64,000 bases of DNA from Ammonifex degensii KC4 (GCF_000024605.1 NC_013385.1:863501-927500); one strand, 5' to 3'. Counted from the stretch's first letter, positions 1-64,000 are shown. Numbers and translations are program-made. Notes: generated by a model not told the origin, from the sequence alone.

Positions 1-171
1 CCTCAGCCTCTGCCTTTCCTGTTGTACTTGTGGTACCACTTTTAGAAAAATGGGGGGAGCGCGAGGGGAAAGTCCACCCCCTCAATTCATTGAGGGGATA
101 CACGGACCCCCTCGCGGTATAACTTGCAGGTATAATGGCATAAAGGCCCAGGGAAAGGAGGTGAAACGTGA

Positions 172-1400
172 GTGCCCCTCGTCACCCTCAGAGCCCAGGT
201 TCACGCCGACCCCGAGACCCTGGCCGTCCTCAAGGACGCCATGTTTTGCGCCACCAAGGTCTACAACGGCCTCCTCTGGCACCTCCGGAAGGAGTACGAA
301 GAGACCGGGAAGGTGGACATATCCCGCAAAAACCTCAACCGCATCTTAAAAGAACTCCCCCGGGCGAAGGGCTACTACTCGATGTCCGTGCAGCTCACGC
401 GGGAAGAAGTGCGAGAAGCATATAAGTCTTTCTTTGCCCTCAAGAAAAAGGGCCTCACGCAGCACGAGGCTCCAGGATTTCGCCGGAAAGATTATCTCTC
501 CCCGCTCAAGTACGTCCAGAGCGGCTTCAAGGTGGAAGGAGATAAGGTCACGGTTTCTCTGGGCACCGGCCGGGAAGACGGGGTGAGGGAAGTTTCCTTC
601 CGCATTTCCCACCGTCCCGGCGTGGAGTACGAGCGGGTGCGGGAGCTCTCCATCACCTACGACAAGGTGTCCGGGCGAATCGAAGCCCGTCTGGTGGAGG
701 TGAAGGCGAACCCGTGTCCCGGCAGACTGAGGGTAGCCTTGGATCTGGGGGAGACCATCCTCATGGCGGCCGCCTTCGAGGACGGGACCGTGCTGCTCTA
801 CTCCGGCAGGTTTATCAAGTCGGTGAGGCGGTACTGGCAGAAGGTACGGGCAAGCCTCAAGCCAAACTCCCGCAGGTGGAGGGAGGTAGCCCACCGGGAA
901 AAGCTTCAGGTGGAGCACTTGCTCCACGTGGCCACGTCCCACTTCATAGAGGAGTGCGTGAGGCGGGGTGTGGGAGAGATAGCCATCGGGGCGATCACGG
1001 GCATCCGCGAGAGCATCGACTATGGTGATCGGCTCAACCAGAGGCTGCACGCCTGGCCGTACCGGAAGCTCATCAACATGCTCAAGTACAAGGGGGCGTT
1101 GGCGGGATCATGGCCCGGGACAATGTGGACGAGAGGAACACGTCTGTGCGCTGTCACGCCTGCGGGCGTGTACTGCCTTCCAACCGGAAACACAGGGGGC
1201 TTTACGTGTGTTCCTGTGGGTGGAAGGCGCAGGCGGATGTAAACGGTTCTTTGAACATTTTCGAGAGGGCGTACGAGGTATCTCCCGTCAAGGGGAGTAG
1301 TGGCCGTGTGGCGCGGCCTGTGGTCCTGTCGCTCCACCTGGGGTGGCACGGAGTCCACGAACCAAAGCGCAAGGAAAAGACCTTGCGTGCATCCCTTTAA
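172..1400 (+). pseudogene. tnpB: TnpB-family RNA-guided nuclease gene, broken by a one-base frameshift
   Basis: The first part (172 to about 1106) carries the N-terminal domain and the RuvC-I motif VALDLGE near residue 186. The reading frame that continues from 1110 carries the zinc ribbon (CHAC then CSCGWKA) and RuvC-III (QADVNG). The two halves join cleanly if one G is restored in the GGG run at 1104-1106, which would read AGIMARDNVDERNTS, a normal TnpB junction. At the usual RuvC-II glutamate position the sequence is AIGAITGIRES, with glycine in place of Glu. The start GTG/ATG region follows AAAGGAGGTGAAACG. As it stands the nuclease would lose its zinc ribbon and third catalytic Asp, so it is probably inactive unless translation shifts frame. 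Confidence 0.85.
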
Positions 1401-1428
1401 AGGGATGCCCCTCAATTCATTGAGGGGA
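1245..1428 (+). ncRNA. Candidate omega (reRNA) scaffold at the tnpB 3' end
   Basis: The 3' tail of tnpB and the element end are structured: GGCCGTGTGGCGCGGCC, CACCTGGGGTGG and GCATCCCTTTAAAGGGATGC can each fold as hairpins, followed by the end palindrome at 1409-1428. In TnpB elements the guide RNA scaffold covers exactly this right-end region, and the guide begins just outside it. The assignment is by position and structure only. Confidence 0.35.
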
Positions 1429-1494
1429 GGACGTCACGACTAGAAGTTCATGCTATAATGAAAGCAAGAACGTACTACACAGGGAGGGAAGGTT

Positions 1495-1701
1495 TTGAAA
1501 ACGAGGGAAAAGGTCAAGGCCGTGCAGGTGCGCTTGAGCGAGGAAGAATGGCGCTTCCTGCGCCGCCTGGCGGTCGACCTGGACACCACGGTGTCGGAAA
1601 TTATCCGCAGCTACATCGGCTACCTGCGGTGTGGGGGCAGGCCCGTCGGCCTCGTATCCGGAGAAGGACAGGAGAGGGACAATGCGGACGCTGAGCGTTG
1701 A
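1495..1701 (+). CDS. Ribbon-helix-helix (CopG/Arc-type) small protein
   Basis: A 68-residue protein with a TTG start at 1495, behind AGGGAGGGAAGG. The segment VQVRLSEEEWRFLRRLAVDLDTTVSEIIRSYI has the beta-strand, helix, turn, helix pattern of ribbon-helix-helix DNA-binding proteins, which act as dimers. Such proteins are often antitoxins or autoregulators. No toxin-like partner is visible: the 150 bases that follow contain only a 36-codon ORF (1682-1792) of no recognisable type. It lies just upstream of the MoxR gene and could regulate it; that is an inference from position. Confidence 0.7.
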   Translation: MKTREKVKAVQVRLSEEEWRFLRRLAVDLDTTVSEIIRSYIGYLRCGGRPVGLVSGEGQERDNADAER

Positions 1702-1851
1702 CTTCCACTATCTGACCGACCAGGTCCTGTCGCCCCTGACGCTGCGCCTAGGGCAAGGCTCGACGCCACAGTACGCGGGCTTGCCAGGTTGATTCGGAGC
1801 GTGAGCCTGAAGTAGCCGTTAAAGGTTTAAAAAGGAAAAGGAGGAAAAAGC

Positions 1852-2772
1852 GTGACTCGGGAAGAATGGCGCAGAGCTCTTGAGGGCGCTGGCTACATCC
1901 CTACCGAAGAAATATGCAGCGCTCTCTGCCTCGCGGAGGCCTTAAAAAAGCCCTTGCTGGTGGAAGGCCCTCCGGGGGCGGGTAAAACATACTTGGCAAA
2001 GGCTGCCGCTTCGGTGCTGGGGGCCGATGTGGTGCGGCTCCAGTGCTACGAAGGTATAGACGTAAGCCGCGCCGTGTACGAGTACAACTACGGCAAGCAG
2101 TTGCTCTACCTGAACGCCCTGCGCGACCGGGTCTCCCAGATGCTGAACGGCACGAAGAGCATGTCCGAGGCAGTGGCCGTCCTGGACAGGGAGGCCCCCT
2201 TCTGGGGCGACGAGTTTCTGGTGCGCAGGCCGCTGCTGCAGGCCCTGGCCCCGGAGGACGGGAGGAAGAAGGTCTTGCTGATCGACGAGGTGGACCGCGC
2301 CGACCGGGAGTTCGAGGCCTTGCTGCTCGAGGCTTTGTCGGAATGGGCCGTGACGATACCGGAGTACGGCAGGGTCGCTGCCGAAGAACCGCCCCTAACC
2401 GTCCTCACCTCCAACAGGACGCGGGACCTGTCGGACGCCCTGCGCAGGCGGTGCCTGTACCTCTGGCTGGACCTCCCGGACGCGGACCGGGAGGCGAGGA
2501 TAATCGAAGCGCAGGTCCCGGGGGCGAGCAGGGAGTTTGCGTTGAAGGTCGCCAGGGTCGTGCAGGAGTACCGGAAGATGTCCCCGAGGCATGTAGCCTC
2601 CGTGGCGGAGGCGGTAGAGCTGGCAGCAGCCCTTCTCGCCACGGCGGGCGAGGGCTTTACGCCCGAAGATGTGGGCGCGGCGGCGGCAGTCTTCGCCAAG
2701 CACAGGGACGATGTGAAGCTGGCGATCCGGGCCGCCGAGAGGGCTCTGGGGGGGAAGGGCGGTGCTAACTGA
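1852..2772 (+). CDS. MoxR-family AAA+ ATPase (CoxD-like)
   Basis: The 306-residue product has a Walker A motif GPPGAGKT at about residue 40, a Walker B LLIDEVDRAD at about residue 143, a sensor-1 TSN and arginines in the C-terminal lid, the layout of MoxR AAA+ proteins. MoxR ATPases usually work as chaperones that remodel a target together with a VWA protein. Here the next gene is such a VWA protein and overlaps it by 11 bases, so the two are translationally coupled. The GTG start follows AAAAGGAGG at good spacing. GC content is high compared with the priA-rsmB block. The target of the pair is unknown. Confidence 0.9.
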   Translation: MTREEWRRALEGAGYIPTEEICSALCLAEALKKPLLVEGPPGAGKTYLAKAAASVLGADVVRLQCYEGIDVSRAVYEYNYGKQLLYLNALRDRVSQMLNGTKSMSEAVAVLDREAPFWGDEFLVRRPLLQALAPEDGRKKVLLIDEVDRADREFEALLLEALSEWAVTIPEYGRVAAEEPPLTVLTSNRTRDLSDALRRRCLYLWLDLPDADREARIIEAQVPGASREFALKVARVVQEYRKMSPRHVASVAEAVELAAALLATAGEGFTPEDVGAAAAVFAKHRDDVKLAIRAAERALGGKGGAN

Positions 2773-4231
2773 CACGGCCCTGTCTTCTTCTCTTACCCGC
2801 TTTGCCGCCCGCCTCCGCGAGCGGGGCATGATGGTCAGCCCTGCCGAGGTGGCCGACGCGGTGGAGGCGGTAAGGAACCTGGTCCCGCTGTCCCTGAGGG
2901 AACTGAGAGGAATACTCCGCCCCTGCATGGCGAAGACGCCGGGGGACATAGCGGTGTTTGAGGATGTTTTCGACGAGTTTTTCCTGGGGGAGGAGGAAGT
3001 GATTGGCGCCGCGGCGGCGCTCGCCTGCCAGGCCAAGAGGGCGCGCGGGAGGGGCTGCCCCCCCGGTGGGGACACCGCCCAGGGAGCGGGAGACGGGGAG
3101 AGCCGCCCTGGGGGCGAGGCACAGGGGTGGAAAAAGGCCCTCCAGGAAGACCCGTCCGTACCCGATTCTGTAAGGAAGTTCGTGGCGGGCGACAGGCTGG
3201 GTGCGGCCGTCGCCCTGGCCCATTCCCCGCTGACGGAGGACGACAGAAGGGCGGTAGCAGACGCCGTCCTGAGGGCGGCTTCTTCGGGGGCCTTGGGCAG
3301 GGACGCCTTGGAGGAATTGACGGCGACTTTAAAGGAATTTGCGGAGCTCGCCGCGGCGGTCGAGCGCAGGCGCCGCAGGACCCCGGGTGACAAAAAGTTC
3401 CGCCCCCCGCTTCCGGCGGTGAGTCCGGCGAGGTCTCTTCCCGCAGGCGCGTGGGAGTGGGATGCCGGGCTGCCGGAGCACCTGCTCAGGGCCCGCCTGG
3501 AAGGACTGGACGCCCGCACCCTGGCCTGGCTGACAGGGGAGATAGAACGGGCGGCCGCGTCCCTGAGGCCGCTCCTGGAGCGGAGCTGCGGGGTGGTCCG
3601 GAGGAGGCTCGGCGTGGACTACAGGGAGACTATGAGGCTGAGCCTGGCCACCTTCGGCGAGCCGTTCCGCATCGCTTTCTCGGCGCGGCGCAGGAAGCTG
3701 CGGAGAATAGTCACCGTCTGCGACATCTCCGGCTCCGTAAAGAAGGTGGCGGGGCTGATGCTGGCCTTCATGTACGGCCTGCACCGGGCCTTCTCGGGCA
3801 GGGTCCGCCACTTCGTCTTCGTCTCGGAGGTGGACGAGGTAACCCCCTACTTCGCCTGCGACTCCTACGCAGAGTGCTTCGACCGCGTGACGACCTCCGC
3901 CGCGGTGGACTACTACGGCTACTCCGACTACGGCAAGGCGCTGACGCTCCTGTGGAAGAGGCATAGAGACGCCTTCGACCACGAGACGCTCGCCATATTC
4001 CTGGGGGACGCCCGGACGAACCGGAGGGATCCGAAGGCGGGTGTCCTGGCGGAGCTGGCCGCCAGGACGAGGAAGACCTTCTTCCTCAACCCTGAAGACC
4101 CTTCGAAGTGGGGGACGGGGGACTCCGTTGCCTTCATCTACCGGGAAGTGGTCGAGATGCGGGATGTCAGTACGCTGGAGCGCCTGGTGGCTTTTCTGAA
4201 GATGCTTCCCGGGATGGTGGTTGTGTGGTGA
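2762..4231 (+). CDS. VWA-domain protein (CoxE-like) partner of the MoxR ATPase
   Basis: A 489-residue protein. The N-terminal 200 residues are helical, with a charged Gly/Pro-rich stretch. The C-terminal half has a von Willebrand factor A domain with the metal-site motif CDISGS at about residue 321 and a later GDART, matching the DxSxS and later MIDAS positions. The pattern is that of CoxE/YehP-type proteins, which act with MoxR ATPases. The GTG start at 2762 lies inside the moxR-like gene, and the stop TGA overlaps the GTG start of the next gene (GTGA), so all three genes form one tight operon. No signal peptide is seen, so it is predicted to be cytoplasmic. Confidence 0.85.
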   Translation: MLTDTALSSSLTRFAARLRERGMMVSPAEVADAVEAVRNLVPLSLRELRGILRPCMAKTPGDIAVFEDVFDEFFLGEEEVIGAAAALACQAKRARGRGCPPGGDTAQGAGDGESRPGGEAQGWKKALQEDPSVPDSVRKFVAGDRLGAAVALAHSPLTEDDRRAVADAVLRAASSGALGRDALEELTATLKEFAELAAAVERRRRRTPGDKKFRPPLPAVSPARSLPAGAWEWDAGLPEHLLRARLEGLDARTLAWLTGEIERAAASLRPLLERSCGVVRRRLGVDYRETMRLSLATFGEPFRIAFSARRRKLRRIVTVCDISGSVKKVAGLMLAFMYGLHRAFSGRVRHFVFVSEVDEVTPYFACDSYAECFDRVTTSAAVDYYGYSDYGKALTLLWKRHRDAFDHETLAIFLGDARTNRRDPKAGVLAELAARTRKTFFLNPEDPSKWGTGDSVAFIYREVVEMRDVSTLERLVAFLKMLPGMVVVW

Positions 4232-6051
4232 AAGTGCTTCATCAGATGGGGGCTCGGGTGGTGGGGGCTCTGCTTGCGGGGCTTCAGGCGAAGGGGCTCT
4301 CCGTCCCGCCCGGGAGCGCCGGGAGGTTCCGCGTGTCGAAGAAAGGGAACCTCCTGCTGGACGAGAAGCTGCTTCTGGCTTCCGATACGGCCAGGACCCT
4401 TGGGTGCGAGACGCCGGAGGCCGTGCTGGAGCTCCTCCGCAGCTCGCTCTCGGACGAGGCCGCCTCCGAGATACACCAAGTGCTTTGCTCCCCGCCGGGG
4501 GGAAAGGAACCGCGGCAGATCACCGCCCTCGACTTCGTCGCGAAGCCCCCCGAAGAGCTTGCCGAGAAAATCTGGCCCGTGTTCGAGGCGAAGCATATGG
4601 CGCACTCCCAAGAGCTGGCTGCATATGCGGAGGAAGTCTTCCGCGACCTTCCCGCCGGGCCTCCGGAGAACGCGCGGGCGGTGGCGCGGGCGCGCTGCCG
4701 CCCCAAACCGGAGGACCTGACCTTCAGGTATGACGGGGCGGTCTGCTTGGCCGTGTGCTCGGCCTGCGGCTTCACGCTGGCGTTCTCCGCGTCCGTAGGG
4801 AGGCACCTTCCGGGCCACCCCAAGAACTCTTCGCTCGGCCAGGACAAAGACGAGCTGTCCGACCTGGCGGGCAAGGCTCTCTCGCGGAGGCTGGCAGAGG
4901 CCGGGCTGCCTGGCAAGCTGGAAGGGCTGGCCCGTGAGGTGAAGGCGGCGCTGGCGGAGAGAATATGCCTTCCGGAGGTCTACCGCTGGCTGAAGGTACT
5001 GGACTCGGTCGCGTCGGGCATCCAGAAAGGAAGCATCCGGTGGCAGGGTAGCGGGTGGGTCGTCGCTTCTTTTTCTCTCCCTTCGGCAGACCCCACCTAT
5101 CTTGTAGAGTACTTCGAACGGCGGACAAAAGAAGTCCTCTCGCTGCCGAGCACTCCCTTAGAGGGACTACGGGAAGTGTTGAGGCGGTTCTGGGAAGGGT
5201 CCGGTCGGAAGGTGTGGGAGAAGGCCGAAGCGCTGCATTCTGCCCTGTCGCCCATCATGAAGGCTCTGCCGGAGGTCCGCCGTTCTTACGAGAATATGCG
5301 CCGCTTTGCCGAAGCCCTCTCGGAGGGCAGGATCAGGGTGACCGGGGAAGGGCAGTGCTTCGTGGGAAACGAATGCCTCAAGCAGTTCGACGGGCAGACG
5401 CTCGCCAGGATTTTGGACAGGCTCTTTTCTGCCTTCGAACGGGCGGTCCAGCAGAACATGGCTTTCGGGCTGTCCGACGAGCAAGTGCCTGCCGAAATCC
5501 TGAACAGGCTTCTCCCGGCCCCCGGGCAGAAAGGCGGAGAAAAACTGGACAGAGAGGTCGTCTTGGAAGTACTCCGCCTGCTGGCCGCACGCCCGAAGAA
5601 GATGGGGGCGACGACGGTTGCCGCCGTGCTGGCTGGCAGCCGGGCCAAGAAAGTATCAGACCGCGGGTTTGACAAGCTACCTTCGTTTGGCCGCTTTAAG
5701 GGCCTGTATACGCAGCAGGAATTGGTCCGGGTCGTAGAGAGAATGGTTCGGGCGGGCCTCGTCGCCGAGACCTATGTAGGTGTCCACGGCCTGAGGGTGC
5801 TGTACCTCCCCAGAGAGGTGGAGAAGGCGCTGCTCTCCTCCCTCTCGTCGGAGGAAGGTACCCTGGAAGTAGAGGATGCGCGGGTGAAGCGGGCCGCGCG
5901 GGCAATACAGAAGCACAGCTGGGGCGAGCTTGCAGAAATGGCGCGGGACGGTTTCTTCCCGGCAGAAGCGGCGCTGGCGGCCGCAGCAGCGCTCTGGCCT
6001 TCAGGTAAGGCGCCGAAGCTCCTCAAAGAACTCCGCACACAAAAACTCTAG
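4228..6051 (+). CDS. Large protein with C2H2-like zinc finger and RQC-like winged helix, third gene of the MoxR-VWA operon
   Basis: A 607-residue protein; the GTG at 4228 overlaps the preceding stop, and longer upstream ORF extension is unlikely to be translated. Around residue 178 the spacing CSAC, 12 residues, HLPGH matches a C-x2-C-x12-H-x3-H zinc finger. Around residues 440-530 the order VLRLLAARPKK, VLAGSRAKKVSDRG, LPSFGRFKGLYTQQEL, VVERMVRAGLVAET strongly resembles the RQC winged helix of RecQ helicases, which binds DNA duplex ends and forks. No helicase motifs are present. The rest is helical and unrecognised. Together with MoxR and VWA partners this suggests a remodelling machine whose target is DNA-bound. 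Function is unknown; the domain calls are by eye. Confidence 0.65.
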   Translation: MKVLHQMGARVVGALLAGLQAKGLSVPPGSAGRFRVSKKGNLLLDEKLLLASDTARTLGCETPEAVLELLRSSLSDEAASEIHQVLCSPPGGKEPRQITALDFVAKPPEELAEKIWPVFEAKHMAHSQELAAYAEEVFRDLPAGPPENARAVARARCRPKPEDLTFRYDGAVCLAVCSACGFTLAFSASVGRHLPGHPKNSSLGQDKDELSDLAGKALSRRLAEAGLPGKLEGLAREVKAALAERICLPEVYRWLKVLDSVASGIQKGSIRWQGSGWVVASFSLPSADPTYLVEYFERRTKEVLSLPSTPLEGLREVLRRFWEGSGRKVWEKAEALHSALSPIMKALPEVRRSYENMRRFAEALSEGRIRVTGEGQCFVGNECLKQFDGQTLARILDRLFSAFERAVQQNMAFGLSDEQVPAEILNRLLPAPGQKGGEKLDREVVLEVLRLLAARPKKMGATTVAAVLAGSRAKKVSDRGFDKLPSFGRFKGLYTQQELVRVVERMVRAGLVAETYVGVHGLRVLYLPREVEKALLSSLSSEEGTLEVEDARVKRAARAIQKHSWGELAEMARDGFFPAEAALAAAAALWPSGKAPKLLKELRTQKL

Positions 6052-6110
6052 CAAAAAAAGTGTAGGGGGATGATGAACCGTGTCGGATAGGAAACGCGTG
6101 CGGGAGCATA

Positions 6111-6313
6111 ACGCTAAAGCAGGCTCTGAGATGGGCTCAGGCACGGAAGCTCCTTTGCTACAACCCGGCAGAAGGAATCCCCGCACCCCGGGGAGAAACT
6201 GAAGAAGTAACACCCTGGACGGATGAAGAGGCCGCCCGCTTCCTGGAGTACATTGCCGGATTGACAGCGGATTGACAACCGGAACCGAAAAGTCAGGTGG
6301 GAAGCAGGAGTGA
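6111..6313 (+). pseudogene. Tyrosine integrase relic with a large internal deletion
   Basis: Frame 1 reads LKQALRWAQARKLLCYNPAEGIPAPRGETEE...WTDEEAARFLEYIA (6111 to about 6256), which lines up almost residue by residue with the core-binding domain end of the integrase at 31470-32450 (LRRALRWARRRKLLSHDP, WTEEEARRFLEHLE). It then passes directly, in another frame, to RIDSGLTTGTEKSGGKQE and a stop at 6313, matching the last residues of the same integrase (RIDRRLTAATGKPDGERV). The whole catalytic domain is therefore missing. It marks the right edge of the MoxR-VWA island as a decayed integration. Confidence 0.8.
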
Positions 6314-6337
6314 CGCTCCCGGGCAATTTGATCAAAG

Positions 6338-8551
6338 ATGGTTGAACAGGGAGAAAAAGTGGTTCAGGTGGCGGTGGCCTTGCCCTTGCCGCCGGGAAAA
6401 GAAGTTTACTCCTACCGCCTACCCCCGCAGCTGGCGGAAAAGGTGATCCCGGGCGCGCGGGTAGTGGTTCCCTTCCGTGGGAGACCGGTGGTAGGGGTAG
6501 TGGTCGAACTAGAGGAAGAGATACCGGAAGGGGTAAAGGAGCTCAAACCGATAATCAGAGTGGAGGAGGCGAAGCCCCTTCCCCCTAAGCTTCTGCGGTT
6601 GGGGGAATGGCTGGCCGAGCGCTACCTCTGCTCTTTGGGTGAGGCTTTGCTGGCTCTTACGGCGCCCCCGGGAGAGAAAGAGGAGTATTACTTTCCCGCT
6701 GAGGACCGGGATCTGGAAGAGACCATCGAGGCTTTATCACGCCGTTTCCCTGCCCAGGCCCGGGCCTTGGCGGTGGTAGTGGCCTTCCCCGGTATCGATC
6801 GTTTGTCCCTTTTGCGGGAGGCCGGGGTGAAGGCGCAAACCTTAGACGCCCTCTGGCGCAAGGGTCTAGTCCGGAAAGAAAAGGCTTCGTTTAAAGCCCT
6901 ACCTTTTCCCTTCACTCCTGCAGAAACTGGCCTTTCTTTGACTCCGGCCCAAGCCAAAGCACTTTCGCGCGTGGAAGAAGCTTTGAACCGTAAGACACCT
7001 GCAGTCCTGCTGCTGCACGGGGTCACTGGCAGTGGCAAGACAGAGGTTTACCTGCGGGCGGCTTCCCTGACTTTAGCACAAGGGCGTCAGGTAATAGTGC
7101 TGGTGCCGGAGATAGTTCTAGCCTACCAACTGGTGGAGCAATTTCGTTCTCGCTTCGGAGACCGGGTGGCGGTATTGCACAGCGCGCTGGGGGAACGAGA
7201 AAGGGGTACCTCCTGGCAGCGGGTGGAGCGAGGAGAGGCGCCGGTAGTGATAGGAGCCCGCTCGGCCGTTTTTGCTCCCGTTTCTCGCCTGGGCCTTATC
7301 GTGCTGGACGAGGAACACGAGCCTGCTTATAAGCAGGAGCAGGTGCCCCGCTATCATGCCCGGGAGGTGGCGCTGGCCCGGGCGGCCCAGGACGGGGCGG
7401 TGGTGCTGCTGGGAAGCGCTACTCCCTCCTTAGAGACCTACGCGCGGGCTCTAGCCGGGCATTACGAACTTTTAGAGCTTCCCCAGCGGGTGGACGGGAG
7501 CCCCTTGCCCCAAGTACGTCTGGTCGACCTGCGCGAGGAGTACCGCCGGGGGATGACCGGTCTTTTCAGCCGGTTTCTCTTGAAGCGCATAAAGGAAAAG
7601 CTCAGGCTCGGGGAGCAGGTGATTCTTTTTCTCAACCGGCGGGGGTTTGCCGCCTTTGTCCTCTGCCGCTCTTGCGGCCGCATCCTGCGCTGCCCGCACT
7701 GCGACATTGCCCTTACTTTTTACCAGCCGGATCTGCTGCTGTGCCACTACTGCCACTACCGGATCCGTCGGCAGAAGCTTTTCTGTCCTTACTGCGGCAA
7801 GGGAGAACTGGAGCTTTATGGGGCGGGCACGCAGCGCCTGGAGGCAGAAGTCAAATCCCTCTTTCCGGAGGCGCGGGTAGCTCGGCTGGATGCAGAGACT
7901 ACTTCCCGGCGCGGCAGCCACGAGGCCATCCTCTCGGCCGTCGCGCGCCGGGAAGTAGATATTCTCATCGGCACCCAGATGGTGGCTAAGGGGCTCGACC
8001 TGCCCGGAGTCACCCTGGTGGGAGTGGTGAACGCCGACGTCACCTTAACCTTACCTGACTTCCGTGCGGCGGAGCGCACTTTCCAGTTGCTCTACCAGGT
8101 GGCCGGACGGGCCGGACGCGGAGGTACGCCGGGAGAGGTAGTCATCCAGTCGCACTGTCCTGAGCATTACGCCATTTACCTGAGCGCCCGGCAAGATTTC
8201 TCTACCTTTGCCCGCCGGGAGTTGGCCCTCCGCCGGCGCTTCGAGTATCCTCCTTTCTCCCACCTGGCGCGGGTGGTCTTCACCGGGGCGGCGGAAAATA
8301 AGGTGAGGGAGCGGGCCCTGCGCTTCCGGGAGTTACTCTTGGCCGAGGCGGGGGAGGAAATTACCGTGTTAGGTCCGGCCCCCTGTCCGCTGGGAAAGTT
8401 GAAAGGTTTTTGGCGGTGGCATATCATTCTGAAAGGAAGGAAAGCCAAGCCTCTGCGGGAAATATTAAGGGAAACGGTAGAACAGGCAAAGCGCAAAGCA
8501 GGAGCCGAGGTGAAAATAGCACTAGACATCGATCCCCTGAGCATGCTCTGA
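6338..8551 (+). CDS. priA: Primosomal protein N' (replication restart helicase PriA)
   Basis: A 737-residue superfamily 2 helicase that reloads the replisome at stalled forks. Visible motifs are Walker [12 protein letters not shown] near residue 227, [10 protein letters not shown] near 324, a zinc-binding insert with four CxxC pairs (CRSC, CPHC, CHYC, CPYC) at about 442-487, and the late helicase motifs [10 protein letters not shown] and QVAGRAGRG. The length is typical. It begins the priA-def-fmt-rsmB block, a common order in Firmicutes. The ATG at 6338 is only about 25 bases after the integrase relic, so the ancestral promoter region may have been replaced. Confidence 0.97.
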
Positions 8552-8564
8552 GGAGGTTTTGCTT

Positions 8565-9029
8565 TTGGCCGTAAGGAAAATCGTCACCTTGGGGGACTCA
8601 GGAGACAAAGTACTCCGGGAGAAGGCCCAGCCGGTGGACAAGATCACCCCTCAGATCCAGAAACTGATCCGCGATATGACCGAGACTATGTACCGGGCTC
8701 AAGGGGTGGGGCTTGCTGCCCCGCAGGTAGGGGTCTCTTTACGCGTTATAGTGGTGGACACCGGTTCCAATCTCTATCAACTCATAAACCCGGAGATAGT
8801 AGCGAGGGAAGGGGAAGAGAAGGGGCGGGAAGGGTGTCTTAGCATTCCCGGCGTCTGGGGGGAAGTGGTGCGGGCGGCTTCAGTGCTGGTCCGGGCCTTG
8901 ACTCCCGAGGGTAGAGAAGTAAGCATTGAAGCTGATGGGCTTCTGGCCCGGGCCCTTCAGCACGAGATAGACCATTTGGACGGCATTCTTTTTATTGACC
9001 GGGCCGAAAAAGTTTACGAGGGGCAATGA
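8565..9029 (+). CDS. def: Peptide deformylase
   Basis: This iron or zinc hydrolase removes the formyl group from the N-terminal methionine of new proteins. All three family motifs are present: GLAAPQVG (about residue 48), EGCLSIPG (about 89) and QHEIDHLDG (about 131), which supply the metal-binding Cys and two His and the catalytic Glu. I chose the TTG at 8565 because AGGAGG at 8551-8556 lies 8 bases upstream; the in-frame TTG at 8559 is too close. It sits between priA and fmt, whose product makes the formyl group that this enzyme removes. Confidence 0.95.
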
Positions 9030-9032
9030 CCT

Positions 9033-9968
9033 TTGCGACTGGTCTTCATGGGCACACCTGATTTCGCCATACCTTCTCTGGAGGCGCTGATCAGAGCGGG
9101 GCACAAACTCGTATTGGTGGTGACGCAGCCGGACAGGCCCAAGGGGCGCGGAGGAAAGCTTACTCCCCCACCGGTTAAGGAGTGGGCTTTACGCCACGGG
9201 TTTCCCTGCCTGCAGCCCACGCGCCTCAAGGATCCTGCTTTTTTGGCCACCCTGCGGGAGGCGAAACCAGAGGCAATAGTGGTGGTGGCTTACGGTAAGA
9301 TCCTGCCCCCAGAGGTACTGAATTTGTCTCCGCGGGGCTGTATAAACCTTCATGCTTCTCTCCTGCCTAAGTACCGGGGAGCTGCTCCCATCCAGCACGC
9401 CCTTATCGCCGGGGAGAGGGAGACGGGGGTCACCACCATGCTCATGGATGAGGGGATGGATACGGGGGATATCCTCCTACAAGAATCCTTGGTCGTGGGG
9501 GAAGAAGAAAACTTCGGCTCCTTGCACGACCGTCTAGCCCAACTGGGAGCAGAGCTCTTGTGCCGCACCTTGAGCCTCTGGGAAGAGGGAAAGATAAAGC
9601 CCCAGCCGCAAGATCACTCCCAGGCCACCTACGCTCCTCCTCTGCGGAGCGAGGACGAAATTATCCGCTGGGAGGAGCCGGCGGAGAAGATAAAAAATCT
9701 GGTGAGGGCTCTCGACCCTGTTCCCGGGGCGCGCACTTTCTGGCAGGGCAAGGTGCTCAAGATATGGAGGGCTAGGGCTTTGACCGGTCCTTTCGGCGGA
9801 GTACCGGGGGAAGTCCTGGCCTTAGACCCGGAAGGTATAGTGGTGCGCGCGGGAAGGGGGGCACTTTTGGTGCTGGAGCTCCAGCTGGCCGGGGGAAAAA
9901 GACTTAAAGCTTCGGAGTTCCTGCGAGGTCATCCTAACCTGCAACCGGGAACCGTTTTGGGGAGCTGA
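9033..9968 (+). CDS. fmt: Methionyl-tRNA formyltransferase
   Basis: A 311-residue enzyme that formylates initiator Met-tRNA with 10-formyl-tetrahydrofolate. The N-terminus MRLVFMGTPDFA, the catalytic region INLHASLLPKYRGAAPIQHALIAG (about residues 104-127, with the Asn, His and later Asp in MDEGMDTGD) and a C-terminal OB-like domain are all present. The TTG start at 9033 lies three bases after the def stop, so the genes are cotranscribed. Confidence 0.96.
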   Translation: MRLVFMGTPDFAIPSLEALIRAGHKLVLVVTQPDRPKGRGGKLTPPPVKEWALRHGFPCLQPTRLKDPAFLATLREAKPEAIVVVAYGKILPPEVLNLSPRGCINLHASLLPKYRGAAPIQHALIAGERETGVTTMLMDEGMDTGDILLQESLVVGEEENFGSLHDRLAQLGAELLCRTLSLWEEGKIKPQPQDHSQATYAPPLRSEDEIIRWEEPAEKIKNLVRALDPVPGARTFWQGKVLKIWRARALTGPFGGVPGEVLALDPEGIVVRAGRGALLVLELQLAGGKRLKASEFLRGHPNLQPGTVLGS

Positions 9969-9975
9969 AAACTTT

Positions 9976-11334
9976 ATGCCTTCGGCCCGCGAACTAGCCT
10001 TAAAAGTGCTTTACGCCGTAGACGTGGAAGGGGCTTACGGCAATTTGGCCCTTACCTCGGTCATGGGTAAATACCGCCCTCAGGGGCCGGAGCGTTCTTT
10101 ACTTACCGAGCTCTGCTACGGAACTCTGAGGCGGCTCAACACCATAGACTGGGTGCTGGCCAAGTTCATCAAGCGCCCTTTGTGTGAACAAAACCCTTGG
10201 ATACGCAACATTTTGCGCCTGGCGGTCTACCAAATACTTTACCTTGACCGCATCCCCCCGGCGGCGGCCACCAACGAGGCAGTGGAGTTGGCCAAAAAAT
10301 ACGCCCCTCCTTCCATGGCCGGTTTCGTCAACGCCGTCCTGCGCCGGGTGGTCCGAGAAAAGGATAACCTCACCTTCCCGGACATCCGCACGAATCCGGT
10401 GGACCACTTGGCGCTTAAGTATTCCCACCCCACTTGGCTGGTGGAGATGTGGCTTAAAGAATTTGGACTGGAGGAGACCATCCGCATTTGCGAGGCCAAC
10501 AACCAACCGGCGGCCGCCACCTTGCGCACCAACCTTCTACGCACTACCCGGGAAGAACTAATGGAGCGGCTGCGCCGGGAAGCCGACCTCAGGGTAAGTC
10601 CTACCCTCTACGCTCCGGAAGGGATAAGGGTGCAAGGTTTTTTCGACCTGCAGCATCTTCCCTCCTATCAAGAGGGGCTCTTTTACATACAGGACGAGAG
10701 CTCCATGCTGGCGGCGCACGCCTTAGCCCCTGCTTCCGGTTCCTTTGTTCTCGACGTTTGCGGCGCTCCCGGAGGGAAGGCTACCCACCTGGCGGAGCTC
10801 ATGCGGGATAGCGGCCGTATCCTGGTGGTGGACATTTACGCCCATCGCCTGGCCCTGGTGGTAGCGAACTCGCGGCGGCTGGGGCTTAAAAGCGTGGAGA
10901 CCTTGCAGGCCGATGCCCGCAGTCTTGACCAGCAATTCGCCGGACAGGCGGATTACGTCCTGGCCGACGTGCCCTGCTCCGGCCTGGGGGTTTTGCGGCG
11001 CAAGCCCGACATCCGGTGGCGCAAAGAACCGGAAATCTTCCCGGGCCTTGTGACTTTGCAGCAGGAGATTTTGGAAAGTGCTGCTGCCTGCGTGCGCCCG
11101 GGGGGAGTGCTTCTTTATTGCACCTGCACCTTAGGGGAGGCGGAGAACCTGGGACAGATAAAGCGCTTCCTCTCCCGACACCCCGATTTTCTCCTGGAGG
11201 ACCTGCGCCCCTTCCTCCCGGAGGCTTTGGACCGGGAAGGTACCCTCAGGCACGGCTACATCCAGATCATGCCCTACCAAGGCATGGACGGCTTCTTCAT
11301 TGCCCGCTTGCGCCGCAAGAAATTAGCCTCCTAG
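9976..11334 (+). CDS. rsmB: 16S rRNA (cytosine967-C5)-methyltransferase RsmB
   Basis: The 452-residue product has an N-terminal NusB-like RNA-binding domain (about residues 1-140) followed by a Rossmann methyltransferase domain. The SAM motif DVCGAPGGKATHL is at about residue 259, and the two catalytic cysteines are in DVPCSGLGVLRRKPDIRW (about 330) and YCTCTL (about 380). It follows fmt by 7 bases with an ATG start, completing the priA-def-fmt-rsmB operon. Confidence 0.96.
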   Translation: MPSARELALKVLYAVDVEGAYGNLALTSVMGKYRPQGPERSLLTELCYGTLRRLNTIDWVLAKFIKRPLCEQNPWIRNILRLAVYQILYLDRIPPAAATNEAVELAKKYAPPSMAGFVNAVLRRVVREKDNLTFPDIRTNPVDHLALKYSHPTWLVEMWLKEFGLEETIRICEANNQPAAATLRTNLLRTTREELMERLRREADLRVSPTLYAPEGIRVQGFFDLQHLPSYQEGLFYIQDESSMLAAHALAPASGSFVLDVCGAPGGKATHLAELMRDSGRILVVDIYAHRLALVVANSRRLGLKSVETLQADARSLDQQFAGQADYVLADVPCSGLGVLRRKPDIRWRKEPEIFPGLVTLQQEILESAAACVRPGGVLLYCTCTLGEAENLGQIKRFLSRHPDFLLEDLRPFLPEALDREGTLRHGYIQIMPYQGMDGFFIARLRRKKLAS

Positions 11335-11457
11335 GCCATCCTCTAGCAGGCCAAAGTTCCCGGCCGGTGTTTCAGGTAGAAGAAAGAGCGGCTCTTGTTA
11401 AATCTCCTCCTTTCCGGAAAGACTTCTTAAAAAGAGGCCGGAAGGGGAGGAGTTTTG

Positions 11458-12603
11458 GTGCGGCGAAAAGCCCTTTTCCTTACTACTCTACTGGCTTTTT
11501 CTTTGCTCGTGGCAAATTCCCGGGCCTGCGCTTCGCCTTTCCTTTCTACTACGGCCAAGAGCGCGGTGCTGATGGAAGCTCATCACGGCCAGATACTGGG
11601 GGAAAAAGAACTTCACCGGAAGCAACCCATAGCCAGCATGGTAAAGCTCATGACCCTGCTCCTGGCGGTGGAGGCGGTGGAACAGGGCAAGGTGCGCCTT
11701 GCCGATAAGGTCACCGCCAGCGAGCACGCAGCCAGCATGGGCGGTTCCCAGATTTTCTTGGCCCCGGAGGAGGTCATGAGCTTCCGAGATCTGCTTATTG
11801 CGGTGGCCACTGCTTCGGCCAACGATGCCAGTGTGGCCGTGGCCGAGCACGTAGCGGGGAGTGAAGAAGCTTTCGTGGCCGCCATGAACGCCAAAGCCCG
11901 GGCCCTGGGCATGGAGAACACCCACTACGTCAACGCTACCGGCTTACCAGCCGAAGGGCAATATTCTACCGCCTACGACCAGGCCCTGCTTCTTAGGGAG
12001 GCTTTGAAGCACCCCCTTTTCCTGGAATTGGCGCAGATTAAGGAGTACAGCCTGCGCGGTGGGAAGTTTAAGCTCTACAACACTAACAAGCTTCTCTGGT
12101 GGTACAGGGGAACGATAGCGGGAAAGACCGGCTGGACAGAGGAAGCGGGCTATTGCCTGGCCTCGGCAGCCAAGCGCCAGGGGTTGACCTTGATAACCGT
12201 GGTGCTGGGTTGCCCGGAGCCGCGCAGCCACTTCCGGGAGTCTATAAAGATCTATAACTGGGGGTTTGCCCGCTACCAGGCGGTTCCCCTGTTGCCGGAG
12301 GGGGCGCGGGTGGCTACCCTGCCGGTGGAAAAGGGGATGGAGGACCGGGTGGACATCTTAACCAGCCGGGAAGTAGTGCTGGTAGTGCCCCGGGGGGAGG
12401 ACAAAGGGATAACCCAGCAGGCGGAGTTGCCCCGAAGCCTTAAAGCCCCGCTGCAGCAAGGCGAGAAGGTGGGCTACTGGATAGTGAAGCAGGGAGGCCA
12501 AGAGAAGCTGCGCGTATCCCTGGTAACGGCTTGCGAGGTGGCCGAGACAGATTTCTACACCACTTTACGCAAGGTATTTCGCCGCATCACCAAGGGACCC
12601 TGA
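11458..12603 (+). CDS. D-alanyl-D-alanine carboxypeptidase (DacF-type, serine)
   Basis: A secreted penicillin-binding protein that trims the terminal D-Ala of peptidoglycan stem peptides. A signal peptide of about 25 residues (MRRKALFLTTLLAFSLLVA then ACA) is followed by the active-site tetrad SMVK (about 59), SAN (about 119) and KTG (about 221), then the C-terminal beta domain. The GTG at 11458 is preferred over TTG 11455 because of its spacing to GGGGAGGAG. Its position immediately before spoIIAA matches dacF of Bacillus, which precedes the spoIIA operon and acts in the forespore. Confidence 0.93.
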   Translation: MRRKALFLTTLLAFSLLVANSRACASPFLSTTAKSAVLMEAHHGQILGEKELHRKQPIASMVKLMTLLLAVEAVEQGKVRLADKVTASEHAASMGGSQIFLAPEEVMSFRDLLIAVATASANDASVAVAEHVAGSEEAFVAAMNAKARALGMENTHYVNATGLPAEGQYSTAYDQALLLREALKHPLFLELAQIKEYSLRGGKFKLYNTNKLLWWYRGTIAGKTGWTEEAGYCLASAAKRQGLTLITVVLGCPEPRSHFRESIKIYNWGFARYQAVPLLPEGARVATLPVEKGMEDRVDILTSREVVLVVPRGEDKGITQQAELPRSLKAPLQQGEKVGYWIVKQGGQEKLRVSLVTACEVAETDFYTTLRKVFRRITKGP

Positions 12604-12628
12604 GATTTATGGAGGCTTCTTTTCGGTG

Positions 12629-12663
12629 CCCCGGTTTCTGCCGGGGGTTTTGCTTTGTTTTTA
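12629..12663 (+). terminator. Intrinsic terminator after the carboxypeptidase gene
   Basis: CCCCGG, a 6-base loop, CCGGGG and then TTTTGCTTTGTTTTT. It lies between the carboxypeptidase gene and spoIIAA, which could separate the two or act as a partial terminator. Confidence 0.8.
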
Positions 12664-12687
12664 CAGTGAATTGCAGGAAAAAGAGGC

Positions 12688-13080
12688 ATGAATAGCGAAC
12701 TCCCTTCCAGAAGGGGGGTAGCGAAAAGCTTGGTTCACTTTGAGTATAGCGGAGATATGCTCTTGGCCCGGCTCTCCGGGGAGATAGACCTCAAGGTGGC
12801 CGATGCCCTGCGACGGGAACTGGAGGGTGCTCTGGACCGCTACCCGGCAAGCTTTCTGGTCTTCGACCTTTCGGCCGTTTCTTTCTTAGACAGTACGGGT
12901 TTAGGGGTAATCCTGGGCCGCTACAAGCGGGTAGCCGAGGCAGGGGGTAAAGTGGCCTTTGTCGGGCCCCTTCCTCAGGTAAAGCGGGTGCTGGAACTGG
13001 CGGGGGTCTTACGCTTTTGCCCGCTTTTTTCCTCCTGGGAGGAAGCGCGGGTTTCCCTGAGGGGGGAGGCCTGTGGATAA
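12688..13080 (+). CDS. spoIIAA: Anti-sigma F factor antagonist SpoIIAA
   Basis: A STAS-domain protein of 130 residues. The loop VSFLDSTGLGVILGRYK (about residues 67-83) holds the serine that SpoIIAB phosphorylates. When dephosphorylated it frees sigma F by displacing it from SpoIIAB. The N-terminus is about 12 residues longer than in most SpoIIAA proteins; an internal start is possible. Its stop overlaps the start of spoIIAB by 8 bases. Confidence 0.94.
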   Translation: MNSELPSRRGVAKSLVHFEYSGDMLLARLSGEIDLKVADALRRELEGALDRYPASFLVFDLSAVSFLDSTGLGVILGRYKRVAEAGGKVAFVGPLPQVKRVLELAGVLRFCPLFSSWEEARVSLRGEACG

Positions 13081-13501
13081 CTGCTTTCGCCTGGAAATCC
13101 TTAGCCGACCGGAAAACGTGGGACTGGCGCGGGTGGCCGTATCCGCCTTCGCTGCTCAACTAGATCCTACGGTAGAGGAACTGGAAGAGGTAAAGGGAGC
13201 CGTCTCCGAAGCGGTGAGCAACGCCATTGTACACGGCTACCAGGGAAGGCCGGACGGCGTAGTGGTCGTGGAGGCCTTTCTCAACGGGGACACGCTGGAA
13301 GTTCACGTGGAGGATCGGGGCAAGGGCATAGAAGATGTGGCCCGCGCCATGGAGCCGGAGTACACCACCGATCCCCAGCGCCTGGGTCTGGGCTTCAACT
13401 TCATGCGCTTCTGGATGGACGAGGTCGAGGTGGAGTCCCGGCCGGGGGAGGGAACGCGGGTCATTATGCGGAAGAAGTTCCGTTCAACTTCTAAGGGGTA
13501 G
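13073..13501 (+). CDS. spoIIAB: Anti-sigma F factor / serine kinase SpoIIAB
   Basis: A 142-residue HATPase-fold protein with the N box EAVSNAIVHGY, the G1-type motif VEDRGKGIED and the G2-like LGLGFNFM. It binds and inhibits sigma F in the predivisional cell and phosphorylates SpoIIAA. The GTG start lies in the spoIIAA tail, so synthesis of the two antagonists is coupled. Confidence 0.94.
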   Translation: MDNCFRLEILSRPENVGLARVAVSAFAAQLDPTVEELEEVKGAVSEAVSNAIVHGYQGRPDGVVVVEAFLNGDTLEVHVEDRGKGIEDVARAMEPEYTTDPQRLGLGFNFMRFWMDEVEVESRPGEGTRVIMRKKFRSTSKG

Positions 13502-13505
13502 AGGT

Positions 13506-14243
13506 TTGCCCGGGAAGGACCTTCTGGACCAAAAGACCACCCGGGCTCTCCTCCTCCGGGCGCAAGAAGGTGATCCCCAGGCGCGGGAGCTCTTGGTAAG
13601 AGCCAATCTAGGACTGGTGGGCAAGGTGGTCAGGCGCTTTGCCGGGCAGGGGCGAGAGGGCGAGGACCTGTTTCAGATAGGCTGTATTGGTTTGCTGAAG
13701 GCCATCGACCGCTTTGATCCGCAGCGAGGAACCTGCTTTTCCACCTACGCCGTGGCCACCATCTTAGGGGAAATTCGCCGCTTCTTACGCGACGACGGGA
13801 TGCTGAAAGTTTCCCGCTCGCTTAAAGAAACTTCGCGGCGGGTGATAAGAACACGAGCAAGTCTTAAGATGGCTTTAGGGAGAGAGCCTTCGGTAGCCGA
13901 AATAGCCGAGTCTCTAGGTATTGCGGTGGAAGAGGTGGTAATGGCGCTGGAGGCAGGGAAAGCACCTGCTTTTTTACAGGAGCCACTGGCGGGGGAAGGA
14001 GAGGAGGCCTTATGCTGGGAAGATTGCCTCTCTTCAGAAAAGGAGGAAAGTTGGCTGGAAACCCTCTCTTTAAGGGAGTCGCTCCGGCGCCTGCCTGCCA
14101 GGGAAAGGGAGATCATCTGGTGGCGCTTTTTTGCCGGTTACACCCAGGAGGAGGTAGCGAAGCAGCTGGGCATATCCCAAGCTCAAGTCTCACGTCTGGA
14201 AAGAAACGCTTTGCAGAAGTTGCGCGAAGAACTCGAAGCTTAG
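13506..14243 (+). CDS. sigF: Forespore sigma factor SigF
   Basis: A 245-residue sigma-70 family protein with region 2 (DLFQIGCIGLLKAIDRFDP, CFSTYAVATILGEIRRFLRDD), region 3 (EPSVAEIAESLGI) and region 4 (LPAREREIIWWRFFAGYTQEEVAKQLGISQAQVSRLE). The start is taken as TTG 13506, just after the spoIIAB stop; the longer upstream frame runs through spoIIAB and is not coding. Third gene of the spoIIA operon; it directs early forespore transcription. Confidence 0.95.
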   Translation: MPGKDLLDQKTTRALLLRAQEGDPQARELLVRANLGLVGKVVRRFAGQGREGEDLFQIGCIGLLKAIDRFDPQRGTCFSTYAVATILGEIRRFLRDDGMLKVSRSLKETSRRVIRTRASLKMALGREPSVAEIAESLGIAVEEVVMALEAGKAPAFLQEPLAGEGEEALCWEDCLSSEKEESWLETLSLRESLRRLPAREREIIWWRFFAGYTQEEVAKQLGISQAQVSRLERNALQKLREELEA

Positions 14244-14248
14244 AAGAC

Positions 14249-14280
14249 CTACCCCCCTCAGGGGTGGAGAGGAAGTCACC
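14249..14280 (+). repeat. Orphan right-end hairpin of a TnpB-type element
   Basis: CTACCCC, a short loop, GGGGTGG and then AGAGGAAGTCAC directly after sigF. The same arrangement of stem, GA-rich linker and GGAAGTCAC closes the TnpB element at 17759-17790, and a variant closes the one at 1409-1438. No tnpB lies beside it, so it looks like a relic of an element end or an empty insertion scar. Confidence 0.5.
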
Positions 14281-14357
14281 AGTTAGTTCGGCTCCTGCTT
14301 AAGATTGGCCCGTTACCTACACATAATAAGCAAAAAGGTCGATGGGGGGACGGGCCT

Positions 14358-15788
14358 TTGCTTTGTCGCCTGTTTTTGCTGGTAAGCTTTTTCTTTTTTC
14401 TGTTTTCTTTTCCTTATGCCGCTAAAGCCGGCAGTTTAGAGGGAAAAACCATCGTACTGGATCCCGGGCACGGGGGCTGCGATCCGGGAGCCGTGGAGCC
14501 CCGGCTGGGGATTTACGAGAAGCACATTAACTTGGCGGTAGCCCGCCGGCTGCAAGAGATGCTCCGCGCAGCCGGAGCCAGAGTGCTTCTCACCCACAAC
14601 GATCCAGATAAGATGGAGAGGGAAGGGGAAGTTTGGTGTCTTCCCTACATAAGCCTGCGCGAGCGGGTCCGGCTGGCCAACGACCACCGGGCCGATGTTT
14701 TTATCAGCCTGCACGTTAACAGCTTCTCCGATCCCCGGCGGACAGGGCAGGAAATTTTCTTCGCCCGCGGTTCAGAGGCCGGGCACCGGCTGGCCGAAGC
14801 CTTTCGTCGGGAGCTGGCCAAGCTGGGAGGCAATACCTCCTGCCACCCCAGTTCCTTCTACGTCCTGGAGCACACCTGTATGCCCGCCGTGGTGGTGGAA
14901 ATGGGGTACCTCAGCAGTGCAGCCGAAGCTGCCCGGTTGCTCGACCCTGGCTACCAACAAAGGATAGCCGAGGCCCTTTGCGCCGGGCTGGAGGCTTATT
15001 TCGCCCAAGCCAACTCACTTCCTGCTGGGGGGAAACTTCACTCGCCGAGGGCACGCGTGGCCATCGTTATCGATGATTTCGCCGGCCCGAGCGAAAAGAA
15101 GGGAACGCGGGAATTCCTCTCCTTAAACAAGCCCTTAACCTTTGCGGTACTACCCAACTATCCCCTTTCGGCTCCCACGGCGCGCGAGGCTGTAAAGGCC
15201 GGGTTCGAGGTCCTGGTCCACCTACCCATGGAGCCTTTGAAGGGCGATCCCTCCTGGCTTGGGCCGGGGGCCATATACGTCCACCTGAACGACGAAGAGA
15301 TTGAACGGCGGGTGGAAAGGGCCATAGCTAGCGTGCCGGGAGCAGTCGGGATGAACAACCACATGGGTTCCCGGGCCACGGCCGACCCCCGGGTCATACG
15401 GGCCGTTTTACGGGTGGCCAAGCGCCATAACCTCTTCTTTTTGGACAGCAAGACCACCAACAAGTCGGTAATCCCGCAGATAGCAAAAGAATTAGGGGTG
15501 CCTTACGCGGAAGACGGCCTTTTCCTGGATGCGGTCAACGACGTGGGGCACATCAAGGAACAGCTGCGCAAGCTGGCTCAACTAGCCTTGAAAAACGGCA
15601 GTGCCATAGCTATAGGCCACGTGGGGGTAACAGGGCCCAACACCGTACGGGCGATTAAAGAGATGCTGCCGGAATTCGAGCGCCTGGGAATAGAGCTGGT
15701 CTACGTTTCTACCTTGCTGAAGCATCCTGCTAGTGCAGGTACTAAACCGGAACAAAAGGAAAATCACATGACAGAAAGCGAGCGCTAG
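14358..15788 (+). CDS. N-acetylmuramoyl-L-alanine amidase fused to a divergent polysaccharide deacetylase domain
   Basis: The 476-residue product starts with a hydrophobic signal peptide (about residues 1-24). Residues 28-215 form an Amidase_3 zinc amidase (DPGHGG at about 35, catalytic Glu in VVVEMGYLS, SLHVNS), which cuts the bond between muramic acid and L-alanine. Residues 233-460 form a divergent deacetylase of the YibQ/DUF610 type (VAIVIDDFAG, MNNHMGSRAT, IAIGHVG). Both activities act on the cell wall, and the gene lies just after sigF, so a role in spore cortex or engulfment is plausible but inferred. The TTG start follows a GGGGGG ribosome site. Confidence 0.88.
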   Translation: MLCRLFLLVSFFFFLFSFPYAAKAGSLEGKTIVLDPGHGGCDPGAVEPRLGIYEKHINLAVARRLQEMLRAAGARVLLTHNDPDKMEREGEVWCLPYISLRERVRLANDHRADVFISLHVNSFSDPRRTGQEIFFARGSEAGHRLAEAFRRELAKLGGNTSCHPSSFYVLEHTCMPAVVVEMGYLSSAAEAARLLDPGYQQRIAEALCAGLEAYFAQANSLPAGGKLHSPRARVAIVIDDFAGPSEKKGTREFLSLNKPLTFAVLPNYPLSAPTAREAVKAGFEVLVHLPMEPLKGDPSWLGPGAIYVHLNDEEIERRVERAIASVPGAVGMNNHMGSRATADPRVIRAVLRVAKRHNLFFLDSKTTNKSVIPQIAKELGVPYAEDGLFLDAVNDVGHIKEQLRKLAQLALKNGSAIAIGHVGVTGPNTVRAIKEMLPEFERLGIELVYVSTLLKHPASAGTKPEQKENHMTESER

Positions 15789-16021
15789 CAAACAGGAGTT
15801 TTTTGCGCTTATCTACCAGGTAATTTAGTGAAAATCGCATCTAAATACGCTGCAAAGGGCATTCCGGAGAGGGAAGCCTTTCACTTATTTGGAGGTTCCC
15901 GATTTTCGATCGGCTTAATAAGTGTTGCGTTATAACAGTTATTGACAAACAATATTTCCCTCTTTCCTCTTTTTGTGATAAACTTCTTAGCAGAAGATGA
16001 TAGGGGGGAGGATGGTAGCAA

Positions 16022-16204
16022 GTGGGGGAAGGAGTTCTTCAACGTTTGGTTCTTCTTCGTGGTAGTATGCAGGGGGTAATTTTGTCCATAGTAGTAGGCG
16101 TTATTGCTCATAATGTTGCTTCATTGCCGCTTTTCTCTGTAGCCGGACCAATGGTTATTGCGATTTTAGTTGGTATGGTCTGGCGTCTGATTATAAAACC
16201 GTAA
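16022..16204 (+). pseudogene. Truncated YeiH/UPF0324-type membrane protein fragment
   Basis: Only 60 residues. The segment VILSIVVGVIAHNVASLPLFSVAGPMVIAILVGMVWR resembles the first two membrane helices of YeiH-family putative sulfate exporters, which are normally over 300 residues. The frame stops at 16202-16204, exactly where the second TnpB element begins, and I do not find a continuation beyond that element. Probably destroyed by the insertion and a deletion. Confidence 0.6.
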
Positions 16205-16313
16205 GCAAAGACAACCCGCCTCCATAAAGGCGGGCGGATCGACCACGGCGGCCAGGTTTTTTGTGCTACAATTAACCCGAGTACCGCATTCCAAGAGAAG
16301 GGAGGTGAAAAGT

Positions 16314-17624
16314 GTGGCCTGGAGCGATAAGTCACACCCTCACCGCCTCCTGCTGACTAAACAATTTCCGCTGGGCCTGGAAGTACTGCCGGTCTTCCAG
16401 CCCGTCATGCTGGCAGCAAACCGCATCTGGAACTCCTGCGCCTGGCACAGCCGCGAGACCTTCGGGCAGGAGAACCGCTGGCCGACAGAGGCAGAACTCA
16501 AGGCGAAGTTTAAATCCTTTGCCGCGTGGAGAGAGCTCCATTCCCAGTCGGCCCAGGCGGTGGTGGAGGAGTACTTCGAGGCCGTGTCTGCCTACCGGAA
16601 GCACAGGGAAAACGGCCACCTGGAAATGAGCCCGCCGGGCTTCAAGCCGAAAGGCCACCTCCGCACCGTCACCTGGAAGAGGCAGGGCTTCGACGTTGAA
16701 GGCAACACCCTTGTATTGAAGCTCTCCCGGAAGAAAAACCCAATAAGGTGTGCACTGCCCGAAGGCTGGAATGTGGTCACCCTGCCGGACGGCACAGAGG
16801 TGAGGGGCGTCCCGGTCGAGGTCAAGGTGAAGGCAGTTGTCCGCCGCCGCAGAGTGGAAAACCTGGTGCTCCACGTGACTCTCGACCTTGGAGTGGTGCC
16901 TGTTTGCCGTGCGGGTGCCGTCTCGGCCTACGACTACAACTCCGCTCTGGTGGCCCGCGCTGTATCCAATGGCCGACTCGACCTGTTTGTATGCCGGGAG
17001 CTCCTTTCCCTGGTGCAGTACAGGAACAAAATCATAGCGGGGTTCCAGGAAAAGATGAGCCGCCTAAAGGAAGGCTCCCGCAGGTGGAAGAGGTGTCTTT
17101 CCGCGAAGGTACGTGTGTTGAAGAGACTCGACCGTCGCATAAGGCAGATGGAGCACACTTTAACAAAGTCCTTCGCGGGACTGGATGAAGCAGAAGATGT
17201 AGCCTTTGCGGTGGTAGGAAACTTAAGGGGCCTGCGCTGCTCCGCCCGTACCGGAATGAAGGGCAAGAAGGCCAGTCAGAAGATCAACCAGATGGCCTAC
17301 GACCGGCTCCGGCAGGAGCAGCACTACAAGAACCTCATGCGGGGCATTGAGACCGATACCTGGACGGAGAGAAACACGTCCTCCACGTGCTGTCTCTGCG
17401 GCGCCCGCAACCCCGCCTGGCGGAGGCACCGGGGCCTGTGGGTGTGCGGGGAGTGCGGGCTGGTCCTGCAGGCCGACCTGAACGGCGCGGCCAACCTCTT
17501 AAAGCAGTACCTCTTCGGTGGCTGCGCCGACAGGGAGCTACCCTTTGCCTTAAGGGAAGCGCGGGTCTGGCGCTGGGACGGGAAGCTGAACCGGTTCGTG
17601 CAAGTATCTCCAAGGGCCGCTTAA
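16314..17624 (+). CDS. tnpB: TnpB-family RNA-guided nuclease
   Basis: A 436-residue protein from the GTG at 16314, six bases after GGGAGGTGA. The RuvC-I Asp is in VSAYDYNSA, the zinc ribbon is CCLCGARNP...CGECGL, and the RuvC-III Asp is in QADLNGAANLL. At the usual RuvC-II Glu position the sequence is FAVVGNLRGLR, with Gly instead of Glu, as in the first TnpB of this window. Some TnpB groups have a relocated catalytic residue, so this does not by itself prove loss of activity. The family makes RNA-guided cuts that favour retention of the element. Confidence 0.88.
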   Translation: MAWSDKSHPHRLLLTKQFPLGLEVLPVFQPVMLAANRIWNSCAWHSRETFGQENRWPTEAELKAKFKSFAAWRELHSQSAQAVVEEYFEAVSAYRKHRENGHLEMSPPGFKPKGHLRTVTWKRQGFDVEGNTLVLKLSRKKNPIRCALPEGWNVVTLPDGTEVRGVPVEVKVKAVVRRRRVENLVLHVTLDLGVVPVCRAGAVSAYDYNSALVARAVSNGRLDLFVCRELLSLVQYRNKIIAGFQEKMSRLKEGSRRWKRCLSAKVRVLKRLDRRIRQMEHTLTKSFAGLDEAEDVAFAVVGNLRGLRCSARTGMKGKKASQKINQMAYDRLRQEQHYKNLMRGIETDTWTERNTSSTCCLCGARNPAWRRHRGLWVCGECGLVLQADLNGAANLLKQYLFGGCADRELPFALREARVWRWDGKLNRFVQVSPRAA

Positions 17625-17639
17625 GCGGCACCTGACGTA

Positions 17640-17805
17640 GTCGGGACGGTAGTGACGGTCCCCTCCGGGAGGCCCTCCGGCGACGGGTTAAAAAGGGCCG
17701 CTTGCACCGGTGTAACCCGGCATCAGTACCTGGGAAAGGGGAACGTGCCGCAAGGAAGCCCTACACCTTGAGGTGTAGGGAGGAAGTCACTTCCTTCGTG
17801 ACTTC
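17640..17805 (+). ncRNA. Candidate omega RNA and right end of the second TnpB element
   Basis: This 340-base stretch (17625-17966) holds no gene. Its first half is rich in hairpins (GGTCCCCTCCGGGAGGCCCTCCGG, CACCGGTG, GGTAACCCGGC-like segments) and closes with CCCTACACC-TTGA-GGTGTAGGG at 17759-17780, followed by GGAAGTCAC pairing with GTGACTTC. This is the typical place and shape of the TnpB guide RNA scaffold. Transcription is not shown. Confidence 0.55.
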
Positions 17806-17966
17806 TTCCCTAACTTCCAAAGCTTAAGTACCAGCCGAATGGAGAGAATTCCGGCCGGTGGCCGGTTTACTTTTTTGACCCAGTTTGCCACAATAGTCCA
17901 GGCATGCCTTTCGGAAAACTAGAAGATACTACTAAACGAGATAGTGCGGAAAGGGGGGATTAAAAG

Positions 17967-18455
17967 TTGTGGTGGCGGCGGTTAGGTCTGGGGGTTCTGG
18001 TAGTGGTTCTGCTCCTGAGCATGCTGGGGGTTAGCGGTTGCCCGGAACGGCGCACGCCTTCCCCGCCGGCCACTCCCACGCCAACCCGCCCGGAAACCAA
18101 GACCCTGCCCACCGATCCGCGGGAACTGAGTCGTATAGCCACTAATCTGGCTCACGAGGCTGCTCGGGTACCGGGGGTTAACAAGGCTACAGTGGCCATA
18201 GCGGGGAACACGGCCTATGTGGGGCTGGACCTGAAGGCGGGGTTAGAAAAGGGTCGGACCGATGAGGTCAAGCGGGAAGTGGCCACCCGATTGAAGAAAG
18301 CCGAACCACGCCTGGCGCAAGTGATGGTGACCACCGATGCTGACACCTACAATCGCATAAAGAACGTGCAGGATGGAATAACCAAAGGCAAACCCCTCTC
18401 CTCCTTTGCCCACGAGATTGAGGAAATCAACCGGCGCATGTCACCAACCACCTAA
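17967..18455 (+). CDS. YhcN/YlaJ-family sporulation lipoprotein
   Basis: A 162-residue lipoprotein: signal peptide ending in the lipobox LGVSGC (Cys about residue 25), a Pro/Thr-rich linker, then a domain with VNKATVAIAGNTAYVGLDLK, as in YhcN/YlaJ proteins of the spore membrane and coat. The TTG start follows GGAAAGGGGGG. It is followed by a strong terminator shared with the convergent pdaB-like gene. Confidence 0.82.
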   Translation: MWWRRLGLGVLVVVLLLSMLGVSGCPERRTPSPPATPTPTRPETKTLPTDPRELSRIATNLAHEAARVPGVNKATVAIAGNTAYVGLDLKAGLEKGRTDEVKREVATRLKKAEPRLAQVMVTTDADTYNRIKNVQDGITKGKPLSSFAHEIEEINRRMSPTT

Positions 18456-18467
18456 GTCAAAGACCGA

Positions 18468-18518
18468 AACCTGGCTCGCAGAGCTTTCGTAAAACCTGCG
18501 AGCCAGGTTTTTGTTTTT
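18468..18518. terminator. Bidirectional intrinsic terminator between convergent genes
   Basis: AAACCTGGCTCGCAG pairs with CTGCGAGCCAGGTTT, followed by TTTGTTTTT on the + strand; the 15-base stem has A-rich sequence on the other side, so it can stop transcription of both the lipoprotein gene and the deacetylase gene. Confidence 0.9.
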
Positions 18519-19270
18519 CATTCGGCCACTCCCGGACCGTACCGCAAAAGCTCCGATACGGTTACCATGCGGTAACCTTTTTCTTTAAGCCCCTGGATGA
18601 TAGCGGGAAGGGCCAGGTGGGTCTGCTGGCAGGTGTCGCTAGCGTGAAGCAGCACTATGCTCCCCGGGCGCACGTTTTTGAGGACGCGCGCGATGATGGT
18701 ATTTACTCCCGGATTTTTCCAGTCAAGGGAGTCCACATCCCACTGGATTACCGTGTAGTCCATATCCTTAGCCACCTTTAGCACCTTGGCGTTGTAATCG
18801 CCGTTGGGCGTGCGGATGAGCTTAGGGGTCTTCTCCGTTACCTCTTTTATGGTCTCGTGGGCCCGGCTGATCTCTGTCCTTATCTCTCCCGGTGGAAGGG
18901 GACTCAAGTTTATGTGGCGGTGTCCATGGCTGGCAATTTCGTGTCCATCCTCGGCTATCCGTCGGGCCAGCTCCGGATACTTCTTTACCCAGGGTCCAGA
19001 GAGGAAAAAGGTGCACTTAACGTTTTCTTTTTTTAGGAGATCGAGCACCTTGGGAGGAGTTTCCGTCCCCCAGCTTATGTCGAAGGTGAGGGCCACCAGC
19101 TTCTCCTCGGTGCGTACCCGGTAGACGATGGGGGAAGAGGAGGTACTGGTCGGGGAAGCGGCGGGTTCTCTCAGGAGGCCAAGAACTACTAGTCCCCCTA
19201 TAAACGCTACTCCTCCGAGCAAGAGCAGACCCTCTTTGAGACGCCGGAGATTCAGGTAAAACACCCGCAT
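18518..19270 (-). CDS. pdaB: Polysaccharide deacetylase, PdaB-like sporulation protein
   Basis: A 250-residue NodB-fold protein with one N-terminal membrane anchor (about residues 13-33). The metal-site residues are in TFDISWG (Asp) and SHGHRH (two His), followed by RTPNGDYN and VQWDVDS-like motifs and a C-terminal LLHAS. PdaB-type proteins deacetylate peptidoglycan sugars and are needed for stable spores. It is convergent with the YhcN-like gene and divergent from the second carboxypeptidase gene. Confidence 0.87.
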   Translation of the reverse strand: MRVFYLNLRRLKEGLLLLGGVAFIGGLVVLGLLREPAASPTSTSSSPIVYRVRTEEKLVALTFDISWGTETPPKVLDLLKKENVKCTFFLSGPWVKKYPELARRIAEDGHEIASHGHRHINLSPLPPGEIRTEISRAHETIKEVTEKTPKLIRTPNGDYNAKVLKVAKDMDYTVIQWDVDSLDWKNPGVNTIIARVLKNVRPGSIVLLHASDTCQQTHLALPAIIQGLKEKGYRMVTVSELLRYGPGVAE

Positions 19271-19382
19271 GAGAAGGTCCTACCTCCCGCGCTACCCTTC
19301 CCTCTGCTAAGAGTTATGAGGTTTCGGGGAAAGATATGTGTAAGTAAAGTCGCCGACCGAGGAGATCGGGCTGAGACTTGTA

Positions 19383-20507
19383 ATGAAAGTTAAAGTTTGG
19401 AAAGTTAAAGTTTGGTTTTTAATTTTCGGTTGTTGGCTTTTAGGGGTGGTACAGGTGGCCTGGGCTTCTCCGCCCGAGGTGACGGCGGAGGCGGCTGCGC
19501 TCATGGAGAGGCAAAGCGGGCTTTTCTACTACGAGAAGAACGCCACCGAACGCCGCGCCCCGGCAAGCCTCACCAAAGTCATGACCTGCATCCTGGCCTT
19601 AGAGATGGCCGATCCGGAAGAGGTGGTCACCGTGAGTCGCCGCGCAGCGGCTATCTCCATGGGGTTAGTAATCGATCTGCGTCCCGGCGAGCAGATAAAG
19701 CTGAGGGAACTCATAAAAGCTGCCCTCATCCACTCGGCCAACGACGCCACGGTGGCCATCGCCGAGGCGGTGGCGGGGGATCATGACACCTTTGTGCGCT
19801 GGATGAACGCCAAGGCACTCCTTTTGGGCCTGGAGGACACCCACTTCGTCAACACTAACGGCTATTCTCATCCTGAGCACTGGAGCACAGCAAAGGACCT
19901 GGCCCGGCTTACCCGCTACGCTCTGCAAAACCCAACCTTCGCTTCTTTGGTGGCCACCCGCCAAGCGGTGGTGCGTTGGGAAAAGCCGCAGAGGGAGCTT
20001 CCCATCAGTAATACTAACCGGCTTTTGCACGGCGGCTATCCCCAGGTAACGGGGGTGAAGACGGGCACCACCCAAGCAGCAGGGCAGTGCCTCATCGCTT
20101 CGGCCAGATCAGGGGAACAGGAGTTCGTCGCGGTGGTGCTGAAAAGCAAAAATCGCTACCGGGATGCCGTAGCGCTCCTTTCCTGGGGTTCTAAGGAGCT
20201 TAAGGAGGTTAACCTTTGCGATAAGGGGGAATACTGGACGCGGCTGCCGGTGGCGGAGGGGCGCCTAGGAGATGTACCCTTGGTGGCGCGGGAAGGGTTG
20301 TCTGTCCTGCTCCCCCTGGGTGAGCCGGTGGAGAAGCAGATCTGCCTGACCCGAGCTTTAAGGGCCCCGGTTTATCCGGGCAGCCCTCTGGGAGAAGTAA
20401 TCTTTCTCTGGAGGGGGCAAGAACTGGGGCGGGTTTCTTTGGTAGCGGGTAAAGAAGTGCTGGAGCGTCCCTGGTGGTGGCGTTTGCTGGGCAAAAGGTT
20501 CGAGTGA
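19383..20507 (+). CDS. D-alanyl-D-alanine carboxypeptidase (serine, DacF/DacB type)
   Basis: The 374-residue product has a signal peptide (about residues 1-28), SLTK (about 62), SAN (about 119), KTGTT (about 225) and a C-terminal beta domain. The first codons contain a 15-base direct repeat (AAAGTTAAAGTTTGG twice), so the ATG at 19383 or the Met-less repeat region could vary. Its final codons, through the stop, lie inside the 21-bp attachment core of the integrated element, so integration regenerates the same C-terminus (LLGKRFE) and the gene is not broken. Confidence 0.93.
   Translation: MKVKVWKVKVWFLIFGCWLLGVVQVAWASPPEVTAEAAALMERQSGLFYYEKNATERRAPASLTKVMTCILALEMADPEEVVTVSRRAAAISMGLVIDLRPGEQIKLRELIKAALIHSANDATVAIAEAVAGDHDTFVRWMNAKALLLGLEDTHFVNTNGYSHPEHWSTAKDLARLTRYALQNPTFASLVATRQAVVRWEKPQRELPISNTNRLLHGGYPQVTGVKTGTTQAAGQCLIASARSGEQEFVAVVLKSKNRYRDAVALLSWGSKELKEVNLCDKGEYWTRLPVAEGRLGDVPLVAREGLSVLLPLGEPVEKQICLTRALRAPVYPGSPLGEVIFLWRGQELGRVSLVAGKEVLERPWWWRLLGKRFE
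20487..20507. repeat. attL core of the 12-kb integrated element
   Basis: A 21-bp sequence beginning CTGGGCAAAAGG and ending TTCGAGTGA, identical to the copy at 32467-32487 and in the same orientation. It overlaps the last codons and stop of the carboxypeptidase gene. Confidence 0.93.
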
Positions 20508-20746
20508 GGCGGGACCCAGTAGAGACGAGGCTTTCCGGGCCGCGCGGGGCCTAGACCGGAGCCGTTCCGAAGTACACGGAGCGCTTGAGAATCAAGGATT
20601 GTGCATCCAGTGCAAACAGCGCAGATTGACAAGCAGATTGACACCTGGGTTTTCCAGCGGAGGCGGGCCTTGCCTCTAGCTCCGAGAGGCGGGGCCCGTT
20701 CGCTTTTTTCGTAGGAACGAGACCGAGAGAGCGGGAGGTGGTGGAC
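20508..20746. other. Left arm of the element: arm-type repeats and terminator
   Basis: No gene. Two copies of CAGATTGACA lie at 20622-20631 and 20634-20643, matching pairs seen next to the integrase end. They are followed by a stem-loop (CGGGCC and GCCTCT pairing with AGAGGC and GGCCCG, 20664-20698) with a T run at 20703-20709, which reads as a terminator for rightward transcription from the host gene. The frame through the repeats (TAQIDKQIDTW) also resembles an integrase C-terminal tail, so this may be a remnant of an earlier integrase. Confidence 0.55.
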
Positions 20747-21001
20747 GTGAAGCGCGACGGCGCGCGGAAAAAAGAAAGGGTGGTGGGTTTCGCGGTGACC
20801 GACCGCGCGTACCGCCGACTAAAAGAGTGGGCGGAGCGAAAAGGGATGACGGTGAGCGACTACGTCAGGTGGAGGCTCCGTTTGGACTCGACGCTCGCGC
20901 GAAGCCCACGGCGGCCGGCGCGGAGGAGACGGGGCGGCGGGGGAGAGACGCGTGGAGGCGGAGCAGGTAGCAGGCGGACGACGTGTCCGGTTCGACAGTG
21001 A
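20747..21001 (+). CDS. Ribbon-helix-helix protein of the element
   Basis: About 84 residues. VGFAVTDRAYRRLKEWAERKGMTVSDYVRWRL fits a ribbon-helix-helix domain, of the kind found in CopG-type repressors and plasmid mobilisation accessory proteins. The tail is Arg/Gly-rich. I chose GTG 20747 for its spacing to GGGAGG at 20733-20738; GTG 20738 and 20741 are in frame but too close. The last 137 bases overlap the 3' end of the convergent gene, so one of the two tails may be over-extended. Confidence 0.65.
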   Translation: MKRDGARKKERVVGFAVTDRAYRRLKEWAERKGMTVSDYVRWRLRLDSTLARSPRRPARRRRGGGGETRGGGAGSRRTTCPVRQ

Positions 21002-21683
21002 AGCTGAGCGGGCACTTCAAACTGAGCACGATGTCCAAGTCCCAGGGGGAGGGGACGAAGGGGCGCAGGCCCTCCGCCCTCCAGGCCTCCGCGCGTTCGA
21101 GCGCGGAGGGGTATTCCCTCATGTCTACGAGGTCACTCACGATCAGGGCGGGGGCAAAGACCGGAGGAACCCCGGGGTCTGTAGCCCGGAAAGGCAGCGT
21201 CTTGAATCCCCTGACGCCGCACCAGAGCAGGAAAGGGAGGGGCTCCTCCTCCGCGAGCAGGCTGAGGAGCACGGCGCGCGGGTCTTCCGCTTTCCGGAAG
21301 GCCGCACGGACCGTATTGAGGTCCCCCCCTTCCTTCCCTCCCGGGGAAAAGACGGCGCGACAGAAGACCTCCCCCGCCAAAGAGGAAATGAGGGACGAGA
21401 CGGTGCCTGACCGAGACAGGGACAGGAAGAACGACTGCGCGTGGAACAGGTTTATGGTGTACCAGTGGACGTCGACACGACCTGCCATGGGGCTAGAACG
21501 CAGGACAGCGTCTAAGGCCTCCTCTAACGCGCGGCGGAACAGGCTGGCCTCCCCCTCCCGCGGGAAGCGCTCCCCGGTCCGGTACGACCTCCACGTGGAG
21601 GGGGGGATTCTAAGGAGTTCCCAGGGTCTGGCGCCGAGCGCGCCGGCGGCGAGTTCCGCCAGAGTGGTGAAGCGCGCGAACAC
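20865..21683 (-). CDS. Unrecognised 272-residue protein with a possible N-terminal HTH
   Basis: It begins at the GTG at 21683, after GAGGGGGGTAGG. The N-terminal stretch TLAELAAGALGARPWELLRIPPSTWRSYRTGERFP resembles a Cro/CI-type helix-turn-helix. The rest (SFFLSLSRSG, FLLWCGVRGFKTLPFRATDPG, SALERAEAWRAEGLRPFVP) is not recognised. It is the only leftward gene in the element and is divergent from the HTH gene at 21911, the usual place for a lysogeny-type repressor; that role is an inference. Confidence 0.6.
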   Translation of the reverse strand: MFARFTTLAELAAGALGARPWELLRIPPSTWRSYRTGERFPREGEASLFRRALEEALDAVLRSSPMAGRVDVHWYTINLFHAQSFFLSLSRSGTVSSLISSLAGEVFCRAVFSPGGKEGGDLNTVRAAFRKAEDPRAVLLSLLAEEEPLPFLLWCGVRGFKTLPFRATDPGVPPVFAPALIVSDLVDMREYPSALERAEAWRAEGLRPFVPSPWDLDIVLSLKCPLSFTVEPDTSSACYLLRLHASLPRRPVSSAPAAVGFARASSPNGAST

Positions 21684-21711
21684 TTTCCTACCCCCCTCTT
21701 CAGAGTTCTCG

Positions 21712-21738
21712 GCGCGACGCGGCGATCCGGCGTCGCGC
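21712..21738. promoter_or_regulatory. Inverted repeat in the divergent control region
   Basis: GCGCGACGC and GCGTCGCGC are perfect 9-base arms separated by 9 bases, about 30 bases upstream of the leftward start and next to a TATAAG-like -10 read on the minus strand. It is a candidate operator for autoregulation. Confidence 0.45.
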
Positions 21739-21819
21739 TTATATTCTCTAGAGTTCTCCCCCAGGGGCAGGAGCTCCTTCTCGCTTTTTACTTAAAAAAA
21801 CTTTTAACCCTTAACCCTC

Positions 21820-21848
21820 TTGACATGCTGGTTACAAGCTGGTATATA
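21820..21848 (+). promoter_or_regulatory. Sigma-A-type promoter for the rightward genes of the element
   Basis: TTGACA at 21820-21825, a 17-base spacer and TATATA at 21843-21848, followed by AT-rich sequence. A dyad (GTCGCGG at 21860-21866 with CCGCGAC at 21879-21885) sits just after the expected start point and could be an operator. Confidence 0.8.
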
Positions 21849-21910
21849 TTTAAGTGAGCGTCGCGGACGCCGCGTTGCCCGCGACGACGACTGCGACTGA
21901 GGGGTGAAAA

Positions 21911-23249
21911 ATGCGCAGAAAAAATATTCACATTATGGAGCTGGTAATGGAGCTGATCCGGCGCGGGATGACGCAGAAGGAGATAGCGGCCAGACTAGGC
22001 GTCTCCCAGGCCACCGTCTCCCGCATGCTCGCCCGCACGGGCGCGCGGGGGCGGAGGGGCAGGCGCCCCGGGAGCGAGAACGCCCACATTCGGGAAGACG
22101 CGGTGGAAAACCTGCTCGCCGTGGCCCGCGCGGTGCTCCTGGACCCCGGCGCGGCGCTGGGGGAGCTCGCCGCCGCCACGGGCGTGGCTGAAGACACCGT
22201 CCGCCGTGCGCTGACGCGCATAGCCTTCTTCCTGCAGTTTCCAGCGGAGGAAGAGCGGAAGGAGGCCCTCCGCGCGGTGGCGGAGGAGCGCGGCCTGGCG
22301 GTGAGCCCGGAAGAGGCGCTGCTCCTGGCCCGCGCGGCCCACGCAAGGTGGGAGAGCTGCGCCCGCGGGGCCTGGGGCGTGGCGGCAGGGGTGCTGGCCA
22401 CGCGCTACCACCGCGCGGCCGCCTCCCTCCTGCGCCTGATGCGCCGGTTCCTCCCCACGGGCGCGGGAGCCACACAGGCTTCCGTAGACCCCGCGCCCGT
22501 GGGACATCCCGTGCCGCGTCCGGCTGCGGTGAAAAAGTTCTACCGTTCTGGAATGGAAAAGGCCGCCAGGGCGCAGGCGCGCCAACAGCTGGCGGGCGTG
22601 GCGGTGGCCCCCGGGCCGGGCGTCTTCGCGGCCTACTACCTGTTGCGTTCTGGAAAGATGCGTTCTGGAAAGAAAAGGGAGGAGCGGGACGCGCTGGCGA
22701 CGGAGCTGATCCGGGAGGCGGTGGAAGGGGCGGTGGTGGTGGGCGCGGACCTGCCCGTGGCTAGCCTGGTCCCCCGCGCTGGAGGCGGCCTCCCGGGGAC
22801 TGGCCCCCGCGGCGGCGGAGCGGCTGGTGGGGGCGGTGCTGGCGGGGCGGGGGAACGCGGTGGCCCGCGCGGAGTGGCGCGCCTACCTGCGTGGCGGGAA
22901 GTCCCTGCGCGGGGCGGTGCGCAGGGAACTCCTGACCTGGCTGGGGTGGGTGGTCACCTTAGTCGGGGCCGACGCGGGCGTCCTCCTGCCGGGCGCGGTG
23001 GGGCCGGAGGAGTACCGTGCCGGGCAGGAGGCGGAAGTGGCCGCGGCCGCGGCGTTCTTCCCGTCGGACCCGCCCCCGCCCCCTCCCCGAGAGCGGGCCC
23101 GCAGGTGGCTCAGGCAAAACTTGGCGGCGGAGCGCGCCGCCAGGGAAATGCTCTGTACCCCGCGCGGCAGCGGGAAGCTGATGCGGGGCGGCGACGTGCT
23201 GGACGCGCGCGAGCGCGCCGCCTGGCAAGCGGCGCGGGACGGGCAATGA
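21911..23249 (+). pseudogene. HTH-domain protein of the element, frameshifted
   Basis: The N-terminal part has a clear helix-turn-helix (MTQKEIAARLGVSQATVSRML, about residues 20-40), a basic linker and a second one (LGELAAATGVAEDTVRRAL, about 82-100). From about 22775 the frame turns into Gly/Pro-rich nonsense, while the next frame becomes sensible (PALEAASRGLAP, RLVGAVLAGRGNAVARAEWRAYLRGG) and runs to the stop at 23249. Removing one C from the CCCCC run at about 22770-22774 joins the two into a protein of about 446 residues. The N-terminal part alone could still act as a DNA-binding protein. Function unknown. Confidence 0.65.
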
Positions 23250-23281
23250 GCCAAGTGCCGGGAAAGGAGGTGAAGAAAAGG

Positions 23282-23734
23282 ATGAACGGGAAGGAAACGG
23301 AAGCCTTGGAAGCCTTATCCCAAGTCCTAAACGAACTACTTCACGAGGCGCAGACCGCGTTCGTCGCCCTCGAAACGATCGCGAAGAAGACGGGCGTCTT
23401 GGTACGTTCCGTCCTGGGAGAAGATCCGTTCACTAACGCCGCGAGAAGGAGCGCCCCCGTAAAGCCCGTAAAGCGCGAGTACAAGTATTATTACGACAAG
23501 TGGACCAAAAACGCCCGCGGCGAGTGGATGAGGACGGCGGAGGAGTTCGCGGTGTTCGAGGTGTTGGTGGAGGAGAGCGCGAGCGACGCCCCCAAGAGAC
23601 AGGTCGTCGCTTACAGGTGGGGGCGGGATGTCGTCAACCCAGGCGGTTTCCTCGCGAGGAGGTTGGCTAAGGAAAAGGAAAAACTGGTTAGTGTTTCTAA
23701 GCTCCAGGACGTCCTCCAGGACGTCGAGGAGTAG
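23282..23734 (+). CDS. Unrecognised 150-residue protein of the element
   Basis: The ATG at 23282 lies 8 bases after a perfect AAAGGAGGTGA. The first 50 residues are helical (EALEALSQVLNELLHEAQTAFVALETIAKKTG); the middle is basic and Tyr-rich (KREYKYYYDKWTKNARGEW), then a charged C-terminus. No known domain is apparent. The longer upstream frame is an artefact of the frameshifted gene. Two terminators follow, so it is the last gene of the first rightward transcription unit. Confidence 0.7.
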   Translation: MNGKETEALEALSQVLNELLHEAQTAFVALETIAKKTGVLVRSVLGEDPFTNAARRSAPVKPVKREYKYYYDKWTKNARGEWMRTAEEFAVFEVLVEESASDAPKRQVVAYRWGRDVVNPGGFLARRLAKEKEKLVSVSKLQDVLQDVEE

Positions 23735-23751
23735 CGCCCGGAGAGCCGTGA

Positions 23752-23785
23752 GCCCGGGGCCGTCCCCCGGGCCTCTTTCTTTTTT
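23752..23785 (+). terminator. Intrinsic terminator
   Basis: GCCCGGGG (23752-23759) pairs with CCCCGGGC (23765-23772), followed by TCTTTCTTTTTT. Confidence 0.85.
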
Positions 23786-23847
23786 CGCGGGGCTTCCCGT
23801 CCCCGCCCGCGCGACCTCCTTTTCTCTTCGCGCTCTTCTCGCGTCTG

Positions 23848-23878
23848 GCCCGGCCGGAAAGGCCGGGCTCTTTCTTTT
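23848..23878 (+). terminator. Second intrinsic terminator, immediately before the next gene
   Basis: GCCCGGCC (23848-23855), loop GGAAA, GGCCGGGC (23861-23868) and TCTTTCTTTT. It sits about 10 bases before the ribosome site of the next gene, so a promoter must lie between the two hairpins or the hairpin acts as an attenuator. Confidence 0.8.
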
Positions 23879-23896
23879 GAAAAGGAGGTGGTCTCC

Positions 23897-24088
23897 TTGC
23901 AGTCGCACCTACTCGCCCCAGAAGAGTTGGAAGAAATTATCGCCAGAGCGTTCAAAATTTTCTACGAAGCGCGGCGTGAACGCGAGCGCGCGGCGCCCAG
24001 GCCGTGGAGGCTCCTGGCGCCCGGGAAAGGGAGGGAGCGGGAGTGCTGGAAGTCATCGGGATCGTCAAAGACGAGCGCTCCGGCGTGA
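23897..24088 (+). CDS. Small unrecognised protein overlapping the candidate initiator gene
   Basis: A 63-residue frame from TTG 23897, behind AAAAGGAGGTGG. The N-terminal helix (PEELEEIIARAFKIFYEARRERERA) looks like real coding sequence; the C-terminal 20 residues, which overlap the next gene by 46 bases, do not. It may be a short leader protein coupled to the downstream gene. Confidence 0.5.
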   Translation: MQSHLLAPEELEEIIARAFKIFYEARRERERAAPRPWRLLAPGKGRERECWKSSGSSKTSAPA

Positions 24089-25140
24089 GCCTCGTCGCGC
24101 TCCCCCTGCTGGCCGCCGGGAGCCTGCTGGCGCTCCTCGGGCTCGCCGGGAGCTGGCAAAAATACCGGGAATTGGGGTTGCTCGCGCTGGCGGGGGCGGT
24201 GGGGAGGGGAGAGTTGAAGATGGAACGGAACTTCGCGCGGGACTACCTGGCCTTCCGCGCCCCCGGGGAGCGGGAGGAGGAAGAGGGTAAGGTGCGGAAG
24301 GCGCGGAAAGAGGCTTACAATCACCAGGGAGAGCGGATGAAAGCGGTGGCGTGGCGGTGGAGGGGGGACACGAGGGTCTTCCTGCTGCCGGTAGAGCTGC
24401 TGGACCTGGCCCGGCAGCTCTTCCACCTGGCGAGAGACCTCCTGGCGGCGGTGACCACGCTCTTCCTGAGGAGACCCACCCCGGACGGGAAGGTGGTCAC
24501 CAGCTTCCGGGAGCTGTGCGGCCTGCTGGGGATGGAGCCGAACGGCCAGAGGTACGAGGAGATGTCCCTGGCCCTAGCCTTGCTCCGCTCGTACACTATC
24601 CAGCGTCAGGGTATGGTGCTCGAGCTAGACCGGGAAGGCAGGGCTAAAAAGACCGGCGACTGCACCTTCGGCTTCTGCGACGAAGCGGTAGTGGTGACCC
24701 GGGTGCGCGACGAGAAGACCGGGAAGCTGGAAGAGGTGCCGCTTCCTAGGCGCCAGGTGGTGATCCAGTTTTCCAAGCGCTACCAGGCCTTGCTCCAGAG
24801 CCGCGGTGGTGGGAAGGACCTGCTCTGCCGCGTGCCGGTGGCGGCGCTGGTGGCCTGCCGGAAGCTGGGGAGGCGCCAGGTGGTGGCGGCCAAAAACCTG
24901 GTCTACTACCTCGCCGGGCGCGGCGGCCGCGCCAGGCTCAGGCTGGAAACACTGGTGGAAGTCCTAGGCGTCCACCCGCGCTGGCCCAGCGAAGCCCGTA
25001 AGGTCTGCGAGAACATCCTAAGCGCGCTCCGCGACCAGGGCGTCGTTCAGTATGTCGTTTCGGCCAACGATGCGTACGAGATCGCCTTAACGGAGAAAGG
25101 TAGCGCTACCAAGGCGAAGGAAGCGGCGGAGGAAGACTAG
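24043..25140 (+). CDS. Candidate plasmid-type replication initiator (winged-helix), low certainty
   Basis: 365 residues from GTG 24043, after AAGGGAGGG. Residues about 30-60 contain a hydrophobic segment (VALPLLAAGSLLALLGLAG). The centre and C-terminus look like tandem winged helices: SFRELCGLLGMEPNGQRYEEMSLALALLRS and LVEVLGVHPRWPSEARKVCENILSALRDQGVVQYVV. This arrangement is known from Rep initiators, and the gene sits beside iteron-like repeats and a DnaB-like helicase. No diagnostic motif is present, so the role rests on context. Confidence 0.45.
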   Translation: MLEVIGIVKDERSGVSLVALPLLAAGSLLALLGLAGSWQKYRELGLLALAGAVGRGELKMERNFARDYLAFRAPGEREEEEGKVRKARKEAYNHQGERMKAVAWRWRGDTRVFLLPVELLDLARQLFHLARDLLAAVTTLFLRRPTPDGKVVTSFRELCGLLGMEPNGQRYEEMSLALALLRSYTIQRQGMVLELDREGRAKKTGDCTFGFCDEAVVVTRVRDEKTGKLEEVPLPRRQVVIQFSKRYQALLQSRGGGKDLLCRVPVAALVACRKLGRRQVVAAKNLVYYLAGRGGRARLRLETLVEVLGVHPRWPSEARKVCENILSALRDQGVVQYVVSANDAYEIALTEKGSATKAKEAAEED

Positions 25141-25153
25141 AAAGGATACCCTC

Positions 25154-25205
25154 ATAAGGCGGCTCTCTAAGAAAGAGCCGCCTTATAGCTCTTTCTTAGA
25201 GAGCT
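25154..25205 (+). terminator. Two consecutive hairpins after the candidate initiator gene
   Basis: ATAAGGCGGCTCT (25154-25166) pairs perfectly with AGAGCCGCCTTAT (25174-25186), 13-base arms. A second stem follows (AGCTCT with AGAGCT, 25187-25205). The first is a terminator or a regulatory dyad; no long T run follows it. Confidence 0.65.
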
Positions 25206-25277
25206 TCTTAAATATATTCTTAGCCCCTCCGCCGTGACCTGAAAGCCTTGTGGCTCTAGGCGCGGAAAATTTTTCCA

Positions 25278-25336
25278 CACGCTATTGGGTCACGAAGACC
25301 ACGCTATTGGGTCACGAAAACCACGCTATTGGGTCA
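25278..25336 (+). repeat. Three iteron-like direct repeats with 22-bp period
   Basis: CACGCTATTGGGTCA occurs at 25278, 25300 and 25322, exactly 22 bases apart, or about two helical turns. The first two copies are also followed by CGAA. They lie upstream of the DnaB-like helicase gene and after a short AT-rich stretch (TTAAATATATTCTTAG at 25209-25224), a layout typical of plasmid origins or of a multi-site operator. Confidence 0.85.
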
Positions 25337-25345
25337 ATAGCCTTT

Positions 25346-25366
25346 ATCCCTTACCCGGTAAGGGAT
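25346..25366. promoter_or_regulatory. Perfect 10-bp inverted repeat upstream of the helicase gene
   Basis: ATCCCTTACC, one central base, GGTAAGGGAT. It directly follows the three iteron-like repeats and is a candidate binding site for a dimeric regulator or initiator. Confidence 0.6.
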
Positions 25367-25459
25367 CGGGGGAGCCTTTTTTCTCGCGCGTTCCCGGCAC
25401 ACACCTGCCGGGGTATCTCTCCCGTACCCTTGAGGGTATATTTTCGGGAGGTGGTCTTC

Positions 25460-26842
25460 TTGGAGTTGGAGCGCGGTTCCGGTCTGGGGGCGGTGTTCGC
25501 GGACGCGGAGCTGGAGCGCGCGGTGCTGGCGGCGCTGGCGCGAGACGAGCAGGCGTTCTACAGCTACGCGGAGGACTACCTGGTGCCGGAGGTCTTTTTC
25601 GATCCCGAAAACCGGCGGGCGTTCCTGGAGCTCGTGGAGGCGCACGCCTCGGGCAGGCCCGCCCCGGAGGTCGAAGGCGAGCCCGCCCCCGACCTGGCGG
25701 CGGCGGTGGGGAAGCTGTGCGACCTGGCGCAGCGCCGGAAGGCGGCGCTGGTGATGGAGAAGTTCTGGAGGGACCTCGGTTCCGGGAAGAGCGTCCGGGA
25801 CGCTCTGGCCGAGCTGATGGAGCGGGCGGCGGAGGCCCAGCAGGCGGTCAGGGCCCTGGCCCCGGGCGAGGTCAGGACGGCGGCGGAGCTCCTGCGGGAA
25901 GCCGTGGAGCGTCTGCGGGAACAGAAGAGGCAGAAGGAGGAGACCGGCAGGGAGACCCCGCACCCGGCTTTCGGGAAAGGGTTATGGAGCCTGGACGACC
26001 TGCTGGGCGGGATGCAGCCGGCGGTGTACGCGCTGGGCGGCCAGCCCGGTGTAGGTAAGACCTTCTTCAGCGTCTACTGCGCTTCCCGGTACCTCACGGC
26101 GGCGGGGGACACCGGAGTAGTCTGGGTAGACGTCCACGAGACCCGTCCCGCCTGGAAGCTGGCCGTCTATTTGTCATGTTCCGTGTTGGGGAAGTGCCCG
26201 CAGTTGTACGAGCGCCTGCTGGCCGACCCTGCCGAGCTGCTGGAGGGCCTGGGGGTAGACCGGGCGCTGGAGCGGTTCGTGGTTCTCACGGCGGAGAGGA
26301 ACACCACCCTCCTGAACGTCCGCGGCGCCGTCCGGCGCCTCATGGCACAGCGGGGCGTGAAGAGGGTGATGGTGGTGGTGGACTACATTCAAAAGCTGGC
26401 CAGCTACACTTCCGTCGCCACGGGGCAGGACACGCGGCTCCGGGTGGCTTCCGCGGTCTCGGCCCTGACTTCGTTGGTCGGTGTCTGCCAGGGGCCGGTG
26501 TGGTTGGTCTCAGGCGTGGCGAAGGACGCCTACCGGCGCGGGGCGAGGGACGAAGCTTCTGTGGCGGACTTCAAAGAGGCCGGGGAGGTGGAGTACTCCG
26601 CCGACGTGGGTCTCCAGCTCCGCTGGGCGGACGACCCGCGCAACGGCGACGTTAACAGTGCGGTGAAGGCGCTGAAGCTCCACGTGGTTAAGAACCGGTT
26701 CGGGGCGACGGGGGTGGTGAACCTTTATAGCCTGCAGACCGAGTGCAGGTACCTCCAGGCGGACCCGGGCTACGTTTCCAGGCCGCCGGAGCTCCGCGTC
26801 AGGGGAGAAGGGGAAGCGGAAGGGGACGACATCCCGTTTTGA
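25460..26842 (+). CDS. DnaB-like replicative helicase of the element
   Basis: 460 residues from TTG 25460, which follows GGGAGGTGG; the 70 codons upstream in frame run through the iteron repeats and are not plausible. The N-terminal domain (ELERAVLAALARDEQAFYSYAEDYLVPEVFFDPENRRAFLELV) matches DnaB N-domains. The RecA-like core has Walker A GQPGVGKTFF (about residue 195), VVVDYIQKL as Walker B, and a VVKNRFGATG motif near the end, as in DnaB (KNRNG). The C-terminus ends in acidic residues and DDIPF. It would unwind DNA ahead of the element's own primase. Confidence 0.88.
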   Translation: MELERGSGLGAVFADAELERAVLAALARDEQAFYSYAEDYLVPEVFFDPENRRAFLELVEAHASGRPAPEVEGEPAPDLAAAVGKLCDLAQRRKAALVMEKFWRDLGSGKSVRDALAELMERAAEAQQAVRALAPGEVRTAAELLREAVERLREQKRQKEETGRETPHPAFGKGLWSLDDLLGGMQPAVYALGGQPGVGKTFFSVYCASRYLTAAGDTGVVWVDVHETRPAWKLAVYLSCSVLGKCPQLYERLLADPAELLEGLGVDRALERFVVLTAERNTTLLNVRGAVRRLMAQRGVKRVMVVVDYIQKLASYTSVATGQDTRLRVASAVSALTSLVGVCQGPVWLVSGVAKDAYRRGARDEASVADFKEAGEVEYSADVGLQLRWADDPRNGDVNSAVKALKLHVVKNRFGATGVVNLYSLQTECRYLQADPGYVSRPPELRVRGEGEAEGDDIPF

Positions 26843-26876
26843 CCTTAAGGCGCCTTAGACCTGAAAGTCGAGTGGG

Positions 26877-26903
26877 GCCGGGCCGTCGTGCTCGGCTTTT
26901 TTT
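26877..26903 (+). terminator. Weak intrinsic terminator after the helicase gene
   Basis: GCCGGG pairs with CTCGGC (one G-T pair), followed by TTTTTTT. It precedes the next ribosome site by only a few bases. Confidence 0.6.
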
Positions 26904-26918
26904 GTAGGGGGTGAGAGC

Positions 26919-27338
26919 TTGTCCGGAGACCTCGTCCGGAAGTCTCTGGTCCGCGGTTGGGCCGACGGGACCGAAGTCGACGGGGCGGTGTGGTGGCGCG
27001 TGTGCGACGAGAGGGGAATGCCCTTTGTCTTCGTGTACCCGCCCCGCCACCGTTACCGCCGCGTGCACGTGGACCTGTTGCCCACTGCTCGCGCCGGTCG
27101 CAGGCAGTTGACCCTGACGGAGAGGGACGCGAACGAACTGAGGGACTTCTACCTGGCGTACGCGAAAGACCTGGACCGCGCGGCAAAGCGCTTCATGCTT
27201 TATCGGGAAGGCTACTGGTTCACGCACACAATAGTTGACTTTTACATCCTGCGCGGTGATGAGGAGAAGGTGATGCCTAAGGTGATGGAGGTAGTGCGCA
27301 GGGCCAAACCGGGCGGCATAGAGGAGTGGGGGAGGTAA
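26919..27338 (+). CDS. Unrecognised 139-residue protein between helicase and primase genes
   Basis: The TTG start follows GGGGGTGAG. The sequence has VRGWADGTEVDGAVWWRVCDERGMPFVFVYPP and a helical C-terminal half (ERDANELRDFYLAYAKDLDRAAKRFM). No known family is recognised. It lies 6 bases before the primase-polymerase gene and is clearly in its operon, so a replication-linked role is likely but unproved. Confidence 0.7.
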   Translation: MSGDLVRKSLVRGWADGTEVDGAVWWRVCDERGMPFVFVYPPRHRYRRVHVDLLPTARAGRRQLTLTERDANELRDFYLAYAKDLDRAAKRFMLYREGYWFTHTIVDFYILRGDEEKVMPKVMEVVRRAKPGGIEEWGR

Positions 27339-27344
27339 AAGGGC

Positions 27345-29144
27345 GTGAGCGCGAAGGCGGCGCTTGAGGCCGCGCTGTCCTACTTCGGGCTGGGCTGGTC
27401 GGTCATCCCCCTCCACACGCCCGGCCCGGCGGGGGGCTGCAGCTGCGGGAGGGACTGCGACAGCCCGGGCAAGCACCCCCGCCTGGCTTCCTGGAAGGAG
27501 TTCCAGGAGCGCCGGCCGACCGAAGAGGAGCTGCGGGAGTGGTGGGGGGAGAAATGGTCTTCCGCGAACCTGGGCCTGGTCACCGGGCGGGTGAGCGGGG
27601 TGGTCGTGGTGGACTTAGACGGCGAAGACGGGGTGCGGGCGGTGAGGGAGCGTGGGGGCCTGCCCCCGACGCCCGTGGTGAGGACGGGTAAGGGGTGGCA
27701 CTACTACTTCGCCTACCCGGAAGTAGTAGTGCCGACCAGGGCGGGGGTGCTCCCGGGGGTGGACGTCCGTGGGGACGGCGGGCTGGCGGTCCTGCCCCCT
27801 TCCCTGCACCCTACCGGGCGCCGGTACGAGTGGGCGAGAGGGCGTTCGCCTTGGGAAGTGCCTTTGGCTCCCTGTCCGGAGTGGCTGCTGGGGCTGGTAC
27901 GGGGACGGGGAGAGGGCGGTGACGACGGCGGCGTCGCAGGCGCTGACCGCCCGAGACTCGACCCGCTAGCGGTGCTGGCCGGCGTGGAGGAAGGGCGGCG
28001 GGACATGACCCTCTTCCGCTACGCCTGTCGGTTGCGCGCGCAGGGCCTTTCCTGGGAAGAGGCCCGTGCGCTGGTGCTGACTGCCGCTGCCGCGTGCAGG
28101 CCTCCTTTTCCCGAGCGTGAAGCGCTGAAGTGCCTGAGGAGCGCGTGGAAGTACCCGCCCGGCACGGTACGGAGGGTATCTGAGGGTCGAGGACAGGCCA
28201 GGCTCCCGGGGCGGGTGGCGGTTCCTGAGGGGTGGGACGGGAAGGTGGCGGTGGTGACCGCTTCTTGGGAGCTCGCCAAGGAGGCGTACGCTTCCGGGAA
28301 GGCCGTGGTGGTAGTCTCTCCCGGTGCGGGAGTCCCCCCGGGAGCGCCGCGGGTCTTACGGGACGCCGGGGCGGTAGAGGTAGTCGCCGCCACGGAGAAA
28401 GAGCGTTTTGCCTTGACCTGGGACTTGTACCCGCTGCTGGCGGTGGTCGGGCACGGGCCTCGACGGGGCGTGGAGGGAGGAAGTACGCCGGGAGCTCCCT
28501 TCCGGGAGGACGGGGAGCTTTTTACCCGTGAGGAGCCCCCCGTCCGGCGGGACGGGGGCCCGGCGCCGGGGAGGGTCCTGAGCGAGACGGGGGAGGCTCC
28601 CGCCCGGGAGGGCGCGGGGCCCGCCGCCAGCGAACGCGCGCCCGTCCCGTCGGAAGACGAGTGCCGGGCCTGGGCGTTCCGGCACAGGCCGGACCTGCAC
28701 GCTAAGCTGGCGCGTGTGGAGGAAGACCTCTCCGGGGTGGCGCCGCTCCTCGACCCCGACCTGGAGCGACGGCTGCTGGCCGTCAAGGAAGGGGTCTTAG
28801 GGGAGATAAGGGAGGCGATGGAGATAAAGGAGGCGATGGGGGAGCCCCCCGTCCCGCCGGACGGGGAGGGAGAGCCAGGAGGAAAGCTGCCCGCGGCTCC
28901 CGGCGACGACGAGTGGGACTCCTTCGCCCCGCTGCTCGGCCCGGAGGAGGTGGAGGAGCTGCGCCGCCGGCTGACCGCCGACCCTTTCCGCGCGGCCTCC
29001 CGCCCCGCAGGGGGCAGGGGGGAGGAGCGGCCGAGGTACGACTTCTGCCCGGCCTGTGGTAAGTGGCAGCTGCTCGCCTCCGCGTGGGACCCGGAGACGG
29101 GGAGCTGGTGGTTGCGGTGCGGGTGCGGGTGCCTGGTGGCGTAG
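27345..29144 (+). CDS. Bifunctional primase-polymerase (Prim-Pol) of the element
   Basis: 599 residues from GTG 27345. The N-terminal 200 residues are a Prim-Pol domain (archaeo-eukaryotic primase fold): ALSYFGLGWSVIPLHTPG, SPGKHPRLASWKEFQ, catalytic VVVVDLDGEDG, then GWHYYF with the catalytic His, and VDVRGDGGLAVLPPSLHPTG. Residues 210-275 resemble the PriCT helical domain (GRRDMTLFRYACRLRAQGLSWEEA). The C-terminus is a long charged linker and a zinc ribbon (FCPACGKWQLL...LRCGCGC). Such proteins prime replication of plasmids and phage satellites. Confidence 0.88.
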   Translation: MSAKAALEAALSYFGLGWSVIPLHTPGPAGGCSCGRDCDSPGKHPRLASWKEFQERRPTEEELREWWGEKWSSANLGLVTGRVSGVVVVDLDGEDGVRAVRERGGLPPTPVVRTGKGWHYYFAYPEVVVPTRAGVLPGVDVRGDGGLAVLPPSLHPTGRRYEWARGRSPWEVPLAPCPEWLLGLVRGRGEGGDDGGVAGADRPRLDPLAVLAGVEEGRRDMTLFRYACRLRAQGLSWEEARALVLTAAAACRPPFPEREALKCLRSAWKYPPGTVRRVSEGRGQARLPGRVAVPEGWDGKVAVVTASWELAKEAYASGKAVVVVSPGAGVPPGAPRVLRDAGAVEVVAATEKERFALTWDLYPLLAVVGHGPRRGVEGGSTPGAPFREDGELFTREEPPVRRDGGPAPGRVLSETGEAPAREGAGPAASERAPVPSEDECRAWAFRHRPDLHAKLARVEEDLSGVAPLLDPDLERRLLAVKEGVLGEIREAMEIKEAMGEPPVPPDGEGEPGGKLPAAPGDDEWDSFAPLLGPEEVEELRRRLTADPFRAASRPAGGRGEERPRYDFCPACGKWQLLASAWDPETGSWWLRCGCGCLVA

Positions 29145-29502
29145 CGCCTGGAGCGAGTAGACCTGGGAAGCCGCCGGGTCACGCGCGTGACCCTCTGTAA
29201 GGACAGCCCCGGCAGAGAGGTGCTCGCCCGGGGAGGTCGGGCGGCGACGGCGGCGCCACCGTCGTCCCTGGTCTCTGGGAGTCTTACCACTTTATCCCAC
29301 GAGGTGAGGCGCGAAGACCCCGAACCCGCGAGGGACGCCTTATCTTCCCTTACTTTGGCTTTCCGCTATAAAAAATATTTATAGGCCGCTCGGGGCGCCC
29401 CAGCCGGAGCGCCGGAAGGACGGCAACGGGAAAGACGACGACACCGGTGTCGCCGTTGTCGCCGCCGTCGTTGTTGTCGCCGTTTGAGGAGGTGGTGAGA
29501 GG
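29145..29502. other. Gene-free region with palindrome and AT-rich repeat
   Basis: No gene is supported in these 358 bases. They hold a perfect 18-bp palindrome (GGGTCACG and its complement CGTGACCC around CG, 29176-29193), the left arm of a 27-bp inverted repeat (29359-29385), and a GACGAC/GTTGTC-rich stretch (about 29430-29486) that is roughly complementary to the repeat tract inside the next gene. The combination fits an origin or control region. Confidence 0.55.
29359..29385 (+). repeat. Left arm of a 27-bp AT-rich inverted repeat
   Basis: It begins CTTTCCGCTATAA and ends ATATTTATAGG. The inverted copy at 30007-30033 matches it at 26 of 27 positions. The two arms enclose the HU-like gene. 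Such AT-rich sequence stands out in this GC-rich element. Confidence 0.85.
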
Positions 29503-29925
29503 GTGAAGACGGCCGAACTGTGCCGGCTGGCTGCGGAAAAAGGCGGCTACTGGAAGAAGGACGTCAGGGAGTGCTTGCTGGTGCACTTCCCGGCGGCCCT
29601 GGTAGAGGGCCTGAAGCGCGACGGGAAGGTGCGGTTGAAAGGCGTGGGCGTCTTCTTCTTGGCTTCGCCGCCGGGGAAGAGGCGGGAGGGCGTGTACGTG
29701 CGTTTCAGGCCCTCCTCTCTGTTGTTGAAAAGACTCAACATGGGGACGACGGCAGCGACAACGACAGCGGCAAGCGACAACGGCGGTGACGACAACGGCG
29801 GCGGCGACGACAACAACGACGACAACACCGGCGACACCGACGACAGCGGAGACGGCAAACCTCCTGCGGGAGGCGGTAGGCCGTCTCTCCCGGACAGAAG
29901 GGCTCCTGCGGGAAGCCTTAGCTGA
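29503..29925 (+). CDS. HU/IHF-like DNA-binding protein with low-complexity tail
   Basis: Start GTG 29503 after GAGGTGGTGAGAG. Residues 1-80 follow the HU pattern (ELCRLAAEKGGYWKKDVRECLLVHFPAALVEGLKRDGKVRLKGVGVFFL, then a basic region KRREGVYVRFRPSSLLLKRL). The remaining 60 residues are encoded by a GAC/AAC/GGC triplet tract and read as Asn/Asp/Gly. A more protein-like continuation lies in the +1 frame (see 29786-30013). HU-type proteins bend DNA and assist origins and site-specific recombination. Confidence 0.72.
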   Translation: MKTAELCRLAAEKGGYWKKDVRECLLVHFPAALVEGLKRDGKVRLKGVGVFFLASPPGKRREGVYVRFRPSSLLLKRLNMGTTAATTTAASDNGGDDNGGGDDNNDDNTGDTDDSGDGKPPAGGGRPSLPDRRAPAGSLS

Positions 29926-30013
29926 GCTCAGGGAGCAGGGGACGGGGACTCCCCTCTTTCAACGTGGCGTCTTTCTCCCGACACTCCGGCTGAGGTGCTT
30001 ACGGCGCCTATAA
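29786..30013 (+). other. +1-frame continuation of the HU-like gene
   Basis: In this frame the triplet tract reads as a Thr/Ala/Pro linker, followed by a convincing amphipathic helix (TANLLREAVGRLSRTEGLLREALAELREQG) and a stop at 30011-30013. The first residues after the HU domain in its own frame are also Thr/Ala-rich, so the original gene probably ran HU domain, Thr/Ala linker, helix, and was shifted by one base near 29770-29785. Confidence 0.5.
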
Positions 30014-30033
30014 ATATTTCTTATAGCGGAAAG
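30007..30033 (-). repeat. Right arm of the 27-bp AT-rich inverted repeat
   Basis: The reverse complement of 29359-29385 with a single mismatch. It is followed by two copies of AAAGTCAGG at 30030-30038 and 30046-30054. Confidence 0.85.
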
Positions 30034-30160
30034 TCAGGGTAAGCGAAAGTCAGGCACATGTCCTGGGTCTAGTTGTGTTCAACGCCGACTTTCTGGGTAA
30101 GCTTAAGAAATTTTCCATGAATAACCAGGAGGAAGAAGCGGGTGTGGGCCGGGAGCGACA

Positions 30161-30193
30161 GGGCCGGGAGAGATCCCGGCCCTTGACTTTTTA
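30161..30193 (+). terminator. Intrinsic terminator
   Basis: GGGCCGGGA (30161-30169), loop GAGA, TCCCGGCCC (30174-30182), then TTGACTTTTT. Confidence 0.85.
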
Positions 30194-30224
30194 AGGCGAC
30201 TTTTCTCGGGAAAGGGGGAGGACC

Positions 30225-30386
30225 GTGCTGGAGCTGAAAAGGCTCAAGGCGGAGCCGGAGGATCTCCTGGGGGAGTTGAGGGCCCTGCGGGCCGAGGTCA
30301 CCCGTCACCCGGGGGCGGTGGAGGAGGTCCTGAAGGCCTTCGGGGCGGTGGACGTGGGGGCGGAGTTCGCGGTGCCGTCCCACTGA
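30225..30386 (+). CDS. Small unrecognised protein, 53 residues
   Basis: GTG start 30225, 5 bases after AAAGGGGGAGG; stop TGA 30384-30386. The product (ELKRLKAEPEDLLGELRALRAE, then VEEVLKAFGAVDVG) has the helical, charged look of real small proteins. Coding quality is supported by the strong ribosome site and its position after a terminator. No family recognised. Confidence 0.55.
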   Translation: MLELKRLKAEPEDLLGELRALRAEVTRHPGAVEEVLKAFGAVDVGAEFAVPSH

Positions 30387-30489
30387 CGCGCCCGCGCCCC
30401 CTGGCTCCCTTCGCCGGCCGGGGGCACCGGGCGCTTTTTACCCGCGCGGCATTTCACGCTCCGCCGGAGGGAAGGAGGTGTTCGGAGAG

Positions 30490-30729
30490 TTGCTGACGCC
30501 CGGAGAGAGGGAGACCGTCCTGAGGTGGTCGGAGGACAGGGGCGAGGGGTTGAGCCTGTACACCGCCTCACCCCGGGTCTTCAGGCGGCTGGAGGAGGCG
30601 GGCTTCCGCCCCTCCCGCGTCTCCCACGGCGCGGACGGGGTCCCCGTGGCGTGGGAGTTCTCCCTGCCGGCCGACGCCCGCTCCTGGCGCCGGCTCCGGG
30701 GCGCGCTCAACAAGGTCTTCTCCCGGTAG
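30490..30729 (+). CDS. Unrecognised 79-residue protein of the element
   Basis: The TTG at 30490 lies 9 bases after AAGGAGGTG and is preferred over the GTG at 30478, which overlaps that site. The sequence (TPGERETVLRWSEDRGEGLSLYTASPRVFRRLEEAGF, then LPADARSWRRLRGALNKVFS) appears to be a small mixed alpha-beta protein. No known domain is seen. Confidence 0.6.
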   Translation: MLTPGERETVLRWSEDRGEGLSLYTASPRVFRRLEEAGFRPSRVSHGADGVPVAWEFSLPADARSWRRLRGALNKVFSR

Positions 30730-30905
30730 GGTGGAGGTGTCGGGTAAACGCTTAAAAACCCTTCTTTCTCGCGCGCGAAAACACGAGACAGTGAGAGACT
30801 TAAGAAGTGACGGTGCGACCTGAAGACCAAACAACACCTTTTCGGACTGTAGCGACGTAATACGGCGGGAGAAGACCGAAAACCGCCTTCGGGTTTTGAA
30901 GAATT

Positions 30906-30979
30906 GCGCGTTTTGAGGGGGAGAAAAGGCCGGGGGGATACGAGATATCCCCCTTGCTTTTACCCCCTCAAAAGCGCGT
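30906..30979. promoter_or_regulatory. Nested dyad upstream of the excisionase-like gene
   Basis: Outer arms GCGCGTTTTGAGGGG (30906-30920) and CCCCTCAAAAGCGC (30964-30977) pair with one bulged base. Inside is a second hairpin, GGGGGATA, loop CGAGA, TATCCCCC (about 30933-30953), followed by TTGCTTTT. The inner part can terminate transcription and the outer part could control it. Distance to the next start is about 30 bases. Confidence 0.6.
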
Positions 30980-31007
30980 GTATTTCGTGCGTCTGGAGGT
31001 GAGAGCC

Positions 31008-31199
31008 TTGGGCGAGCTACCGGAGATGCTTACCGTGCGGGAGGTGGCGAAGCTCCTGCGCATACCCGTGAGGAGCGCCTTCCAGCACTGCAAGGACGGG
31101 AGGATACCGTGCGTGAGGATAGGCCGCACGGTGAGGGTGCCGAAGAAGAAGCTCTTCGAGGCGCTGGGCCTGCGGGAGGAAGACCTCCGGCCCTCCTGA
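31008..31199 (+). CDS. Excisionase-like (MerR-type HTH) DNA-binding protein
   Basis: 63 residues from TTG 31008, seven bases after TGGAGGTGAG. The sequence MLTVREVAKLLRIPVRSAFQHCKDGRIPCVRIGRTVRVPKKKLFEAL is a typical winged HTH_17/excisionase domain: a HTH followed by the Arg-rich wing. It lies directly before the integrase gene, which supports the role of directionality factor for the element. Confidence 0.85.
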   Translation: MGELPEMLTVREVAKLLRIPVRSAFQHCKDGRIPCVRIGRTVRVPKKKLFEALGLREEDLRPS

Positions 31200-31203
31200 A
31201 GGA

Positions 31204-31260
31204 AAAGGCCGCGTCGGGGTAGAAGTCTTAACCTGCCCCGCGCGGCCTTTCACTCTTTTT
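31204..31260 (+). terminator. Intrinsic terminator between excisionase-like and integrase genes
   Basis: AAAGGCCGCG (31204-31213) pairs with CGCGGCCTTT (31241-31250), with inner GGGG/CCCC pairing, followed by CTCTTTTT. Integrase expression past this point would need read-through or its own promoter. Confidence 0.8.
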
Positions 31261-31275
31261 GGGAGGTGAGAGGCC

Positions 31276-31467
31276 TTGCGCGGTCACGTTCGGAGGCGTG
31301 GCAAGGACTCCTGGCAGCTTATAGTGTACCTTGGCAAAGACGAAAACGGTAAGAAGCTCTACAGGAGCCAGACCGTCAGGGGCACCCGACAGGACGCCGA
31401 GAGGGCGCTGGCCGAGCTCCTGGTGAGGGCGCACCGGGGGAGCTGGGGAGGGCGCCGAGGGGCCTGA
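31276..31467 (+). CDS. int: Tyrosine integrase, N-terminal arm-binding part (split gene)
   Basis: 63 residues from TTG 31276 after GGGAGGTGAG. The sequence MRGHVRRRGKDSWQLIVYLGKDENGKKLYRSQTVRGTRQDAERALAEL is an AP2-like arm-binding domain as in Tn916-type integrases. The frame ends after HRGSWGGRRGA, while the -1 frame continues as RAPRGLTVAGLLDAW into the catalytic part. So a single frameshift in the G-rich sequence around 31443-31463 separates the two parts. Confidence 0.8.
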   Translation: MRGHVRRRGKDSWQLIVYLGKDENGKKLYRSQTVRGTRQDAERALAELLVRAHRGSWGGRRGA

Positions 31468-31469
31468 CG

Positions 31470-32450
31470 GTGGCCGGGCTCCTGGACGCCTGGCTGGAGG
31501 CCCACGCGCGCACCTGGCGCCCCAGCACCCTGGCGAACCGGCGAAAGGTCGCCGGGGTGTGGGCGGAGCTGATAGGCCACCTGGAGGTGGAGAGGCTCAC
31601 CCCGGCCGACGTGGAGCTAGCCCTGGCGAGGCTGGGGGAGAGGGTGAAGCCCTCCTCCGCCCGCGAGTACTACGACTGCCTGAGGCGGGCGCTGAGGTGG
31701 GCCAGGAGGAGGAAGCTGCTCTCCCACGACCCGACGGAGGGGGTGCCCGCGCCGAGGAGGGAGACCAGGGAGGTCGAGCCGTGGACGGAGGAGGAGGCGA
31801 GGCGCTTCCTGGAGCACCTGGAGGGGGCCCGGGAGAGGAAGGCCTACAGGGCGCTCTTCCGGCTGCTGCTGGCGACCGGGATGAGGCTCGGTGAGGCGCA
31901 GGCCCTGAGGTGGGAGGACGTGGACTTCGGGAGGAGAGAGGTCCGCGTCCGGCGCACGTACTCCCAGCCCGGGAGGTGCTTCCACGAGCCGAAGACCAGA
32001 AAGGCCAGGCGCGGGATACCCGTGGACGCCGTGACCCTGGCGTGGCTCAGGGAGTGGAGGAAGGAGCAGCTGGAGGAGAGGCTGAGGGCGGGGGAGAGGT
32101 GGGCCGACCGCGAGGGCCTGGTCTTCACCACCGAGGAGGGGAAGCCGGTGCCGCGGTCCACGGTCTGGTACGCCTTCGAGAGGCTGTGCCGGGGGGCGGG
32201 AGTGAGGAGGATAAGGGTGCACGACCTGAGGCACACCCACGCGAGCCTGCTCCTGAAGCGGGACGTGCACCCGAAGGTGGTGCAGGAGAGGCTGGGCCAC
32301 GCCAGCGTGAAGACCACGCTGGACACCTACTCGCACCTCCTGCCCGGCGTCCGGGAGCGGGCGGTCGAGGCGGTCGAGGAGGCGCTGGACCGCCGGATTG
32401 ACAGGAGATTGACGGCCGCGACCGGAAAGCCGGACGGGGAGCGGGTTTGA
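31470..32450 (+). CDS. int: Tyrosine integrase, core-binding and catalytic part (split gene)
   Basis: 326 residues from GTG 31470, which may be an internal start. The core-binding domain covers about residues 1-90. The catalytic domain has Arg in ATGMRLGEALRW-like ATGMRLGEAQALRWED, then HDLRHTHASLLL and LGHASVKTTLDTYSHLLPG with the Tyr nucleophile, so all catalytic residues (R, K region, HxxR, H, Y) are present. No ribosome site precedes GTG 31470, so a functional enzyme probably needs -1 frameshifting or represents a pseudogene or sequencing error. The gene ends 17 bases before attR. Confidence 0.85.
   Translation: MAGLLDAWLEAHARTWRPSTLANRRKVAGVWAELIGHLEVERLTPADVELALARLGERVKPSSAREYYDCLRRALRWARRRKLLSHDPTEGVPAPRRETREVEPWTEEEARRFLEHLEGARERKAYRALFRLLLATGMRLGEAQALRWEDVDFGRREVRVRRTYSQPGRCFHEPKTRKARRGIPVDAVTLAWLREWRKEQLEERLRAGERWADREGLVFTTEEGKPVPRSTVWYAFERLCRGAGVRRIRVHDLRHTHASLLLKRDVHPKVVQERLGHASVKTTLDTYSHLLPGVRERAVEAVEEALDRRIDRRLTAATGKPDGERV
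32394..32414. repeat. Pair of GATTGAC repeats near attR
   Basis: CGGATTGACA (32394-32403) and GAGATTGACG (32405-32414), 11 bases apart, inside the end of the integrase gene. Similar pairs lie near attL (20622-20643) and in the integrase relic (6257-6277). They are candidate arm-type integrase sites, although homology of integrase tails alone could explain two of the three. Confidence 0.4.
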
Positions 32451-32466
32451 GGGCGGGCGGGCCTTC

Positions 32467-32487
32467 CTGGGCAAAAGGTTCGAGTGA
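32467..32487. repeat. attR core of the 12-kb integrated element
   Basis: An identical 21-bp copy of the attL core (20487-20507), in direct orientation, 17 bases after the integrase stop. Confidence 0.93.
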
Positions 32488-32493
32488 TATAAT
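32488..32493 (+). promoter_or_regulatory. Likely -10 element of the hom promoter abutting attR
   Basis: TATAAT lies directly after the att core, about 46 bases before the hom start. On the chromosome without the element, TTGCTG would stand 18 bases upstream as -35; with the element inserted the same position reads TTCCTG. Integration may therefore change hom expression. Confidence 0.5.
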
Positions 32494-32539
32494 TCCCTTG
32501 TATGCGGACAGGCTCTAGGAATTGGAGGGAGGAGCCTCA

Positions 32540-33823
32540 GTGCGGAGCTTCGGGATAGGGCTTCTGGGGCTGGGAACGGTGGGGCGGGGTGTCTATCGGG
32601 TGCTTCAAGAAAACGGGGAAATAATTGCCTCCCGTCTCGGCGCCCGGCTGGAAGTGGTAAAGATCCTGGTGCGGGATCCCAAGAAGGATCGGGGGCTTGC
32701 CGTGCCGCCGGAGCTTTTGACCACCGACCCCCAGGAAGTAATTTCCCACCCGGCGGTGGACATCGTGGTGGAGGTCATGGGGGGAGTTGAGCCCGCGCGG
32801 CGGTATGTGCTCCAGGCGCTGGAGCAGGGGAAGATGGTGGTCACAGCCAACAAAGATCTGCTGGCCCTGCACGGCAGAGAGCTTTTTGATGTGGCTTCGG
32901 CCGCCAGGACCGACCTCTTTTTTGAAGCCAGCGTGGCGGGAGGCATCCCCATCATAAAGATCCTCAAGGAGTCTTTGGCCGCCAACCGCATCCGCGAGAT
33001 CATCGGCATTATTAACGGAACAACTAACTATATTCTGACCCGGATGTCGGAAGAAGGTTTAGACTTTGCTTTGGCCTTGAGCGAAGCCCAGAAGCACGGG
33101 TACGCCGAGGCTGACCCCCGCGCCGATATTGAAGGGCTAGACGCAGCCCGCAAGATAGCCATTTTGGCTTCCATCGCCTTTAACTCTCGGGTAACCTTCC
33201 CGGAGGTATACGCCGAGGGGATAAGCCGGATAGAGCCGGCCGACATAAAGTACGCCCGGGAGCTGGGCTACACCATAAAGCTTTTGGCCTTGGCCCGGGA
33301 GACGGAAAAGGGTCTGGAGGTGCGGGTTCACCCTGCCCTCGTTTCTTTCAAACATCCCCTGGCGTCGGTGCGGGACGTCTTCAACGCCGTCTTTGTCCGG
33401 GGGGACGCCGTCGGGGAGACCATGTTCTACGGCCGGGGAGCGGGAGAACTTCCCACCGCCAGCGCGGTGGTAGGCGACATCATGACGGCGGCTAGGCAGC
33501 TTTTACACGGGGTAAAGGGAATGTGGGGGTGCACCTGCTTTGAGCAAAAACCGCTGGTCCCGGTAGAGGAGACGGAATCCTGCTTTTACCTGCGGATAAA
33601 AGCCGTCGACCGCCCCGGGGTGCTAGCGGGTATCGCCGGTGCTTTCGGGCGCCATGAGGTGAGCCTGGCCGCAGTGATCCAGAAGACCACCGGCGAGGTG
33701 GCTGACCTGGTGCTGGTGACCCACCGGGTGAAAGAGGCCAACTTGCGTGCTGCCGAGGAAGAGCTTAAAAAGCTCCCCACTGTAGAGGCGGTGGCCAACG
33801 TCATCCGGGTGCTAGAGGAATGA
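32540..33823 (+). CDS. hom: Homoserine dehydrogenase
   Basis: 427 residues from GTG 32540, after GGAGGGAGGAG. It reduces aspartate semialdehyde to homoserine for threonine and methionine. The NAD(P)-binding site is GLLGLGTVGRGV; the substrate region has TANKDLLALHG, EASVAGGIPII, GIINGTTNYIL and YAEADPRADIEGLDAARK. A C-terminal ACT domain (about 350-427, LRIKAVDRPGVLAGIAGAF) is probably the threonine feedback site. It is the first gene of hom-thrB-lysC. Confidence 0.96.
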   Translation: MRSFGIGLLGLGTVGRGVYRVLQENGEIIASRLGARLEVVKILVRDPKKDRGLAVPPELLTTDPQEVISHPAVDIVVEVMGGVEPARRYVLQALEQGKMVVTANKDLLALHGRELFDVASAARTDLFFEASVAGGIPIIKILKESLAANRIREIIGIINGTTNYILTRMSEEGLDFALALSEAQKHGYAEADPRADIEGLDAARKIAILASIAFNSRVTFPEVYAEGISRIEPADIKYARELGYTIKLLALARETEKGLEVRVHPALVSFKHPLASVRDVFNAVFVRGDAVGETMFYGRGAGELPTASAVVGDIMTAARQLLHGVKGMWGCTCFEQKPLVPVEETESCFYLRIKAVDRPGVLAGIAGAFGRHEVSLAAVIQKTTGEVADLVLVTHRVKEANLRAAEEELKKLPTVEAVANVIRVLEE

Positions 33824-34743
33824 AGCTTGTAACCGTGACTGTACCGGCCAGCACGGCCAACCTGGGATCAGGTTGTGACTGCTTTGCCCTGGCGCTTTCT
33901 CTCTACCTAAGGGTGACCCTGGCGCCGCGCCAGGAAGAGGGGATATTCTGGGAAATAAAGGGTGAGGGAGCCACTGTCTTGTGGCAGGAGAGGGAAAGAA
34001 GCCTTATCCTGAAAGCCTTTAGGCGTGTGGAGGAACGCCTGAAGGGAGTCTTTGCTTTCCGCGGCTTGAAGATCACCGTGGACAACCAGATCCCGCTGGG
34101 AGCTGGTTTGGGGTCGAGCGGAGCGGCGATTGTGGCGGGCAGCTTGGCCGCTAACCTACTTGCCGGTTCCGTTCTAACTAAGGAGGAGATTTTAAACCTC
34201 GCTGCGGAGATAGAGGGGCATCCGGACAATGTGGCCGCCTCCCTGCTGGGCGGAGCAGTGGCGGTAGCCCAAACAGAGAAAGGAGTTGTGGTAAGCCAAG
34301 TGGAAATAGACCCGGAGCTTAGAATTGTGGTAGCCCTCCCGCATTTTTCCCTTTCCACCTCTGCTTCTCGCCGCCTTCTCCCTTCCCATTACCGGCGGGA
34401 AGAGGTTCTCTTTAACCTGGCGCGTGCTGCTTTGCTGAGCAGCGCTTTTGCTTGTCGGCGCTATGAGCTTTTGCGCTGGGCTATGGAGGATCGCCTTTAC
34501 TATCCTTACCGGGAAAAGCTCATTCCCGGTGCCGGCAAGGTTATAGAGGCGGCGCTGGCGGCAGGAGCCTGGGGGGCGGCTTTGAGCGGGGCCGGCCCCT
34601 CCTTGGTGGCTTTAACCTCCAAAGCCAGGGCAGACACTGTGGGAGAAGCCATGCGGGAAGCCTTCGCACAGGCGAGGGTGGAGGCGCGCTTGCTCATTTT
34701 GGTCCCGGACAACGAAGGGGCTAAGTGTACAGTGACATTCTGA
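33820..34743 (+). CDS. thrB: Homoserine kinase
   Basis: 307 residues; ATG 33820 overlaps the hom stop (ATGA). GHMP-kinase features: PASTANLGSGCDCFALAL at the N-terminus, the ATP loop PLGAGLGSSGAAIVAG (about residues 90-105) and the C-terminal GAALSGAGPSLVAL. It phosphorylates homoserine for threonine synthesis. No thrC is in the window. Confidence 0.95.
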   Translation: MKLVTVTVPASTANLGSGCDCFALALSLYLRVTLAPRQEEGIFWEIKGEGATVLWQERERSLILKAFRRVEERLKGVFAFRGLKITVDNQIPLGAGLGSSGAAIVAGSLAANLLAGSVLTKEEILNLAAEIEGHPDNVAASLLGGAVAVAQTEKGVVVSQVEIDPELRIVVALPHFSLSTSASRRLLPSHYRREEVLFNLARAALLSSAFACRRYELLRWAMEDRLYYPYREKLIPGAGKVIEAALAAGAWGAALSGAGPSLVALTSKARADTVGEAMREAFAQARVEARLLILVPDNEGAKCTVTF

Positions 34744-34790
34744 CCGGAGAAACCGTAAAATCTCTGGGGAAATGGCTCGAGGTGGGTAAA

Positions 34791-36017
34791 ATGCTGGTAG
34801 TTCAGAAGTTCGGGGGCAGTTCGGTAGCCAACGCGGAGAGGATAAAGCGGGTGGCCGAGCGGGTCTGGCGCACAAGGCAGGCGGGTAACGAGGTAGTGGT
34901 GGTGGTCTCAGCCATGGGAGACACCACCGATGAGCTCATAGACCTGGCCCGCCAGGTAACTTCCGATCCCTCCCCGCGGGAGATGGACCAGCTTTTGAGT
35001 ACCGGAGAGCAGGTATCGATAGCCCTGTTGGCCATGGCCCTGCAAGCCTTAGGGGCCGAGGCGATCTCGCTTACCGGGGCGCAGGCCGGGATAACCACCG
35101 ACGGGATTTACGGCAAGGCCAGCATAAGCGCGGTGGATACCCGCCGGCTTAAAGAAGAGCTGGCGGCGGGGCGTATCCCGGTGGTGGCCGGCTTCCAGGG
35201 GCTGGCGCCTAACGGCGACGTGACTACCCTGGGGCGCGGCGGCTCGGACACTACGGCAGTAGCTTTGGCCGCGGCCTTGCAGGCGGACCTGTGCGAGATC
35301 TACACCGACGTAGAAGGGGTCTTCACCGCCGACCCCCGTCTGGTTCCGGAAGCGGTCAAGCTGCCGGCTATATCCTACGACGAGATGCTGGAGCTGGCCT
35401 GCCTGGGAGCGGTAGTTTTGCACCCCCGGGCGGTGGAACTGGCCAAGATCTATCAAGTTCCTCTGCGGGTGCGTTCCAGTTTTTCCGAAGATCCGGGTAC
35501 GGTAATCAAGGAGGAGGACGATATGGAGAAAAAGAGGGTAGTTAGCGGGGTGGCCCACGACCTCAATGTGGCCAGGATCGGTATTTTCGACGTTTTTGAC
35601 CGGCCGGGCATAGCTTATCGCCTTTTCTCCTCCTTAGCGGCGGAAAACATAAATGTAGACATGATAATTCAAGGAATGACACGCGACGGCCGGAACGACA
35701 TTTCTTTCACTGTCTCGCGCCACGAACTTCCCCAGGCCCTCAAGGTGGTGGAAAAAGTGAAGGAGGAGATAGGGGCCAAAGGTTATACCTACGATGATCG
35801 GGTGGGGAAAGTGTCGATCGTAGGCGCGGGGATGATAACCCGCCCCGGGGTGGCCGCGGCTATGTTTGAGGCTTTGAGCCGCGAAGGAATTAACATCGAG
35901 ATGATAAGCACCTCCGAGATCAAAGTTTCTTGTATAATCAAGGAAGAAGAAGTGCCCCGGGCGGTCAAGGCACTGCACCGGCACTTTGGCTTGGAGAACC
36001 TGGGAGACAAGGAATAA
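34791..36017 (+). CDS. lysC: Aspartate kinase
   Basis: 408 residues from ATG 34791 after GAGGTGGG; the in-frame sequence before it overlaps thrB. It has the N-terminal KFGGSS, the aspartate region TTLGRGGSDTTAVALA, and a C-terminal regulatory pair of ACT domains (about 265-400: VARIGIFDVFDRPG, VSIVGAGMITRPGVAA). It makes aspartyl phosphate, the first step of the lysine/threonine/methionine pathway, so hom, thrB and lysC form a pathway operon. A GAGGACGAT ATG inside (about 35523) could give a separate regulatory subunit, as in Bacillus. Confidence 0.95.
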   Translation: MLVVQKFGGSSVANAERIKRVAERVWRTRQAGNEVVVVVSAMGDTTDELIDLARQVTSDPSPREMDQLLSTGEQVSIALLAMALQALGAEAISLTGAQAGITTDGIYGKASISAVDTRRLKEELAAGRIPVVAGFQGLAPNGDVTTLGRGGSDTTAVALAAALQADLCEIYTDVEGVFTADPRLVPEAVKLPAISYDEMLELACLGAVVLHPRAVELAKIYQVPLRVRSSFSEDPGTVIKEEDDMEKKRVVSGVAHDLNVARIGIFDVFDRPGIAYRLFSSLAAENINVDMIIQGMTRDGRNDISFTVSRHELPQALKVVEKVKEEIGAKGYTYDDRVGKVSIVGAGMITRPGVAAAMFEALSREGINIEMISTSEIKVSCIIKEEEVPRAVKALHRHFGLENLGDKE

Positions 36018-36120
36018 CATTTCTTGTCAAGAAGCGGCAGGAAAGGCTGGTTGACAGGATGCCAGGGGGGTGATAGATTAAAGCTCGGTCTAAGGGACGA
36101 CGAGCGGAGGCCGTGCAAAA

Positions 36121-36849
36121 ATGTTCTTCCCCATCTTCGAACTACCGCAGCAGGTTAGGGAAAATCGTGCTAAATATGGAAACTTGAACCTTGAAGCTGA
36201 GGAAGCCGAACTCTTGCGACTGGTCGAAGCCAAAATGCGTCACCTCCTCACCGGGTTAGCTTTGCTTAGCGAAACGGCACTCCGGGAGGAGAAATTAAAC
36301 TTCGAAGAAGAACAGATCTTGCTTTACCTGCGGGATCGGAGCCTGGAATTACGTGGGCTCCTACGCCGCCTGGTCAAAACCGGTGAGGAAAAGGAGTTAT
36401 TACCCAAGGCCACGGTTGAGACACTAGTGGCTTTTTGTTACCGGCAAGTGGCCGAGTTTGCCAGCCGGTGCGGAGTGAAGTTTGAAGCCCACATCAGGGG
36501 CAGGACAAAGAAGATACTGGTGCCGACGGAGTTTCTGCAAGAGATCCTGCTTGGGCTGGTCGAATGGGCCATAAAGCAAAGTCCTGTCGGGGGCAAAGTG
36601 GTTTTGTGCTGTAGCTTGACTTCTAAAGCTATACTTCTCACTCTGGAATACCCCTTACTCCCCGAAGGGCCCTGTAGGCTTCGGGGCGACACTGGGGAAG
36701 AAAACATCTTCTTCCTGGTGCGCCAGTGGCTCAAGGCCATAGAAGGGGCTCGCCTTTGGTTGGAGGGCTCTTTGAGAGAGGCAAATCGCTTGAACTTGGA
36801 GGTTCCGCTGAGGTGGGTAAAGGAGAACTTACCGTGTGGCAGGAAATAG
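36121..36849 (+). CDS. Degenerate histidine-kinase-like protein, unknown role
   Basis: 242 residues. The N-terminal half is a helical dimerisation-like segment (LLRLVEAKMRHLLTGLALLSETALREEKLNFEEEQILLYLRDRSLELRGLLRRLV), and the C-terminal half resembles an HATPase fold (EFLQEILLGLVEWAIKQSPVGGKVVLCCSL), but the N box lacks the usual Asn and I see no G boxes and no certain phospho-accepting His. It could be a non-catalytic relative of sensor kinases. It overlaps no known regulator; hpt follows with its start inside the 3' end. Confidence 0.55.
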   Translation: MFFPIFELPQQVRENRAKYGNLNLEAEEAELLRLVEAKMRHLLTGLALLSETALREEKLNFEEEQILLYLRDRSLELRGLLRRLVKTGEEKELLPKATVETLVAFCYRQVAEFASRCGVKFEAHIRGRTKKILVPTEFLQEILLGLVEWAIKQSPVGGKVVLCCSLTSKAILLTLEYPLLPEGPCRLRGDTGEENIFFLVRQWLKAIEGARLWLEGSLREANRLNLEVPLRWVKENLPCGRK

Positions 36850-37382
36850 ATCGGGTGCTGATCTCCCGGGAAGAGATAGCTGCCCGGCTGGAGGATCTGG
36901 CCGGGACCATTGCCTCCGAATTGGCTGGAGGAGAGCTCTTGGTTATAGGAGTGCTGAAGGGCGCAGTCATCTTTTTGGCTGATTTGGTACGCAAGCTTCC
37001 TTTCCCAGTAGAGATAGATTTCTTAGCCGTATCGAGTTATGGTAAGTCCAGTGTTTCTTCCGGCGTAGTGCGCATAACCAAGGATCTGGACTACGATATA
37101 ACCGGAAGACGGGTACTGCTGGTGGAAGACATCGTGGACACCGGCCTTACCCTTAACTACCTGCTGGGGCACCTAAAGTCCCGCCAACCCCAGCTCCTTA
37201 AGGTCTGTGTTTTGCTGGACAAGCCGGAGCGCCGTAAAGTGCCGGTACAGGTGGATTACGTGGGTTTCACCATCCCGGACGAGTTCGTAGTAGGATACGG
37301 TCTGGATTACGCCGGGCGCTACCGCAACCTGCCCGACATCTGCGTGCTCAAGCGCGAGGTTTACCAGGCGCCCCGGGCTTAG
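36834..37382 (+). CDS. hpt: Hypoxanthine-guanine phosphoribosyltransferase
   Basis: 182 residues from GTG 36834, nine bases after AAAGGAG; the longer upstream frame overlaps the preceding gene and is rejected. The PRPP-binding loop is VLLVEDIVDTGLTLNYLL, with FLAVSSYGKSS and the C-terminal VGYGLDYAGRYRNLPDI typical of the family. It salvages hypoxanthine and guanine, next to guaA. Confidence 0.95.
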   Translation: MWQEIDRVLISREEIAARLEDLAGTIASELAGGELLVIGVLKGAVIFLADLVRKLPFPVEIDFLAVSSYGKSSVSSGVVRITKDLDYDITGRRVLLVEDIVDTGLTLNYLLGHLKSRQPQLLKVCVLLDKPERRKVPVQVDYVGFTIPDEFVVGYGLDYAGRYRNLPDICVLKREVYQAPRA

Positions 37383-37405
37383 TTCTCAAGAGGAGGTAGG
37401 CTTCA

Positions 37406-38938
37406 TTGCCGGGACAGGAACTGGTCTTAATCTTAGACTTTGGCGGGCAGTATACCCAGCTTATTGCCCGGCGGGTGCGCGAATGCCACGTTTACTGCGA
37501 GATTATCCCCTACCATACCTCTCTAGGAGAAATTAAAGAACGTCGGCCGCAGGGGTTAATTCTTTCCGGCGGCCCGGCCAGCGTTTATGAGGAGACTGCT
37601 CCTAGCGTCCCCTTAGAGCTCTTTGAGATGGGTATTCCAGTGCTGGGAATATGCTACGGCATGCAGCTCATGGCTCACCTGCTGGGGGGGGAGGTCAAGC
37701 CGGGAATCTACCGGGAGTACGGGCGGACCGAGCTTTATCTGACCTCTCCTTCTCCTCTGTGGGAAGGGGTGGACAGTCCCACGCCAGTGTGGATGAGCCA
37801 CGGCGATCTGGTCACCAGGGTTCCCCAGGGTTTTGAAGTCACCGCTTCCACCAAGGACGTGTCGGTAGCCGCCATGGAGGATCCTTACCGGCGGCTTTAC
37901 GGGGTTCAGTTCCACCCGGAAGTGGCACATACGGCGGCAGGGAAGCAGATAATCCGTAATTTCCTTTTTAAGGTCTGTAACTGCCAGGGAACCTGGACCA
38001 TGTCCTCTTTCATTGCCAGTGCTATCGAAGAGATAAGGAGCCAGGTGGGGGAGGAGAGGGCCCTTGCGGCTTTGAGCGGCGGGGTAGACTCCACCGTGGC
38101 CGCAGTTCTGGTTCACCGGGCCATAGGGAACCGACTCACCTGTGTTTTCGTTAACCACGGTCTCTTGCGCAAGGGAGAGGCGGAGTCGGTCCGTGCTGCC
38201 GTGCAAGCTTTGGGCGTACCCCTGGTTTACGTGGATGCTTCCGCCCGGTTTCTGGCGCAGTTGGAAGGCGTAGTGGATCCGGAGGAGAAGCGCCGTCGGG
38301 TAGGGCACGAGTTCATCCGGGTTTTCGAGGAAGAGGCGCGCAAGCTCGGGAAGGTGCGCTTCCTGGTGCAGGGGACCCTATACCCGGACGTTATCGAGAG
38401 CGGCACGGCTTTAAGCCACCGCATAAAGTCGCACCACAACGTAGGGGGCCTCCCGGAAGAGATGGAGCTGGAGCTCCTGGAGCCCTTACGCTACCTCTTC
38501 AAGGACGAGGTACGGGAACTGGGTAAAGAGTTAGGGTTGCCCGAGGAAATTGTCTGGCGCCAGCCCTTCCCGGGTCCCGGGTTGGCGGTGCGGATACTGG
38601 GGGCGGTCACGCCTGAGAAACTTTCTTTACTGCGCGAGGCCGACGCCATAGTTACTGAGGAAATCAAGAAGGCAGGGCTGGAAAAGGAGCTCTGGCAGTA
38701 CTTTGCCATCCTCACCGACACGCGCACGGTGGGGGTCATGGGGGACAGGCGTACTTACGCCTACACGGTAGCCGTGCGGGCGGTGGAAAGCCAGGATGGA
38801 ATGACGGCCGACTGGGCGCGTCTTCCCTACGACCTACTGGAAAAAATCGCTTCCCGGATAGTCCGGGAGGTACCCGGGGTCAATCGGGTGGTTTACGACA
38901 TTACTTCCAAGCCGCCTGCTACCATAGAATGGGAATAA
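37406..38938 (+). CDS. guaA: GMP synthase (glutamine-hydrolysing)
   Basis: 510 residues, TTG start 37406 after AGAGGAGG. The N-terminal glutaminase has [15 protein letters not shown] (catalytic Cys about 82) and [11 protein letters not shown]; the synthetase half has the PP-loop [12 protein letters not shown] (about 225) and the C-terminal dimer domain ending KPPATIEWE. It converts XMP to GMP. Confidence 0.97.
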
Positions 38939-38953
38939 AGGAATCGTTTTTTC

Positions 38954-38982
38954 TTGACAAAATTTTAGATCCGGGCTAACAT
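38954..38982 (+). promoter_or_regulatory. Sigma-A-type promoter of tRNA-Thr
   Basis: TTGACA (38954-38959), 17-base spacer, TAACAT (38977-38982), 20 bases before the tRNA. Confidence 0.85.
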
Positions 38983-39001
38983 AAAAGTGTGGAGCTTTCG
39001 A

Positions 39002-39077
39002 GCTGGTGTAGCTCAGTAGGCAGAGCAGCGCACTCGTAATGCGCAGGTCGCCGGTTCGAGTCCGGCCACCAGCTCCA
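39002..39077 (+). tRNA. tRNA-Thr (anticodon CGT)
   Basis: The acceptor stem GCTGGTG pairs with CACCAGC; the anticodon arm GCGCA-CTCGTAA-TGCGC has anticodon CGT; the T arm is GCCGG-TTCGAGT-CCGGC; CCA is encoded. All four arms fold without mismatch in the stems I checked. Confidence 0.96.
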
Positions 39078-39104
39078 AGTATACTTTAAACTAGTTTTTT
39101 GGGG

Positions 39105-39133
39105 AGCTCCTGCGGGGCAAACAGGAGCTTTTT
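39105..39133 (+). terminator. Intrinsic terminator after tRNA-Thr
   Basis: AGCTCCTG (39105-39112) pairs with CAGGAGCT (39122-39129), followed by TTTTTC. Confidence 0.85.
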
Positions 39134-39171
39134 CGTTAGAAACTACAGGAGGAAAGGAGGTGCAAGGAGAT

Positions 39172-39483
39172 ATGGCCAAGGCTTGGGTAGTCAACTCCGA
39201 TTACGATGCTTACCGCGAGATCGCCCGGGCGGTTGTTTTCCAGGCCCTGCGCGACGCTATCAAGCCCAAGTTCGTTTCGAGCGAAGGGGAACGCCGGGCG
39301 GTCAAGGAGGACGCTCTGCGTTTCCTTAGAAAGGCTGTGGAGGAAGACGGTTACGAGCGGCTGCTCTTTGAAGTGGCAGGAATATGCGCCCGTCAGGCCC
39401 TTAAGTGGGTCTCGGAGCTGCAGGCAAGCCAGGGGGAAGAGCCTGACCAGAAGGGGGCCAACGATGCTTTTCTTTCGAGCTAA
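39172..39483 (+). CDS. Unrecognised 103-residue protein
   Basis: ATG 39172 follows AAAGGAGGTGCAAGGAG. The sequence (AKAWVVNSDYDAYREIARAVVFQALRDAIKPKF, ALRFLRKAVEEDGYERLLFEVAGICARQALKWVSEL) is mostly helical and acidic at the C-terminus. No domain is recognised. It stands alone between two terminators. Confidence 0.7.
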   Translation: MAKAWVVNSDYDAYREIARAVVFQALRDAIKPKFVSSEGERRAVKEDALRFLRKAVEEDGYERLLFEVAGICARQALKWVSELQASQGEEPDQKGANDAFLSS

Positions 39484-39556
39484 GAGGAAAGATGGGGATA
39501 AGAAAGCTAAGGAAGAGTAAACGGCGCGGCGCGTGCTTAGCACAGCACGGAAATGC

Positions 39557-39586
39557 CGGCCGTTTAAAGGCCGTTTTTTATTTTCT
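39557..39586 (+). terminator. Intrinsic terminator
   Basis: CGGCC, GTTTAAA, GGCCG and TTTTTTATTTT. Confidence 0.8.
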
Positions 39587-39606
39587 CTTTCCGGTGCCAA
39601 CAAAGA

Positions 39607-39631
39607 AGCCAGCTAAAAACTTTAGCTGGCT
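39607..39631 (-). terminator. Intrinsic terminator of the leftward nfu/ferritin/rnhA group
   Basis: AGCCAGCTAAA pairs with TTTAGCTGGCT; read on the minus strand it is followed by TCTTTG. It lies 33 bases beyond the NifU-like stop. Confidence 0.75.
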
Positions 39632-39663
39632 CCAGCTTCAAGACCATAAACAATCGTGATATT

Positions 39664-39882
39664 TTAAACCGCCACTACTTCTTTAACTTCGGGTACGGCT
39701 TCTTTGAGGATGCGCTCGATGCCCTGCTTAAGGGTCACCATAGCCATCGGGCAGCCGCCGCAAGCCCCCTTGAGCCGTACCTTCACCACGCCGTCTTCTA
39801 CCGCTACCAGCTCCACATCGCCGCCGTCCCGCTGTAGGTGGGGACGTATCTGGGCCAGTGCCGCTTCTACCTTTTCCCGCAT
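39664..39882 (-). CDS. NifU-like C-terminal domain (Nfu) protein
   Basis: A 72-residue Fe-S carrier. The motif GACGGCPMAMVTLKQGIE with the CxxC pair is the cluster site of Nfu proteins, preceded by LQRDGGDVELVAVEDGVVKVRL. It hands 4Fe-4S clusters to target enzymes, which are numerous here (Qmo, NrdG, NrdD). It probably shares an operon with the ferritin-like and rnhA genes upstream. Confidence 0.92.
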   Translation of the reverse strand: MREKVEAALAQIRPHLQRDGGDVELVAVEDGVVKVRLKGACGGCPMAMVTLKQGIERILKEAVPEVKEVVAV

Positions 39883-39916
39883 TTTGAGTTTGCTTACCTC
39901 CTTGAATTAAAATCTT

Positions 39917-40201
39917 TTACTCGCCCAAAAGCTCTTCCACTTCTTCGGCGCCGTTTTCCAGTTCCTCGGCCTGCTCTTCATCTAGGCGCAAAAGCAGCGC
40001 CTGGAATTCTCCTACGTGCGTTTTTTCTTCCCGGGCCACATCCAAAAGAAGCGCCTGCACGTTCTCGTCGGTGGCCATGGCCGCCAGCTGCTCGTAAAAG
40101 CTTATGGCGTCAAGCTCGGCGATGATGGCCGCCCGCAGGATTTGCTTGTCGATATCCTCGCGGTCCACCTTAGTGAGGTCGAGCGGAAGGTGCGACATCA
40201 T
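39917..40201 (-). CDS. Ferritin-like protein (rubrerythrin / encapsulated-ferritin type)
   Basis: A 94-residue helical protein. AAIIAELDAISFYEQLA supplies one iron-binding Glu pair and REEKTHVGEFQALL supplies the ExxH of the second helix, as in short encapsulated ferritins that oxidise and deliver iron. No encapsulin gene lies nearby. It overlaps closely with rnhA upstream (6-base gap) and precedes the Nfu gene, consistent with iron or cluster supply. Confidence 0.75.
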   Translation of the reverse strand: MMSHLPLDLTKVDREDIDKQILRAAIIAELDAISFYEQLAAMATDENVQALLLDVAREEKTHVGEFQALLLRLDEEQAEELENGAEEVEELLGE

Positions 40202-40207
40202 ACCTCC

Positions 40208-40627
40208 TCACCTCCTTCCCAGCTCCAAAGCCTGGTTGGCTACTTTGTCGGCCAGGAAATTTTCCTCCCGGGGCACATGGCGTAGGCTAAGCTTCAAATT
40301 CGGGTTACCCTTCAGTAGGGCCTGCACCCTGGCGGCCAAGGTGCGAAGCTCAGCTGATCGAATCCGGTATTCACCGTTAAACTGCCTGACCACCAGCAGG
40401 GAATCCGAACGTATATCCAGTTCCAGCTCTTCTTGGGGGTAGCTGGCCAGGGCCAGTTCCAGCGCCCAGGCCAGCGCTTCCCACTCTGCCACGTTATTAG
40501 TAGCTGTTCCCAGGAGCTTGGCGTGAATCTCCCGTAGGTTTCCCTTCTCGTCTAGGAAGACCACTGCACATGCCGAAGGCCCCGGGTTTCCCCTGCTTGC
40601 TCCGTCGATGTGAACGGTGAGCCGCAT
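40208..40627 (-). CDS. rnhA: Ribonuclease HI
   Basis: 139 residues. The catalytic acids are in HIDGASRGNPG (Asp), NNVAEWEALAWAL (Glu), RSDSLLVVRQFNGEYR (Asp) and REENFLADKVAN (Asp). It degrades RNA in RNA-DNA hybrids. The archaeal/Firmicute-type length with a long linker before the last Asp is normal. Confidence 0.93.
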   Translation of the reverse strand: MRLTVHIDGASRGNPGPSACAVVFLDEKGNLREIHAKLLGTATNNVAEWEALAWALELALASYPQEELELDIRSDSLLVVRQFNGEYRIRSAELRTLAARVQALLKGNPNLKLSLRHVPREENFLADKVANQALELGRR

Positions 40628-40755
40628 TGTGCTTCCATATTATCATGACCGCGTAGCGCATGTAAAGACGCGCTTGCGTTTGTCCACATTGATACCCGCA
40701 TCGTGATCATCCCGTGGAGGTGGGGCCTCATTCTCAGTCCCGGGCTTTTCCGCCC

Positions 40756-40881
40756 ATGGAGGTGGTGCGACTTGACCCCACCACCGGGATGGAGTTTCGA
40801 GTTGTTAGAGATGATGTCCTCCTGCTGACTTCATACTGCAAGGAGATACACGGACCCCCTCGCACTTCCCCCGCGGTATAA
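40756..40881 (+). other. Short ORF ending in an element-end relic
   Basis: A 41-codon frame (MEVVRLDPTTGMEFRVVRDDVLLLTSYCKE, then IHGPPR) whose first 30 residues look like real coding sequence. The last part is the same sequence as the left end of the TnpB element at 99-116, so the gene was probably cut by an insertion. The flanking 380 bases (40628-41006) hold nothing else I can identify. Confidence 0.4.
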
Positions 40882-40890
40882 TGGTAACAG
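40846..40890 (+). repeat. Left-end relic of the first TnpB element
   Basis: GATACACGGACCCCCTCGC and then a GCGGTATAA segment repeat the sequence at 98-125, upstream of the tnpB at 172. No tnpB follows. The TATAATGG here could now act as a -10 element for nrdD. Confidence 0.7.
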
Positions 40891-41006
40891 GTAAGAAAGG
40901 GGTCGCGGGCCTGAGTCCGTAGGTACCACATGCCAGTTATCGGTGGGCGATCAACTCGGAGTGCCGTTTTCAATCCCAGCATTGCATAGATCGGTGGTGG
41001 TAAAAG

Positions 41007-43094
41007 TTGGTGGTTCCCGGAACCATCGTCAAGCGCGACGGGCGCGTTGTTCCGTTCGATGCTGCCAGGATTACGGTCGCGGTAACTAAGGCTGCCGCTG
41101 CGACCGGGGAGGCCGTTGACACGGGGGAAGTGACCCGCTGCGTCCTCGAAGAGCTTGCCCGGTCGGGAGTAACTGTTCCCACGGTGGAGCAGGTCCAGGA
41201 CCTGGTGGAGACCTGCCTGATGAGATTGGGCTACTACCGCACGGCCAAGGCTTACATCCTTTACCGCGACCAGCGGCGGCAGATAAGGGAGATGAAGGCC
41301 CTGGTTTCCCAGAGCCTCATCGACCAGTACCTGGAGGAAGTCGACTGGCGGATAAAAGAGAACGCCAACGCCGGGTACTCCCTCCAGGGGCTGAACAACT
41401 ACCTGGTCGGCGCACTGGCGGCGGAGTACTGGCTGGAGAAGGTCTACCCGAAGGAGGTGCGGGAGGCGCACAAAAACGGCGACCTGCACCTGCACGACCT
41501 GAACCTGGTGGCGCCTTACTGCATGGGGTGGGACCTGCAGTCTTTGCTCCGCGAGGGGTTCAACGGCGTCCCCGGCTACACGGAATCGTCTCCCCCGAAG
41601 CACCTGCGGTCTGCCCTGGGGCAGCTCTATAACTTCGTCTACACCTTGCAGGGGGAGTGCGCCGGAGCGCAGGCCGTGTCGAACTTCGACACGTTGCTGG
41701 CACCGTTCGTGCGGGCAGACGGGCTGAAATACGACCAGGTGAAGCAAGCCGTGCAGGAGTTCGTCTTTAACCTGAACGTGCCCACCAGGGTCGGTTTCCA
41801 GACCCCCTTTAGCAACATCACCCTGGATGTTGTCGTGCCGGAGTTCCTGGCAAAGGAACCCGCGGTCGCCGGCGGCAAAGAGATGTCCTTCACCTACGGC
41901 GACCTCCAGGAGGAGGCCGAGATGATCGGCCGTGCCTTCTGCGAGGTCATGCTGGAAGGGGATATGAGGGGCCGGGGCTTCACCTTTCCGATCCCCACAT
42001 ACAACGTCACGCGGGAATTTTATGACCGCCCCGTGGCCCGCGAGGTCTTCCGGCTGGCCGCGAAGTACGGCAGCCCATACTTCGCCAACTTTGTGAACTC
42101 CGACATGAAGCCGGAAGACGTCCGCTCGATGTGTTGTCGCCTCCGCATTGACAACCGCGAGCTTTACAAGCGCGGGGGCGGCCTTTTCGGCGCAAACCCG
42201 CTGACCGGTTCTATTGGCGTTGTGACCCTCAACCTGCCGCGCCTGGCTTACCTGGCGAAGGACGAGAAGGACTTCTTCGCGCGGCTGGCACGGCTGGCTT
42301 CCATTGCGGTCACCGCGCTGGAGGTCAAGCGCAAGGCCCTGGAGCGGTTCGCGGAGATGGGGCTCTACCCCTTCACCGTCCGCTATCTCTCGGGCGTGAA
42401 GAAGCGCTTCGGAAAGCTCTTCGCCAACCACTTCTCCACGATCGGGCTTGTGGGCGGCAACGAGATGTGCCTGAACCTCCTGGGCGTGGGTATCGGCCAC
42501 CCGGAAGGCCGGGCCTTTGCGCTGAGGGTGCTGGAGTTCCTGCGGGAGTTCTGCCGCAGTGCCCAGGAGCGCACGGGCAACCTCTACAACCTGGAGGCGA
42601 CGCCTGCCGAGGGTTGCTCCTACCGCCTGGCGCGGATCGACAAGGCGAAGTTCCCGGGGATCATCGTGGCGAACGAAGAGGACTGGAAGAGGGGCGCGGA
42701 GCCGTACTACACCAACAGCACCCACCTGCCGGTCGACGCCACGGACGACCCGTGGGAGTACCTGGAGCACCAGGACGAGCTCCAGTGCGCCTACACGGGC
42801 GGCACGGTCGTGCACATCTGGATAGGCGAGGAGAAGCCCGACCCGGACGCCTGCGCGGAGTTTGTTAGGAGGGTGTTCGAGGGCTTCCGGCTCCCGTACC
42901 TGACCCTGACGCCGACCTACTCCGTGTGTCCGTCGCACGGGCGCATCGGGGGCAGGCACGACACCTGCCCGCAGTGCGGCGCGGAGTGCGAGGTCTACTC
43001 CCGCGTCGTCGGCTACTACCGGCCCGTGAGCCGGTGGAACGCGGGCAAGCGGGAGGAGTTCCGCGACCGCAAGATGTTCCGGGTGGGAACGTAG
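41007..43094 (+). CDS. nrdD: Anaerobic (class III) ribonucleoside-triphosphate reductase
   Basis: A 695-residue glycyl-radical enzyme that makes deoxyribonucleotides without oxygen. An N-terminal ATP-cone (residues 2-95: TIVKRDGRVVPFDAARI) is followed by the catalytic barrel (SLQGLNNYLVGALAAEYWLEKVYP, LQSLLREGFNG, PTRVGFQTPFSN). The C-terminus has the zinc site CPSHG...CPQCGAEC and the radical loop SRVVGYYRPVSRWNAGK, with the predicted glycyl radical in VGY. The TTG start 41007 has a GTGGTGG site. It is operonic with nrdG. Confidence 0.95.
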   Translation: MVVPGTIVKRDGRVVPFDAARITVAVTKAAAATGEAVDTGEVTRCVLEELARSGVTVPTVEQVQDLVETCLMRLGYYRTAKAYILYRDQRRQIREMKALVSQSLIDQYLEEVDWRIKENANAGYSLQGLNNYLVGALAAEYWLEKVYPKEVREAHKNGDLHLHDLNLVAPYCMGWDLQSLLREGFNGVPGYTESSPPKHLRSALGQLYNFVYTLQGECAGAQAVSNFDTLLAPFVRADGLKYDQVKQAVQEFVFNLNVPTRVGFQTPFSNITLDVVVPEFLAKEPAVAGGKEMSFTYGDLQEEAEMIGRAFCEVMLEGDMRGRGFTFPIPTYNVTREFYDRPVAREVFRLAAKYGSPYFANFVNSDMKPEDVRSMCCRLRIDNRELYKRGGGLFGANPLTGSIGVVTLNLPRLAYLAKDEKDFFARLARLASIAVTALEVKRKALERFAEMGLYPFTVRYLSGVKKRFGKLFANHFSTIGLVGGNEMCLNLLGVGIGHPEGRAFALRVLEFLREFCRSAQERTGNLYNLEATPAEGCSYRLARIDKAKFPGIIVANEEDWKRGAEPYYTNSTHLPVDATDDPWEYLEHQDELQCAYTGGTVVHIWIGEEKPDPDACAEFVRRVFEGFRLPYLTLTPTYSVCPSHGRIGGRHDTCPQCGAECEVYSRVVGYYRPVSRWNAGKREEFRDRKMFRVGT

Positions 43095-43097
43095 GCC

Positions 43098-43724
43098 GTG
43101 GTCGTCGGCGGGCTGCTCAAGCTCTCTTTGTCTGATTGCCCCGGGAAACCGGCTGCAGTCGTGTTCACCAGGGGCTGCAACTTCCGCTGCCCCTGGTGCC
43201 ACAACCCTGGCCTGGTCGACCCGGCCAGGTACGTCCCAGAAGTGCCCCTGGGGGAAGTCCTGGGCTTTCTGGAGCGCAGGAGGAAATACCTGGACGCCGT
43301 GGTGGTGAGCGGCGGGGAGCCGACCGTCCAGGGAGACCTGGTACCTTTCCTCCGGGCTTTGAAGGGGATGGGCTACCTGGTCAAGCTGGACACCAACGGC
43401 TCGAACCCCGGCGTCCTACTCCGGGTTCTGGGGGAAAGCTTGGTGGACTGCCTGGCGGTGGACTACAAGGTTCCCTTCAGGCTCTACCGGGAGTGGACAG
43501 GAGGAGACTCCAGGCCCGTGAAGGAAAGTGTTATCCTGGCACTTTCCTTCCCCGGGGGCTACATCCGGACAACCGTGGTGCCGGGCATTCACACCCCGGA
43601 GGTTCTGGAGGAGATGCGGGAGGAGATGAACCGGGTGTCCTCTGGAGCCTTCCCTGCCGGGAAGTGGCGGTTGCAAGAATTCCGACCCGGCGACCTGCTG
43701 GATCCGGATAGGATTCCGCGCTAG
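43098..43724 (+). CDS. nrdG: Anaerobic ribonucleotide reductase activating protein (radical SAM)
   Basis: 208 residues; the GTG start is 3 bases after nrdD. The radical SAM cluster motif is CNFRCPWCHN (about residues 27-36), followed by VVSGGEPTVQ. It uses SAM to install the glycyl radical in NrdD. Only one cluster motif is present, and the size is typical of this subgroup (similar to the PFL-activase-like NrdG). Confidence 0.93.
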   Translation: MVVGGLLKLSLSDCPGKPAAVVFTRGCNFRCPWCHNPGLVDPARYVPEVPLGEVLGFLERRRKYLDAVVVSGGEPTVQGDLVPFLRALKGMGYLVKLDTNGSNPGVLLRVLGESLVDCLAVDYKVPFRLYREWTGGDSRPVKESVILALSFPGGYIRTTVVPGIHTPEVLEEMREEMNRVSSGAFPAGKWRLQEFRPGDLLDPDRIPR

Positions 43725-44402
43725 GCCGGGGAACTCTCTCTCCGGTCTTTCTGCGTGTGCCCGGCATGAACGTCAGCTATAGGGTTGTTAGCAGCTAATT
43801 GATTTGCCAAACTATCCTTGGTGATCGCCTAATACACCGAGGTACTACGGAATACATGCCCATAGAGTGGTCAAGAAAGTAAAGGAGGCACTTTTCCGCC
43901 TTGATACTGACAACCAGCTTAAGGCTCCCCGACGAGCTGGTAGGACCCTTGATGAACCTCACCGCCCTGGGTTTGAAACTTTAGGAGCAGGTGCTGGAAA
44001 AGCACTGGTCGCATGACGGTGTGACTGCCTAGCCACCTACCGGGACAGGGTCTGGAAGCTTTTGGACACAGAGATTTCCCTCCCGATTAACAGTAATTGT
44101 AGCATCTACAAGCTTGTACTCCAACCCGGTTAGGGGGCTAAATAGACGTTACCTTAACCTTTCCAGGAAGTTTTCACCTTCTCTACTTTCTTCCCCGGCG
44201 GCAGGCCACTTCCTTCTTTCCGCAGACAACGGCATCGGCTATTGAGGGGTTCCGGCGGTGCAAAACCCCGGCGGCAAGAGCCAGGGGGAAGTCCGATCCA
44301 AAGGGGTAACTTTAGTTTGCGACCTTCGGCAAGTAATTCCATTCAACCCCAGGAGATCTGAAGGACACCTCGGAAAATACAAAAAAGAAAACTAGCTCGT
44401 CG
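43725..44402. other. Gene-free degenerate region
   Basis: No ORF is supported over 678 bases. Short frames such as TTSLRLPDELVGPLMNLTALGLKL (about 43910-43982) look like decayed coding sequence broken by stops, of unknown origin. The last 240 bases, read on the minus strand downstream of the TnpB-related gene, are rich in GC stems (CCGCCGGGG twice, GGAAGTGG...) and could be an element end or guide-RNA scaffold. Confidence 0.45.
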
Positions 44403-44666
44403 TCAGAGCTTTTTGCGGGGCTGATCCAGGTCGTCCGGACCAGAGAGACGGTAAATTCTTAGCTTGCGGCTCCGGGGAAATTCTCTCTTCATCAATGATC
44501 TGAGCAGTTTAGGAAGGTCCTCTTCTGCAATGCGGAACTCGGCCTTTTCGTAGCCACGCTCGCGCACCAGAAAGGTTTTCTCGTCGAGCCTCAGAATGGC
44601 AATTCCACGGTTTCGCTTGTACGAAAGGATCTCCACCCCCTGCGGTGGGGTCAGCTTGGCGAGCAT
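44403..44666 (-). CDS. Small protein coupled to the TnpB-related gene
   Basis: 87 residues; the ATG at 44666 lies inside the end of the upstream gene (16-base overlap). The sequence LTPPQGVEILSYKRNRGIAILRLDEKTFLVRERGYEKAEFRIAEEDLPKLLRSLMKREFPRSRKLRIY is a compact, basic alpha-beta protein. No family is known to me. The overlap indicates coupled translation with the TnpB-related protein, so the two may act together. Confidence 0.7.
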   Translation of the reverse strand: MLAKLTPPQGVEILSYKRNRGIAILRLDEKTFLVRERGYEKAEFRIAEEDLPKLLRSLMKREFPRSRKLRIYRLSGPDDLDQPRKKL

Positions 44667-46135
44667 GGTACAGACCCGCTGCAGGGCCGCCTCCAGGTTA
44701 AGGCTTTGGCATTGAAATAGCGGGAAACCTTCTTCCGGGTTGCTTTAAACATACCGGAGAGCCTGCCCCAGAGCATGCTTTTCGTCCATCCTTCCATCGG
44801 CGAACGCCCGAGAAGCTTCTGGACGAGGGCCTTCGGCACTTTTTCTTTAAAGCCCAGCGCCCGGCGCGCCACGACCAGTGCCGCTGCCTGGTGGGTGTTA
44901 AGCCCGTAAGTCTCAGAGTACTTGAAGAAGCCTATGAGCGAAGTAAAATGCGCGGGGACGGTGAACACCGCTATGCCGCGCTTCCTTAAAGCCACGACGA
45001 TGCGGTTGAAGAGGAGCTTCTTGCAGAAGTTGTGCGTGATCCGGTTGAACGCTCTGTTGGTGTCGTGGTCCTGGGCGAAGGAAAGCTCCTCCAGGGCAAC
45101 CTGCTTCACGCCCAGGGACTCCAGCCAGTCAGCCACCTCTTTGGCCAGGTTGCCTGCAATCCACTCCCGCTTCTCATGTGAAGCGTGGACCAGGTCGTGG
45201 CACCAGAAACAACGGGAGACCTTGAAGTTCCCGTCCGGCAGGACGACGGTCACCGCCACCACGTCAGGGTTTAAGTCCATCCCGGCCATAGGGGAGGTCC
45301 TGTCCACTTCCGCTTCGTCTTGCAGGGAAAAGGAGGTGAAGCAGTCGAACCTGCCCGCCTTCCGCACCACCCGGACGGTGTAGGCCCTCCCCTCGACCAG
45401 GTACTTCAGGAGCAGGGGCCTGTACCTCGCGGGGACTTCCAGGGGCACGGAGACCCAGTCTTCATCCTGCCTCAGCCTGCCGCTCTTGTCCCCTGGCTCC
45501 GGCGGTATGTAGATGTTGAGCCGGAAGGAGTCTGTTGCCTCATCGTATACGATTTCTGTATTGGCGTTGCCGTACTGGCCCTCCAGCCCCTTCTGGTTGG
45601 CCTGGCCCACGGAGTAGAAGGCGTTCGACCTCAGCTCCCGCCACTTCTCCTTAGAGAGCTTCCCTTCCTGGAGGAGCAGCAGGTTTTTCTTCCCACCGAA
45701 GACGGCAGGAGGGACTTCATCCCGCTCCAAAAAACCCTTCCAGTACTCCAGTCTTGCACGCAGCAGGCTTAAACGGGCCAGTATCCCCTGGCGGTGAAGC
45801 TTGTTTTTGGTGCGCTTAAGCTTCTCCTCGGACTTCTCTATCTTGGCCTCTAAGTCTGAGACGTGCATCCTGACCTGCTCTTTTTGGGCATCACAGGTGG
45901 CCTTTGCGTCTTCCAGCGCCCACTGGCACCAGCGGGCGTTGGGGAAGAACTTCCGGTAGAGGTCTTTGACGATTTCTTCCGGTTCCTTTCCCCGTCTCAG
46001 CGCCTGGTAGGCGGTGCGCTTTGCCGCCTGGAACCGGCGCATGAAGGAGATGAGCCTTTCCCTTGCCGCCTCATCCGGGTATATCCGGCCGGGCACGGTT
46101 ATCATGTCGGCGGGTTTCCTGGTCTTGAACTTCAA
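44651..46135 (-). CDS. TnpB-related protein (IS200/IS605 accessory type), lacks zinc ribbon
   Basis: About 494 residues from TTG 46135 after AGGTGAG; in-frame starts at 46144 and 46204 exist. A coiled-coil region (VRMHVSDLEAKIEKSEEKLKRTKNKL) precedes a beta-rich middle. RuvC-like motifs: GMDLNPDVVAVTVV (Asp), VALEELSF (Glu), and near the C-terminus GLNTHQAAALVVARRALG, where the usual catalytic Asp is not obvious. No CxxC ribbon lies between motifs II and III. It may be an RNA-guided nuclease of a distinct subfamily or a nuclease-dead derivative. Confidence 0.8.
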   Translation of the reverse strand: MKFKTRKPADMITVPGRIYPDEAARERLISFMRRFQAAKRTAYQALRRGKEPEEIVKDLYRKFFPNARWCQWALEDAKATCDAQKEQVRMHVSDLEAKIEKSEEKLKRTKNKLHRQGILARLSLLRARLEYWKGFLERDEVPPAVFGGKKNLLLLQEGKLSKEKWRELRSNAFYSVGQANQKGLEGQYGNANTEIVYDEATDSFRLNIYIPPEPGDKSGRLRQDEDWVSVPLEVPARYRPLLLKYLVEGRAYTVRVVRKAGRFDCFTSFSLQDEAEVDRTSPMAGMDLNPDVVAVTVVLPDGNFKVSRCFWCHDLVHASHEKREWIAGNLAKEVADWLESLGVKQVALEELSFAQDHDTNRAFNRITHNFCKKLLFNRIVVALRKRGIAVFTVPAHFTSLIGFFKYSETYGLNTHQAAALVVARRALGFKEKVPKALVQKLLGRSPMEGWTKSMLWGRLSGMFKATRKKVSRYFNAKALTWRRPCSGSVPCSPS

Positions 46136-46207
46136 GACTCTCACCTGAAGGCCAAAGTTTCCCCTGACGAGGTCGATTTTACCATGATATGCTAGGGAGC
46201 GCAACTG

Positions 46208-46611
46208 TTGAAGAAGATGAAGGATGCTCAGAATTGTTTAGGGAAAACGGTAGCTGTTGAAAGGACGGAAGAAGAGGCGAGGCGCTTCGTGGAAGTGCTG
46301 GACTGGTCGAGAGCAAGGGGGACGGTCAAAGTGTTCTTTCGGCGGAGCAGGGGCTGGTGTTCACCACCGTGCTGGGCACGCCCATGTGTCCGGTATCGCT
46401 CCGGACCACCCTCAAAAGAACCTGCCGGAAAGCAGGTGTGCCGGAGATACGCATACGCGACCTCCGGCACACCCACGCTTCCCTCCTTCTCCGGCAGGAA
46501 GTGCACTCCAAGGTAGTCCAGGAGCGCCTAGGCACTCAAGCATCAAGATCACGCTGGACATTCATAGTCACCTGCTCCCGCCATATTATCATGGCTTGCA
46601 AAAGCAGGTAA
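46208..46611 (+). pseudogene. Tyrosine integrase relic with Tyr-to-His change
   Basis: Fragments in several frames: RTEEEARRFVEVLDW (about 46262-46306), VFTTVLGTPMCPVSLRTTLKRTCRKAGVPEIRIRDLRHTHASLLLRQEVHSKVVQERLG (46357-46530), then, after a frameshift, HSSIKITLDIHSHLLP (about 46535-46580). These match parts of the integrase at 31470-32450 in order. The middle is deleted, and the nucleophile position (TYSHLLP in the intact copy) reads IHSHLLP, so it is dead. It sits between the TnpB-related gene and cstA. Confidence 0.85.
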
Positions 46612-46643
46612 GTTTCGTCTGGCCCCGATTTCCCGAAATTTCC

Positions 46644-48413
46644 TTAGGCTTGCTCTCCCTTGCTCCTGGACAGGTTGATCCAGACGCGCACCGAGTCGAT
46701 TACGATTAAGCCCACCATGGCCAGCATGATTCCCGAAATAGCAGCTAGCAGATAGTTTTGCTTGGGAAGGTAGTTGTTGACTATGTTCTGGTACCCAGCC
46801 ACCACGGTAGTCACCAGCAGGAAGATCATGGGGATCACGGTGACCCAGATGTAGCGCGCCTTGCCACTTCTCAGCAGCATGGTGGTCACTATGGCTAGGG
46901 CCATGCCACCCAGCAACTGGTTGCTGACGCCAAAGAGGGGCCAGACGGTGGAGATGGTGCCGGTGTAAAGGAGGTAGCCCCAGGCGAAGGTGAAGATGCC
47001 GCTGGTGAAGATGATACCAGGCCACCAGCCGTAGTTCCTAAGCGGCGGGTAGATGACCCCACCCAGTTCCTGCACCAGGTAGCGGCCCACGCGAGTGCCG
47101 GCGTCGATCAAGGTGAGGATGAAGAGGGCTTCGAACATTATGGCGAAGTGGTACCAGTAGCTCATCAGGTGGCGTAGGCCACCTATGCGGGAGAAGATGT
47201 CGGCCATGCCTACCGCCAGCGAAACCGCTCCACCCGGGCGTCCGGCGAGATTCTCCCCTACGAGTTGAGAAAGGTAGGGAAGGTCCTGGACCTGCATGCC
47301 CAGCTTGGCGAAGACCTCTGGAGGACTGTTGATAGCGAAGTAGTCCGCCGTGGGGAGCACGGTGGCGGCGATTAAGGCCATTATGGCCACGAAGCCCTCG
47401 GCCAGCATGGCACCGTAGCCTATGGGCAGGATGTCGCGCTCGTTCTTCAGCATCTTGGGCGTGGTACCCGAGGAGACCAAGGCATGGAAGCCCGAAAGAG
47501 CGCCGCAGGCGATGGTAATGAACATGAAGGGCCATACTTTACCCGGTATTACCGGACCTCCTCCGGCTACAAACTGGGTCACGGCCGGCATCTTCAGAAC
47601 CGGGTTTACTAGGATGACTCCCGCCGCCAGCAGAACCATCACGCCTATCTTCATGTAGGTGCTAAGGTAGTCGCGGGGCACCAAGAGCAGCCAGACCGGC
47701 AGGGTGGCGGCCAGGAAGCCGTACGCCGGTATGAGCAGAGAAAGGGTTTGCTTGTCTAAGGTGAAGTAGGGGGCCAGCGAGGAGTGCTGGATTACCGGAC
47801 CCAGGATCACCGCCAGGGTGATCAGGAGAACGCCCAGCACGGTGGCCTCAGCCACCTTTCCGGGGCGCAGCCACCGGAGGTAAACACCAATGAAGAGGGC
47901 GATGGGGATAGTCATGCCTACCGTAAAGGTTCCCCAGGGGCTCTGGTAAAGGGCGTTAACCACCGAGATGCTGGCCCCGGCCAGTACGATGATGATGAGG
48001 AAGAGAATGGCCAGCAGGACAAGCCAGTAAGATACGGGACTTACCTGCTTGCGGGCTATTTCGGCCAGCGATTGCCCTCCGTGCCGTACCGAGGCAAAAA
48101 GCACCACCATGTCATGGACGGCACCAGCTACTACGGCCCCTATGAGGATCCAGAGAAAGCCGGGAAGGTAGCCGAACTGAGCGGCCAGTACCGGCCCGAT
48201 CAAAGGACCGGCGCCGGCGATGGCAGCGAAGTGGTGACCGAAAAGGATCCAGCGGTTAGTGGGTACGTAGTCTCGTCCGTCGTAGTACTGCTCCGAAGGC
48301 ACGGGGCGGTTGGGATCGAGGGCCAGAACTTTGGCCGCGATAAAGGCGCCGTAGAAGCGGTAGGCGAGGACGAAAACTAGTAAAGCCACGATTATGAGTA
48401 CCAGAGCGTGCAT
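46644..48413 (-). CDS. cstA: Carbon starvation protein CstA family transporter
   Basis: 589 residues with about 15 hydrophobic membrane segments; N-terminal motifs FYGAFIAAKVLALDP, DYVPTNRWILFGHHFAAIAGAGPLIGPVLAAQFGYLPGFLWILIGAVVAGAVHDMVV are diagnostic. CstA-type proteins import peptides or pyruvate when carbon is short. It is preceded on the same strand by a LytS/LytR-type system, which commonly controls such transporters. Confidence 0.95.
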   Translation of the reverse strand: MHALVLIIVALLVFVLAYRFYGAFIAAKVLALDPNRPVPSEQYYDGRDYVPTNRWILFGHHFAAIAGAGPLIGPVLAAQFGYLPGFLWILIGAVVAGAVHDMVVLFASVRHGGQSLAEIARKQVSPVSYWLVLLAILFLIIIVLAGASISVVNALYQSPWGTFTVGMTIPIALFIGVYLRWLRPGKVAEATVLGVLLITLAVILGPVIQHSSLAPYFTLDKQTLSLLIPAYGFLAATLPVWLLLVPRDYLSTYMKIGVMVLLAAGVILVNPVLKMPAVTQFVAGGGPVIPGKVWPFMFITIACGALSGFHALVSSGTTPKMLKNERDILPIGYGAMLAEGFVAIMALIAATVLPTADYFAINSPPEVFAKLGMQVQDLPYLSQLVGENLAGRPGGAVSLAVGMADIFSRIGGLRHLMSYWYHFAIMFEALFILTLIDAGTRVGRYLVQELGGVIYPPLRNYGWWPGIIFTSGIFTFAWGYLLYTGTISTVWPLFGVSNQLLGGMALAIVTTMLLRSGKARYIWVTVIPMIFLLVTTVVAGYQNIVNNYLPKQNYLLAAISGIMLAMVGLIVIDSVRVWINLSRSKGEQA

Positions 48414-48563
48414 AAAGCTTTTGGACCTCCCTCCTAAGCGGGTTTAAAGTTTTCTCCTTCCGCTATTCTAGGGAGGCCCAAGAAAAAACCGAACTTAATC
48501 AAGATGATCAGAAGAAAAAAATAAACCACCGGAAAAGAACCGGGCACGAAAAGAAATGCCGAC

Positions 48564-49361
48564 TTACTCTTTGGCCAGGCAGCATTCGGGGGAGCAGGGG
48601 AGACCCAGCAGCGCTTTCAGTTGCTTCACTTGAGCTTTGCTCACCGGGATGTGGGTGCGCTTGTCGTCTTCCATTATCACCCAGTAGGTACCCTTAAACC
48701 AGGGAACGAGCCCTCCTATGCGGGCAAGATTCACCAGGAAGCTCTTGTGCACCCGCAAAAACCCGTGGTTTTTTAGACGCCCCTCCAGTTCGGCCAGCGT
48801 TCCCCGGTAGTAGAAGTACTCATTAGCGGTGTGGACCAGGGCTTCCCCCTCATGGGCCTGGGCAAAAATGATGTCCTGGTAAGGAATGAGGCGTATCTCT
48901 CCTTCTTTTTCTACCGGTAGCTTCTTGAGTTTCGGCGGACCTTCCTCCAGCAACTGCGACAAGCGTTCCAGGGCTTCCTCCCAGCGGGCGGATTGGCTTT
49001 TGAAGGAACTTAAGCGCCTTACTGTCTGTGCCAGTCTTTCTGGCTCGAAAGGTTTCAGGATATAATCCACCGCCCCCAACTCAAAAGCACCCACCGCGTA
49101 ATCATCGTAGGCGGTAGCGAAGACTACCAGGGGAGGGTGAGGGAGGGAAAGCATCCGTTTGGCTGCCTCAAAGCCTGACGTCCCCCGCATGCGGATATCG
49201 AGAAAAACCACGTCTGGCCGGAGCTCTACCACCAATTTCAAAGCCTCTTCGGCATTGTCGGCTTCTCCTATAATCTGGCACTCGGGATGAAAAGAGAGTA
49301 GATACTTGAGTTCGTCGCGGGCCAAGGGCTCGTCGTCAACCACAATAGCCGTAAAGGGCAT
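48564..49361 (-). CDS. lytR: LytTR-family response regulator
   Basis: 265 residues. The receiver domain has DDEPLARDELKYLL, the phospho-acceptor Asp in VVFLDIRMRG (about residue 54) and FATAYDDYAVGAFELGAVDYILKP. The C-terminal LytTR DNA-binding domain is at about 155-255 (HTANEYFYYRGTLAELEGRL, FLRVHKSFLVNLARI). It overlaps the kinase gene by 26 bases and lies upstream of cstA, its likely target. Confidence 0.94.
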   Translation of the reverse strand: MPFTAIVVDDEPLARDELKYLLSFHPECQIIGEADNAEEALKLVVELRPDVVFLDIRMRGTSGFEAAKRMLSLPHPPLVVFATAYDDYAVGAFELGAVDYILKPFEPERLAQTVRRLSSFKSQSARWEEALERLSQLLEEGPPKLKKLPVEKEGEIRLIPYQDIIFAQAHEGEALVHTANEYFYYRGTLAELEGRLKNHGFLRVHKSFLVNLARIGGLVPWFKGTYWVIMEDDKRTHIPVSKAQVKQLKALLGLPCSPECCLAKE

Positions 49362-51057
49362 TCTCTTCCACCTCCCGCTTGGGGAAGCTGAGGGATACCT
49401 CTGTCCCCTGGCCGGGGGCGCTCTTTATCTTTAACCCGTACTCCGGGCCGTAAAACTTCTTTAGTCGCTCGTTAACTAAGAAAAGTCCCAAGCCTCTTCC
49501 CCGGCCGTAACCGGCCAGGGGGATCTTGGCAAGTTCGGCAGGCGCTATCCCTATACCGTCATCCTTGACCATAATCATTACCTCTTCCGGCAAATCTTCC
49601 ACGATTATCTCCACTTTACCCCCTTCGGCCTTAGGGTAAAGGCCGTGTTTTACGGCATTTTCTACCAGGGGCTGCAGAATGAGGGGCAGAACCGGATAGC
49701 CCAGGGCTGAGGGATCCACCCGATAAAAGACCTGAAGTTTGTCCCCCTGCCGGGCCTTCTCAATAGCCAAGTAAGCCTCTACACAAGAGAGCTCTTCGGC
49801 CAGTGGTATAACGGTGTTTTCGTCCCGCAGGCTGTGGCGCAAGAACTTGGCTAGTTTTACCAGTAGCTCGCGGGCCTCTCCGGGCCGGGTGCGTATGAGG
49901 GAGGTTATGGTGTTGAGCGCGTTGAAAAGGAAGTGGGGATGAACCTGGGCCTGCAGGGCCTTGAGCTCGGCCTGGGTCTTAAGCCTTGCTTGGTACTCCA
50001 GCTCGGCTATTTCCAGTTGGGTGGAGAAGAGGCGGGCCAGACCCCGTGCCAGCTCCAGGTTTACCGGCGTGATGCTGTTTTCCTGGGTGTGGTAAAGTTT
50101 TAATGTTCCTATGGTGTTTTCTCGCAACTTGAGCGGCACCACGACGGCCGATCCCAGGCGGCAGTTGGGGTGGCAGCAGCCAATCTCTTTCCTGGTCTGA
50201 GCTACCTGGATCTCTCCCGTGGCCAAAGCCTTTAGAGTGGCGCTGGTGAGTATGGGATGCCCTGGGTGATGGTGGTCGCTGCCCGTGCCCACGTGGGCCA
50301 GGATTTTCTCCCGGTCGGTGATGGCTACCGCGGCCACCTTCAAGGAGTGGTATATGATGGAAGCCACCTGTTGGGCCGAGTGCTCACTCAATCCCTGGCG
50401 TAGGTAGGGAAGGGTCTGGTTGGCTATCTTCAGAGCTTGCTGGGCCTGCAGGGCGGCCACCCTTTCCTCCTGCTCCACCGCCGACTTCACGATGAGCATG
50501 AAGATGGCCACACCGATGGAATTAACCGTTATCATGGGAAGGCCGATGATCTTCACCAGAGCCAAGGCTTCAGGAAAGGGGCGGGCCGTCAGCAGGATGA
50601 TGCCCATCTGCAGCATCTCGCCTGTCAAGCCGGCAAGCCAGGCTATATGCCAGGGAACGAGATTCCGGCGGTAGTAATGCCGTACCAGTCCTCCCAGCGT
50701 TCCTTCCACTACAGCGGCTAGGCCGCAAGCGAAGGCGGTAAATCCTCCTAAAAAGTAACGGTGTACTCCGGCGATGAGTCCGGCTCCTGCTCCAACCAGC
50801 GGTCCACCCAGGAGTCCGGCTACCATGACGCCTACTACCCGCGAGTTGGCCAGGGCCCCGTGGATGGGAACGGCGGCGTAGGTCCCGAGTATGCCTAGGC
50901 CACCCATCACCAGGGTGAGCAGCAGCTTGTCCCGGGGGGAAGGCTGGCGGGAAAGGATGCGGCCCAGGGCGGGCATGCGGGAAAGAAGAAAGGCCGCCGT
51001 GGCTATCAAGCTGAGTCTCTCAGCCAGGATGAGCGCCAGAATCCCCGGTTCCATCAT
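49336..51057 (-). CDS. lytS: LytS-family sensor histidine kinase
   Basis: 573 residues. The N-terminal 5TM-5TMR_LYT domain spans about residues 1-180 (GLLGGPLVGAGAGLIAGVHRYFLGGFTAFACG). A GAF-like domain with a CCHPNC cysteine cluster (about 265-275) may bind a metal or sense redox. The kinase core has the His in QVHPHFLFNALNTI and an HATPase with VENAVKHGLYP, DDGIGI and GRGLGLFLVNERL. It signals to the LytTR regulator. Confidence 0.94.
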   Translation of the reverse strand: MMEPGILALILAERLSLIATAAFLLSRMPALGRILSRQPSPRDKLLLTLVMGGLGILGTYAAVPIHGALANSRVVGVMVAGLLGGPLVGAGAGLIAGVHRYFLGGFTAFACGLAAVVEGTLGGLVRHYYRRNLVPWHIAWLAGLTGEMLQMGIILLTARPFPEALALVKIIGLPMITVNSIGVAIFMLIVKSAVEQEERVAALQAQQALKIANQTLPYLRQGLSEHSAQQVASIIYHSLKVAAVAITDREKILAHVGTGSDHHHPGHPILTSATLKALATGEIQVAQTRKEIGCCHPNCRLGSAVVVPLKLRENTIGTLKLYHTQENSITPVNLELARGLARLFSTQLEIAELEYQARLKTQAELKALQAQVHPHFLFNALNTITSLIRTRPGEARELLVKLAKFLRHSLRDENTVIPLAEELSCVEAYLAIEKARQGDKLQVFYRVDPSALGYPVLPLILQPLVENAVKHGLYPKAEGGKVEIIVEDLPEEVMIMVKDDGIGIAPAELAKIPLAGYGRGRGLGLFLVNERLKKFYGPEYGLKIKSAPGQGTEVSLSFPKREVEENALYGYCG

Positions 51058-51189
51058 CCCACCTTCTAAACTACTTCTAAAAGTAGTACTGCCCAGAGCT
51101 CATTGTAGCAAAGAGTAAGAAAGCTTGACAAATGGGGCTCCTGGCCAGAGAATGAGTTTAGGAAAAAGTAGCCGGAGGCAGAGAAGAAG

Positions 51190-52026
51190 TTGCGGAGACC
51201 TTTGCGCATCGGCTGGTTTTCGACCGGCCGGGATCGGGCGGCTCGCGATCTCTTGAAGCTTGTCTTACGGGGAATCGAGGACAAAGAACTTAACCTGGAG
51301 ATCGCCTTTGTTTTTTGCAACCGGGAGGAAAGGGAGTCTCCGGAAACGGATGCTTTTCTTGATCTGGTGCGCTCGGCCGGTCTTAGACTCATAACCCTCT
51401 CTTCGCGCAAGTTTGCTCCGGAAAAGTGGCGGACAGACCGCGCTTCCTGGCGCGAGGCTTACCACGAAGCTGTATGGGAAAGGATAAAGGGGTTTGAGGT
51501 AGACTTCTCCTTCCTGGCGGGTTACATGCTCATCGTGGGGGAGGGTATGTGTCGGCGGCACCGCATGCTAAATCTGCACCCGGCTCTCCCCGGGGGACCT
51601 AAAGGAACCTGGCAGGAGGTGATCTGGACCCTTTTGACTACCAGGGCCCGGGAAGCGGGAGCGATGATCCACCTGGTGACCCCGGAACTTGACGCCGGGC
51701 CTCCGGTTACTTACTGCCGCTTCCCCCTGGACACGCCCGCCTTTAAACCCCTATGGAAAGAGTTCGAGAAGAAGCTAAAAACCCGTACTCTGGAGGAGAT
51801 ACAGCGGGAAGAAGGGGAAGAGGAACCGCTCTTTCGAGAGATAAGGAAACAGGAATTTGTCCGGGAACTTCCCCTCATCTGGCTTACCCTGCGCAAGCTG
51901 GCTTTGCGGGAGATTGTACTTACCGACCAGGGGGTGGTCTATCAAGGCAGGCTTTTTCCCGGCATAGATCTTTCCGCTGAGGTCGAAGCTTTACTACCTC
52001 GTTTAGGGCAGGTGGAAGAAAGTTGA
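51190..52026 (+). CDS. Formyltransferase-fold protein (PurN-like)
   Basis: 278 residues from TTG 51190. The N-terminal half resembles phosphoribosylglycinamide formyltransferase (LRIGWFSTGRDRAARDLLKLV, FSFLAGYMLIVGEGM, LNLHPALPGGPKGTWQEVIW with the His and Gly-rich loop, and an ELDAGPPV segment). The C-terminal 90 residues are extra. With HAD and PfkB genes directly downstream, it may belong to an unknown salvage pathway, so the purN function is not assumed. Confidence 0.7.
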   Translation: MRRPLRIGWFSTGRDRAARDLLKLVLRGIEDKELNLEIAFVFCNREERESPETDAFLDLVRSAGLRLITLSSRKFAPEKWRTDRASWREAYHEAVWERIKGFEVDFSFLAGYMLIVGEGMCRRHRMLNLHPALPGGPKGTWQEVIWTLLTTRAREAGAMIHLVTPELDAGPPVTYCRFPLDTPAFKPLWKEFEKKLKTRTLEEIQREEGEEEPLFREIRKQEFVRELPLIWLTLRKLALREIVLTDQGVVYQGRLFPGIDLSAEVEALLPRLGQVEES

Positions 52027-53012
52027 GCATTCTCATTGCCTTTGACCTGGAAGGACCCCTTTCCCCTCAGGACAATGCTTACGAAATCATGGGGAGATTA
52101 CCCCAAGGTTACGAGTTATTCGAGCGTTTAAGCCGCTACGATGACCTTCTGACCTTGGAGGGGCGCCCGGGCTACGAGCCAGGAGATACGCTGGCCCTTA
52201 TCGTTCCTTTTCTCCTGGCCTACGGGGTGAAAGAGGAGGACATCCGGGCCGTATCCCGCACCGCTTTCCTCACCCCCGGAGCTAAAGAAACCGTGGCGGA
52301 GCTTGCCGCCCTGGGTTTACCTTCCTGCATAATTTCCACCAGCTACTGCCAGCATGCCTGCCGGGTAGCTTGGGAGCTTGGCTTGCCAGAAGACTGGGTG
52401 GCCTGTACTCGTCTTCCTTTAAATGCATGGCAGGGTGAGCTTACCCCCGAGGATAGGGAGTGGATTCTGGAGGTAGCCCGGTCTTTCCTGGAAGTACCGC
52501 TGGAAGATGACGAGGCTTTGAAGCGGCTGGGCGAAAGCTTCTTTTGGGAGGAGATGCCGCGGCGTGCCAAGCTAGGGAAGTTCTTTAGCCTGGTGCGAGT
52601 GGTGGGAGGAACGCGCAAGACCGAAGCTTTGACCAACTTTGCCCGCCGGGCCGGAGTGTCACTCGATCGAGTGGTGGCAGTGGGGGACAGCATCACCGAC
52701 TTTCACATGTTGAAAACGGTGCGGGAAGCGGGAGGCTTGAGCATAGTCTTTAACGGCAACGTCTACTCACTCCCCTACGGCACTTGTGCTGTGGCATCTT
52801 TAGACCTCACGGCCATCCTCCCGTTGATAAAGACTTTTGCCCAGGAGGGGCTTGCGGCCGTGAGGCAGGAGATAGAAAACTTTTCCCGGAGCTCCGGGGA
52901 AGGAGGTCCCTTCTACCACTGGCTGCTTGATCGGTCTCCCGGGGAGGAAATTGTCTCTTTACACGTCCGTTTCCGGGCGCGCCTGCGGGGGCGAGCAGCG
53001 CACCTCGGTTGA
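52023..53012 (+). CDS. HAD-superfamily phosphatase-like protein
   Basis: 329 residues; the TTG start overlaps the preceding stop (TTGA). HAD motifs are FDLEGPLSPQDNA (nucleophile Asp, though the +2 position is Glu instead of Asp), CIISTSYCQHA (motif II Ser/Thr) and VVAVGDSITDFHML (motif IV). The family resembles archaeal EhaR-type proteins. Substrate is unknown. Confidence 0.75.
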   Translation: MSILIAFDLEGPLSPQDNAYEIMGRLPQGYELFERLSRYDDLLTLEGRPGYEPGDTLALIVPFLLAYGVKEEDIRAVSRTAFLTPGAKETVAELAALGLPSCIISTSYCQHACRVAWELGLPEDWVACTRLPLNAWQGELTPEDREWILEVARSFLEVPLEDDEALKRLGESFFWEEMPRRAKLGKFFSLVRVVGGTRKTEALTNFARRAGVSLDRVVAVGDSITDFHMLKTVREAGGLSIVFNGNVYSLPYGTCAVASLDLTAILPLIKTFAQEGLAAVRQEIENFSRSSGEGGPFYHWLLDRSPGEEIVSLHVRFRARLRGRAAHLG

Positions 53013-53025
53013 AGGAGGAAGAGAC

Positions 53026-53955
53026 GTGGTTTTAGGGTGTGGCGCGCTTAACGTAGACTATCTTTTCGCTACCGAGCTTTTGGTAACCGACGGGGAGACC
53101 TTCTGCCACCCCGTAACCCGTCAGCCGGGCGGTTCGGCCGCCAATACCATCTACGGCTTGAGCAAGCTCTCTTTCCCCTGCGCCTTTGTGGGAGCGGTGG
53201 GGGACGATCCCGACGGGCGCCTAGCCCTGGAGGCCCTGGCGGAGGTCGGTGTGAACACGCGGGCCGTGAAGGTGCGGGAAGGAAGGGGAACGGGCAAGGT
53301 TTTCGCCTTCGTCGATCCCAAGGGAAGGAGGGCGCTTTACGTCTCTCCCGACGCTAACCTCACGTTGACCCTGGACGACATGCTGGAGGCTTTAACCCCG
53401 GAAGTGCGTTGGGTGCATTGCTCCTCCTTTGCCGGTGACCCTCCCTTTGAGGCCCAGCGGGAGTTCGTAAGTCGCCTACCCGAAGAGGTAGGTTTCAGCT
53501 TCGCTCCGGGAGCACTTTACGCCCGCCGGGGCTTAAAAGAACTCGAGCCCATGCTTTACCGCTGCACCCTTCTTTTCCTCACTCAGGCGGAGCTGGAAAC
53601 CATGACGGGAGAAGGGGTACTTTTAAACGGCGCCCGCCTCCTGCTCAATCTAGGGGTGCGCGTGGTGGTGGTAACTCTAGGTGGAGAGGGGAGTGTGGTG
53701 GTGACTCCCGGAGGCTGTGACTACCAGACGGCCCTGGCCCAGAGGGTGGTAGACACCACCGGCGCGGGCGACGGCTTTGCGGCCGGCATGCTTTATGGCT
53801 ACCTTAAGGGCTGGCCACTGGAGCTGGCTCATCGGTTGGCCAGCATAGTGGCAGCTTTTGTGGTGGAGAACTGGGGAGCTCGGGCAGGTATGCCTTCGCT
53901 AGAGGAAGCTAAGAAGCGCTACGAAGCTACTTTTGGGCTCCCCTTTCCAGAATAA
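53026..53955 (+). CDS. PfkB-family carbohydrate/nucleoside kinase
   Basis: 309 residues from GTG 53026, after GAAGGAGGAAGAG; the in-frame sequence upstream overlaps the HAD gene and is not coding. Motifs GCGALNVDYLF, PGGSAANTIYGLSKL and the C-terminal DTTGAGDGFAAGMLYGYLKG (catalytic Asp) are those of the ribokinase/PfkB family. The phosphoryl acceptor cannot be told from sequence. Confidence 0.88.
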   Translation: MVLGCGALNVDYLFATELLVTDGETFCHPVTRQPGGSAANTIYGLSKLSFPCAFVGAVGDDPDGRLALEALAEVGVNTRAVKVREGRGTGKVFAFVDPKGRRALYVSPDANLTLTLDDMLEALTPEVRWVHCSSFAGDPPFEAQREFVSRLPEEVGFSFAPGALYARRGLKELEPMLYRCTLLFLTQAELETMTGEGVLLNGARLLLNLGVRVVVVTLGGEGSVVVTPGGCDYQTALAQRVVDTTGAGDGFAAGMLYGYLKGWPLELAHRLASIVAAFVVENWGARAGMPSLEEAKKRYEATFGLPFPE

Positions 53956-53979
53956 ATAAAAGAATAGGAGGGAAAAGCC

Positions 53980-54753
53980 TTGGGATTGGTAACGGGTAAG
54001 AGGGCGCTGGTCTTAGGGGTGGCCAACAAGCACTCTATCGCCTGGGGGATAGCCCAGGTGCTGCACCGGGAGGGGGCCTCGCTCTGGCTTAACTACCAGA
54101 ACGAGCGTTTCTACAAAAACGTGGCCGAGCTGGCGGCAGAGCTTGATCCCAATATCCCTCTCTCGGAGTGCGACGTCACCAAGCCGGAGCAGGTAGAAAA
54201 CCTGTTTGCCGAGATCGAAAAGCGCTGGGGGAAGCTCGACATACTGGTGCACTCTCTGGCCTTTGCCCCCAGGGAGGCGCTGGAAGGGGAGTTTTACAAG
54301 ACCACTTTAGAGCAGTGGAACATAGCCATGGAGGTAAGCGCCTACTCTCTGGTGTTGTGTGCCCGGCACGCCAAGCCTTTATTGGAAAAAGAAGGAGGTA
54401 GCATCATCACCTTAACCTACCTCGGCTCGCAGCGGGCGGTGAAAAACTACAACGTCATGGGCGTGGCCAAGGCAGCACTGGAGGCGGCGGTGCGTTACCT
54501 AGCCGCCGACCTTGGTCCTTTCAATATAAGGGTTAACGCCATTTCTGCCGGTCCCATCAAAACCGTAGCCGCCCGGGGGGTGGCCGGTTTCTCCTCTATT
54601 CTGAAGGTGGTAGAAGAAAAAGCTCCTCTGCGGCGCAATGTGACCCAGGAGGAGGTGGGCAAGGTAGCTCTCTTCTTGGCTTCCGATCTGGCCAGCGCCG
54701 TGACCGGAGAGGTAATCTTTGTCGATTGCGGCTTTCACGCCGTGGGCGTTTAG
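53980..54753 (+). CDS. fabI: Enoyl-[acyl-carrier-protein] reductase FabI
   Basis: 257 residues. The NADH site VLGVANKHSIAWGIAQVLHREGA has the FabI-specific form, and catalysis uses the YNVMGVAK pair (Tyr-x6-Lys), with SAGPIKTVAARG following. It performs the last reduction of fatty acid elongation. The TTG start follows AGGAGGG. Confidence 0.93.
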   Translation: MGLVTGKRALVLGVANKHSIAWGIAQVLHREGASLWLNYQNERFYKNVAELAAELDPNIPLSECDVTKPEQVENLFAEIEKRWGKLDILVHSLAFAPREALEGEFYKTTLEQWNIAMEVSAYSLVLCARHAKPLLEKEGGSIITLTYLGSQRAVKNYNVMGVAKAALEAAVRYLAADLGPFNIRVNAISAGPIKTVAARGVAGFSSILKVVEEKAPLRRNVTQEEVGKVALFLASDLASAVTGEVIFVDCGFHAVGV

Positions 54754-54847
54754 AGGCGGCTTGTAAAAAAAGTATAACCGGCAGGAAAGAAAGAGGGGAG
54801 GCGGAGAACTGAAGCTTCGAGTCTGGCCAAGCCCGGAGGGCTGAGAT

Positions 54848-55756
54848 TTGGAAGAAGTAGCCAGAATCACTAACATTCACAGTAAGGTACAAGAGGGGGC
54901 CGAGGACGAAAGTTGGGTAGTGGTAGAAGCTACGGCCCCGGTGGTTTGGGAGCTTTTCCGCCCTGAACCCCTGGTTTACTGTCTGAAAGTTAAAGGACGG
55001 GCCAACATGTACACTGGTCCTCTGTCGGTGCGGGACGGGATAGTACGGGAAGTGACCATAGGCGTAGAGGGAGAATGGCTAATGTTTCTCGTCCGTCTGG
55101 AGGCCCCGGCAGAGGTCAAGGCGGAGCTCCGGGTAGAGAAGCTTCCCGTACGTCTCCTTTTACGCTTCAGCCGCTCTTGCTGGCGGAACTTTTTCCGGGG
55201 CAAGTGCATAGTGGTCGATCCAGGACATGGAGGAACGGATGGCGGGCATCGCGGTCCAGTAGATCTATGGGAAAAGGACGTGGTCTGGGTCACGGCTCAG
55301 GAGTTCAAGCGCCAGCTGGAAAGGCTGGGGGCAAAGGTTCGCCTCACCAGGTCGCGGGAGGAAAACCCCTCCTGGGCAGAGCGGGCAAGACTGGGCGAAG
55401 GAGCCGACCTCTTCTTGAGCCTGCACACCCACGGCGAGGCCGACCGCCGGGTGCGCGGAGCGGCAGTGCTTTATAACCCTACTTTTCCTCAAGGGGAGCT
55501 CTTGGCCCAGGCCATGCTGGAGGAGATAACAGCCAAGACCAAGGTGCCGGGAAGAGGAGTTTTTTCTTCTCTGGAGCTTGCGTTGCTCAACGGGCGTCCG
55601 GCTTTCACCATAGAAACGGTAACCATCACCAATTGGGTAGATGAGGGCATATTGCGTAACCCCTATTTCCACCGCAAGCTGGTGCTGGCCACCCTTTCCA
55701 GCTTCTTTCGCTTTAGTCGGGGAATAAGTGAGGTAGCCGACCATGTTTGTGGCTAA
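54848..55756 (+). CDS. N-acetylmuramoyl-L-alanine amidase with AMIN-like domain
   Basis: 302 residues. An N-terminal beta-rich AMIN-like domain (residues 1-115, RITNIHSKVQEG...SWVVVEATAPV) is followed by Amidase_3 (DPGHGGTDGGHRGP, DLFLSLHTHGEADRRVRG). The later active-site Glu is in FTIETVTITNW. No clear signal peptide is seen from the TTG at 54848. A second amidase in addition to the fusion at 14358. Confidence 0.85.
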   Translation: MEEVARITNIHSKVQEGAEDESWVVVEATAPVVWELFRPEPLVYCLKVKGRANMYTGPLSVRDGIVREVTIGVEGEWLMFLVRLEAPAEVKAELRVEKLPVRLLLRFSRSCWRNFFRGKCIVVDPGHGGTDGGHRGPVDLWEKDVVWVTAQEFKRQLERLGAKVRLTRSREENPSWAERARLGEGADLFLSLHTHGEADRRVRGAAVLYNPTFPQGELLAQAMLEEITAKTKVPGRGVFSSLELALLNGRPAFTIETVTITNWVDEGILRNPYFHRKLVLATLSSFFRFSRGISEVADHVCG

Positions 55757-56372
55757 AATACCCATCAGGACCCATATCATCACCGACCAGGACGACATCG
55801 TGGAAGTGGCCCGCAGGTACACTGAGGGCATAGCTCTACCGGGGGACGTCATTGCCCTGGCTGAAAGTGTGGTAGCTATATCGCAAGGGCGGGCCATACT
55901 GCCGGAGACTGTGAAACCAGGCTGGCTGGCCCGTTTTCTCTGCCGCTTCCCCAACAAGTCTGGCAGCCTGGCCACTCCTGCCGCCATGCAGCTTGCCTTA
56001 GAAGAAGTAGGGTCGTTGCGGGTACTAGCCGGTTGTGCCGCCGCCGCAGTGGGTAAGCTTTTGCGGCGCAAAGGATGGTTTTATCTAGTGGCCGGACGGG
56101 AGCTGGCTTTGATCGACGACATAGCTGGCACCATGTATCCCTACGAGCGCCACATAATCTTGGGGCCGAAGGAGCCGCAAAAAGTGGTGGAGGCCGTCAA
56201 GAGGGCCACCGGTGCGGAGGCGGTCATCGCCGACGTCAACGATCTCGGCTGCGTGGATATCTTAGGCATTACTTGTCCGGAGCTTTACCGCGAAGTGCAG
56301 GAGGCCTTACGGGACAATCCCTTCGGCAACGAAGACGAGCAGACTCCTATTGTCGTCCTCAAGAGAGGCTGA
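55743..56372 (+). CDS. CofE-like (F420-0:gamma-glutamyl ligase domain) protein
   Basis: 209 residues with ITDQDDIVEVARRYTEG, LAESVVAISQGR and DDIAGTMYPYERHIILGP. These match the F420-0:glutamate ligase fold. Many Firmicutes without F420 carry such a protein of unknown substrate. It overlaps the amidase gene by 14 bases. Confidence 0.75.
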   Translation: MFVAKIPIRTHIITDQDDIVEVARRYTEGIALPGDVIALAESVVAISQGRAILPETVKPGWLARFLCRFPNKSGSLATPAAMQLALEEVGSLRVLAGCAAAAVGKLLRRKGWFYLVAGRELALIDDIAGTMYPYERHIILGPKEPQKVVEAVKRATGAEAVIADVNDLGCVDILGITCPELYREVQEALRDNPFGNEDEQTPIVVLKRG

Positions 56373-56567
56373 GCTTCTTACCACTCCCCTTTGAAATTCC
56401 TGCCCAAAGCCTTGATCTCTTCTCCCAGGGCCTGTAGAGCGCCGGCTCCCTGGATGTAACGGGCTGGGGCTATGAGCTTCTGCAGCATTCAGATGCCCAC
56501 TCCGTTTTGGGGAAGTGAAAGAAAAGAACTTTGTCATTTGGTCGATGGGAATTTGTCGTTTATCCCC

Positions 56568-56715
56568 CTTGACAGACGGGAGGAGGGAAGTTAAAAAGGT
56601 ATTAAAAAGTAAAGCTAGGGCGACCACTTAGTCGCACTTAAAACCCAGGACGCGAAGAAGGCGGCAGCGAAAGCCCAAAAATCTCGCGAAGGGGCGAGGC
56701 CGCCTTTTTGCTTTA
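56568..56715 (+). promoter_or_regulatory. Promoter and terminator-containing leader of the Qmo-type cluster
   Basis: TTGACA (about 56569-56574) with TAAAAA 17 bases on forms a candidate promoter. The following leader has GCGAC-CACTTA-GTCGC (about 56620-56635) and a GGCGGC...GCCGCC stem (56671-56705) with TTTTTG. A terminator 40 bases before the first start codon suggests attenuation or a riboswitch-type control. No known riboswitch class was recognised. The rest of the 56373-56754 gap is empty. Confidence 0.5.
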
Positions 56716-56754
56716 TAACTCAGAGCATGGACGCTTTAAAGGGAGGAGGAGAAA

Positions 56755-57237
56755 TTGGCAGAAGATATGGTTCGGGAGGAAAAGATGGAGGAAGAAGAGC
56801 ACGAACCCTTGATCCTGATGTTTGCCACCGAACGTTGCGCCTATCCCTGTGCCGATGTTGCAGGGCTCAGCAAGATAAGTTACCCGCCGAACGTTCGCCT
56901 TATTCGGGTGCGGTGTTGTCTCATGATTTCTCCGGACCTAGTGCTAGAGGCCTTCCGCAAAGGGGTGGATGGAATAATCATCGGCACTTGCTATCCTCCA
57001 GACTGCGCCTTCAAGGAAGGGGTGGAGCGGACCCGCGAGCGCATGAAGAAGCTGGCTCCCAAGCTTAGAGAGATGGGGATCGAGATAGATCGCTTGCGGG
57101 TGGAGGCCATCTGCAGCGTCTGTACCAACGTCTTTAAGCAGGTGACGGAGGAAATGACGGAGATCCTCAAACTGCTTGGGCCCACGCCTTATGCTGAAGA
57201 ACGGATGAGACTAAGAAAAGAGAAGGAGGCAGGGTAA
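56755..57237 (+). CDS. MvhD-like iron-sulfur electron-transfer subunit
   Basis: 160 residues from TTG 56755 after GGGAGGAGGAG. The cysteine pattern CAYPCADVAG, RVRCCLMISPD, GTCYPPDC and ICSVCTNV matches the 2Fe-2S protein MvhD/FlpD, which passes electrons to HdrA in flavin-based bifurcating complexes. In many sulfate reducers this domain is fused to QmoB; here it is a separate gene at the head of the cluster. Confidence 0.85.
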   Translation: MAEDMVREEKMEEEEHEPLILMFATERCAYPCADVAGLSKISYPPNVRLIRVRCCLMISPDLVLEAFRKGVDGIIIGTCYPPDCAFKEGVERTRERMKKLAPKLREMGIEIDRLRVEAICSVCTNVFKQVTEEMTEILKLLGPTPYAEERMRLRKEKEAG

Positions 57238-57238
57238 C

Positions 57239-58525
57239 TTGGGTGCCAAAGATGTGCTGGTTATCGGCGGGGGTATTGCCGGGGTGCAGGCGGCTCTAGA
57301 CTTGGCCGACCAGGGATTCAAAGTTTACCTGGTGGAGAAAGAGCCCAGCATAGGCGGCCGGATGATCCAACTGCAAAAAGTCTTCCCTACCATGGACTGT
57401 CCGAGCTGCATCTTTACCCCTAAGATGGTGGCCGTATCTAACCACCCCCAGATAGAGTTACTTACCTATACGGAAGTGGATGAAGTAAAGCGAGAAGGCA
57501 AAACTTTTCAAGTAACGCTTCACAAAAAGGCCCGCTACGTGGACGAAGAGCGCTGTGTGGGCTGCGGCATCTGCGAGAACAACTGTCCGGTAGATGTTCC
57601 CAGCGAGTTTGACAACTACTTAGGAGCACGGAAGGCCATCTATATCCCCTTTGCCCAGGCGGTGCCCAAGGTGGCGGTGGTGGATCTAGATAACTGCGTG
57701 CTTTGCGGGGTCTGTGAACGGGTCTGCCCGGCCAAAGCTGTGGATTTTACCCAGAGACCGCAAACTATTAAGGTCGAAGTGGGGGCAATAATTGTCGCCA
57801 CCGGATTCAAACTTTACGATCTCAGCCGCCTGGAGCACTTCGGGGGAGGAAAGTACAGTAATGTCATACCTTCACTGACTATGGATCGGCTCCTGATCCC
57901 CAACGGCCCTTACGGAGTGCTGATTCGTCCTTCCGACGGCAAGATACCCAGGCGGGTAGCTTTTGTCCTCTGCGTCGGTTCAAGGGCCCGCAACCCCCTG
58001 GTGGGTTACCCCTATTGCTCCCGAGTTTGCTGTATGTATACCATTCGCCAGGCCCAGTCTACCATTCTCAACCTGCGAAAAGTAGAAGTAGATGTTTACT
58101 ACATGGACATTCGCGCCTACGGCAAGGGCTTTGAGGAATTTTACCGGCGGGCAGAAGGAGTAGGGGTACGCTTTATCAAGGGACGGGTGGCCCGGATTAC
58201 GGAGAAGAAAAACGGCAACCTCGTGCTTAGAGCCGAAATCATCGCCGGAAAGGATTCGCGTATCGTAGAGGAAGAGTACGAGATGGTGGTTCTTGCCCTG
58301 GGCATCCGGCCCCAGCACCAAGCCCTGGCCCGGCTGCTACCGGATCTAGATGTAGACGAGTACGGCTTTGTGAAAACCGTTTCGCCGAAGCTGGATCCCA
58401 CGGCTACCAATATCCCGGGGGTTTTTGTAGCCGGGGTGGCGGAGGGGCCTAAAGACATTGTGGATACAGTTATGCAAGCCAGCGCTGCTGCCATGCGGGC
58501 TTCAGCCTATATATCCAGACTTTGA
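57239..58525 (+). CDS. qmoA: QmoA / HdrA-like flavoprotein
   Basis: 428 residues. The FAD site VIGGGIAGVQAALDLADQGFKVYLVEKE is followed by CPSCIFTPKM and two 4Fe-4S motifs (CVGCGICENNCP, about 102-113; CVLCGVCERVCP, about 150-161) inserted in the oxidoreductase fold, and a C-terminal FVAGVAEGPKDIVDTVMQASAAA. This is the length and layout of QmoA. The complex links menaquinol to APS reductase in sulfate reducers; those genes are not in the window, so the assignment is by homology. Confidence 0.87.
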   Translation: MGAKDVLVIGGGIAGVQAALDLADQGFKVYLVEKEPSIGGRMIQLQKVFPTMDCPSCIFTPKMVAVSNHPQIELLTYTEVDEVKREGKTFQVTLHKKARYVDEERCVGCGICENNCPVDVPSEFDNYLGARKAIYIPFAQAVPKVAVVDLDNCVLCGVCERVCPAKAVDFTQRPQTIKVEVGAIIVATGFKLYDLSRLEHFGGGKYSNVIPSLTMDRLLIPNGPYGVLIRPSDGKIPRRVAFVLCVGSRARNPLVGYPYCSRVCCMYTIRQAQSTILNLRKVEVDVYYMDIRAYGKGFEEFYRRAEGVGVRFIKGRVARITEKKNGNLVLRAEIIAGKDSRIVEEEYEMVVLALGIRPQHQALARLLPDLDVDEYGFVKTVSPKLDPTATNIPGVFVAGVAEGPKDIVDTVMQASAAAMRASAYISRL

Positions 58526-58556
58526 ATAACGGCCGCTTGAGAGGGGTGGGGGAGAC

Positions 58557-60530
58557 GTGCCGGAGGAAATCAAGGTAGGAGTTTATGTCTGCCACTGTGG
58601 TGGCAATATCTCAGATGTGGTGAACGTTGGCGAAGTTGCTGCCTATGCTTCCGGCCTTGAAGGCGTGGCAGTAGCTCGCGATTACATCTTTATGTGCTCC
58701 AATCCCGGGCAGGGCTTAATAGAAAAGCACATTCGCCAAGGACGGATAAACCGGGTGGTGGTGGCCTGTTGCTCGCCCAGGTTGCATGAGGCTACTTTCC
58801 GCAAGGCGCTGGCTCGGGCTGGGCTCAACCCTTATCTTCTGGAAATCGCCAACATTCGGGAACAGTGTAGCTGGGCTCATCCTGACAATCCTTACCGGGC
58901 TACAGAGAAAGCTAAGGATCTTGTCCGCATGGCGGTAGCCAAGGTGAAGCTGGCCAAGCCTCTGGAAAATGTTCGGGTACCTGCCCGTCCCGAAGTTTTG
59001 GTAGTAGGTGGAGGGGTGGCGGGCCTGAGAGCAGGGCTGGATCTGGCCGAGCGTGGCTTCCAAGTGCACATAATCGAGCAGTCTCCTTTCTTCGGGGGCA
59101 GGATGGCGCAACTCGCGCGCGTTTATCCTACCGAAGAGGAAGCCCCTGCTTTGCTCAAAAAGCTCTTCCAAAAAGTGGCGGGACATCCCCGCATAAGGCT
59201 TTACCCTGCTACTACCCTGGAAGAAGTGGAAGGCTTCGTCGGTAACTGGGAGGTAAAGATTAAGCAACGTCCTTCTCTAGTAGACGAAAAATGTGACCGT
59301 TGCGGACGCTGCGAGGAAGTTTGCCCTGTAGAAGTTCCCGACCCCTTCAATTACGGGCTTTCCTCGCGCAAGGCTATTTATTTCCCTTACCGCGATGCCT
59401 TCCCTTCCCGGTACGCCATAGATTTAGATCACTGCACCAGGTGCGGCGAGTGCGTCAAAGCTTGTCCCCGGGGTCTCATCAAGCTCGACCGGGAAGAGCA
59501 AACTTACTCGCTCTCGGTGGGGGCTATCATTCTGGCCACAGGTTTTGCTCCTTACGAGCCCAAAGAAGGAGAGTACGGGTACAAGGTCTTCCCTGAGGTT
59601 ATCACCCTTCCTCAGTTGGTCCGGCTCCTTTCTTCTTCTGGCCCCACGCGGGGAGAACTCCGGCTGCCTCGGGCTCCTAATACTGCTCAAATAAAAAGTG
59701 TGGTTTTTATCAACTGCGTAGGTAGCCGGCAGCTCCCTAAAGAAGGAGAAAAGGTTAACAAATACTGTTCCCGCTACTGCTGTACGGCAGCTTTGCAGAC
59801 GGCTCGTGAGGTAAAGCGCCGTTACCCGGAAACCCGTATTTTTGTGGCCTACCAGGACATCCGCACCTACTGCCGGGACTGTGAGGACTACTACGAAGGG
59901 GCTTCTAACGATGGAGTCGTATTTCTCCGCTACCTGCCTAAGGAGCCACCGGTAGTCAAGCGTGAGAATGGACGTCTGGTGGTGGAAGTCAAAGATCAGC
60001 TGACTTTCGGCGAGACGGTGACTGTTCCCGCCGACCTGGTGGTGCTGGTGGTGGGGATGGAGCCGAGCGAAGGAACGAAGGAAATGGCGGCCAAGCTTAG
60101 GCTACCGGTGGGCGAGGACGGCTTCCTTCTCGAAGTCCATCCCAAGTTAAGACCGGTAGAGGTGGGGGTGGAGGGGCTCTTCGTGGCCGGCACCGCTCAG
60201 GGGCCAAAAGATATCACCGAGACAACCCTGTCAGCCAGCGCAGCGGCAGTTAGAGCTTCTGTCCTGCTGGCGCGGGGGCAGGTAGAGCTCGAACCCTTTG
60301 TGGCTGAGGTTTATCCGGAGCGCTGCAATGGCTGCGGCATCTGCGTGGAAGAGTGCAGTTACGGAGCGCTTAAGCTGAAGGACGGTAAGGTGGAGGTGAA
60401 CGAGGCGGTTTGCCAGGGCTGTGGGGCCTGTGCCGCCATGTGTCCTCAGAGAGCCCTAGGGGTGAGGGGATACACCATAGATCAGTTTGCGGCCATGATC
60501 GACGCGGCAGTGGAGGAGGGGGTGCGTTAG
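58557..60530 (+). CDS. qmoB: QmoB / full-length HdrA-like flavoprotein
   Basis: 657 residues. The N-terminal region has VCHCGGNI and MCSNPGQ, the FAD site VVGGGVAGLRAGLDLAERGFQVHII (about 141-165), two 4Fe-4S motifs (CDRCGRCEEVCP, CTRCGECVKACP) and two more at the C-terminus (CNGCGICVEECS, CQGCGACAAMCP). This matches HdrA; the MvhD domain that ends many QmoB proteins is absent and supplied by the separate gene upstream. The start GTG is taken at 58557. Confidence 0.87.
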   Translation: MPEEIKVGVYVCHCGGNISDVVNVGEVAAYASGLEGVAVARDYIFMCSNPGQGLIEKHIRQGRINRVVVACCSPRLHEATFRKALARAGLNPYLLEIANIREQCSWAHPDNPYRATEKAKDLVRMAVAKVKLAKPLENVRVPARPEVLVVGGGVAGLRAGLDLAERGFQVHIIEQSPFFGGRMAQLARVYPTEEEAPALLKKLFQKVAGHPRIRLYPATTLEEVEGFVGNWEVKIKQRPSLVDEKCDRCGRCEEVCPVEVPDPFNYGLSSRKAIYFPYRDAFPSRYAIDLDHCTRCGECVKACPRGLIKLDREEQTYSLSVGAIILATGFAPYEPKEGEYGYKVFPEVITLPQLVRLLSSSGPTRGELRLPRAPNTAQIKSVVFINCVGSRQLPKEGEKVNKYCSRYCCTAALQTAREVKRRYPETRIFVAYQDIRTYCRDCEDYYEGASNDGVVFLRYLPKEPPVVKRENGRLVVEVKDQLTFGETVTVPADLVVLVVGMEPSEGTKEMAAKLRLPVGEDGFLLEVHPKLRPVEVGVEGLFVAGTAQGPKDITETTLSASAAAVRASVLLARGQVELEPFVAEVYPERCNGCGICVEECSYGALKLKDGKVEVNEAVCQGCGACAAMCPQRALGVRGYTIDQFAAMIDAAVEEGVR

Positions 60531-60836
60531 ATGGCCGAGGAGAAGCAAAACGAGCGCAAAAGCACGGTAGCAGCTATGCGGGCACGACGTACAGTGCCCG
60601 AGGAGAAGCGAGAGGTTGTGCGGGTGGCGACGAAAGAAAAAAACCAGATTCTGGCCGCTATCAAGGAAGCGGGAACTTCCTTGACCGTCCCAGAAATAGC
60701 AGCCAAAACCGGTATCTCCACAGACAAAATCATGCGCTACTTGGCCTCCTTGCGCAAGTACGGCAAGGTTAAAGAAGAATTCACTAAAGGGGACTATTAC
60801 ACCTATGCCCTAGTGGAGGTGAAGAAAGAGTTATGA
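60531..60836 (+). CDS. Winged-helix protein inside the Qmo-type cluster
   Basis: 101 residues; ATG directly after the qmoB stop, and its own stop overlaps the qmoC start (ATGA). After a basic N-terminal tail, residues 40-95 form a winged helix (NQILAAIKEAGTSLTVPEIAAKTGISTDKIMRYLASLRKYGKVKEEFTKGDYYTYAL). It may be a DNA-binding regulator of the cluster or a structural part of the complex. Its presence between qmoB and qmoC is unusual to my knowledge. Confidence 0.8.
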   Translation: MAEEKQNERKSTVAAMRARRTVPEEKREVVRVATKEKNQILAAIKEAGTSLTVPEIAAKTGISTDKIMRYLASLRKYGKVKEEFTKGDYYTYALVEVKKEL

Positions 60837-61936
60837 GTTTGGAGGCACAGCCCGAATTCCTGACCGAAGAGCTAATCCGTTGGGGAGCTCGCCGGGGAAA
60901 GGCCTGCTTTAACTGCGGCAACTGCTCGGCCATTTGCCCTTTGGCGGAGACCAACCCCTTTTACCCGCGTCAGATCATTCGCTACGCTCAACTCGGGGCT
61001 ACGAAAAAGATCCTTGGTTCACCTGCTATCTGGCTTTGCTACCACTGCGGCGAGTGCACTACTATGTGCCCGCGTCAGGCTGATCCGGGCGAAGTGATAA
61101 TGTCTCTGAGGCGTTGGGCCATAGCCCAGTATGATTGGACTGGCCTAGGTAAGGTACTTTACCGTTCTCCTATACTAAGCCTCATTTTCTACTTGGCCGC
61201 CACCGTCCTGGCCAGCCTGGTGCTTTACTTCTTCCATGGCCCAATGGACATGGAAAGAGTCAGGCTTAACCTGTTCCTTCCCACTCACCTTATAGATATT
61301 TGCGGTCTGTCGCTGGGGGCTCTGGTACTCTTCAGCTTGGGAATTAACCTTTACCGCATGAATTTTTGGTACAGGTCGGAGTACAAATCCGTGCCCTTAG
61401 ATCTGGGAGCGCTGCTGCGCACCTTCTGGGAAGAAGTGGTGATGCAAAACCGGTATCGAAAATGCGAGGACAAATCTAAATGGCTAATGCACGTGGCCAT
61501 AGTAAACGGCTTCCTGCTCCTCTTCCTGACCACAGCCCTGGCTTTTCTCCTCAACCCGGAAGGAGATCCGGGAAAGGTACCGCTGTTTATACGGGTGCTG
61601 GGAACAATCGGAGGTTTTTCGCTGGTCTTCGGTGCTTCGATAGCTGGCTGGCGTCGCTTCACCGGTGAAGAAGTTTATAACCACTTTACCGACTGGATTT
61701 TCTTGAAACTGGTTCTGATGGCAGGACTCACCGGGCTGATTTTAGAGCTGCTTGTGGCACTAAACCTGCCTCTGGCAAGTTACCTGGTCTACGCCTTGCA
61801 CCTGATCGTGGTGTTCCTGCTTATCCTGACGGCACCTTACAGCAAGTTTGCCCACGCCCTCTATCGCTTCCTAGCGGTTTACGCCTTTCATCTGGAGAAA
61901 AAGGAACAGGCGACTCCTGGAACAGCTGAGACCTAG
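60833..61936 (+). CDS. qmoC: QmoC-like membrane subunit (HdrC-type plus cytochrome b-like)
   Basis: 367 residues. The N-terminal domain has two 4Fe-4S motifs (CFNCGNCSAICPL, about 24-36; CYHCGECTTMCPR, about 66-78). The rest has about six membrane helices (for example SLIFYLAATVLASLVLYFF, HVAIVNGFLLLFLTTALAFLL, LVYALHLIVVFLLILTAPYSKFAHALYRF) with conserved histidines that may bind heme b. It is the quinone-facing subunit of a Qmo/HdrC-E type complex. Confidence 0.88.
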   Translation: MSLEAQPEFLTEELIRWGARRGKACFNCGNCSAICPLAETNPFYPRQIIRYAQLGATKKILGSPAIWLCYHCGECTTMCPRQADPGEVIMSLRRWAIAQYDWTGLGKVLYRSPILSLIFYLAATVLASLVLYFFHGPMDMERVRLNLFLPTHLIDICGLSLGALVLFSLGINLYRMNFWYRSEYKSVPLDLGALLRTFWEEVVMQNRYRKCEDKSKWLMHVAIVNGFLLLFLTTALAFLLNPEGDPGKVPLFIRVLGTIGGFSLVFGASIAGWRRFTGEEVYNHFTDWIFLKLVLMAGLTGLILELLVALNLPLASYLVYALHLIVVFLLILTAPYSKFAHALYRFLAVYAFHLEKKEQATPGTAET

Positions 61937-61998
61937 TAAGGAACTAAGAAAAGATAAGGCCCGGCAAAAAGTCGAACCTCAAGAATTCCTCAAAAACT

Positions 61999-62042
61999 GT
62001 CGTCGACCTCCGGTAGCGTAAAAACCCCTGGAGGTCGACGAC
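61999..62042. terminator. Long hairpin between the Qmo-type cluster and the CRISPR leader
   Basis: Perfect 13-base arms (GTCGTCGACCTCC and GGAGGTCGACGAC) around an 18-base loop. There is no clean T run on the right; CTTAAATCTTTT follows about 6 bases later. It probably ends the qmo transcript or protects it. Confidence 0.65.
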
Positions 62043-62063
62043 ACTGCTTAAATCTTTTAACTA

Positions 62064-62092
62064 TTGACAGGAACCTTGTGCTGTGCTAACTT
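62064..62092 (+). promoter_or_regulatory. CRISPR leader promoter
   Basis: TTGACA (62064-62069), 17-base spacer, TAACTT (62087-62092), about 90 bases before the first repeat, in an AT-richer leader. The direction agrees with repeats that end in GAAAC. Confidence 0.75.
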
Positions 62093-62185
62093 AAAGGCAA
62101 CAAGAAATTTAAGGATTCCGGCGAACGGTCGTTTGCAGTCCAGACACCATACTCCCGGAAGCCAGATTTTAAACCCACGAAACGG

Positions 62186-64000
62186 GTTTGTAGCCTACCT
62201 ATGAGGGATTGAAACAGCAGCCGCTGGCCTTCCGGGACGGCGAAGAGCATCGTTTGTAGCCTACCTATGAGGGATTGAAACCGGAGCGGGAACTCCGGGC
62301 GGTCCGGGAGTGCTGGGGTTTGTAGCCTACCTATGAGGGATTGAAACATAGCCTACCTGCCCACACTACCCTATATCACCACTGTTTGTAGCCTACCTAT
62401 GAGGGATTGAAACACATACGAAGCGTCGTACGCTCCCGCCACGACGAAAGTTTGTAGCCTACCTATGAGGGATTGAAACAAGGCTCGCTGAAAATTAAGA
62501 ACAGCAATACCACCGGTTTGTAGCCTACCTATGAGGGATTGAAACTCCCTATTGACGAACTCAGCTTTCCTTCCACAACAGGTTTGTAGCCTACCTATGA
62601 GGGATTGAAACACGATGAACATTGGGTTGTTCGCAAGATACATGTTTAGTTTGTAGCCTACCTATGAGGGATTGAAACCTCCCCGCTTCCGCAGCTCCCT
62701 CAGCAGCTGGTCGGCGTTTGTAGCCTACCTATGAGGGATTGAAACTTAGGGGATTACAAGTCGGCGAGGGAATTCGCCCTGAAGTTTGTAGCCTACCTAT
62801 GAGGGATTGAAACGTGAAGGAGGTGGCGTAGGACTTTTGCTCCACCTGTGTTTGTAGCCTACCTATGAGGGATTGAAACCGGGCGATCCTGACGGCGGTG
62901 GACAACTTCTCTACAAGTTTGTAGCCTACCTATGAGGGATTGAAACAGAGTTTTCAAAGCTGAAACGCAGTTTGGCGAGGCTGTTTGTAGCCTACCTATG
63001 AGGGATTGAAACCCAGCGACCGCGTTATCGGTCTGGACGACTACAGCGGTTTGTAGCCTACCTATGAGGGATTGAAACGTAGAGGATTTTATTGTGCCGC
63101 TGATTGTACCGCGGTTTGTAGCCTACCTATGAGGGATTGAAACTGGCGGCCACGACGCGGTCCTCGCCGACTTCGGCAGGTTTGTAGCCTACCTATGAGG
63201 GATTGAAACCCTTCTTCCAGGGGCAGAACTTTCCTAACGGTAAAAGTTTGTAGCCTACCTATGAGGGATTGAAACAGCCGAGCAGTTCGTACGCGGAAAG
63301 CGAAGCTATAAGTTTGTAGCCTACCTATGAGGGATTGAAACTCGAAGACCTGTGCCGGGAAGTCCTCATCGCGGAGCAGTTTGTAGCCTACCTATGAGGG
63401 ATTGAAACGGTGGTTTTAAAACGGTAGGTCTGAAAGGTCTTTGTGTTTGTAGCCTACCTATGAGGGATTGAAACGCCCAGGCAAAGCCATACCTAGGCAA
63501 GACATGGCTGTTTGTAGCCTACCTATGAGGGATTGAAACGGATCAGCGCCATGAGACCGGCGGTCAGCACCGGCCCCAGGCCGGGAATGCTGCGGCACCA
63601 ACGCCCAATGTCGTATTGCAGAGTGAACTTGTCGAGGATGCGGGCTATCTCATCCTCGACCTCGGCCCACTTCCTGGTTTGTAGCCTACCTATGAGGGAT
63701 TGAAACATTCTGGTGGTGGGAAACCGAAAGCTTTCCTAAAGGGTTTGTAGCCTACCTATGAGGGATTGAAACGCCGACGCCTCAGCAGGAACTCCACACC
63801 CTCCCGCGTTTGTAGCCTACCTATGAGGGATTGAAACCCTTTGCAGGCGGCGGCGTTCGCCGCCCCTGCCTTCGGTTTGTAGCCTACCTATGAGGGATTG
63901 AAACCCAGGTCTATAAGAAGCAGCGCCACTTCGTCAGGATGTTTGTAGCCTACCTATGAGGGATTGAAACATTACGGTACCATCCTCCAGCTCGGTCTCA
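62186..64000 (+). CRISPR. CRISPR array, 26 visible 30-bp repeats, continues past the window
   Basis: The repeat begins GTTTGTAGCCTACC and ends GAGGGATTGAAAC (30 bp), found unchanged at 62186, 62252, 62318, 62384, 62450, 62516, 62582, 62649, 62716, 62784, 62850, 62917, 62983, 63049, 63114, 63180, 63246, 63312, 63379, 63445, 63510, 63677, 63743, 63808, 63875 and 63941. Spacers are 35-38 bp except the one at 63540-63676, which is 137 bp. The GATTGAAAC end is typical of type I-B and type III arrays. ORFs reading FQSLIGRLQT on the minus strand are repeat translations, not genes. No cas genes are in the window. Confidence 0.98.

Follow-up and report, generated by a model that had tools for sequence, protein, structure and literature searches.

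The Locus and Its Mobile Setting

The window analysed here, a 64,000-nucleotide stretch of the Ammonifex degensii KC4 genome (NC_013385.1:863501-927500), contains near its beginning an operon-like cluster of three plus-strand genes, hereafter the triad, which extends from position 1852 to position 6051. Its members are a MoxR-type AAA+ ATPase of 306 aa (1852-2772; Pfam AAA_5, E 9.9e-13), a CoxE-type VWA protein of 489 aa (2762-4231; Pfam VWA_CoxE, E 6.5e-34) and a third protein of 607 aa with an RQC winged helix (4228-6051; Pfam RQC PF09382, E 3.9e-9). The tight coupling described in the initial annotation was recovered in every detail, as the MoxR and VWA reading frames overlap by 11 bases, the VWA and third frames overlap by 4 bases (GTGA), and the third ORF has the 607 residues that had been given for it. 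The ATPase carries a Walker A motif (GPPGAGKT), a Walker B motif (VLLIDE), a TSN sensor and RRRC, while the VWA protein has the MIDAS sequence DISGS at residues 321-325 and the second aspartate at 416; an AAA_5 ATPase with both Walker motifs thus adjoins a VWA_CoxE protein in which the two MIDAS aspartates are present, the combination taken here to define a MoxR-VWA pair. NCBIfam places MadB (257 bits against a curated cut-off of 475) and MadC (103 bits against 600) as the best matches, and membership of either family was rejected, since both scores lie far under their cut-offs. Upstream of the triad, a plausible ORF for the ribbon-helix-helix protein reported earlier does exist (68 aa, plus strand, 1495-1701), but its assignment is less secure than had been stated, as the match to Pfam RHH_1 (E 0.016) misses the cut-off. 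No counterpart was seen among the predicted genes adjoining the other triads described below, and this ORF therefore probably lies outside the unit.

The triad lies within an insert of 10,192 bases (10.2 kb) between coaBC and priA, which begins 3.86 kb upstream of the window and occupies window positions 1-6332. The congener G001 has an empty site in which coaBC and priA are adjacent, the flanks adjoining at L109 11753/11755. On its minus strand the insert encodes a polysaccharide deacetylase, a family 2 glycosyltransferase, a DivIVA-like gene and a TPR gene, and the remainder comprises a TnpB-like gene, the ribbon-helix-helix ORF, the triad and an integrase relic. The TnpB-like gene (172-1400, plus strand) is split between two frames, with the OrfB core at 172-1242 (Pfam OrfB_IS605, E 1.3e-10) and a TNB domain within 1110-1400 (Cas12f1-like_TNB, E 1.6e-11). 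The relic, at 6093-6263 on the plus strand, comprises the end of the core-binding domain and the start of the catalytic domain of a tyrosine integrase; it shares 71% identity over 48 residues with a frame of 393 aa located elsewhere in the same genome, and 65% identity with an intact integrase at window 31470-32450, which bears out the earlier proposal that an integrase relic bounds the triad. Third-position GC is 0.77-0.84 in the triad and 0.68 in priA, an alien composition. Taken together, the empty site in the congener, the split TnpB-like gene, the integrase relic and the third-position GC of the triad indicate that the decayed mobile island proposed in the initial annotation is real, as is its decay. 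No direct repeats longer than 9 bases were found at the insert ends, and an Rfam scan of window 1-9000 gave no match.

Several other traces of mobile DNA were observed in and around the window. The TnpB-like gene is bracketed by two identical 20-base near-palindromes, CCCCTCAATTCATTGAGGGG, at window 78-97 and 1408-1427, where the chance expectation is none, and these copies look like the end hairpins of an IS200/IS605-type element. The intact tyrosine integrase at 31470-32450 belongs to the same family as the relic by the triad, and another integrative element is therefore probably present within the window. A second insert of about 3.2 kb, also missing from G001, lies upstream (L026 6984-10205, window -8518 to -5297) and carries two IscB-like genes (RRXRR plus HNH); IscB-like sequence was also seen by eye in the triad-bearing element of genome G475 (L112 12167-13309) and upstream of the triad copy in genome G016 (L099 502-897). 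Some 30 kb upstream of the window, at 831382-836243 of contig 1 (G000), two type IV coupling protein matches accompany an actin-like gene, and this region is probably a further conjugative element in the same genome.

The RQC-Containing Third Protein

The third protein consists of an N-terminal alpha/beta-hairpin region (residues 1-416), an RQC winged helix (437-541) and a short C-terminal helical tail. An RQC winged helix unaccompanied by a helicase had been proposed for it from the sequence, and both halves of that description hold. The Pfam RQC match covers residues 454-524 with 36.8 bits against a gathering score of 23, and a profile built from four members of the family matches the RecQ structure 4tmu (E 1.5e-6). 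In the AlphaFold model (mean pLDDT 81.5) residues 437-541 form a winged helix, for which a fold search recovered as best matches the RQC domains of RecQ (4q48; Z 12.8, rmsd 2.4, 97 aligned) and WRN (3aaf; Z 12.7, rmsd 2.4, 102 aligned), the RQC matches as a group spanning Z 10-13 and winged-helix regulators of the MarR, ArsR and PadR types ranking next at Z 9-10. Pfam detects no helicase family in the protein, its sequence holds no Walker A motif, and the SF2 motor domains present in RecQ helicase were not found; profile and fold evidence for the RQC domain, together with the absence of helicase family and Walker A, therefore make "RQC without helicase" the correct description. The C2H2-like finger that had also been suggested did not survive, as no Pfam zinc-finger model passes its cut-off and the CxxC...HxxxxH pattern is not conserved: the next relatives keep the cysteine half only, none of the other members has the HxxxxH half, and in one of them the cysteines are missing as well. 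For residues 1-416, fold searches gave no clear solved relative (Foldseek E 1 or worse; VIA at best Z 7.6, to helical bundles), and one hhalign comparison (6.7e-5) points to a weak internal duplication within part of it. Searches of phage, plasmid and viral-contig collections with the third protein returned no relatives.

Conservation and Genomic Company

A survey of gene neighbourhoods for conserved triads, as proposed in the initial annotation, yielded four complete copies in three genomes and a fifth copy cut by a contig end. The third protein was found in G055 by a search of related genomes, and G475 was added by a sample of the phylum. G055 holds two triads about 10 kb apart, one of them ordered MoxR-RQC-VWA, while in G016 the contig ends after the MoxR-VWA pair, before a third gene could begin. 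The VWA profile was positive in only 3 of the 113 genomes of the class and in 2 of the 398 Bacillota species sampled. Full-length triad members are separated from all other proteins by their HMM scores (559-615 bits against at most 299 for MoxR, 781-867 bits against at most 192 for VWA), and no RQC protein was found at any of 43 other VWA loci, some of which are cut by contig ends. The other three full-length triad MoxRs share 58-76% identity with that of the window; the Walker and sensor residues are invariant among the triad members, as are both MIDAS aspartates in an alignment of four triad VWA proteins. In trees, the five triad MoxRs form one clade and the five triad VWAs another, each with a support of 100/100, and some 40 other pairs fall outside. 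A profile scan of genome contigs with the VWA alignment gave two loci, L094 and L093, the latter a generic MoxR-VWA pair, and viral contigs and phage records yielded no relatives. The MoxR-VWA-RQC triad is a real, rare three-gene system that is inherited as a unit.

The surroundings of the triads in G475 and G055 can be read as putative conjugative-type elements. In G475, the gene of a TraG-type coupling protein directly follows the triad, which is preceded by genes for a DUF3854 primase-like protein, a DnaN clamp, a PD-(D/E)XK (Cas4-like) nuclease, a dNMP kinase and a nucleotidase, with an RDF-like protein, RNase H, an SbcC-like ATPase (recognised by eye), ParB and a tyrosine integrase further upstream. 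The G055 region encodes SSB, a PD-(D/E)XK nuclease, a DUF3854 primase, a DnaN clamp, an SbcC-like ATPase, DnaB_2 and IstB/DnaC-like proteins, as well as an actin-like protein, a DUF6094 methyltransferase with an SNF2-type helicase, a serine recombinase and a coupling protein, the last some 35 kb from the second triad. Direct comparison established that nuclease, primase and clamp are homologous between the two elements, and the SbcC-like ATPase and TraG-type coupling protein likewise occur in both. In the two host elements viewed, the conserved company of the triad is DNA metabolism, namely replication, recombination and transfer, and not defence.

Both elements also hold a second, different pair of MoxR/CobS-like and VWA genes. 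In G055 (L111 2029-5936) the gene of a CobS-like AAA protein overlaps that of an 825-aa VWA protein with an N-terminal HEAGH metallopeptidase-like motif, a pair resembling the MoxR-vWA-peptidase pair of jumbo phages (PMC7824862). G475 encodes a RavA-like AAA ATPase (L116 17380-18489; PHROG ATPase, 273 bits), with a VWA_2 protein (L117 1428-2909) encoded a few kb downstream of it; the two appear to form a second MoxR-VWA-like pair in this triad-bearing element.

Possible Functions of the Triad

The initial annotation had left a choice between a defence and a DNA-processing role, and the results fall on the side of the latter. PADLOC gave no convincing match: the MoxR protein obtained weak generic AAA matches (best E 1.6e-5), the VWA protein none, and the RQC protein only matches to DpdF, all of them within the RQC region or its immediate flank. 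When ten genes of the elements were submitted to PADLOC, a type II restriction-modification pair was detected in G055, about 40 kb away on the outer margin of the stretch fetched, and was rejected as a triad-linked defence system. The occurrence of the three genes beside DNA-replication and transfer genes in other mobile elements points to a tool with which the element handles its DNA rather than to an anti-phage system, and the RQC partner, the mobile island and the DNA-metabolism neighbours all agree with a possible role in DNA processing.

It is nonetheless conceivable, though in our view unlikely, that the triad is a conflict or anti-phage system, a fifth MoxR-vWA ternary class in which the RQC protein would sense DNA structures of an invader and MoxR-VWA would gate the response. 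Four such ternary classes, each set by its third component, have been proposed as conflict systems (PMC7159879), mobile elements such as those bearing the triad often carry defence cargo, and both the weak DpdF (Dpd system) matches and the restriction-modification pair could be read in the same direction. However, no effector, nuclease, toxin or EAD-type domain was recognised in the three proteins by Pfam, PADLOC or NCBIfam, the DpdF similarity stops at the near flank of the RQC region, the neighbours common to the triads belong to replication and transfer, and searches with the third protein in phage, plasmid and viral collections found no copy. We give a similarly low probability to a chaperone for building the transfer or replication apparatus of the element, in which the RQC domain would merely place the chaperone on DNA. 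MoxR-vWA pairs have been proposed to act in the assembly of jumbo-phage virions, and an archaeal virus reportedly requires such a pair to assemble its tail (PMC7824862); the coupling-protein gene next to the G475 triad, together with the second MoxR-VWA pair in both host elements, would suit such a chaperone. It leaves a dedicated DNA-binding subunit unexplained, however, and the distance of the G055 coupling protein from the second triad speaks against it.

Two further explanations appear far less probable. Insertion of a metal cofactor or maturation of an enzyme, as by CoxDE and other dehydrogenase-adjacent MoxR-VWA pairs, is suggested by the CoxE-like nature of the VWA protein, by MadB and MadC being the best NCBIfam matches, and by related plasmid pairs that adjoin CO dehydrogenase or methanol dehydrogenase genes. 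Against this very doubtful role stand the scores far below the MadB and MadC cut-offs, the separation of the triad clade from all other pairs and the DNA-binding-type protein as invariable partner; moreover, no enzyme gene that would require maturation travels with the triad, so that the metabolic association which would have spoken against the initial annotation was not encountered. The proximity of MarR, ArsR and PadR folds in the search might suggest that the RQC protein chiefly regulates transcription under the control of MoxR-VWA; this seems highly improbable, as the RQC matches rank above those folds and no inducer-binding domain was recognised in a protein as long as 607 residues.

We infer the function of the triad from protein families, gene linkage, domain identity, conservation and context, and on these grounds a DNA-directed MoxR-VWA remodelling role inside a family of conjugative-type mobile elements has, in our estimation, about an even chance of being correct. 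An RQC domain without a motor, invariant catalytic and MIDAS residues and shared element genes are among the findings that support this DNA-directed role. Against it, RQC-like wings can also bind DNA in a purely regulatory capacity, and adjacency to replication genes is in itself no proof of a function in replication. Judging by their families, MoxR subunits would form an AAA+ ring on which the VWA adaptor would dock, and the MIDAS metal site could engage an acidic group, either on a client or on the third protein. The RQC wing of the third protein is predicted to grip branched, forked or end-containing DNA, while its long N-terminal region may hold the client, and ATP hydrolysis would then pull apart or assemble a protein complex on this DNA while the element replicates, recombines or transfers. 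The triad in the window looks intact but stranded, because its element has decayed, and it has no element left to serve.

MoxR-VWA machines are widespread and their clients are mostly not known, while the remodelling of nucleoprotein complexes is otherwise known for other AAA+ proteins. If the remodelling role is true, a built-in subunit that binds DNA structures would tie MoxR-VWA motors to nucleoprotein remodelling, and might account for the presence of several MoxR-VWA pairs on conjugative elements. As a small putative three-protein complex from a host whose genome suggests probable thermophily, the triad should suit biochemistry.

Comparison with Known Systems

Adjacent and overlapping genes for MoxR and a CoxE-type VWA protein are shared by the triad with CoxD-CoxE, MadB-MadC and RavA-ViaA, which, in contrast, are two-gene units located near the enzyme or complex to be matured, whereas the triad has a DNA-binding-type partner and forms a clade apart from the sampled MoxR-VWA pairs (100/100). 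The MoxR-vWA chaperone pairs that occur in jumbo phages and in Acidianus two-tailed virus (PMC7824862) are likewise MoxR-VWA machines on mobile elements, but an RQC partner is not mentioned for them, and the triad VWA protein has no peptidase domain. The third protein shares its RQC winged helix with RecQ, WRN and BLM, and its arrangement, with the RQC domain at the C-terminus and no helicase, with NCBIfam RQC-minor-2; it falls far under the cut-offs of RQC-minor-1 and RQC-minor-2, and no MoxR-VWA genes were present in the stretch fetched around one RQC-minor-2 gene scoring over the cut-off. A search of the open-licence literature found no paper in which MoxR and "RQC domain" appear together.

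The MoxR-vWA ternary systems, proposed as conflict systems and comprising four classes with a VMAP, iSTAND, FtsH or beta-propeller third component (PMC7159879), likewise combine a MoxR AAA+ protein with a VWA protein that has the two MIDAS aspartates, and their operon too includes a third gene that is conserved. Unlike them, the triad has an RQC winged-helix protein as third component, lies among the DNA-metabolism genes of mobile elements and has no effector module; no VMAP, STAND, FtsH or propeller domain was matched in it by Pfam, for which a very distant VMAP kinship would be beyond reach. Together with the phage MoxR-vWA chaperones, these four classes are the nearest described systems; the classes would match the triad in layout and differ from it in the third component and in effectors. 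We tentatively suggest, at somewhat less than even confidence, that the triad may represent a new MoxR-VWA ternary class, the first with a third subunit that recognises DNA structure through an RQC domain, which would take apart or load protein complexes where mobile-element DNA forks or ends.
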